This document shows, piece after piece, positions 1 to 33,622 of a DNA stretch of 33,622 bases. This DNA is from Candidatus Nealsoniibacteriota bacterium (GTDB lineage: Bacteria; Patescibacteriota; Minisyncoccia; Minisyncoccales; PWPS01), in assembly GCA_003559635.1 (NCBI GenBank), contig PWKU01000034.1, positions 1 through 33,622 of the forward strand, written 5' to 3'. The position numbers were made by a program, and so were the translations under genes. Positions within the stretch are counted from its first letter, which is position 1, and each line of letters starts with the position of its first letter. The notes under the pieces were generated by a model. The model did not search any database, had not been told where the DNA came from, and saw only the letters and a program-made list of their open reading frames with translations.

Positions 1-93
1 GACGAAGAAGACGATCCGGAGCCTGACCCTGATCCTGACGAAGAAGACGATCCGGAGCCTGACCCTGATCCTGACGAAGAAGACGATCCGGAT
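1..93 (+). repeat. 36-bp tandem repeat (gacgaagaagacgatccggagcctgaccctgatcct), two full units plus a partial third, encoding DEEDDPEPDPDP
   Basis: Exact repeat at 1-36 and 37-72; the third unit from 73 diverges after ~20 nt. The array probably continues upstream of the window. Confidence 0.95.
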
Positions 94-678
94 GAGGATA
101 CAGACCATATTCCGACAGAAGGTTCTCCCTGTGGTGGTCAAGAATCATATATTGATATCAGAAACAACGAAAGATATAATCTTGTGGAAATCGGCTCTCT
201 TTGCTGGTTTGCGGAAAGCTTAAACTACGAAACTTCTAACAGTTGGTGTTACGAAAATAGTGATGCAAATTGCAGTGCTTTCGGAAGACTTTATACATTT
301 GAGGCTGCAAAAAGTGCTTGCCCTTCGGGATGGAAGTTGCCTGACGATGATGACTTTAAAGAGGTAGAACAAGTCGCGGGAATGAGTGTAGGAGATAGGG
401 GAAGAAGTGGCTGGAGAGGAGTGAGAGAGGGAGATAAAATAAAGTCGCAATCAGACTGGGACGGAAATAACGAGATTGGCTTTTCAGCTCTTCCCGCGGG
501 AGGAAGAGAGGCGGACGGAGAGTTTACGGGAATCAATAAAGGAGTTAGCTTTTGGACAACTACGGATTCCGGTGCGGCGGCGTGGACAAGACACCTTTAT
601 TCCGGATTTTCCGGGATAAATCGCACCTTGCTTCCAAAGGGAAGCGGAATTTCCGTAAGGTGTATTAAAGATTATTAA
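1..678 (+). CDS. FISUMP-domain (Fibrobacter succinogenes major paralogous domain) surface protein, 5'-truncated by the window edge, with an acidic Asp/Glu/Pro repeat linker
   Basis: Frame +1 is open from base 1: DEEDDPEPDPDPDEEDDPEPDPDPDEEDDPDEDTDHIPTEGSPCGG... then SLCWFAESLNYETSNSWCYENSDANCSAFGRLYTFEAAKSACPSGWKLPDDDDF ... SVRCIKDY, which matches the FISUMP pattern. The ORF track's 184 start is an internal GTG. Confidence 0.85.
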   Translation, partial: DEEDDPEPDPDPDEEDDPEPDPDPDEEDDPDEDTDHIPTEGSPCGGQESYIDIRNNERYNLVEIGSLCWFAESLNYETSNSWCYENSDANCSAFGRLYTFEAAKSACPSGWKLPDDDDFKEVEQVAGMSVGDRGRSGWRGVREGDKIKSQSDWDGNNEIGFSALPAGGREADGEFTGINKGVSFWTTTDSGAAAWTRHLYSGFSGINRTLLPKGSGISVRCIKDY

Positions 679-718
679 AAAAAGAAGGTCGGAAAATATA
701 AAAATAAAAAACAAAAAA

Positions 719-1939
719 ATGTTTAAAAAACTATTTACAGGAGCGATTATGTCTGTTCTTTTCTTTCTTGTAGCCGTCCCCTCCGTCGACGGAATGACGG
801 AGACGGAAATCAGGGGAGAACTAAACGATATAAAAGAGAGACTGGAAGTACTTCTTGAAGATGTTAAGTATTTTGTCGAAGAAGGGTATGTCAAGGCTAC
901 TTTTCCGAGAATTCCTGATGGTTTTCGTTTCAAGACTCACATGAGGTTTAGAGATTATCTGATTGATGTGAAGTATATGCAGATTATTCTAAATGCTTCT
1001 CCCGATACGAGGCTTATTGAGCAAGGCGTCGGTTCTCCGGGGAATGAAGTGAAAAGATTTGGAAATCTGACCAAAAACGCCCTAGAGAAGTTCCAACAAA
1101 AATATGCTACAGAGATTTTGTACCCGTGGGGGATTACTCAACCAACGGGAATCGCGGAGATACAAACTCTTAAAAAATTAAATAAGATACTGGATGGAGA
1201 GGTTGTTATAAAAATAATGGATCCGGAAAGAAGGGCGGAAATTAGAGAAGAAGTTTTGGAAATTGCAAGGAGACTTAGAGAGCTGCGTAAAAAAATAGAC
1301 GAACTGGATGATCAAGAAGAAGAAGTGCCCAGTGATGCGCCGACAAATTTGCGAGCTGCCATCGTTGGTTACGGAGAAGTAAGATTAACATGGAGAGGAG
1401 ACAGAGATGCGGAGTATTTTGTGGGATATAAGGCGACAAGATCCGGAGGTCCTTATGTCGAAGTAGGAGTAACCGAAAATACTTACGGAATGGTCACCGG
1501 GTTGGAGTACGGAAGAAGATACTATTTCACCGTTACTCAAGTTATAGATGGTAAAGAAAGTGGCCACAGCAGGGAAGTAAGCTTGACTATGGATGTGGAA
1601 CCAACACCGTTTAATATAAGCGCCGAGGCCACTGATGTTGGAGAATTGACACTGGAATGGGAAAGCGATCAACCAAATGTGGAGAAGTTCAGCATTTACA
1701 GAGCGATAGATCCTGAAGGTCCGTACACTCTAAGAGGAACGAATACCAGAGAAGTTTTCAGAGACACAGGATTGAGTTTGTACACCATTTATTATTATAC
1801 CATTACTCAGACGATAGACGGAGAGGAAAGCAATCTCAGTAGTGAGTATGTTGACAGCTGGTTTTATAACTGGCGAGGAGGCACTCAACCTCATCCGCAA
1901 AAAGAAAAAATATTGGAAGATCTTGATTACACGTATTAA
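719..1939 (+). CDS. Secreted protein with N-terminal signal/TM, coiled coil, peptidoglycan-binding-like domain and two fibronectin type III-like domains
   Basis: Hydrophobic N-terminus (AIMSVLFFLVAVPSVDG); RLIEQGVGSPGNEVKRFGNLTKNALEKFQQKYA resembles PG_binding_1; two FN3-like repeats (APTNLRAAIVGYGEVRLTWRGD..., FNISAEATDVGELTLEWESD...). Confidence 0.75.
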   Translation: MFKKLFTGAIMSVLFFLVAVPSVDGMTETEIRGELNDIKERLEVLLEDVKYFVEEGYVKATFPRIPDGFRFKTHMRFRDYLIDVKYMQIILNASPDTRLIEQGVGSPGNEVKRFGNLTKNALEKFQQKYATEILYPWGITQPTGIAEIQTLKKLNKILDGEVVIKIMDPERRAEIREEVLEIARRLRELRKKIDELDDQEEEVPSDAPTNLRAAIVGYGEVRLTWRGDRDAEYFVGYKATRSGGPYVEVGVTENTYGMVTGLEYGRRYYFTVTQVIDGKESGHSREVSLTMDVEPTPFNISAEATDVGELTLEWESDQPNVEKFSIYRAIDPEGPYTLRGTNTREVFRDTGLSLYTIYYYTITQTIDGEESNLSSEYVDSWFYNWRGGTQPHPQKEKILEDLDYTY

Positions 1940-1946
1940 ATAGCCT

Positions 1947-2579
1947 ATGAAAAAAAACAAAAAAACAATACACACAATACGGCTGGTAATTGTTATTCTA
2001 ATGGCAGTTGCCATTGCATTCTCCGCCCTTGCTCCGGTTTTTGGAACAGATAATGGGAAGGAAGAAGAGAGAAGTGAGATAAGAGAAGAGATATCCCTCA
2101 TTAGAGAAGAGATAGAAGACATACTGGAGGAGCTTACGAAACCGTTGCAGGAAGTAACAAAAGTAGTTCCTGTTAGCGGGGTTCCCGCCGGTGTTAGTTT
2201 TGATTATGACTTGAGAGAGAGGGCGACGGGAAAAATTGTAAGGCATTTACAAACAGTACTTAATACCGATCCGGAAACAAGAATCGCACAAACCGGAGTC
2301 GGTTCTCCGGGAAGAGAAACAAATTATTTCGGGAAGGGAACAAGAAGTGCGTTGGTAAAATTTCAGAGAAAGCACGGAATTTCCGCAACGGGTTTTTTGG
2401 GATCACAAACAAGAGCAAAATTGAATGAAATACTAAGAGACGGAGTGGTGGTCAAAGAAGTTAAAAAAAGAGATACGGAAGGAATCCGTAACAGATTTAC
2501 GGAAGTATCCCGAAAAGCCAGACAGATAAGGGAAAGAATCAACGCTCTTGATGAAAACGGAGAGGAAGAAAACGACTAA
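1947..2579 (+). CDS. Secreted/anchored protein with coiled coil and peptidoglycan-binding-like domain
   Basis: N-terminal TM (TIRLVIVILMAVAIAFSALAPVFG); LQTVLNTDPETRIAQTGVGSPGRETNYFGKGTRSALVKFQRKHGISATGFLGSQTRAKLNEIL. Confidence 0.78.
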   Translation: MKKNKKTIHTIRLVIVILMAVAIAFSALAPVFGTDNGKEEERSEIREEISLIREEIEDILEELTKPLQEVTKVVPVSGVPAGVSFDYDLRERATGKIVRHLQTVLNTDPETRIAQTGVGSPGRETNYFGKGTRSALVKFQRKHGISATGFLGSQTRAKLNEILRDGVVVKEVKKRDTEGIRNRFTEVSRKARQIRERINALDENGEEEND

Positions 2580-2594
2580 TTGCAATATAGACTC

Positions 2595-4853
2595 TTATTC
2601 TGGGAGGGACTCTAGAAAGTCGTCTGCGGCCGGCGCCGATTCCGGCCGGAGTTTTATAGATTTTAAGGTATGCTCTCTTGCCTTCTCATAATCTCCAATT
2701 CTCTTATAAGCGACTGCTATAGAGGCATGATGCTGGGCTTCTTCGGGCTCTTCTTCAAGCAACATTAAGTAAAAAGGAATCAGAGATTCATAGTTTTTGG
2801 TGTAGATAGGATAGGTCATGATATTGTTTAACCCATGAACGATGTCGTACTCTTTTTCGCGGGCTTTTGCAAAATAAGGTTCTTTTTCTTCTCCAATCAT
2901 TGATAAGGCGACTCCTTTTAAGAAAAAACATGCACCTTCGTCTTTTAAAGCAAGGCACCTCTTCGCGCTGTTTAAGGCATTTTGGAAGTCTTCTTTCTTG
3001 ATCAAAGAAAAGGCAAGTCTTTTATATGAGGGAAAGCGGTTCGGGCTTATTTCTATTTCTTTGGAAAAAGCTTTTATCGAAATATCCAGAAGCTCTTCTT
3101 TGTTATCTTTGTAAGGGATAAGATTTATGGCGTCAATGCCCAAGTTTGACCAAATTCTCACATAAGTAGGCCTCTTTTTTATGGCTTCTTTTGTTGATAG
3201 AAATATTTTTTCTCTTGCTTCTCCTCTAGCTATTCCCGCGGTATCCTCGGTTTCCATACATCCTTCAATAATTGAACTCTTTTCGATTAGAAGGTAAGAG
3301 GTTATTGGGTTTTCTTCTTCTCCTGCTTTTTGTGCAAAGGCCAAAGCGCTATCGCAATTTCCCCCTTTCTGATGAGCCTCTGCAATATTGATATTTCTAT
3401 TAGCCCCAAGAAGCTTTAAATTATAATTAGAAATAAAAAAGATGAGGAGAGGAATAGAAATAACTAGAAAGGGGTATTTATATTTGGAAAGTTTTTCTCT
3501 TTTACTTAATTCATCGGCAATGCTTGTCTCTTTTTCTTTTATGCAAAGAGTAAATATGTAGCCGATAATGGCCGCAAAAAGGAGATAAATCGCAAAATCG
3601 TCAACCGTAAAAAAGTTAGCGACAAAAAAAGTTATAAGGGTTGCTTGCATGGCATGATTTTCCAGTGCATTCTCTGCCGTTTTTTTTCTTAGCGCCAAAA
3701 AGAGGGAGATAAAAATCAACAAAAGGGATATAAGCGCGGGAAATCCTCCCCACGTGCCGATTTCTATAGGAAGATTATGTGCTTTGTCCCACCACGGAAT
3801 ATCTCTGTCAATAAACGGAGTATCCGGATGGTAGTTTCTGTCAAAGGCATAAGAGAAGTTTTCCGCGCCGTAGCCGGTTAAAGGCTTCTCCATTATCGCG
3901 TTCCAGCCAATAATAAAACCGCCGATTCTTGGATCTTCGAGCGCTCTTTGCACCTCCATCCTTCCGGCTAATCCGTGGAGAAAATCGTTGTTTTCTACAA
4001 AGGAAGGGAGGGGGGCGGTGTTTACGTAATATAATCCGAGAGAAGAGACCAAGAAGAACGACAGGAAACCGACTTTCAGGAATCTGAAAACTTTTTCTTT
4101 TCTGGGCAAGAAGAGCATAAAATAAACCGCTCCGACGATGATGCCCAAAATAGCGGCTCTGGTATATGTGAGGAGAACTCCGAAAATAATGATAAAAAGC
4201 GAAGCGGAATAAAATATTCTTTTTGTTTTGTCCTTCTCTTTTAGAAGAAAGGCAGTGAGCGGAAAAACTAAGATAGAGAGATAAGTACCAAAAATTGTGG
4301 GGTTTCCAAAAGATGCGTAAGGTCGCCGTGTCTGAGCGACAATTAAACCATCAAAAAGCTCTTGCCACTGGAGAAAGGCGATAAAAGTTGCCACAACTCC
4401 TGTGAAAAAAATAATATTCCATACGGTTTTCCAGTTCTCTTTGTTCAAGACAAAAAAGAGGAAGTAAGAGAAAAGAATCAACAAGAAAAAATTTAAAAAT
4501 CCTCCTCCCCGAGATGGGTCTCCGAAAATGCTAAAATTAAGGTCCACCGAAAAGAAAAGAGAGATTGTAAGAAAAGAAAGCAGTACGAGCGGAATATAAA
4601 AAAAGGGCTTCTTTTCCGCTCTTATTTTTTTTATGGTTTTGCGGAAAACAGAGGCGTTCTTTTTGAAAAAAACATCATAGGCCAGAAGGAGAAGAAGAGA
4701 GCTGAAAATAATACGGAAGAAAAGTGCCTTTGGAAAAGCGGAAGGGGAGAATAAGGGAGGAAAGTTAAAAAGCACGAGTATAAAGATAGAAGCAATTGCT
4801 CCCATGTAAATAAACGGCAGGTTATCTTTAATTTTAGACAAATTTTTACCCAT
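2595..4853 (-). CDS. O-antigen ligase-like (Wzy/WaaL family) polytopic membrane protein with C-terminal TPR-like region
   Basis: 752 aa; many TM segments; NPTIFGTYLSILVFPLTAFLL, TYTRAAILGIIVG and NLPIEIGTWGGFPALI are typical of the Wzy_C family; C-terminus has TPR-like helices (AVAYKRIGDYEKAREHTLKSIKLRPES). Confidence 0.85.
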   Translation of the reverse strand: MGKNLSKIKDNLPFIYMGAIASIFILVLFNFPPLFSPSAFPKALFFRIIFSSLLLLLAYDVFFKKNASVFRKTIKKIRAEKKPFFYIPLVLLSFLTISLFFSVDLNFSIFGDPSRGGGFLNFFLLILFSYFLFFVLNKENWKTVWNIIFFTGVVATFIAFLQWQELFDGLIVAQTRRPYASFGNPTIFGTYLSILVFPLTAFLLKEKDKTKRIFYSASLFIIIFGVLLTYTRAAILGIIVGAVYFMLFLPRKEKVFRFLKVGFLSFFLVSSLGLYYVNTAPLPSFVENNDFLHGLAGRMEVQRALEDPRIGGFIIGWNAIMEKPLTGYGAENFSYAFDRNYHPDTPFIDRDIPWWDKAHNLPIEIGTWGGFPALISLLLIFISLFLALRKKTAENALENHAMQATLITFFVANFFTVDDFAIYLLFAAIIGYIFTLCIKEKETSIADELSKREKLSKYKYPFLVISIPLLIFFISNYNLKLLGANRNINIAEAHQKGGNCDSALAFAQKAGEEENPITSYLLIEKSSIIEGCMETEDTAGIARGEAREKIFLSTKEAIKKRPTYVRIWSNLGIDAINLIPYKDNKEELLDISIKAFSKEIEISPNRFPSYKRLAFSLIKKEDFQNALNSAKRCLALKDEGACFFLKGVALSMIGEEKEPYFAKAREKEYDIVHGLNNIMTYPIYTKNYESLIPFYLMLLEEEPEEAQHHASIAVAYKRIGDYEKAREHTLKSIKLRPESAPAADDFLESLPE

Positions 4854-4862
4854 TTGGGGGAA

Positions 4863-4891
4863 ATTATAGAACTTATTTCAATTTTTAACAA
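4863..4891 (-). promoter_or_regulatory. Putative sigma70-type promoter for the O-antigen ligase-like gene (-35 TTGTTA, -10 TATAAT)
   Basis: Reverse complement reads TTGTTA-17 nt-TATAAT with the -10 ending 9 nt before the ATG (4853). Confidence 0.55.
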
Positions 4892-4943
4892 GCTCAGACT
4901 TGTCCAATACAAAAGGAAGCTGAAATGATACCGTTTTCTAATG

Positions 4944-4970
4944 CAAAAGGAGGCTGAAACAGCCTCTTTT
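4944..4970. terminator. Hairpin AGGCTG-aaa-CAGCCT flanked by AAAAG/CTTTT, possible bidirectional terminator
   Basis: aaaaggAGGCTGaaaCAGCCTctttt. Confidence 0.5.
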
Positions 4971-4978
4971 ATCTCTGG

Positions 4979-4999
4979 ATTCCCGATCAAGTCGGGAAT
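4979..4999. repeat. Palindromic repeat ATTCCCGA-TCAAG-TCGGGAAT
   Basis: 8-bp perfect inverted repeat with 5-nt loop in intergenic DNA. Confidence 0.6.
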
Positions 5000-5171
5000 G
5001 ACAAAAAGAGGATGAGGGAATGACAAATGATGAGTGTCACAACTTTCATTTCAGCCCCATATGTTGATTAGAAAATACTGTTCGGCCCGGAAATTAAACT
5101 AGCGTTGTTTGCACTTTACCACCTATTCTATTTTGGCGACAGGTATGCTCGAAGTACCTATCCTTATTTTT

Positions 5172-5195
5172 TTGCAGGGTCTGACCCTGCAATGC
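5172..5195. repeat. REP-like palindrome copy 1 (TTGCAGGGTCTGACCCTGCAATGC), inverted relative to copies 2 and 3
   Basis: 10-bp perfect arms around one central base; same core at 15702-15730 and 33592-33618. Confidence 0.8.
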
Positions 5196-5299
5196 TTTTT
5201 GGTGTGTTTTAGGGAGTTATTTTACAAATATTTATAAATGGATATTATTAATAAGGAGCTATTATCAAAGGAAGATAAATTCTACGAAGGAGGGAGAAG

Positions 5300-5761
5300 A
5301 TGATACAACACTATATTGAGTTGTATAAGAAATTGCCGTTCTTTGACAAAAAGCCCATTTTTTTTCAAGAGTCTTTTTGTGTAGTGTTTGGAAGTAGAAT
5401 AAGAGACGAAAAGGATGTTTTTCTTTTCACAGAAAATCTTCATGACTTAATGTGGGATAAGGTAAGAAACGGAAGATATCTTCGGAAAAGGGATATATAT
5501 TCTCTGTGGGGCCATCGAGATATTGTGCTTTCTTCAAGCAAGAATAAGCATCACTGGCCTCCAAGTAGCAGAGATGAAAATGCCGAAACAATGAAAATTC
5601 CGAAAGATTTTCACCAAGCCTTGCATAATATTTTTATGAATCTGTATAAAAAGAAAGAGATGGAAAGATTTTGGAAAACTCTTTTTACGTGCGAGGAAAT
5701 TGATAGTGGTATTATTTTGTATGCCACCATTGACCAGATAAGAGACACAGCATACGCGTAA
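5300..5761 (+). CDS. Hypothetical protein with degenerate HNH-like signature
   Basis: 153 aa; upstream GAAGGAGGGAGAAG is SD-like; contains NKHHWPPSSRDENAETMKIPKDFHQALHNIFMN. Confidence 0.6.
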   Translation: MIQHYIELYKKLPFFDKKPIFFQESFCVVFGSRIRDEKDVFLFTENLHDLMWDKVRNGRYLRKRDIYSLWGHRDIVLSSSKNKHHWPPSSRDENAETMKIPKDFHQALHNIFMNLYKKKEMERFWKTLFTCEEIDSGIILYATIDQIRDTAYA

Positions 5762-5788
5762 AGAGTACCGTTAGGGCAATGTATATAA

Positions 5789-5814
5789 GGCCGGCTTTTA
5801 GCCGGTTTTTTTTT
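5789..5814 (+). terminator. Rho-independent terminator
   Basis: CCGGC-ttttA-GCCGG followed by a run of nine T. Confidence 0.85.
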
Positions 5815-5856
5815 ATGGTAGACTGTAAAGGCATTAAAAAATATAAAAAACAAATT

Positions 5857-7023
5857 ATGAAAGAAAAAACAACCAAACCGATGAAAATAATGGTATCTTC
5901 TTTAACTTATCCGCTCCCAAACGGAGTTACCGCCTCGCTAAATACGGCCGTTGACGGGCTTTTGGAAAGAGGGAATAAAGTAATGATTGTCGCTCCGGAC
6001 TATAAAATGAAAAAGGCGAGGCCGGAACACAGGGTGGTGCCGTCTTCTCTCATTTTCCACACACTAGCGACTAACTTACTAGGGAAAGAAGAAAGGGTTT
6101 TCAGAGCCAATTCAAGAAATAAAATCAATAAACTTGCAGATGAGTTTGAACCCGATATTTACTGGCTTCATACCGTCACATGGGCGGCGAACGCTTTTGA
6201 AACACAGATGCTGAAATCGAAGAAAAAAAAGGTTCTTTTTTATCATACTCTCGTTGAAGAATATGGGAGGCTTTATGCCGGAGAGATGGGTGCTTTCGTG
6301 ATGAGAAGGAGAACAAAAGCTCTTTGCAATAAAGTAGATGCGATTATGACGCCGAGCAACATGATGAGGAAAAAGCTTATTGGATACGGGGTGAAGACGC
6401 CGATTAATATTATTCCCACGGGAATTGATGCGCCCAAAAAGTCTTTTACAAAAAAGGAACTCAAAGAAAGATTTAATATTCCTCAAAAATCAAAAGTTCT
6501 TCTTTATTTGGGAAGAATGTCAAAAGAAAAAAATCTGTTAGTTTTGCTGAAAATGATGGAGGATTTGAAGAGAAAGAAATTTGATGCCACACTTCTTTTT
6601 GTGGGGCCGGGTGATATTGATGAAGTAAAGAGAGATGCAAAAAGAATGGGGATTGATGATAAAGTTATCTGCACGGGGGCGCTAGACAGAGAAGAGGCAC
6701 AAAAAATCTACGGAGCATGTGATGTTTTCGTTTTTTCTTCGCAGTCGGAGACTCAGGGACTGGTTGTTGGAGAGGCGATGCTCGCAGAAACGCCTGTGGT
6801 GGCGCTTGTTTCTCCGATTCAAAAAGAAGTCTATCCAGAAGGAAAGGCGGTGGTTTTGAAAAAAGAAAAAGATTTTGCGGACGCGGTAATTGATATTTTG
6901 CAGAATAAAAAGAAAAGAGAAAAGATGGTCAAAGACGCTAAAAAGTTTGTTTTGGAAAACTTTTCCAAAAAAAGAATGATAGAAAGACAAATTAAGGTTT
7001 TCAGAGAAGTTCTTAAAAAATAA
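5857..7023 (+). CDS. Glycosyltransferase family 4 (GT-B)
   Basis: NGVTASLNTAVDGLLERGNKVMIVAPDY, IPTGID, LLYLGRMSKEKNL, VFVFSSQSETQGLVVGEAMLAETPVVAL. ATG at 5857 preferred over the track's 5779, which lies in the terminator. Confidence 0.88.
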   Translation: MKEKTTKPMKIMVSSLTYPLPNGVTASLNTAVDGLLERGNKVMIVAPDYKMKKARPEHRVVPSSLIFHTLATNLLGKEERVFRANSRNKINKLADEFEPDIYWLHTVTWAANAFETQMLKSKKKKVLFYHTLVEEYGRLYAGEMGAFVMRRRTKALCNKVDAIMTPSNMMRKKLIGYGVKTPINIIPTGIDAPKKSFTKKELKERFNIPQKSKVLLYLGRMSKEKNLLVLLKMMEDLKRKKFDATLLFVGPGDIDEVKRDAKRMGIDDKVICTGALDREEAQKIYGACDVFVFSSQSETQGLVVGEAMLAETPVVALVSPIQKEVYPEGKAVVLKKEKDFADAVIDILQNKKKREKMVKDAKKFVLENFSKKRMIERQIKVFREVLKK

Positions 7024-7034
7024 TCTCTAAAAAA

Positions 7035-7997
7035 ATGAAAGAAGATATTTATAACTTTCCTAAACAACTTATTTTTCGTCCCGAGATAAAGAACGGTGAT
7101 AAGTGGGGGAAATTTAAAAACTATGTTTTGGCGGGAATGGGTGGGTCGCACCTCGCGGGAGATATCTTAAAGACAATTTATGATGAAAATTATCTCCATA
7201 TTCACTCTGATTACGGTCTTCCTTCTTTTATGGCGGAAGATACAGGCCTGGTGGTAGCTTCTTACTCGGGAAATACGGAAGAAGTGTTGGATGTTTTTAA
7301 TAAAGCTGTTTTAAAAGGGATTCGCATGGTCGTTATTGCAAAAGGCGGGAAGCTTTTAAAACTTGCAAAAGAGAAAGGAATTCCCTACATACAACTTCCG
7401 GAAGAAAATATGCAACCGAGGCTGGCACTAGGGCACAGCTTTTTGGCTCTTTGCAAAGCCCTAGGCAGAGAAGATATCGAAAAAAACATGGAAAACTTGA
7501 AAGAGAAACTGGAAAACAAACAGAGCTTGTTAGAGGAACAAGGAAAGGCATTGGCTTCCCGGATAAAAAACAAAATACCGGTTACTTATTCTACACAGAG
7601 AAATTATATCACCGCCTCTATCTGGAAAATAAACTTTAATGAAACAACAAAGATACCCGCTTTTTGTAACTTTTTTCCCGAGCTAAACCACAATGAAATG
7701 ACCGGATTTGACGTAACACTCTCTACGAAAGAACTAAGTGGAAAAATGGTGTTTCTAATCTTGAAAGATAAAGAAGACTTTTCGAAGAATAGAAGAAGAG
7801 CGGAGGTTCTCAAAGACATTTTAAAGAAAAGAGACTTTGAGGTGCTGGAAATCGAAAATGAAAGCGAATCGAGAGAAGAATTTATTTTCTCCAGCATTCT
7901 TCTCTCCTCTTGGACATCTTATTACCTATCAAAGATATATCAAACAGACCCGGACGGCGTTCCGATGGTTGAAGAATTTAAAAAAATGATTGAATAA
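7035..7997 (+). CDS. Bifunctional phosphoglucose/phosphomannose isomerase (SIS domain)
   Basis: YVLAGMGGSHLAGDIL, VVASYSGNTEEVLDVF, NHNEMTGFD. Confidence 0.85.
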   Translation: MKEDIYNFPKQLIFRPEIKNGDKWGKFKNYVLAGMGGSHLAGDILKTIYDENYLHIHSDYGLPSFMAEDTGLVVASYSGNTEEVLDVFNKAVLKGIRMVVIAKGGKLLKLAKEKGIPYIQLPEENMQPRLALGHSFLALCKALGREDIEKNMENLKEKLENKQSLLEEQGKALASRIKNKIPVTYSTQRNYITASIWKINFNETTKIPAFCNFFPELNHNEMTGFDVTLSTKELSGKMVFLILKDKEDFSKNRRRAEVLKDILKKRDFEVLEIENESESREEFIFSSILLSSWTSYYLSKIYQTDPDGVPMVEEFKKMIE

Positions 7998-8053
7998 GAT
8001 CACAAGGAAAAGAATTGAGTGGCAGGGAAGTGACCATGATTTAAAAATATAGT

Positions 8054-8389
8054 TTGACCACAAAGAGGATGCATACTAAAGATTTGGAAAAGAAAAGGTT
8101 TCAAAAAAGAACAGAGGACTTTGTGTGCGGAAAGTGTGGCTGGGAGACCCGAGGAGACGGCTATACCGATCACTGTCCGAAGTGTCTCTGGTCGAGGCAT
8201 GTCGATATTAACCCCGGAGATAGAAGATCATCTTGCAAAGGGATGATGGAGCCCGTGGGAATAAGAAAAAAGGGGGAAAAGTATGTTATTCTTTACAGGT
8301 GTCTGATTTGCGGTATCAAGTACCGCGTTAAAAAAGCGGAAGAAGATGATTTTGAAGAGATTATTATGATCAGTAAAAAGAATTTTTAG
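8054..8389 (+). CDS. RNHCP-domain zinc-ribbon protein (start could be ATG 8069)
   Basis: FVCGKCGWETRGDGYTDHCPKCLWSRHVDINPGDRRSSCKGMMEPVGI...YRCLICG. Confidence 0.82.
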   Translation: MTTKRMHTKDLEKKRFQKRTEDFVCGKCGWETRGDGYTDHCPKCLWSRHVDINPGDRRSSCKGMMEPVGIRKKGEKYVILYRCLICGIKYRVKKAEEDDFEEIIMISKKNF

Positions 8390-8390
8390 A

Positions 8391-9218
8391 ATGAATATAG
8401 AAGAAATAAAAAAAAGAGTGGAAGAAAAATTAGATGTTCCACGGAAAGCGCTGGAAGGAGATGAAAACAGGGAGATAGAAAGAATGTTGGGTTTTTTTCT
8501 GGTAGAGAAAGGCTATATTGCGGGAGTCGAAGAAAAGGATGATGACTGGAGTTTTGTTTATCAGAGTACTACCCGGAGTATAGCGGTTTCCGAGAAAGAA
8601 ATGCCTCATGAAAAGTGGGAGAAGTGTGTTTTTAAGATGGGAATCAATCAGAAAACGGAAGAAAATCTTTTTCCCAGCCCAGGGCTTGAAACGGAGAAGT
8701 ACCGCTTTCTTCACGAAGCAAGCCATGCTTACCAAGAGTATTTGTGTTTCAAAGAAAGTGGGGAGAATCCTAAAGAATGGCATCAAAGGTCACTAGGGGG
8801 AGAGATAGATTCTTATTACGGAAAGCTTTTTAATTTCTGTTTCTACAAAAGAATGGAAGATGATGAAAAAGAAGGGAGAAGAAAAGAAAAAGAAAAGGGG
8901 CTTTCTGTTTGGGGGAATGCCTCAAACTATGATTATCTTAACGATGAAGAGATTCCGAATAGAGAGTCCGAAATTGCGGTAAGGGCGCAGGAAGACGCCA
9001 ACGAGCTGGTTACAATGTTCCTCTGGCACCCGGAATATTTTCGTGTCTATTTGGATTATCTCTCATTAAACCATGAAAATCCTCAGGTAAGAGAAAGAGA
9101 GATTACCAAAGAAGATTTGGAAAAAAGGGGGCTTGTTGAGATATCAAAAGAAGAAGCGGATTATTTAAGGAAGCTGATTTCTTTATATGTAAACGAGATG
9201 AAGGAAAACATAGCCTAG
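8391..9218 (+). CDS. Hypothetical protein with HExxH (HEASH) zincin-like motif
   Basis: 275 aa; KYRFLHEASHAYQEYL; starts 1 nt after the RNHCP gene. Confidence 0.6.
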   Translation: MNIEEIKKRVEEKLDVPRKALEGDENREIERMLGFFLVEKGYIAGVEEKDDDWSFVYQSTTRSIAVSEKEMPHEKWEKCVFKMGINQKTEENLFPSPGLETEKYRFLHEASHAYQEYLCFKESGENPKEWHQRSLGGEIDSYYGKLFNFCFYKRMEDDEKEGRRKEKEKGLSVWGNASNYDYLNDEEIPNRESEIAVRAQEDANELVTMFLWHPEYFRVYLDYLSLNHENPQVREREITKEDLEKRGLVEISKEEADYLRKLISLYVNEMKENIA

Positions 9219-9264
9219 GGGAATAGTATTTTATCGAAAATTTTCTTCTGGGAGCTTGTGGCTG

Positions 9265-9292
9265 TTGTATTTCTAATTGATTATATTAAAAT
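9265..9292 (+). promoter_or_regulatory. Putative promoter (-35 TTGTAT, -10 TAAAAT) 7 nt before ATG 9300
   Basis: TTGTAT-16 nt-TAAAAT. Confidence 0.5.
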
Positions 9293-9299
9293 TAGGCAT

Positions 9300-10310
9300 A
9301 TGAAAATTAATTATAAAAACCCGGAAAAAAGAACGGGAATCCTCATTTGGGAGGGAGACGTAAGCTTTCTTTCGAGAGAGAAGGATTTTAGTTTGAGGGG
9401 AATAGGGGAAGAGGAGATAAAAGAAAGAGCGAGAAAAGTGAATGGGGACAATGCGCTCTATTTTTTTACGGCTGTAAATAAAGCGGACAGTTTTCTTGTT
9501 TGGGTTTCGCAGATTAAAGAATGGGACAGTCAGAAAGTATTGAGTTCCGAGTCCAGCGTAACCGAGAAAAGAAGCTATGAAGACAAGGAGAACGGAAACA
9601 TAATAAGTTTTATTGATTTTTCTTCTAAAGTTTTAGGGAGAAAACAAATCAAGATAAATTTTTCAATTGAAGTATCTGAGATAGAGGTTGAGGAGGGCAG
9701 TTGGGTGACCGATGATTATGATAAATCTTCTCCTCTTTACAGGAAATATACAAAAAGTGAAAGGCAACTTAGCCAAACCGATGATATCGTAAAGCTGGCA
9801 GAAGAAATTACTCGTAGCACAGATGACTATTTCCCGAAAGCGAAGATTATATATAATTGGATCGTGGAAAATATTGAACACAAGGAGAAAACAGGAGAGA
9901 GAGGTGCGATAAGGGTTTTTCAAAGCAAAAATGGGAATGCTGCCGAGTTAAGCTTTCTTTGCATAACACTGATGAGGTCTGTCGGAATTCCCGCGAGACT
10001 TGTAACCGGTGCTTGGGGAGAAGCGGGGAGAAGACAGGAAAATCATTTTTGGCTCGAATTTTATCTTAACAATGTTGGCTGGGTCCCGGTTGATTGCGCT
10101 AAAAAAATGTTTGCGAGATTGGACAACAAAAGAACAATATTTTCGAAGGGAGAGAATATTATACTCGAAAGAGGTCCCGATCAGAGCGAGGTTTTTAATA
10201 TAAATTACAAAAGAGTGTTTTTTATGCAACCTGAGGCGACTTATATAAACAAGCAAGAAGACGGGTTGCTGGTGGTAGAACAAAACAAATATCTTCTTGT
10301 TAAGGAATAA
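9300..10310 (+). CDS. Transglutaminase-like fold protein, predicted to lack the catalytic Cys
   Basis: KAKIIYNWIVENIEHK ... GNAAELSFLCITLMRSVGIPARLVTGAWG...NHFWLEFYLNNVGWVPVD. ATG 9300 chosen over the track's 9258. Confidence 0.75.
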   Translation: MKINYKNPEKRTGILIWEGDVSFLSREKDFSLRGIGEEEIKERARKVNGDNALYFFTAVNKADSFLVWVSQIKEWDSQKVLSSESSVTEKRSYEDKENGNIISFIDFSSKVLGRKQIKINFSIEVSEIEVEEGSWVTDDYDKSSPLYRKYTKSERQLSQTDDIVKLAEEITRSTDDYFPKAKIIYNWIVENIEHKEKTGERGAIRVFQSKNGNAAELSFLCITLMRSVGIPARLVTGAWGEAGRRQENHFWLEFYLNNVGWVPVDCAKKMFARLDNKRTIFSKGENIILERGPDQSEVFNINYKRVFFMQPEATYINKQEDGLLVVEQNKYLLVKE

Positions 10311-10321
10311 TTTTCGGAATA

Positions 10322-10789
10322 TTGGCAAAGAGATTTAAAATTACCATATTAATCGCTGTTTTCTTCGCAGTAGGGTGGCTCTGGATTTTTAGTCAGCAGG
10401 CAGAAGAGAATCTTTCTGCCGCCAAAAAAGAGGCAGTTTTATTGGGAAGTGAAAAACTTGATGTTTGGGTAGTAAAAAAACCGGATGAGAGAAAAAGAGG
10501 TCTTTCGGGAATGGAGAAGCTGGTGGAAGTGGATGGAATGCTCTTTGTTTTTGAGGAGGAAAAAAGACACCCTTTCTGGATGAAGGATATGCACTTCCCG
10601 ATTGATATTATTTGGATTAGCGGGGAAAGAAAAGTACTGGAGATAACATACGGCGTCAGTCCCGAAACTTATCCGGACATATTTCAACCTCAACAGCCGG
10701 TTAAGTATGTTATTGAAGTTGAAGCGGGAAGAGCGGAAGAGATAAACATTGAAGAGGGGAGCGTTTTTTCGCCAAACGGGAGATTATGA
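10322..10789 (+). CDS. DUF192 family protein with N-terminal membrane anchor
   Basis: VWVVKKPDERKRGLSGMEKLVEVDGMLFVFEEEKRHPFWMKDMHFPIDIIWI is DUF192-like; TTG start. Confidence 0.88.
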   Translation: MAKRFKITILIAVFFAVGWLWIFSQQAEENLSAAKKEAVLLGSEKLDVWVVKKPDERKRGLSGMEKLVEVDGMLFVFEEEKRHPFWMKDMHFPIDIIWISGERKVLEITYGVSPETYPDIFQPQQPVKYVIEVEAGRAEEINIEEGSVFSPNGRL

Positions 10790-12129
10790 GCAAAGAAAAA
10801 AACAGAATAATCGCAATCTTAATAATAATTGGAGATCTTTTCATCTTCTATTTTTCTTTGTATCTGGCGCTTTTTTTAAGGAAGGCAGGGTCTCCCGATA
10901 TGGAGATATTCAATGAACTGAGAGAGCCCTTCCTGTATCTCTTTTTTATATGCTCTTTTATCTTCTTTATTATTGATTTCTATGAGTTGTCTTCTTTTAG
11001 AAAAGCAGTCTCTTTTTTAAGAAGCATTTTTGTTTTTTTCTTTCTGGCGATTGTTTCTGGTATTGTTTATTTTTATTTTCAGCCTCAGTTGGAGCTTACC
11101 CCGAGAGCAATACTTTTTTTAACCGTATTTAATTTCACAGTTTTCTCTTCTCTTTGGAGATATATTATCTTTCGTATCGTTGGAATGAAAAATTTTCGGA
11201 GAAGACTTTTTTTTGTTGGGTTTTGCGAAGAGATGAGAGAAATCTTGAGCGACGATTTCGTAGAGTATGAAATTATCGGAATTTATACGAAAGGAAATAT
11301 TCCCAAGGATGTTAGAGAGAGGGTGGATGTGTTTGATGATATAGCGGAGGTAAAAAAGATAGCTAAAGACATTGAGGGACTTGTTTTCGCCCCCAATATA
11401 AAAGATGACAGGGAAACCGTAAAAATGATTTTCTCCGAACTTCCTTTAAATATGAAGTATATGGAGTTTTTTACGCTCTACGAGGAGGCAACAAAGAAAG
11501 TTCCTCTGTATTCTCTGAATGAATGGTGGTTTTTGGAAAACATATCGAGGCCGAAAAAGAGAATGGGTGAAATCGTAAACAGAACGGCGGAAATATTCTT
11601 TTCGTTATGCGGGTTACTGTTTTTATTGATTATTTTCCCGGTTGTTACAGCGGTGATTAAAATAGATTCCAGGGGGACTGTTTTATATCGGCAAGAGAGG
11701 ACGGGAGAAAAAGGTAAAAAATTTATTTTATATAAATTCAGGACAATGCGCCATATTCCCGAAGAAGAAGAGTTTCCGTGGAGAGAAGAAAAGAAGGGGG
11801 AAGTTACCCGCATAGGGAAGGCTTTAAGAATAACTCACTTTGATGAGCTTCCACAAATCTACAATATCATAAAAGGAGATTTGGGTTTTATAGGGCCAAG
11901 GCCGGAGGTTACAAAACTCGCCAAGGAGTTTGAAAAGAAAATTCCTTTCTATAAACTGCGTTATTTGGTCCGCCCCGGAATTACGGGGTGGGCTCAAATA
12001 AATTATCCTGCTTCAACAAGCTTGCAAGAAGCGGAAGAAAAATTTAGATATGACCTCTACTATATCAAGAATCGATCGTTTTTCCTTGACATCATTATTT
12101 TAATAAAGACATTTCGTACTATTTTCTAA
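10786..12129 (+). CDS. Exopolysaccharide biosynthesis polyprenyl glycosylphosphotransferase (bacterial sugar transferase)
   Basis: N-terminal TM bundle; C-terminal YRQERTGEKGKKFILYKFRTM...RITHFDELPQIYNIIKGDLGFIGPRPEV...RPGITGWAQINY. 4-nt ATGA overlap with the upstream gene. Confidence 0.92.
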   Translation: MSKEKNRIIAILIIIGDLFIFYFSLYLALFLRKAGSPDMEIFNELREPFLYLFFICSFIFFIIDFYELSSFRKAVSFLRSIFVFFFLAIVSGIVYFYFQPQLELTPRAILFLTVFNFTVFSSLWRYIIFRIVGMKNFRRRLFFVGFCEEMREILSDDFVEYEIIGIYTKGNIPKDVRERVDVFDDIAEVKKIAKDIEGLVFAPNIKDDRETVKMIFSELPLNMKYMEFFTLYEEATKKVPLYSLNEWWFLENISRPKKRMGEIVNRTAEIFFSLCGLLFLLIIFPVVTAVIKIDSRGTVLYRQERTGEKGKKFILYKFRTMRHIPEEEEFPWREEKKGEVTRIGKALRITHFDELPQIYNIIKGDLGFIGPRPEVTKLAKEFEKKIPFYKLRYLVRPGITGWAQINYPASTSLQEAEEKFRYDLYYIKNRSFFLDIIILIKTFRTIF

Positions 12130-12142
12130 ATTAAAAATTTGC

Positions 12143-12148
12143 TATACT
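12143..12148 (+). promoter_or_regulatory. Putative -10 box TATACT, 7 nt before ATG 12156
   Basis: ttgcTATACTaaggcgtATG; -35 not convincing. Confidence 0.4.
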
Positions 12149-12155
12149 AAGGCGT

Positions 12156-12890
12156 ATGATAATTTTAAAGGCTATTCAAAGCTTTCTAATGCCCAGCGCA
12201 CTTGTTTTTCTTCTCGCAATAGCCGGGTTATTGTTGCTTTCCAAGAAAAAACAGAGAGCTGGGAAAGTTTTTGTTTTTTTGGCTGTCTTTTTCTATTATC
12301 TTTTTTCAATTACGCCAGTAAGTGATTTTTTGCTGATGTCCTTGGAAGAAAAATACAGAACGATTTCCGTTGAAGATGCAGAGCAAGTGGAAAAAGTAGT
12401 TCTTCTCTTAGGAGGGAGAGAAAGTGATGTTTTGCGAGGAAGTGAAGTTTTAAGAATTTGGCATCTTTCAGAAGGAGACATGAAAGTAATTATTTCCGGG
12501 ACGGATCCCTTGGTTGAAACCAGTCACGAAGCTTTGGCTGTAAGAAATTTCTTTATCAATCGAGGAGTGGATGCGGAAGACATTATCATAGAAGGAGATT
12601 CTCGTAACACAAGAGAAAATGTTATCAATGTCCAAAACATTGTTGAAAAGAAGCCCTTCTTTCTTGTCACATCCGCCTTTCATATGGAGAGAGCACTGGT
12701 AGAATTTGAAAGGCTTGGAGCTAATCCGATACCGGCTCCCACTGATTTTAAAAGAAGAAGAGTGCTCAGCTACCATTTTTTTGATTTTATTCCAAATGCG
12801 CAGAACCTAAGAAACGCGGATCTCGCCGTTCACGAGCACGTTGGAACCGTTTACTATCGATTAATTTACCTTTTTAAAGTAAATCATTAA
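12156..12890 (+). CDS. YdcF/ElyC-like (DUF218) membrane protein
   Basis: VVLLLGGRESDV...IISGTDPLVETSHEALAVRNFFINRGVDAEDIIIEGDSRNTRENV...FLVTSAFHMERALVEFERLG. Confidence 0.85.
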   Translation: MIILKAIQSFLMPSALVFLLAIAGLLLLSKKKQRAGKVFVFLAVFFYYLFSITPVSDFLLMSLEEKYRTISVEDAEQVEKVVLLLGGRESDVLRGSEVLRIWHLSEGDMKVIISGTDPLVETSHEALAVRNFFINRGVDAEDIIIEGDSRNTRENVINVQNIVEKKPFFLVTSAFHMERALVEFERLGANPIPAPTDFKRRRVLSYHFFDFIPNAQNLRNADLAVHEHVGTVYYRLIYLFKVNH

Positions 12891-12900
12891 ATTTAAAATA

Positions 12901-14607
12901 ATGGAAAAGATAACCACGAAAATAATTTTCTCCGCCGTATTACTTTTGCTTTTGCCTTCTTTGGCAAACAGCGCTTCACTGGGAGATGTGGAAAGGCTTT
13001 TTATCGAATCTGCCTATGACAATCACCAAAGAAGAAATACCGAGGCGGAATTAAAACTCATCACAAACCATATTTATTTTTATGTGGATAAGCGTTGGTG
13101 GAAGAGGGTCTCGGAAGAAGATGCTAAAGAGTATGAAAGAGTAATGTATAGTTTGGGAGGTGAGTTTGAAAAGAACATTTATCCTCGAATTAAGCAAAGA
13201 TTCGGTGTTTTCCCCAAACATAATGTTGTAGGAGAAGGCGAAAGAATAAATATTCTTTTCCATCCCATGGGAGAAAATTTTGGGGGCTATTTTAGATCCG
13301 GAGATCAGCATTCTATTTACCAATACCCACGATCCAACGAGAAAAATATTCTTTATTTAAATTCCAGTTTGATAGAGAATCCCAACTTGAGGGGATATTT
13401 AGCACATGAATATATGCATCTCGTTACTTTTAATGAAAAAAACAAAGAGTTTGGAATAAGCGAGGAGGTGTGGCTCAATGAGCTTCGGGCAGAGCTGATT
13501 ATTAGCAGCTTGGGATATAATGATGACTATGAAAACAGCAACCTAAGACAAAGAGTAAGAACTTTTCTCCGCGATCCGGACATCTCCCTTACTGAGTGGA
13601 CGGAACAAATTGCCGATTATGGTGTGATTAATGCTTTTGGAGAGTACTTGGTCGGGCACTATGGAGAGAAAATACTTATGGACTCCCTTAACTCCCAGAT
13701 TTCCGGAATTCCGAGCATTGATTACGCTTTGGAGAAAAATGAAGTAGGTAAAACTTTTTCGGAAATATTTACGGAGTGGATGATTGCCGTCTATCTCAAT
13801 GACTGCAAACACGGTGATTACTACTGTTATAAGAATGAAAAATTGAAAGACTTCAGTGTTTCTCCTGCAACGGTTTTTATTCCGACAAGAGATGGCGGGT
13901 CAGTCACTGTCAGATATCAGACAAAAAATTGGGCGGGAAATTGGCACCGGATTGTCGGGGGGTCGGGCGATCTTTATTTGGATTTTTACGGAGATGAAAT
14001 ATTTAATGTCCCCTATATTTTGTGTGAAAAAGACGGCAATTGTGAAGTTTCTTTTTTGGAAATAGATGAAGAAGGAGAGGGGAGTGTTGTTATTGAGGAA
14101 TTTAATTCCCGGTATGAATCAGTAGTTATTCTCCCCCACTTACAGCAAAAGTTTACCGGATTTAATGGGCCCGAAAAACCGGTTTCTTTTGAGTGGCAGG
14201 CGGAGGTAAGAGAAGAAAACGATGAAGAAAAGCTTAAACAGGAAGAGCTTCGCGAGCTTAGCGAGAGATTGTCGCTGATTAGAAGCAAAATAGAAGAAAT
14301 AAGTCTTCTTTTGGGCATAGGGTCTTCAGACGAGACATCTTTGGATAAAATAAGAGAAGACCTCCATTACGGGATGAGAAGATCCAGGGAAGTTGAAAAT
14401 TTGCAATTATTTTTAAAAAATCAAGGTGAGGAGATATATCCGGAGGGTTTGGTTACGGGCAACTTTCTCGTATTAACGAAAAGAGCGGTAATTCGTTTTC
14501 AAGAAAGGCACGCGGAAGAAATTTTGGATCCTCTCGGGCTTTCGGAAGGTACGGGATATGTCGGAGTACACACAAGGGAATTAATAAACTCTTTCTTGAA
14601 TAATTAA
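12901..14607 (+). CDS. Secreted zincin-like metallopeptidase (HEYMH) with C-terminal coiled coil and peptidoglycan-binding-like domain
   Basis: Signal peptide-like N-terminus; GYLAHEYMHLVTFNEKNKEFGISEEVWLNELRAELI resembles M30-like HExxH proteins; C-terminus LQLFLKNQGEEIYPEGLVTGNFLVLTKRAVIRFQERHA. Confidence 0.78.
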   Translation: MEKITTKIIFSAVLLLLLPSLANSASLGDVERLFIESAYDNHQRRNTEAELKLITNHIYFYVDKRWWKRVSEEDAKEYERVMYSLGGEFEKNIYPRIKQRFGVFPKHNVVGEGERINILFHPMGENFGGYFRSGDQHSIYQYPRSNEKNILYLNSSLIENPNLRGYLAHEYMHLVTFNEKNKEFGISEEVWLNELRAELIISSLGYNDDYENSNLRQRVRTFLRDPDISLTEWTEQIADYGVINAFGEYLVGHYGEKILMDSLNSQISGIPSIDYALEKNEVGKTFSEIFTEWMIAVYLNDCKHGDYYCYKNEKLKDFSVSPATVFIPTRDGGSVTVRYQTKNWAGNWHRIVGGSGDLYLDFYGDEIFNVPYILCEKDGNCEVSFLEIDEEGEGSVVIEEFNSRYESVVILPHLQQKFTGFNGPEKPVSFEWQAEVREENDEEKLKQEELRELSERLSLIRSKIEEISLLLGIGSSDETSLDKIREDLHYGMRRSREVENLQLFLKNQGEEIYPEGLVTGNFLVLTKRAVIRFQERHAEEILDPLGLSEGTGYVGVHTRELINSFLNN

Positions 14608-14609
14608 AA

Positions 14610-15626
14610 ATGCGCGGTTTTTCTAAGTTTTTTGTCACTCTTCTTATTGGTGCTGCCATCCTTTTTTTTGTTGTTCGGGAAATGGGAACAGAGGCAATGT
14701 GGGCCGGAATTTCTTTGTTTATAGGATGGGGAGGTCTTTTGATTTTAATAAACACTTTCTTTGTCCTCTTGGCCGGTGCGCTCAGATGGGGACAGGTTCT
14801 AAAATCAGAGAACGAAAATGTTCCTTTTTTGATAATTTTGCGTTATCTTGTAAAAGGATTTACTGTTGACTTTCTTACGCCATTTTCTCTTTTCGGAGGG
14901 GAAACCGTAAGAATTTTTTTAATGGAAAAAGAGGTTGGCGTTAAAAAAAGCGCTTTTTCCGTGATAACCGATAAAATCTTGGATGTTACGATGCTCTTTT
15001 TCTTTTTACTATTAGGAATAACGCTTTTCGTTGTTTATAGTGTAACTCCCAGCGACTCTCTTTTATTTTATGCCGCGGGGGTTATCGCTTTGGTGCTTTT
15101 TGTTCTTGTGTTGTTTTATGTAAAAGCATTGCAAAAAGAAAGCTTTTTAAAATGGGTTTTTGCGATTGTCGGTATATCAAGGAAGTACCTTGATGAGACG
15201 GAGAATGGAAGAGCTATCATTGAGGTTGAAGAAAAAATTATCCATTTTTTTTCCGGCAAAAAAAGAGAGCTTGTAAAAGGGTTGGCGTTCAGTTTTCTCC
15301 GCCACTTTTTTTTCGTGTCAAGAATTTTTTTGATTATGTTTCTAATTACCGGGTCAACAGATCCGGGAATTGCAATAACGGTCTACGGACTTGTTATTTT
15401 GGCAATGTTTCTTCCTTTGCCCGCTGCGCTTGGCTCAATGGAGGTTATTTTAGTGCTGGGACTTGGAGCGATCGGGCACGAGATTGGTGCCGGATTAACG
15501 GCGGCAACCACCCTTAGAGGAGCCGATTTAATGGTTTGCGCGGTGGGTGTGATTTTATTTATAAGACTTTCGTTCATGTCTTTCTATCATCAGTTTAATA
15601 AATTTATGGAAAGATTTGCAAAATAG
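14610..15626 (+). CDS. Lysylphosphatidylglycerol synthase TM region / UPF0104 flippase-like protein
   Basis: WGGLLILINTFFVLLAGALRWGQVLKS, LTPFSLFGGETVRIFLMEKEVGVKKSAFSVITDKILD, LPLPAALGSMEVILVLGLGAIG. Confidence 0.85.
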   Translation: MRGFSKFFVTLLIGAAILFFVVREMGTEAMWAGISLFIGWGGLLILINTFFVLLAGALRWGQVLKSENENVPFLIILRYLVKGFTVDFLTPFSLFGGETVRIFLMEKEVGVKKSAFSVITDKILDVTMLFFFLLLGITLFVVYSVTPSDSLLFYAAGVIALVLFVLVLFYVKALQKESFLKWVFAIVGISRKYLDETENGRAIIEVEEKIIHFFSGKKRELVKGLAFSFLRHFFFVSRIFLIMFLITGSTDPGIAITVYGLVILAMFLPLPAALGSMEVILVLGLGAIGHEIGAGLTAATTLRGADLMVCAVGVILFIRLSFMSFYHQFNKFMERFAK

Positions 15627-15701
15627 ATTTTTGAAGGAGTAAAAGAAGATTGCCCTTGACAAAAAAATGCCCTTAAAACCACCATTCCCCCTTAAAAACA
15701 A

Positions 15702-15730
15702 AGCATTGCAGGGTCAGACCCTGCAATGCT
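15702..15730. repeat. REP-like palindrome copy 2 (AGCATTGCAGGGTCAGACCCTGCAATGCT), followed by a T8 run
   Basis: 14-bp perfect arms around one central A; agtttttttt follows, so it may act as a terminator. Confidence 0.85.
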
Positions 15731-15740
15731 AGTTTTTTTT

Positions 15741-15784
15741 AGACGGACATTTCTACTTTGCTTAAGACGGATATTAGTACGTTG
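15741..15784. repeat. Imperfect direct repeat AGACGGACATTTCTACTTTG / AGACGGATATTAGTACGTTG
   Basis: 16/20 identity, 24-nt spacing, starts at 15741 and 15765. Confidence 0.55.
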
Positions 15785-15803
15785 GGTTGATAAGACACCT
15801 GAT

Positions 15804-15831
15804 TTGACATATTTTTTTATTTTGCTATCAT
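15804..15831 (+). promoter_or_regulatory. Putative promoter P1 (TTGACA-16 nt-TATCAT)
   Basis: Consensus -35 and near-consensus -10 in an intergenic region, directly upstream of a terminator-bounded ~60-nt stretch. Confidence 0.6.
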
Positions 15832-15837
15832 TCTCTT

Positions 15838-15899
15838 AGTGGGTAGGTGCGAAAGGTGACTCCAATTCGGCGAAAAACCTCACTCGAGCGAGGTTTTTT
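15838..15899 (+). ncRNA. Candidate small RNA (about 60 nt), promoter to terminator with no evident ORF
   Basis: Starts a few nt after the 15826-15831 -10 box and ends at the hairpin AAAAACCTC-actcgagc-GAGGTTTTTT. Confidence 0.45.
15873..15899 (+). terminator. Rho-independent terminator
   Basis: AAAAACCTC (15873-15881), 8-nt loop, GAGGTTTTTT (15890-15899). Confidence 0.75.
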
Positions 15900-15960
15900 G
15901 CTTTCAAAAAGCTGGTATGATGTCAAAATGTTTCTCTTTGAAAAAAGAGATTTTTTATAC

Positions 15961-15988
15961 TTGACACCTTTTTTCACTCTGTTAGAAT
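15961..15988 (+). promoter_or_regulatory. Putative promoter P2 (TTGACA-16 nt-TAGAAT) upstream of murB
   Basis: TTGACA at 15961-15966, TAGAAT at 15983-15988. Confidence 0.6.
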
Positions 15989-15994
15989 GAGTTC

Positions 15995-16046
15995 GGGTCG
16001 GAAGGCACGTACTCACAGAATTGGAGTTAACGCTTCCGGCCCTTTT
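15995..16046 (+). promoter_or_regulatory. Candidate structured 5' leader of murB: hairpin GGGTCGGAAG/CTTCCGGCCC with 28-nt loop, then TTTT
   Basis: 10-bp stem with one G-U wobble; the loop contains GAATTGGAGT, complementary to 15859-15868. Confidence 0.5.
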
Positions 16047-16062
16047 AATTGCAAGCAAAAAT

Positions 16063-16998
16063 ATGAAAGAAGAAAAGAAGGAAGAGAAGATAGAAACAGA
16101 CCGCTCTTTGGAAAAATATAATACGATGCGTTTGAAAAGCATTGCCGATTTCTTTTTGAGAGCGAAAGATAAGGAAGATATTGTAAAAGGAGTTAGCTTT
16201 GCAAGAGAAAAAGGCATCCCTTTTTTTATTTTGGGTGCGGGAAGTAATGTCATTTTTCCCTCAAGATATGAAGGGCTTGTAATTTTAATGGCGAATAATA
16301 ATTTTAAAGTAATTGAGGAAGAGAGCTCGGTTAAAGTTTTTGCAGAAAGTGGGGCATATCTCCCCCGCGTTTCAGTTTCTGTGGATGAGAAGCTAGGAAA
16401 GGGGCTGGAATGGGCAGGAGGAGTTCCGGGAAGTGTCGGTGGAGCGGTCAGGGGAAATGCCGGAGCGTTTAACGGTTTTATGGCTGATTGCGTAAAGAGG
16501 GTGGTGGCGCTGAATACTGTTTCATTAGAAGAAGAAGTTTTTCAAAACAAGGATTGCCTTTTCGGATACAGGGAAAGTGTTTTCAAAAAGGAGGGGAAAT
16601 ATATTATCTTGGAGGTTGAAATGAAGTTTCCCAAAAAAGAGGAACAAAACGGCAAACAAAAGGAGTATATGGATTATCGTGAGAAGAACCATCCCATCAA
16701 ACCGTCAGCGGGAAGCGTTTTTAAGAATCCTGAAGTAGATGAAAATTTTTATTATTCTTTCCCGGAAACAGAAAAGTTCAAAGAGCTTGGTTTTGTCCCG
16801 GCAAGATTTTTGATAGAGGGTTGCGGTTTGGCAGGGTTTTCGGTTGGAGAAGCGCAGGTATCGGAAAAGCATGCCAATTTTATCGTTAATAAAGGAGATG
16901 CCACTCGGGAAGATATAAAAAAACTGATAAGTATTATAAAACAAAAAGTAAAAGAAAAATTCGGGATTTCTATTACTGAAGAAGTGAAGATTGTTTGA
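16063..16998 (+). CDS. murB: UDP-N-acetylmuramate dehydrogenase
   Basis: FILGAGSNVIF, GLEWAGGVPGSVGGAVRGNAGAFNG, PSAGSVFKNP, ARFLIEGCGLAGFSVGEAQVSEKHANFIVN. ATG 16063 chosen; the track's TTG 16021 lies in the leader hairpin loop. Confidence 0.93.
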   Translation: MKEEKKEEKIETDRSLEKYNTMRLKSIADFFLRAKDKEDIVKGVSFAREKGIPFFILGAGSNVIFPSRYEGLVILMANNNFKVIEEESSVKVFAESGAYLPRVSVSVDEKLGKGLEWAGGVPGSVGGAVRGNAGAFNGFMADCVKRVVALNTVSLEEEVFQNKDCLFGYRESVFKKEGKYIILEVEMKFPKKEEQNGKQKEYMDYREKNHPIKPSAGSVFKNPEVDENFYYSFPETEKFKELGFVPARFLIEGCGLAGFSVGEAQVSEKHANFIVNKGDATREDIKKLISIIKQKVKEKFGISITEEVKIV

Positions 16999-17047
16999 TT
17001 ATTGAAATATATCTGGTAAAATAAAAAAGCTAACTTTTAAAAAGAAA

Positions 17048-17440
17048 ATGGAAGTTGTTATCAAATCAAAAAATATAGATCTTACTCCTCATTTAAAAAA
17101 TTATGCGGAGAAAAAACTTCTTTCCGCCTGTGGTCTTATTCCCGCTCTTTTAGAGAAAGAAGCCGAAGACAAAGAGCAGGTCGGAAGAGATGTAAACAGG
17201 GTAGTCCTGGAAGTGGAAATTGAAAAAGTTACCGGAGATGAAAAAGGCAGGATATTTCGTACCGAAGCGCAGATGATTCTCCCCGGGCGGATAATAAAAG
17301 CGGAAGATGTTGCCGAAACGGTGAAGGCTTCTATAGATGAAGTGAAGTATGAGCTTCAAAGACAGGTGAAAGACTATAAAGAGAAGGTGGAAACGATAAA
17401 AAAGAAAGGTGGACAGCAAGCGAAAAAAATGAGGGAGTAA
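17048..17440 (+). CDS. hpf: Ribosome hibernation-promoting factor / ribosomal subunit interface protein (HPF/RaiA)
   Basis: MEVVIKSKNIDLTPHLKNYAEKKL ... RTEAQMILPGRIIKAEDVAETVKASIDEVKYELQRQVKDYKEK. Confidence 0.85.
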   Translation: MEVVIKSKNIDLTPHLKNYAEKKLLSACGLIPALLEKEAEDKEQVGRDVNRVVLEVEIEKVTGDEKGRIFRTEAQMILPGRIIKAEDVAETVKASIDEVKYELQRQVKDYKEKVETIKKKGGQQAKKMRE

Positions 17441-17467
17441 GTGGATTAATGTAAGTAGAATATACAA

Positions 17468-20002
17468 GTGTCTTTTTTAAAGAAAATATTTGGTGATCCG
17501 AATGAAAAGTACCTAAAGTCAATAAAACCCCTTGTTTCCGATGTTAATAATTTGGAAAAAGAGCTGGAGGGGCTTACCGACGAAGAGATAGGCGAAAAAT
17601 CGAAAGATCTCCAAAGCAGAGCAAAACAAGAACCACTAGACGGCCTTTTGCCGGAAGCCTTTGCTTTGGCGCGCGAATCGGCAAAAAGAACTTTGAGTCA
17701 ACGGCATTATGATGTCCAAATTTTAGGAGGTATTATTCTCCACCAAGGAAGGACCGCAGAAATGAAAACAGGGGAAGGTAAGACGCTTTCCGCCACTCTT
17801 CCCGCCTATCTGAATGCGCTTACGAAAAAAGGAGTGCATATTGTCACCGTTAACGACTATCTGGCGAGAAGAGATACGGTGTGGATGGGGCAGATATATC
17901 ATTTTTTGGGAATTTCCGTGGCGTGCATAAATGACAGGCAGTCTTTTATATATGATCCCGAGCATAAATCGGGAAGCGAAGAGAAGGACGAGGCTCGTGA
18001 TAAGATGGGGTCGTTTTATGTTGAAGAAGATTTTCTTCGACCGTGCAGTAGAAAAGAAGCTTATCTTGCGGACATAACTTACGGAACGAACAACCAGTTT
18101 GGATTTGATTATTTACGCGATAATATGGCGATTACTTTTGCTGACCGTGTTCAAAGAGGATTTAATTATGCGATAGTGGACGAAGTTGACTCTATCTTGA
18201 TTGATGAAGCGAGAACCCCGCTTATTATTTCGGTTCCCGAAGAAGGGGAGGAGTTTGAAAACAAGAAAGCGATGTACAAGGAGTTCTCACAAATTGTCCC
18301 CAAGCTGGAAGCGGGCACCGACTATGAAATCCATGAGAGAGAAAAAGCGGTAACACTTACCGAGGAAGGGATAGAAAAGGTTGAAAGAATACTGAATGTA
18401 GAAAACATCTATGATGATAAGGGAATAAATTCCGTATATCATTTAGAGCAGGCTCTTCGTGCACAGGCGAAACATCCCGAAACAAAAAAACCGACTTATG
18501 AAAAAGATATCAATTATGTTATTAAAGATGGAGAAGTAATTATTGTTGACGATTTTACGGGAAGGCTTATGCCGGGAAGAAGGTGGTCCGGAGGGCTTCA
18601 TCAGGCGATAGAAGCGAAAGAAGGCTTGGAAATAAAACCGGAGTCCAGTACCATGGCTAGTGTTACATTCCAGAATCTTTTCAGAATGTACGACACAATA
18701 TCCGGAATGACGGGAACGGCGGTAACGTCGGCCGAAGAGCTTTTCAAGGTTTACGGAATGGAGGTTACGATTGTCCCCACAAACAGACCCCTTATAAGGA
18801 AGTCTCTCTCCGATTTGGTTTATAAAACGGAAAGAGCAAAATTTAATGCGGTTGTAGATGAGGTTAAAAGAAGAAATGAAAAAGGGCAGCCGGTTCTTAT
18901 TGGAACGGTTTCAATTGAGAAAAACGAGGTTCTTTCAAAGATGCTTAAAAGAAATGGTGTTCCCCATAAGCTGCTAAACGCTAAAAACCATGAAAAAGAA
19001 GCGGAGATTATTGCTCAAGCCGGAAGACTCGGTGCGGTAACGGTTGCGACAAATATGGCGGGAAGAGGGGTTGATATAATTCTAGGAGGAACTCCTCCCG
19101 AGGAAGAAGAAGCACGGAAGGTGTGTGATCTTGGAGGACTTTTTGTTTTGGGTACCGAGAGGCACGAGGCAAGAAGAATAGACGACCAGCTTAGAGGAAG
19201 ATGCGGGAGACAAGGGGATCCCGGAGAAAGCCAATTTTTTGTTTCACTGGAAGACGATTTGATGAGAATTTTTGGAGCGGAGAAAATAAGTGGACTAATG
19301 AGTCGTTTTAATCTTCCGGATGATATGCCGATTGATGCGAGATATGTTTCGGGAATTATTGAATCGGCCCAAAAGAGGGTTGAGGGGCATCATTTTGACG
19401 CGCGTAAGCATATCTTGCAATACGATGAAGTGTTGTTTAAACACCGCGAAAAGTTTTACAAATTCAGAACCGATATTTTAAAGAGGGCGGAGAACAAAGA
19501 AAGAGGCTCGGAAGAAAGTTTGCGTGCTTACATTCTGGAAATATTTGAGAAGAACGAAAAAGACAAGGAAGAATACTTAAAAAAAGAAGAAGACGTTATT
19601 TCGCGAGTGGGAGACGAAGAGAAAGGAAAAGAAGAAATGAATAATATAGAAAGGTTTGTTATCTTGAGAACGATGGACTTTCTCTGGAAAGACCACTTAA
19701 CAATGATGGAGGAGTTAAGGGAGGCTGTACGGCTTAGAGCCTACGGGCAAAAAGATCCTCTTACCGAATATAAGAGGGAGGGCCATAGAGCCTTTAAAGA
19801 ATTAATGGTCAATATTGAGCTCGAAATTAGCGAAAGGATTTTACGAGTTAATATTGCCAGAACAAGACCCAACACACAAAGAATAGTTATAAGGAAGAAT
19901 GTTGAATCGGAAAATAGTGATTCGGGGAAAAAGAAAACCAAGAGAAACGATCCTTGTTTTTGTGGAAGCGGAAAGAAATACAAAAGATGCCATGGAAAGT
20001 AA
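17468..20002 (+). CDS. secA: Preprotein translocase subunit SecA
   Basis: 844 aa; MKTGEGKTLSATLPAYLNAL, DITYGTNNQFGFDYLRDNM, VDEVDSILIDEARTPLIIS, SGMTGTA, NMAGRGVDI, C-terminal SEC-C motif NDPCFCGSGKKYKRCHGK; GTG start. Confidence 0.98.
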   Translation: MSFLKKIFGDPNEKYLKSIKPLVSDVNNLEKELEGLTDEEIGEKSKDLQSRAKQEPLDGLLPEAFALARESAKRTLSQRHYDVQILGGIILHQGRTAEMKTGEGKTLSATLPAYLNALTKKGVHIVTVNDYLARRDTVWMGQIYHFLGISVACINDRQSFIYDPEHKSGSEEKDEARDKMGSFYVEEDFLRPCSRKEAYLADITYGTNNQFGFDYLRDNMAITFADRVQRGFNYAIVDEVDSILIDEARTPLIISVPEEGEEFENKKAMYKEFSQIVPKLEAGTDYEIHEREKAVTLTEEGIEKVERILNVENIYDDKGINSVYHLEQALRAQAKHPETKKPTYEKDINYVIKDGEVIIVDDFTGRLMPGRRWSGGLHQAIEAKEGLEIKPESSTMASVTFQNLFRMYDTISGMTGTAVTSAEELFKVYGMEVTIVPTNRPLIRKSLSDLVYKTERAKFNAVVDEVKRRNEKGQPVLIGTVSIEKNEVLSKMLKRNGVPHKLLNAKNHEKEAEIIAQAGRLGAVTVATNMAGRGVDIILGGTPPEEEEARKVCDLGGLFVLGTERHEARRIDDQLRGRCGRQGDPGESQFFVSLEDDLMRIFGAEKISGLMSRFNLPDDMPIDARYVSGIIESAQKRVEGHHFDARKHILQYDEVLFKHREKFYKFRTDILKRAENKERGSEESLRAYILEIFEKNEKDKEEYLKKEEDVISRVGDEEKGKEEMNNIERFVILRTMDFLWKDHLTMMEELREAVRLRAYGQKDPLTEYKREGHRAFKELMVNIELEISERILRVNIARTRPNTQRIVIRKNVESENSDSGKKKTKRNDPCFCGSGKKYKRCHGK

Positions 20003-20098
20003 AGTTTTTTAGCGAAGCAAAGCAAAACGTCTATTAGTGACTATGTAAGAAAGAACAGCGTTGTTTGCAGTTTATCAGAACGAAAGAATTTGGAGCGA

Positions 20099-20235
20099 GG
20101 CAATAAATCTTCAAAGTAGCTCTCGCAGGCCTGTTGGCATGGTCTTCGACTTTAGTCGAAGCAACAAGCCTAAGAGCGTAGGCTGGCAAATCTCGCTGGG
20201 ATTTGAATAGCCGGTACTTTGAAGATTTAATTGCC
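20099..20235. repeat. Inverted-repeat-bounded structured element (MITE-like or structured RNA) between secA and secD
   Basis: GGCAATAAATCTTCAAAGTA (20099-20118) versus TACTTTGAAGATTTAATTGCC (20215-20235), 20 bp with one 1-nt bulge; inner hairpins CTTCGAC-ttta-GTCGAAG, AGCCTA-agagcg-TAGGCT and CAAATC-N7-GATTTG. Confidence 0.75.
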
Positions 20236-20275
20236 GAGTAAAGGTAAGTAGCGCTATTAATTCTTACAGTGATTA

Positions 20276-20304
20276 TTGACAAAAAGCAGAAAAAGTGCCA
20301 TATT
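20276..20304 (+). promoter_or_regulatory. Putative promoter of secD (TTGACA-17 nt-CATATT), 7 nt before ATG 20312
   Basis: Consensus -35; the track's TTG start at 20276 coincides with this -35 box. Confidence 0.55.
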
Positions 20305-20311
20305 ATCCATT

Positions 20312-21724
20312 ATGAAAATGAAAAACTCCATCATAATAGCTCTTGTTGCTCTGGTAGTTTTGACCGGTATTATTATTTTTCCTACCACTTTCAATAAAGG
20401 GGTAAATTTTATTAACAAAGAAACCTTTCTTTCTCTACCAACGATGAAGGAGCGAGATTTCATGTTTGGTCTTGATCTTCAAGGAGGAGCTTACCTTCTT
20501 TATGAGGCCGACTTTGAAGAAGAGATTCCTTCCGGAGAGAGATTGCAAAGAATGGAGGGTTTAAGAAATCTTATCGAAAGAAGAGTTGACCTTTACGGCA
20601 TTGCTGAATCTTCAATACAAGTTAGAGGAGAAAGACTTGTTGTTGAAATTCCGGGAGCTCATGATTTGGATGAAGCGATAGACATTATTGGGGAAACTCC
20701 GTTTTTGGATTTTCGTGAAATGTCAACGGAAATTCAAGAAAAACAAGAAGAAAAATGGGAAGAGATTGCGGACCATTTCGGAAAAAGTATTGATGAGATA
20801 ACTCTTGAAGATATAATGGAATTGGAGGAGGCAGATATAGAAGATTGGGAAATTGTGATGAGTGACCCCTATGTGGAAACCAGTCTTACGGGGAGACATC
20901 TTAAAAATGCGGGCGTTTCAATGCATCCTATTACCCAAGATCCCGTAATTGTACTAAATTTTAATGAAGAAGGAGCGGAGCTTTTTGAAGCGATTACTGC
21001 AAGGAATGTAGGGAAGCCACTGGCAACGTTTTTGGACGGTGAAATTTTGCAAGAAGCTACGGTCCAAGAAAAGATAACGGGAGGAGAAGCACAGATCACG
21101 GGACAATTTACCGTAGAAGAAGCCTATACCATAGCGAGAGATCTCAGAATTGGCGCTTTGCCGGTTCCTATTGAACTTCTCTCTCAACAAAGCATCGGCC
21201 CCGCGCTCGGAGAAGAGTCTTTAGACGTTTCTCTTAGAGCCGGTATTCTGGGACTTTTGCTGGTTGCCGGATTTATGATTTTTGTTTACCGTTTGCCGGG
21301 ACTTTTGTCTGTAATTTCTCTTTGTATATACGTTCTATTTGTTATTTTCCTCTTTAAGGTTGTTCCCGTGACACTGACCCTTTCCGGAATTGCGGGGTTT
21401 ATTCTTTCCATAGGAATGGCGATTGATGCTAATATTTTGATTATTTCCAGAATGAGAGAAGAAATCAGAGAAGGAAAAAGCATAAGCAAAAGTATTGATG
21501 AGGGATACAAAAGAGCTTGGACTTCGATACGGGACGGAAATATTACAACTCTAATGGTAGCGATTATTCTTTTCTTTATTACCACCAGTTTTGTCCGCGG
21601 GTTTGCCATCACATTGATTTTGGGAATAGTAGTCAGTCTTTTTTGCGCAATGATTATAAATAGAATACTTCTGTTTTTTGCCGAAGAAAGTAGATTGTCA
21701 AAAATTAAGGATTTGTGGGTGTAA
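20312..21724 (+). CDS. secD: Protein translocase subunit SecD
   Basis: FGLDLQGGAYLLYE, NLIERRVDLYGIAESSIQVRGERLVVEIPG, AILGLLLVAGFMIFVYRLPGLL, GMAIDANILIISRMREEIREGKS. Confidence 0.95.
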   Translation: MKMKNSIIIALVALVVLTGIIIFPTTFNKGVNFINKETFLSLPTMKERDFMFGLDLQGGAYLLYEADFEEEIPSGERLQRMEGLRNLIERRVDLYGIAESSIQVRGERLVVEIPGAHDLDEAIDIIGETPFLDFREMSTEIQEKQEEKWEEIADHFGKSIDEITLEDIMELEEADIEDWEIVMSDPYVETSLTGRHLKNAGVSMHPITQDPVIVLNFNEEGAELFEAITARNVGKPLATFLDGEILQEATVQEKITGGEAQITGQFTVEEAYTIARDLRIGALPVPIELLSQQSIGPALGEESLDVSLRAGILGLLLVAGFMIFVYRLPGLLSVISLCIYVLFVIFLFKVVPVTLTLSGIAGFILSIGMAIDANILIISRMREEIREGKSISKSIDEGYKRAWTSIRDGNITTLMVAIILFFITTSFVRGFAITLILGIVVSLFCAMIINRILLFFAEESRLSKIKDLWV

Positions 21725-21728
21725 AAAT

Positions 21729-22625
21729 ATGAAATTTCAATTTACAAAATATAGAAAGTTTTACTACGGTGCTTCAACGCTCCTTGTCCTCTTTAGCTTA
21801 CTGGCGATTGTTTTTTTGGGACTTGTTCCCGGGATTGAATTTGTGGGAGGAAGTGTTTTGGAAGTGGAATATGAAGAAGAAAGACCTTCACTGGAAGATG
21901 TACGTCTTATAGTAAGTCAGCTGGGATTACAAGAAGTTAATGTTCAGCCTCTTGGAGAAACAGGATTTTTAATAAGGACGGAAAGCGCGGATGAAGAGAC
22001 GCACCGAAAAATAATGAACATTCTTGAAGGGGCAAAAGAGGTGCAGTTTGAGGCCATTGGTCCCACTGTCGGAGAAGAGCTTAGAAGAATGTCACTTATT
22101 GCAATTTTAGTCGCTTCTCTTTTGGTTGTGATTTATATTATGGTGAGTTTTAAAGAAGAGGACGGATCAATAAGTTCTACAAAATACGGGCTTATCGCTA
22201 CGGGCGTAGCGTTTTTGCATGATGTTTTAATTGTTTTGGGAGTGTTCGCGGTTTTGGGTTATTTTTATGGAGTGCAAGTAACAATTCCAATAGCGGTTGC
22301 GCTTTTGACAACTCTCGGGTATTCAATTAATGATACGGTAGTGATTTTTGACAGAATTCGCGAAAACTTGCGCAGAAACAAAAGTGGCAGAGACAGCCTG
22401 GAAAAAGTAATAAATAATAGTCTTAACGAAACGCTGGGAAGGTCGGTGGGAACCTCGGTAACCACTCTTTTTGTCCTGGTGGCACTTCTCTTCTTCGGCG
22501 GAGCAACTCTTCATTATTTTGTTCTGGCTCTTATCATAGGGATTATTATCGGAACATACTCTTCAATCTTTCTCGCCGGATGTCTGGTTCTTGACTGGAA
22601 TAGTTTGACGAAGAAGTCAAAATAG
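21729..22625 (+). CDS. secF: Protein translocase subunit SecF
   Basis: PGIEFVGGSVLEVEYE, GPTVGEELRRMSLIAILVASLLVVIYIMVSF, LGYSINDTVVIFDRIRENLRR; ATG at 21729 follows the secD stop. Confidence 0.95.
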   Translation: MKFQFTKYRKFYYGASTLLVLFSLLAIVFLGLVPGIEFVGGSVLEVEYEEERPSLEDVRLIVSQLGLQEVNVQPLGETGFLIRTESADEETHRKIMNILEGAKEVQFEAIGPTVGEELRRMSLIAILVASLLVVIYIMVSFKEEDGSISSTKYGLIATGVAFLHDVLIVLGVFAVLGYFYGVQVTIPIAVALLTTLGYSINDTVVIFDRIRENLRRNKSGRDSLEKVINNSLNETLGRSVGTSVTTLFVLVALLFFGGATLHYFVLALIIGIIIGTYSSIFLAGCLVLDWNSLTKKSK

Positions 22626-22678
22626 AGTATAAATTATCAAGGCTAATTATTCCTAAAATAATTCTAATATATAAAAGC

Positions 22679-23647
22679 ATGTTCAAATATAATACAATTT
22701 GTAAAGAAATTCTAAGTTCTCTTCAAGAAAGGACAAAAGAAATAATTATATGCAGGTTTGGACTTTTTGGAAATGAAAAGAAGACACTTGAAGCTGTCGG
22801 AAAAGATCACCAGGTTACGCGTGAGAGGGTTCGTCAGATTGAAAAAGATGGCATAAAACAAATAAAAAAAAGAACCGGAGACTATAAGGAAGTTTTTTCC
22901 GGCTTTAAAAGTAAATTGGCTGATTTTGGGGGGTTAAAGAGAGAAGATTTTTTAGTTAGCGAGTTAGCGGGAAGCGATGATTGTAAAAATTGTATTATTT
23001 TTCTTTTGACCGTTAGTGGTGATGTCTTCCGAGTTTCCGAAAACAACGAACATCATGCTTTTTGGGCTAGAGATAAAGAGGTTATCAAAAAAGCGAAAAA
23101 AGTAATCGATGACGCTTACAAAACTCTCAAGAAACAAGACAAGCTGCTTTCTCTCGATGGTTTCCAGATCAAAGAAGATGTTTCAAGAGAAGCTCTGAGT
23201 TCTTATTTGGAAATTTCCAAAAGAGTCATCAAAAACGAAGAGGGACTTTTTGGAATCTCTACATGGCCGGAAATAAATCCGAAGGGGATTAAAGACAAGG
23301 CATACCTTGTTTTTAAAAGAGAAAACAAACCACTCCATTTCAAAGAAGTGGCATCTCTTTTGGGCGAGGGGGCAAATCCGCAGACTACTCACAATGAGTT
23401 GATTAAAGATTCTCGTTTTGTTCTTGTTGGAAGAGGGGTTTATGCTCTTTCAGAGTGGGGTTATATGCCGGGAGAGGTGAAAGAGGTTATTCGCACGATA
23501 CTGGAGAAGGAAGGAGCGTTGCTCAAGAACGAAATTATTGTTCGCGTGGAAGAGCAAAGGATAGTAAAGAAAAACACAATAATACAAAATTTAAGCAATA
23601 AAAAGTATTTTATAAGGACGCCTGATGGAAAATATACCGTCGCTTAA
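22679..23647 (+). CDS. Sigma70 region 4-like HTH fused to a HARE-HTH-like C-terminal region (putative transcription regulator)
   Basis: LQERTKEIIICRFGLFGNEKKTLEAVGKDHQVTRERVRQIEKDGIKQIKKR is sigma70_r4-like; C-terminal KAYLVFKRENKPLHFKEVASLLGEGANPQTTHNELIKDSRFVLVGRGVYALSEWGY is HARE-HTH-like. Confidence 0.8.
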   Translation: MFKYNTICKEILSSLQERTKEIIICRFGLFGNEKKTLEAVGKDHQVTRERVRQIEKDGIKQIKKRTGDYKEVFSGFKSKLADFGGLKREDFLVSELAGSDDCKNCIIFLLTVSGDVFRVSENNEHHAFWARDKEVIKKAKKVIDDAYKTLKKQDKLLSLDGFQIKEDVSREALSSYLEISKRVIKNEEGLFGISTWPEINPKGIKDKAYLVFKRENKPLHFKEVASLLGEGANPQTTHNELIKDSRFVLVGRGVYALSEWGYMPGEVKEVIRTILEKEGALLKNEIIVRVEEQRIVKKNTIIQNLSNKKYFIRTPDGKYTVA

Positions 23648-24971
23648 CGAAATATTCCTATACCAAATTAAACTCGCAGAAAACATTGGCCCCGCCATGG
23701 AAGGCGTGTGGAATTTTTTCTGGACATGGGGGTGGATTGCTCTACCCTTTTTTTTATGGCCGGTCGTTAAATTTCAATGGTTGTATTGGAGAAACAGCTT
23801 GTGGGATGACAATGTAAATAAAAAGATTATTCTGGAGTTTCGTATTCCAAACGAAATCGTAAAACCGATAAGGGCGATGGAGGTTGTCATTACCGGATTA
23901 TGGCAACTATACAAACCTCCAAGCTGGTTCGAGAAGTGGTGGCTAGGAGAGGAGGACCCTTCATTTTCTTTTGAGATTGTGGCGATTGACGGAATTCCTC
24001 ATTTTCTGGTACGTCTTCCCGAGTCGCAAAGGGAAATGTTTGAGCAGCATTTTCATGCTCAATATCCGGAGGCGGAAATATTTGAGGTGGAAGATTATAC
24101 AAAAATGGTTCCTAAAAATGTTCCCAATAAAAGATGGGAACTGTGGGGAAGTGATTACATAATGCCGGGAGGAGATGAGTATCCCATAAAAACATATCGA
24201 GACTTTGAAACGGAACGCGAGCCTACGGAAGAAAAACGCATTGACCCGATGGCCTCTTTAATGGAGGGGCTTACTAAAACAGGGGAAGGAGAGCAGATTT
24301 GGATTATGATAAAAGCAAAACCAATTACGAAGGATACATCGGATTTTCCTGAAAGATCAAAAAAACTTTACGAGAAATTAGCGGGAAGGAAAGAGAAGCC
24401 TCCCTCTCCTCCGCTTTGGCGGCAAATATTGTCAATCTTGACCGGTTACCCAAAAGAGGAAGATGAAAACGGAGAAGATAGCACTATTCCGGTGGAAATG
24501 AAATTAACTCCCGGGGAAAGACAGCTGGTTGAGAGCATAGAAAGTAAAAGAACAAAACATCTTTTTGAGTGCTTTATTCGCCATATCTATATTGCAAGAA
24601 AAGAAAAGTTTTCGATTCCCGCAGGAATTAAAATTCCGATGAGTTACTTTAGCCAATTTAACAATACAGGTCTTGGATTTATAATACCTTACACAAAAAC
24701 AATTACTAAAATTAAACAAAACTGGTGGGATTGGTTTTGGATGTTAAAGAAAAGACTTTATCTTAGAAAGAGAAGAATATTCCGAAATTATATAAGGAGA
24801 GCGCCAGCTTTCTATCCGCTGGTTAGAGGAGAGGAAGTTTTTGTACTAGGTTCCGATGAACTTGCAACTTTGTTTCACTTTCCTTCCAGAATTTCTGTTC
24901 CGCCTTCTGTAATACCGAGAGTTGAAGCAAGAAAGAGAGAAGCTCCGCATAATCTTCCGGTTGAAGAATAA
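23625..24971 (+). CDS. Conserved hypothetical membrane protein, probable partner of the downstream conjugation-type ATPase
   Basis: N-terminal TM (WNFFWTWGWIALPFFLWPVV); start overlaps the upstream stop by 23 nt; C-terminal ELATLFHFPSRISVPPSVIPRVEARKREAPHNLPVEE. Confidence 0.7.
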   Translation: MENIPSLNEIFLYQIKLAENIGPAMEGVWNFFWTWGWIALPFFLWPVVKFQWLYWRNSLWDDNVNKKIILEFRIPNEIVKPIRAMEVVITGLWQLYKPPSWFEKWWLGEEDPSFSFEIVAIDGIPHFLVRLPESQREMFEQHFHAQYPEAEIFEVEDYTKMVPKNVPNKRWELWGSDYIMPGGDEYPIKTYRDFETEREPTEEKRIDPMASLMEGLTKTGEGEQIWIMIKAKPITKDTSDFPERSKKLYEKLAGRKEKPPSPPLWRQILSILTGYPKEEDENGEDSTIPVEMKLTPGERQLVESIESKRTKHLFECFIRHIYIARKEKFSIPAGIKIPMSYFSQFNNTGLGFIIPYTKTITKIKQNWWDWFWMLKKRLYLRKRRIFRNYIRRAPAFYPLVRGEEVFVLGSDELATLFHFPSRISVPPSVIPRVEARKREAPHNLPVEE

Positions 24972-24982
24972 AAAAACAAAAA

Positions 24983-26620
24983 ATGAGTGATAATGACATA
25001 ACATTTTTCGGATACACAAATTTTCGCAACGAAAAGCGGAAATTTGGGATTAAGCGTGATGATCGGCGTCGCCATTTTTATGCTATTGGTAAAACAGGAA
25101 TGGGTAAGTCGGTATTGCTTGAAAATATGGCTATTCAAGATATCCAGCGAGGAGATGGGGTGGGGTTTATCGACCCTCACGGAGAGGCGGTGGAAAAAAT
25201 ATTAAAATGTATTCCGGAAGAGCGTGTTAATGATATAGTCTATTTTAACCCGGCAGATACGAAAAGAGTTATTGGTTTTAATGTTATGGAAAGAGTGGAT
25301 AAAGATTACAGGCACTTAGTTGCCTCCGGACTAATGGGTGTTTTTAAGAAGATATGGCCAGATGTTTGGTCGGCAAGAATGGAGTATATTCTTAACAATA
25401 CTATTCTTGCTCTTTTGGATTATCCGAATTCCACCCTTTTAGGGATAAATCGGATGATGTCCGATAAAGAATTTCGGGCAAAGGTTATTGAAAAAATCAC
25501 AGATCCGGTTGTGAAATCTTTCTGGACAAAAGAATTCGCTTCGTGGAGCCAACAATACGCTACCGATGCGGTTTCGGCAATTCAAAACAAAGTGGGTCAG
25601 TTCACATCGGTCTCTGTTGTAAGAAATATCATTGGTCAAGTAAACTCAACCATTGATATGCGCGACATCATGAACAATCAGAAGATACTGATAGTTAATC
25701 TTTCCAAAGGAAAAATAGGGGAGGACAATTCGATGCTCCTGGGAGCTCTTGTTATTACCAAGCTTCAACTTGCGGCAATGGAGAGAGTAAACATTCCCGA
25801 AGAGGAGAGAAAGGACTTCTTCTTATATATTGATGAGTTTCAAAACTTTGCGACGCGTTCCTTTATCAATATTCTCTCCGAGGCACGCAAGTATCGGTTG
25901 TCATTAACCTTAGGGCATCAGTATATTGGGCAACTGGATGAATATGATAAAACGGGACATCATATGCGTGATGCAATTTTTGGAAATGTGGGTACTATTG
26001 TCTCCTTCAGGCTGGGAGCCGAAGATGCGGAGTTTTTGGAAAAAGAATTTGTGCCGACTGTGACCATGGATGATATAATCAACCTTCCAAAACACAATGT
26101 TTACACAAAACTGATGATAGACGGAATTTCCGGAAGGCCTTTTTCTGCGGAAACGATGCCTCCCTTTGAGGAAGAAGATGCAGTATCAATTCAGAAGATT
26201 ATTAGGGTGTCAGGGGAGCGTTACGGAACGGACAGGGTAAAAGTGGAAGAAAAATTGTCGCGCTGGCTTGGCGAATTTAAAGAAGCAACCGGAAAGAAGG
26301 AAACAAGCGATGCGGACTTGCCTGGATCCGGCGGAGAGCTTTATGATGCAACATGCACTAAATGCGGTAAAAAAACCAAAGTTCCTTTTGCTCCTGACGG
26401 AAACCGACCGACATTTTGTAAAACATGCAGGAAATCTTTAAAAAATAAGAATGAAAAGAAAAAGGAGAGCGAGGAAGAAGGTGAAAATCCCGAAAATAAA
26501 GACAAAAAAACTTCTTTAAGAGATGCTCTTGAAGAGATAAAAGGAGAGGAAGAAAAAAATAAAGTTAGTGGTCTTAAACAAGCGCTACAAGATGCTTTTA
26601 AAAAGAAAAAGGACGATTAG
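24983..26620 (+). CDS. VirD4/TraG-like (type IV secretion coupling / DUF87-like) ATPase with C-terminal CxxC-x17-CxxC zinc ribbon
   Basis: Walker A AIGKTGMGKSVLLENMA; Walker B FFLYIDEFQNFA; SEARKYRLSLTLGHQYIGQL; C-terminal CTKCGKKTKVPFAPDGNRPTFCKTC. Confidence 0.87.
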   Translation: MSDNDITFFGYTNFRNEKRKFGIKRDDRRRHFYAIGKTGMGKSVLLENMAIQDIQRGDGVGFIDPHGEAVEKILKCIPEERVNDIVYFNPADTKRVIGFNVMERVDKDYRHLVASGLMGVFKKIWPDVWSARMEYILNNTILALLDYPNSTLLGINRMMSDKEFRAKVIEKITDPVVKSFWTKEFASWSQQYATDAVSAIQNKVGQFTSVSVVRNIIGQVNSTIDMRDIMNNQKILIVNLSKGKIGEDNSMLLGALVITKLQLAAMERVNIPEEERKDFFLYIDEFQNFATRSFINILSEARKYRLSLTLGHQYIGQLDEYDKTGHHMRDAIFGNVGTIVSFRLGAEDAEFLEKEFVPTVTMDDIINLPKHNVYTKLMIDGISGRPFSAETMPPFEEEDAVSIQKIIRVSGERYGTDRVKVEEKLSRWLGEFKEATGKKETSDADLPGSGGELYDATCTKCGKKTKVPFAPDGNRPTFCKTCRKSLKNKNEKKKESEEEGENPENKDKKTSLRDALEEIKGEEEKNKVSGLKQALQDAFKKKKDD

Positions 26621-27764
26621 AAACATTAACGTGAAGGGAAGAGTTGTTCTGGTGCGTTGCGATTTTAATGTCTCTTTAAATGAAAATGGAGAAGTTGAAG
26701 ATGATTTAAGAATTAGACAAGTTCTCCCGACGATTCGTTATCTTTTAAAGAAGAAAGCAAAAGTTGTTCTACTTAGCCATTTCAGCTCAAAGGGGCAAAG
26801 TGCACACCCTGTTAAAAAATCGCTTTCCGGTCTTCTTAAGACAGAAGTGGGTTTTGTCGATGATTGTGTCGGGGAAAAGGTACTGGAAAAAATAAGGAAG
26901 ATGGAAGAAAGGGAAGTACTCCTTCTGGAAAATGTAAGAATGCATAAAGAAGAAGAAGAGAGTTCGACTGAATTTGGAAAGGAGCTGGCTTCTCTTGCCG
27001 ATTTTTTTGTTAATGATGCTTTTTCCGTTTCTCATCGTAGCCATGCTTCGCTAACACAAATTCCATTGTTTATTCCTGCCGTAAAAGGATTTTTAATGGA
27101 AAGAGAGATAAAGTTATTAGGTGATATTCGGAAGAATTCTAAAAAGTCGGTAGCGGTTATTATCGGAGGGGTAAAAATCAAATCGAAAATATCGGTGGTA
27201 AATTATTTTTTAAAAAATGCAGAACATGTTTTGCTTGGAGGAAAGATTGCTAATATGGTACTTATTGTACGGAAGATTGCGTTCAACCTTCCCTGGCCAA
27301 GCGATGAAATTGAAGAAGTGGTAAAAAAGATTGATTATACTTCTACCAAGCTCCATATACCGGTTGATGTTGTTTCATCGCCGGATAATACGGGAGAAAA
27401 AGGTGTTCGGGAAATAGCTCCGGGGAAGATAAGTGGAGAAGAAGATATTTTTGATATCGGGCCCGAAACGCGAAAACTTTACGGTGATATTTTAAAAGAA
27501 GCGGAAGTAATAATTTGGGCCGGACCACTTGGTTTTTCTGAGAAAAAGCCGTTTGAGGGCGGAACGAAAGAAGTAGGGGAAATGGTTGCCGAAAATAAAA
27601 AAGCTATTAAAATAGTCGGTGGGGGAGATACTATAAAAGCGTTTCAAAAATTTAATTTGTTGGAAAAAATGGATCTTGTCTCTTATGGAGGAGGAGCCAT
27701 GCTCGCATATTTGAGCGAGCAAGCCATGCCGGGAATTGAGGCGTTAGAAGAAAATCAACAATGA
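26592..27764 (+). CDS. pgk: Phosphoglycerate kinase (divergent)
   Basis: VLVRCDFNVSLNENGEVEDDLRIRQVLPTI, LLLENVRMHKEEE, NDAFSVSHRSHASL, GGVKIKSKI, VIIWAGPLGFSE, GGGDTIKAF; starts within the upstream gene. Confidence 0.9.
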   Translation: MLLKRKRTIRNINVKGRVVLVRCDFNVSLNENGEVEDDLRIRQVLPTIRYLLKKKAKVVLLSHFSSKGQSAHPVKKSLSGLLKTEVGFVDDCVGEKVLEKIRKMEEREVLLLENVRMHKEEEESSTEFGKELASLADFFVNDAFSVSHRSHASLTQIPLFIPAVKGFLMEREIKLLGDIRKNSKKSVAVIIGGVKIKSKISVVNYFLKNAEHVLLGGKIANMVLIVRKIAFNLPWPSDEIEEVVKKIDYTSTKLHIPVDVVSSPDNTGEKGVREIAPGKISGEEDIFDIGPETRKLYGDILKEAEVIIWAGPLGFSEKKPFEGGTKEVGEMVAENKKAIKIVGGGDTIKAFQKFNLLEKMDLVSYGGGAMLAYLSEQAMPGIEALEENQQ

Positions 27765-28879
27765 AAAACTTAAAAGAGGTTTCAGAAAGAATAAAAAAAG
27801 CGGTTGATGATAATGAAAAAATCGTCCTTTATGGTGATGCGGATTTGGACGGAGTTACTTCTGTGGTAATTCTAGAAGAGGCAATTGGTAAAATAGGGGG
27901 TAGAGCTGTTGTTTATATTTCCGACAGAGAAAATTGGGGCTACGGTTTGAGCAAAGAAGCTGTATTGAATATGAAGAAAGAGTCTCCGGCACTTCTTATC
28001 TCACTTGACTGCGGAATCAGTAATTTTGAAGGAGCGGAAACCGCAAACAAAGAGGGCTTTGATTTTGTAATTATTGATCATCACAAAACGCAGTCTAAAC
28101 TTCCAAAAGCTTCATTGATATTGGATCCGTTACAAGAAGGAGATCGATACCCTTTTAAAAAGCTGGCAAATGCCGGAGTGGTTTATAAGCTTACTCAGGA
28201 GATGCTGGGCAAAGATTTTCCGGCCAAGAAAAATAGGTTTTTAGAAATGGTTGTTTTGGCAACTATCGCTGACATGGTTCCCAAAGAAGCCGATAATAAG
28301 AAGTTTTTGGAAGAAGGATTGGGGCTTTTGGAAGATCCTTCAATCACTTCACTAGCGGTTTTAAAGGAAAGAACGGAAGAAAACTTTGTTGAGTATGTAA
28401 CGTCTCTATTAAATGTCACAAAGGCTAAAGGCACAGCAAATAACACATATTTTTTCTTTAAAGAAGATGATCCTCAAGAAATTGAGAATCTGATTAACGA
28501 GATAAAAGTAGATTATGAAAAGAGGAAGCAGGAAATAAAAGTGGAAGAAGAAAGGATAAGTGAGAAAGTAGATGAGGACTCTCTGTTTATCTTTGAAGAA
28601 GGTTCTTTTCCTTCTTCTTTAGCCGGTTCGGTTGCGTCAAAGATTATAAAAAAGCACGGCAAAACGGTTTTTTTGTATGCCAGAGAAGATGGTATTGCGA
28701 GTGGCTCTGTCAGAGTAGTTGTCGGCCAGGATGCGGTTGAAATGATGACGCACTGCAAAAAGTATCTGGAATCCTTTGGTGGACATCCGGAAGCCGCAGG
28801 CTTTATGCTAAAAGAAGAAAATATTGAAAATTTCAAAAATTGTTTAACGGATTATTTTTGTAAATATTTAAATAATTAA
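27761..28879 (+). CDS. DHH-family phosphoesterase (RecJ-like, with DHHA1-like region)
   Basis: YGDADLDGVTSVVILEEA, LISLDCGIS, FVIIDHHKTQ, IASGSVRVVVGQDAVEMM...SFGGHPEAAGFML; ATGA overlap with pgk. Confidence 0.88.
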   Translation: MKNLKEVSERIKKAVDDNEKIVLYGDADLDGVTSVVILEEAIGKIGGRAVVYISDRENWGYGLSKEAVLNMKKESPALLISLDCGISNFEGAETANKEGFDFVIIDHHKTQSKLPKASLILDPLQEGDRYPFKKLANAGVVYKLTQEMLGKDFPAKKNRFLEMVVLATIADMVPKEADNKKFLEEGLGLLEDPSITSLAVLKERTEENFVEYVTSLLNVTKAKGTANNTYFFFKEDDPQEIENLINEIKVDYEKRKQEIKVEEERISEKVDEDSLFIFEEGSFPSSLAGSVASKIIKKHGKTVFLYAREDGIASGSVRVVVGQDAVEMMTHCKKYLESFGGHPEAAGFMLKEENIENFKNCLTDYFCKYLNN

Positions 28880-28883
28880 AAGT

Positions 28884-29327
28884 ATGAAAAAAATAACCAT
28901 CTACACCGACGGAGGAGCGCGTGGAAATCCCGGACAGGCCGCTGCAGGAACTGTTTTTTATAACGAAAAAGGAGAGAAGGTGAAGGAATACGGAAAATAT
29001 TTAGGAGATAACTTGACCAATAACGAAGCTGAGTACATGGCCGCTATTTTTGGTTTGGAGAAGTTCAAATCTTTCTTCGGAAAAAGAATTGCAAAAGAAA
29101 CGGAAGTGACTCTTTGCAGCGACTCGGAGCTTCTTGTGAACCAGTTGAACGGAAAATATAAAATTGAAAACGAGAAACTTCAACCTCTTTTTCTAAAATT
29201 ATGGAATCTTCGCTTGGATTTCAGAAAGGTAAAAATTTCGTCGGTTTCTCGGACAAAAAATAAAGATGCGGACAGAATGGTTAATGAGGTTCTTGATAAT
29301 GAAAAAAAGGCGACAAAATTGTTTTAG
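28884..29327 (+). CDS. RNase HI-family protein
   Basis: IYTDGGARGNPGQAAAGTVFYN, LTNNEAEYMAAIFGLE, CSDSELLVNQLNGKYKIENEKLQPL, NKDADRMVNEVLD; acidic catalytic residues appear intact. Confidence 0.9.
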   Translation: MKKITIYTDGGARGNPGQAAAGTVFYNEKGEKVKEYGKYLGDNLTNNEAEYMAAIFGLEKFKSFFGKRIAKETEVTLCSDSELLVNQLNGKYKIENEKLQPLFLKLWNLRLDFRKVKISSVSRTKNKDADRMVNEVLDNEKKATKLF

Positions 29328-29330
29328 AAA

Positions 29331-29894
29331 TTACTGAACTCTTCTCACATATTCTCCTGTGTCCGTATTTACCTCGACGGTGTCTTTTTCTTTTATAAAA
29401 AGAGGAGCGTCAATTTTCTTTCCCGTTTCCAGTGTTACTACTTTTGTTCCTCCTTCCGATCTGTTTCCCTTGACTCCCGGAGGAGCTTCTTCCACTTGAA
29501 GGCTTATTTTTATCGGTAGCAAAACATTGATAATTTTTTCTCCAAATAACAGTGTGGTGACAGGAGCTTTTTCCTTGAGATAATTTACTCTCTCGCCGAG
29601 GACGCCTTCATCCAACTTGAAGCGGCTTGAGGGATTGTTTTCTTCGTGAAAAACATATTCTCCCTTATGAGAGTAAACAAAAACGGCACTTCTCTTTTCT
29701 AAATCCGCTTCTTCCACCTCTTCTCCGGGGTGGAATGTTTTTTGCAAGACGGCACCTGTTCTGATGTTCTTTAGCTCTGCCTGCACAACAGATTTACCCC
29801 TTCCTTTTACGACATGGGAGTGTTTGGTTATTTCGTAGGGGTCTTCTCTTAAAATGATTACTTTTCCTTTTTTTATCTCATTATGCTTTAACAT
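29331..29894 (-). CDS. efp: Elongation factor P
   Basis: MLKHNEIKKGKVIILREDPYEITKHSHVVKGRGKSVVQAELKNIRTGAVLQKTFHPGEEVEEADLEKR ... three-domain EF-P length of 187 aa. Confidence 0.9.
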   Translation of the reverse strand: MLKHNEIKKGKVIILREDPYEITKHSHVVKGRGKSVVQAELKNIRTGAVLQKTFHPGEEVEEADLEKRSAVFVYSHKGEYVFHEENNPSSRFKLDEGVLGERVNYLKEKAPVTTLLFGEKIINVLLPIKISLQVEEAPPGVKGNRSEGGTKVVTLETGKKIDAPLFIKEKDTVEVNTDTGEYVRRVQ

Positions 29895-29961
29895 GGCTGT
29901 TTGATTATTATCTTTTTATGAGTTATAATATAGCACAAACTTAAAAAAGGTGGGATGGGCG

Positions 29962-30339
29962 ATGATAATGGTCAATATTTTGGTGATCATTGCAGTTCTT
30001 TTTATTCTATTGGGAATATATACATTATTAATGAATGCACAAGACCGGAAAAATTCGGAGCAAGAAGGGAGAGAAGAGATGAGTATCCTCGCGAAGCTAT
30101 TTTCTATCTCCAAAGAAGAGGAAGAAGAAGGGAATGAGAGAGATATAAGGTTAGAAAAATATAAGAAAAAACTTGAAAGACTGGGATTTAATGGAAAAAA
30201 CTTGGAAGCTCTTCCAGAAAAAAAGAAGAAAAAAGTTCTCAAAATTCTTGATAATGGCTCAATGAGGTTATATATGGATCAATTACAGGAGGTCAGATCA
30301 GTGAAAAAGAGCCCCAAGAAGAACCTTAAAAGATGTTAA
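29962..30339 (+). CDS. Small hypothetical protein with one N-terminal TM and a charged coiled coil
   Basis: MIMVNILVIIAVLFILLGIYTLLMN, then an acidic/basic helical region; SD-like aaaaaaggtggg upstream; the track uses GTG 29950. Confidence 0.55.
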   Translation: MIMVNILVIIAVLFILLGIYTLLMNAQDRKNSEQEGREEMSILAKLFSISKEEEEEGNERDIRLEKYKKKLERLGFNGKNLEALPEKKKKKVLKILDNGSMRLYMDQLQEVRSVKKSPKKNLKRC

Positions 30340-30356
30340 TAGTCAAAAACATCTGG

Positions 30357-30378
30357 GCACCGAAAGGTGCTTTTTTTT
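30357..30378 (+). terminator. Rho-independent terminator
   Basis: GCACC-GAAA-GGTGC followed by T8. Confidence 0.88.
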
Positions 30379-30399
30379 CCGCTTTTTTTGTTTTTTTGG

Positions 30400-30405
30400 T
30401 AAAAT
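30400..30405 (+). promoter_or_regulatory. Putative extended -10 (TGG-TAAAAT) 8 nt before ATG 30414
   Basis: tttttttggTAAAATaacgctatATG. Confidence 0.45.
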
Positions 30406-30413
30406 AACGCTAT

Positions 30414-31664
30414 ATGGAAAACAAAATCAATTTTGATGTCGCTATTATTGGAGGAGGGCCGTCGGGAATGATGGCCGCAATTTCGTCTGCTAGAAAAGGA
30501 GCCAGTGTTGTTCTACTTGAAAAGAATAAAAAGCTTGGGCAAAAATTATTACTGACCGGAAACGGTAGGTGTAATATAACAAATGCGGAATTTGATACAA
30601 AGAGATTGGTTTCATATTACGGGAAAAGAGGAAAGTTTCTTTTTTCCGCTTTTCATCTTTTTGGCCCACAAGAGGTAATGGATTTTTTGAAGGAAGAGAG
30701 GGTAAGCACTAAAATTGAGAGAGGCGGGCGCGTCTTTCCGAAAAGCAACAAAGCAGAAAGTGTGCTCAACGCTCTTATTAGATGTTTGAAAAAGAACAAT
30801 GTTACTGTTGTTTGCAACGCGAAGGTTCACCGTTTGGCGGAAAAAGATAAACGAATAAAAAAAATTGTGCTCCAAGGGAAGAAAGAGGTTTTTGCCAAAA
30901 ACTATATTCTCTGTGCCGGGGGAGTAGCATATCCGGCAACCGGATCTACCGCAGATGGAATAAGAATGGCAAAATCTCTCGGACACAAAATAGAGGAGAT
31001 TAATCCGGCGTTGGTGCCGATTAAAATTAAAGAGGGTTTTGTAAAAGATTTGGGGGGACTCTCTCTCAAAAATGTGGAAATTACTGCAAAGCGGGGGAAA
31101 AAGTCTTTGAAAAAATTTGGAGAGTGTCTGTTTACCCATTACGGAATGAGCGGGCCGATAATTTTGGAAATGAGCAAGGAAATAGGAGAAATGTGGAAAG
31201 AAGGGGAAGTAAGTTTGTTTCTTGATTTAAAGCCGGCACTGGATTGCAAAAAACTTGATCGTAGGGTTCAGCGTGATTTTCAGAAGTATGGCAATAAACT
31301 TTTTAAAAACAGTCTAAATGATCTTTTGCCCTCCAAATTAATTTTTCCGATAATAAAATTGTCCCGGATAGATCCGCAAAAAAAAGTTAATGAGATAACC
31401 AGGGACGAAAGAAAAAGACTGGTCGGCATACTGAAAAACATGGAGATGACCGTAGAAGGAACGATGGGGGTTGACTTGGCGATTACCAATACCGGAGGTG
31501 TTTCGCTTTCCGAAATAGACGAGAAGACAATGCGCTCGAAAAAAATTAACAACCTCTTTTTTGCGGGGGATATTATCGATTTGGACGGACCGACAGGAGG
31601 TTTTAATTTGCAAATGTGTTGGAGTACCGGATATGTGGCGGGAAAATCTTCTGCAAAACCATAA
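30414..31664 (+). CDS. NAD(P)/FAD-dependent oxidoreductase, HI0933/YhiN-like (BaiN family)
   Basis: FDVAIIGGGPSGMMAAISSARKGASVVLLEKNKKLGQKLLLTGNGRCNITN, GGVAYPATGSTADGIRMAKSLGH, LFFAGDIIDLDGPTGGFNLQMCWSTGYVAG. Confidence 0.93.
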   Translation: MENKINFDVAIIGGGPSGMMAAISSARKGASVVLLEKNKKLGQKLLLTGNGRCNITNAEFDTKRLVSYYGKRGKFLFSAFHLFGPQEVMDFLKEERVSTKIERGGRVFPKSNKAESVLNALIRCLKKNNVTVVCNAKVHRLAEKDKRIKKIVLQGKKEVFAKNYILCAGGVAYPATGSTADGIRMAKSLGHKIEEINPALVPIKIKEGFVKDLGGLSLKNVEITAKRGKKSLKKFGECLFTHYGMSGPIILEMSKEIGEMWKEGEVSLFLDLKPALDCKKLDRRVQRDFQKYGNKLFKNSLNDLLPSKLIFPIIKLSRIDPQKKVNEITRDERKRLVGILKNMEMTVEGTMGVDLAITNTGGVSLSEIDEKTMRSKKINNLFFAGDIIDLDGPTGGFNLQMCWSTGYVAGKSSAKP

Positions 31665-31703
31665 AAATTTTTATTATTATCATATATATTTAAATAACAA
31701 AGA

Positions 31704-32786
31704 ATGAAGAGACTGAAAAGGGTAAAAGCATTTTATGATAAATACGAAAGATACCTTATCCCCGGTGCGCTTGTTTTCGGATTTGTTACTGATGTATTAA
31801 CATTTCGGTTTATCAATTTTACCGCCGCGATGATTCTTCTGGCGGGCCATATTCTTTTTGTTGGAGTGAATATCACGGTTATCAATTTTTACGAAGTAAA
31901 GAGAATTACCGGAAAGTTTTTTTCTTACTGGCGCATACTTGCCCCTCTTTTCTTGCAATATTCTTTTGGTAACCTTTTTAGTGCTTTTCTAATCTTTTAT
32001 TCTCATAGTGGTTCGTTTTCTGCAAGTTGGCCCTTTATAGGTGTTGTCATATTTTTAATGATAGGAAACGAGGTTTTCCGTAAATACAATGTCCGGCCTT
32101 CTATCCAGATCAGTGTTTATTTTTTTGCAATTTTTTCATATCTGAATCTTCTTTTTCCGAACCTGTTAAAAGATTTGGGAGATTGGATTTTTATTGGTAG
32201 CGGACTTGTCAGTTTAACTGCAGTAGTGCTTTTTATCCATTTTCTTTCTTCTTATGTTCCGCAAGTTAAGGAGAGGAAGAAAACGCTGTCATTCTCCGTT
32301 GGGAGCATTTTCTTGGTAATGAATTTGTTTTATTTTTTCAATCTTATTCCTCCGATTCCTCTCTCGATTCAGGATATTGGCATTTACCACGATATAAGAA
32401 GAGTTGATGGCAGTTATGAGGTGTTAACCGAGGAGTGCGACGGTTATCTGAAATGTCTGTTTTTTTACGAGAGGAGGCATATATCGTCGGAAAGGGGACG
32501 GCTTTATCTTTACAGCGCGGTTTTTGCGCCGGAAGATATGAAACTTAACGTTTCCCATGAATGGCAAAAATTTAATGAGGAGAATAACAGGTGGGAAACG
32601 GCTGGAAATATTCCCTTTTCCGTTGTCGGGGGAAGAGACACGGGCTACAGATGGTATACTTATTATATGGTCACTCCCGGTTTCTGGAGAGTTAATGTTA
32701 AGACGGAGAAAGGGCAAACTATCGGTCGAAAAAACTTTTACGTTTTTGAAGAAGATAATATTATTAAAACAAAAAAGAAGATATAA
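31704..32786 (+). CDS. Polytopic membrane protein with C-terminal DUF2914-like domain
   Basis: Multiple TM helices, then SAVFAPEDMKLNVSHEWQKFNEENNRWETAGNIPFSVVGGRDTGYRWYTYYMVTPGFWRVNVKTEKGQTIGRKNFYVF. Confidence 0.75.
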   Translation: MKRLKRVKAFYDKYERYLIPGALVFGFVTDVLTFRFINFTAAMILLAGHILFVGVNITVINFYEVKRITGKFFSYWRILAPLFLQYSFGNLFSAFLIFYSHSGSFSASWPFIGVVIFLMIGNEVFRKYNVRPSIQISVYFFAIFSYLNLLFPNLLKDLGDWIFIGSGLVSLTAVVLFIHFLSSYVPQVKERKKTLSFSVGSIFLVMNLFYFFNLIPPIPLSIQDIGIYHDIRRVDGSYEVLTEECDGYLKCLFFYERRHISSERGRLYLYSAVFAPEDMKLNVSHEWQKFNEENNRWETAGNIPFSVVGGRDTGYRWYTYYMVTPGFWRVNVKTEKGQTIGRKNFYVFEEDNIIKTKKKI

Positions 32787-32859
32787 TCTGTATTGTCGCC
32801 AAATGACATGGGGCTTGAGTATTGATAACATCTTATTTTTATAGTAATTTGAAGCCACT

Positions 32860-33570
32860 ATGACGAAAGAAAAAAACAACGAAAAATTTTTTACGGACAG
32901 GGATAAAACACTTTTGAAGCTTTTTTTTGTAACATTTTTACTGTCCATTTTAGTTCTGAACTGGAACGATCTTTCTTGGTTTATGAATGTTAGGACGGCT
33001 CCGCAACTTATTCGGCAAAATCTGTCGGGAGTTTTCTTTACGGAGAGAGGAGGAGAAGATAATGGAAAAGTAGAGGAAGAAGACGATAATGGAGATGATG
33101 AAGAGGAGATTGATCCCGCCGTTTACTGTGAAGGAAATGAAATAACAATTTCTGCTATAGATATAACGGCGCCGGTTGTGGAGGCGGGAGGAACAACGGA
33201 AGTGGAGTATAGGGAGGCCTTGGATAGAGGAGTAATTCACTTTCCGGGAACTGCCTATCCCGGGGAAGAAGGGATGAGTGTACTACTTGGGCATTCTGCT
33301 CCACCCGGATGGCCGAAAATTAACCATGATTGGGTTTTTACCGATATAGATGATTTAAAAGAAGGAAATGAAATTGAAGTTTGCTATAACAACATACTCA
33401 CCGTTTATACGGTAATCGATGAAGAAGAGGGCAAAAAAATATATGAAGTTGGTGAAGATGTTCCTCCCTTGTACTCTCCGGAGGAACAAAAAAAAGAAAT
33501 AGTTATAATGAGTTGCTGGCCTCCGGGGAGTAGCGACGGCAGAATAGGAGTTCGCGCTGTAGTCAAATAA
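32860..33570 (+). CDS. Sortase family protein
   Basis: N-terminal TM and acidic linker; GVIHFPGTAYPGEEGMSVLLGHSAPPGWPKINHDWVFTDIDDLKEGNEIEVCYNN...IVIMSCWPPGSSDGRIGVRAVV; His, Cys and Arg positions present. Confidence 0.87.
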   Translation: MTKEKNNEKFFTDRDKTLLKLFFVTFLLSILVLNWNDLSWFMNVRTAPQLIRQNLSGVFFTERGGEDNGKVEEEDDNGDDEEEIDPAVYCEGNEITISAIDITAPVVEAGGTTEVEYREALDRGVIHFPGTAYPGEEGMSVLLGHSAPPGWPKINHDWVFTDIDDLKEGNEIEVCYNNILTVYTVIDEEEGKKIYEVGEDVPPLYSPEEQKKEIVIMSCWPPGSSDGRIGVRAVVK

Positions 33571-33591
33571 CCTCCCAACACCCCCAAAAAA

Positions 33592-33618
33592 GCATTGCAG
33601 GGTCAGACCCTGCAATGT
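33592..33618. repeat. REP-like palindrome copy 3 (GCATTGCAGGGTCAGACCCTGCAATGT)
   Basis: Same core and orientation as copy 2, downstream of the sortase gene. Confidence 0.85.
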
Positions 33619-33622
33619 TAGA

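Follow-up and report, generated by a model that had tools for sequence, protein, structure and literature searches.

A putative two-helix RNA pair upstream of murB in Candidatus Nealsonbacteria and related Patescibacteria

RESULTS

Organization of the locus upstream of murB

The window that we analyzed is a stretch of 33,622 nucleotides from a Candidatus Nealsoniibacteriota bacterium (contig PWKU01000034.1), in which two putative RNA elements, referred to here as RNA A and RNA element B, are located upstream of murB (Table 1). The name murB rests on recognizable MurB motifs in the open reading frame and on a sequence-only reading of this DNA that preceded our analysis. That reading had placed two sigma70-like promoters upstream of murB, and both are indeed present. 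Both agree with the consensus at 11 of 12 bases and carry a TG ahead of the -10, and they rank as the top two among 11 promoter-like sites between positions 14000 and 18000 on both strands. The strong intrinsic terminator that was thought to end the short RNA was likewise recovered. Its stem shows two-sided changes in 10 of 13 pairs in the alignment of relatives, and folding of the whole short RNA gave a z of -2.3. Across 97 loci, the -35 of RNA A is near-perfect (a mean of 5.75 out of 6 vs. 3.2 in random windows), and its conserved promoter and intrinsic terminator are consensus-type elements from which an independent short transcript is predicted. The transcripts of both A and B, and their ends, are read from the sequence.

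The leader hairpin described in the earlier reading was also confirmed: a 10-bp stem (GGGTCGGAAG/CTTCCGGCCC) closes a 28-nt loop, is followed by TTTT, and folds at -23.8 kcal/mol (z -3.5). The ATG of murB begins 20 nt beyond this stem, and B, judging from this layout, must be part of the murB mRNA in this genome. Three features had been overlooked, namely a second complementarity between A and the loop of B (15839-15850/16005-16016), the CTCGAG core of the terminator loop, and a hairpin with a T6 run between A and B, which is seen both in the sequence and in the predicted fold.

Table 1. Coordinates of the elements identified upstream of murB in the window
Feature	Position	Strand	Description
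Promoter 1 (of RNA A)	15804..15831	+	TTGACA-16-TATCAT, extended -10
RNA A	15838..15904	+	Putative sRNA, about 65 nt; 5' end placed from promoter spacing; model R2
Segment a of A	15839..15850	+	Complementary to a' of B: 7 bp, a mismatch, then 4 bp here
Segment b of A	15857..15868	+	Complementary to b' of B: 12 bp including a G-U
Intrinsic terminator hairpin of A	15869..15902	+	13-bp stem, 8-nt loop ACTCGAGC
Palindromic loop core CTCGAG	15883..15888	+	Predicted kissing-loop self-dimerization site
Extra hairpin + T6	15933..15956	+	Between A and B
Promoter 2 (of B)	15961..15988	+	TTGACA-16-TAGAAT, extended -10
RNA element B	15995..16046	+	Stem P1 15995-16004/16033-16042, 28-nt loop, TTTT; model R1
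Segment a' of B loop	16005..16016	+	Partner 15839-15850
Segment b' of B loop	16018..16029	+	Partner 15857-15868
murB	16063..16998	+	ORF; B is its 5' UTR here

Several other features of the surroundings were noted. After murB, positions 17048-20002 host an hpf-like gene and then secA, a neighborhood that recurs near A/B in other orders, at times without murB. On the other side, a repeat with the hairpin AGCATTGCAGGGTCAGACCCTGCAATGCT adjoins A at 15650-15735; it has four more copies in the same genome with 87-95% identity (G000: C34 twice, C41, and C2) and looks like a REP/MITE-type element. In addition, motifs resembling a Shine-Dalgarno sequence are scarce in the window (2 of the 19 gene starts examined). 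We considered whether the loss of this motif is special to murB and rejected the idea, given that 9 of 93 murB starts compare with these 2 of 19.

Pairing between A and B

A 12-nt complementarity with one G-U had been described between the short RNA and the leader loop, and we found it exactly so: segment b of A (TGACTCCAATTC) pairs continuously with segment b' of B (GAATTGGAGTTA) in helix b. The second complementarity, helix a, involves the 5' end of A (GTGGGTAGGTGC) and segment a' (GCACGTACTCAC), and it is the stronger of the two (computed energies of -19.8 vs. -16.1 kcal/mol). Together, the helices cover 24 of the 28 bases in the loop of B. The segments follow the same order in both RNAs, which makes A effectively the complement of the B loop after circular permutation. 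An internal ACTC/GAGT helix that uses the docking bases can be closed within A and within B alike, and in relatives the internal helix of B occurs as ACCC/GGGT and CCTC/GAGG. Many genomes also carry a variable hairpin between the two segments of A.

Distribution and conservation of A and B

In an initial search of 100 relatives, A and B emerged as separate conserved blocks. Each element was then given its own covariance model, R1 from 25 B sequences and R2 from 22 A sequences. The structure was limited to the stem of B or the terminator stem of A, and hence the models contained no A:B pairing information. Across 196 genomes of the order, R1 matched B in 126 and R2 matched A in 115. Both RNAs were present in 109 genomes, A only in 6, B only in 17, and neither in 64, which corresponds to a Fisher p of about 2e-28 (the two match lists were compared by hand). 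In the last group, about a third of the order, either the system can be done without or its sequences have diverged beyond the reach of the models. At the level of the class, B was matched in 62 of the 289 genomes sampled, and the phylum sample gave one weak B match outside the class. The named matches belong mostly to Candidatus Nealsonbacteria, and the remainder are other Patescibacteria/Parcubacteria records.

Within the window's own family, all four genomes of genus g2 (G008, G011, G014, and G015) were free of A and B matches, which suggests that the two RNAs were lost jointly there. Locus L112 (G134:C84) has two copies of B (2313-2382 and 4053-4122) that lie 1.7 kb apart downstream of a single A, with the second copy preceding murB. 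In L189, L198, L199, and L202, which come from other orders, B can top a long additional stem (CCTCCCACC...GGTGGGAGG, for example), and in L202 one B element is apparently nested within the loop of another.

At the gathering score, the window had no match in Rfam, and no family scored above chance when four loci were searched with permissive thresholds. We also considered whether the pair replaces 6S RNA. A search of 60 genomes from the order gave no 6S RNA above its cut-off, but it was positive in only 5 of 14 control genomes, and this negative outcome therefore carries little weight. Neither Rfam nor the open-access papers that we consulted hold a description of this RNA pair. We infer that A and B constitute an undescribed dedicated RNA-RNA system, with a docking mechanism deduced by comparing sequences.

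Coevolution of the two helices

Conservation and covariation in relatives had been named as the test of the sequence-only reading, and we found both, the covariation by mutual information and by swapping partners. The set used here comprised 96 loci with both RNAs; A matches that were partial or weak, five in all, were dropped before the energies were computed. Duplexes of A with its cognate B loop averaged -17.6 kcal/mol, compared with -14.3 kcal/mol for permuted partners (z -14.8). The same permutation gave a z of -16.6 when A was cut down to its first 12 nt and of -17.4 with the remainder of A. With swaps confined to families, which is the nearest control for shared phylogeny, the z was -6.6 (0/10000). 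Between the 5' end of A and B, the top three mutual-information pairs after background correction fell on a single antiparallel diagonal; among them is the pair formed by the first base of A (A-U in 54 loci, U-A in 12, and G-C in 4). The variable length of helix b blurs the alignment columns, and the evidence for this helix is the duplex test. In the ACTC/GAGT core, the internal helices of A and B could account for some of the covariation.

Both helices, in the same crossing order, are kept in 95 of the 96 pairs. Cognate pairing can also be followed by eye, for example, in L009 (TTCGAGTC/GACTCGGA), L039 (TTTAGTGG/CCTACTAAA), L154 (TATAGGTGAG/CTCACCTATA), and L204 (AGTGTTGAGTGG/CCACTCAACACT). 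When 20 loci of other orders were scanned with nothing but the B loop, a promoter-preceded A was found upstream of B in most, typically at a distance of 105-140 nt, and the cognate score averaged 41.7 versus 36.0 (sd 0.75) with swapped loops. Some genomes have very short linkers, and it is therefore uncertain that both helices form simultaneously in a 1:1 complex; the contacts could instead be alternative or sequential. The idea that the a'-b' spacer tracks the difference in helix length was rejected (r 0.04).

A palindromic terminator loop in A

The 8-nt terminator loops of A were palindromic in 55 of 55 cases and contained five different hexamers, against a background of about 1-2% palindromes among 8-nt loops from other terminator-like hairpins of this DNA. 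This palindrome occurs in many families, not in all, and other loop types exist. A palindromic loop that is kept through different sequences is the hallmark of elements resembling the HIV-1 DIS, and its presence here suggests that A may form kissing-loop homodimers through its terminator.

Position of B relative to murB and arrangement of the pair

In the order, B lies immediately before murB, in the 5' UTR, in 93 of 109 loci. The median distance from the stem of B to the first in-frame ATG is 17 nt, and 62 loci fall within 30 nt. The other loci have B on its own, in inverted orientation, at a contig end, or before another gene. There are eight loci in which murB is divergent from B, yet B is kept. 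In these, B ends in a T-run, or a separate terminator follows it, whereas murB on the other strand carries its own extended -10-like element only a few bases upstream of the ATG and would be near-leaderless. Among the 20 loci of other orders, murB follows B on the same strand in six and an hpf-like gene follows directly in one, with neither gene in the rest. Given the inverted loci and the other orders without murB after B, the function of the pair cannot lie in murB control alone.

Where B precedes murB, the T-run behind it is weak: the longest run averages 3.4, and five or more T occur within 10 nt in 16 of 93 loci. An attenuator would have, between the promoter and murB, a terminator hairpin that ends in a strong U-run, and this is not the pattern of these loci. 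Hence, the earlier proposal that RNA controls the murB mRNA gains from the maintained pairing with a 5' UTR hairpin and loses its premature-termination component. Similarly, the suggestion that the adjacent RNA is a regulator of murB agrees with the common placement of B in the murB 5' UTR and not with the inverted and non-murB loci that keep B.

In five loci (L104, L108, L155, L157, and L158), the B stem runs on, in its 3' strand, into a complement of the murB start (e.g., GGCCCAT...ATGGGCC), and the alternative hairpin predicted there would cover the start codon. Sequestration of this kind was rejected as a general feature; energies support it in L104, L108, and L157, and in L155 and L158 it was seen by eye.

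A and B are arranged in tandem in 85 loci (median gap of 32 nt), convergently in eight, and divergently in three, and in several genomes they are on different contigs or many kb apart. A cis-antisense pair would occupy opposite strands of the same DNA, whereas A and B mostly lie in tandem on one strand. The swaps and the separate contigs reveal a conserved pairing with a target encoded elsewhere, as is expected of an sRNA that may act in trans. Outside this window, the promoter of B has a good -10 (5.24/6) and a weak -35 (3.6/6), the latter often being TTGCTT inside the A terminator tail where the two elements adjoin. Since the promoter of A is near-consensus and the -35 of B is weak, A should exceed B, and an excess of A fits A as a regulator better than B as a sponge.

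DISCUSSION

We consider it probable, on comparative grounds, that A and B are a dedicated RNA pair with two-helix docking, which in Nealsonbacteria-type genomes takes place on the murB mRNA as well. A, made from its strong promoter, would dock on the loop of B through two helices: one between the 5' end of A and the first half of the loop (a:a'), and the other between the segment before the A terminator and the second half (b:b'). Docking would swap the intramolecular ACTC/GAGT helices for intermolecular ones. With both helices formed, the geometry that we envisage has the stem of B, helix a, the hairpin of A, and helix b meeting at one junction. A probably dimerizes through its palindromic terminator loop, which would yield an A2B2 assembly. 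The most likely effect of docking in Nealsonbacteria-type genomes is an adjustment of murB mRNA translation or decay. Because A and B are still found as a pair in loci with a stand-alone or inverted B, whatever function all loci have in common must lie in the A-B complex.

Somewhat more speculatively, A and B could be the two halves of a bipartite structured noncoding RNA (possibly A2B2) that is ancestral in the class and has a job of its own, the B half having become fused to the murB mRNA in one order. We regard this as a tentative possibility.

It is doubtful that A is dedicated to murB, such that translation, decay, or early termination of its mRNA is the whole function and stand-alone B is secondary. 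The frequent position of B directly before murB, often close to the ATG, speaks for this explanation, as does the stronger promoter of A, since a regulator should be in excess of its target. The eight inverted loci argue against it, for there B is kept and murB has a separate, near-leaderless promoter. So do the weak T-runs where murB follows and the class-level B elements, most of which are not before murB, one preceding an hpf-like gene.

We find it unlikely that B is a sponge or decoy that titrates A away from other mRNAs as its real targets. Some genomes do have a stand-alone B with its own terminator, the 5'-end segment and a CUCC segment of A resemble sRNA seeds, and these seed-like segments are more conserved than pairing with B alone would need. 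Against this, a promoter weaker than that of A implies the wrong stoichiometry for a sponge, and both helices are maintained rather than a single seed. Finally, chance complementarity among unrelated promoter, terminator, and hairpin features, already called unlikely in the sequence-only reading, can be set aside with near certainty: a 10-12-nt match within 200 nt is conceivable in one genome, but the matches to B and A in 126 and 115 of 196 genomes, their co-occurrence, covariation, and the partner swaps all oppose it.

A class-wide pair with coevolving double-helix docking would represent an RNA-RNA recognition geometry in which one RNA complements a closed loop of the other in circularly permuted order, and this geometry is testable with two short transcripts. 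The pair may also give access to the way in which uncultured bacteria with reduced genomes control their genes, perhaps including those for cell-wall synthesis.

Like the RNAs collected in Rfam, such as riboswitches, 6S RNA, and T-box elements, A and B are conserved and structured; they differ in that no family matches them. Trans-acting sRNAs of the Hfq/ProQ type are short base-pairing RNAs that act on 5' UTRs and change the expression of their targets, usually with Hfq, ProQ, or a similar protein. The predicted A transcript resembles them in being short, promoter-driven, and terminator-ended, and in pairing with a 5' UTR through its very 5' end. Unlike them, it has one dedicated partner, which it contacts by about 20 bp in two crossing helices, and this partner also occurs away from any mRNA. 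In the sponge pairs GcvB/SroC and RybB/3'ETSleuZ, two noncoding elements base-pair as well, whereas A and B coevolve, usually lie side by side, and include a B whose promoter is the weaker one. The likeness of the A terminator loop to the HIV-1 DIS kissing loop consists in a 6-nt palindrome within a hairpin loop that is variable yet always palindromic; here, it is in the 8-nt loop of a bacterial sRNA terminator, and dimerization is a prediction. Antisense pairs such as RNAI/RNAII, CopA/CopT, and those of the hok/sok type also pair through hairpin and loop regions of two small RNAs. A and B, in contrast, come from separate, non-overlapping loci, and the order of their segments is a circular permutation of the complement rather than the full reverse complement that overlapping antisense pairs have.
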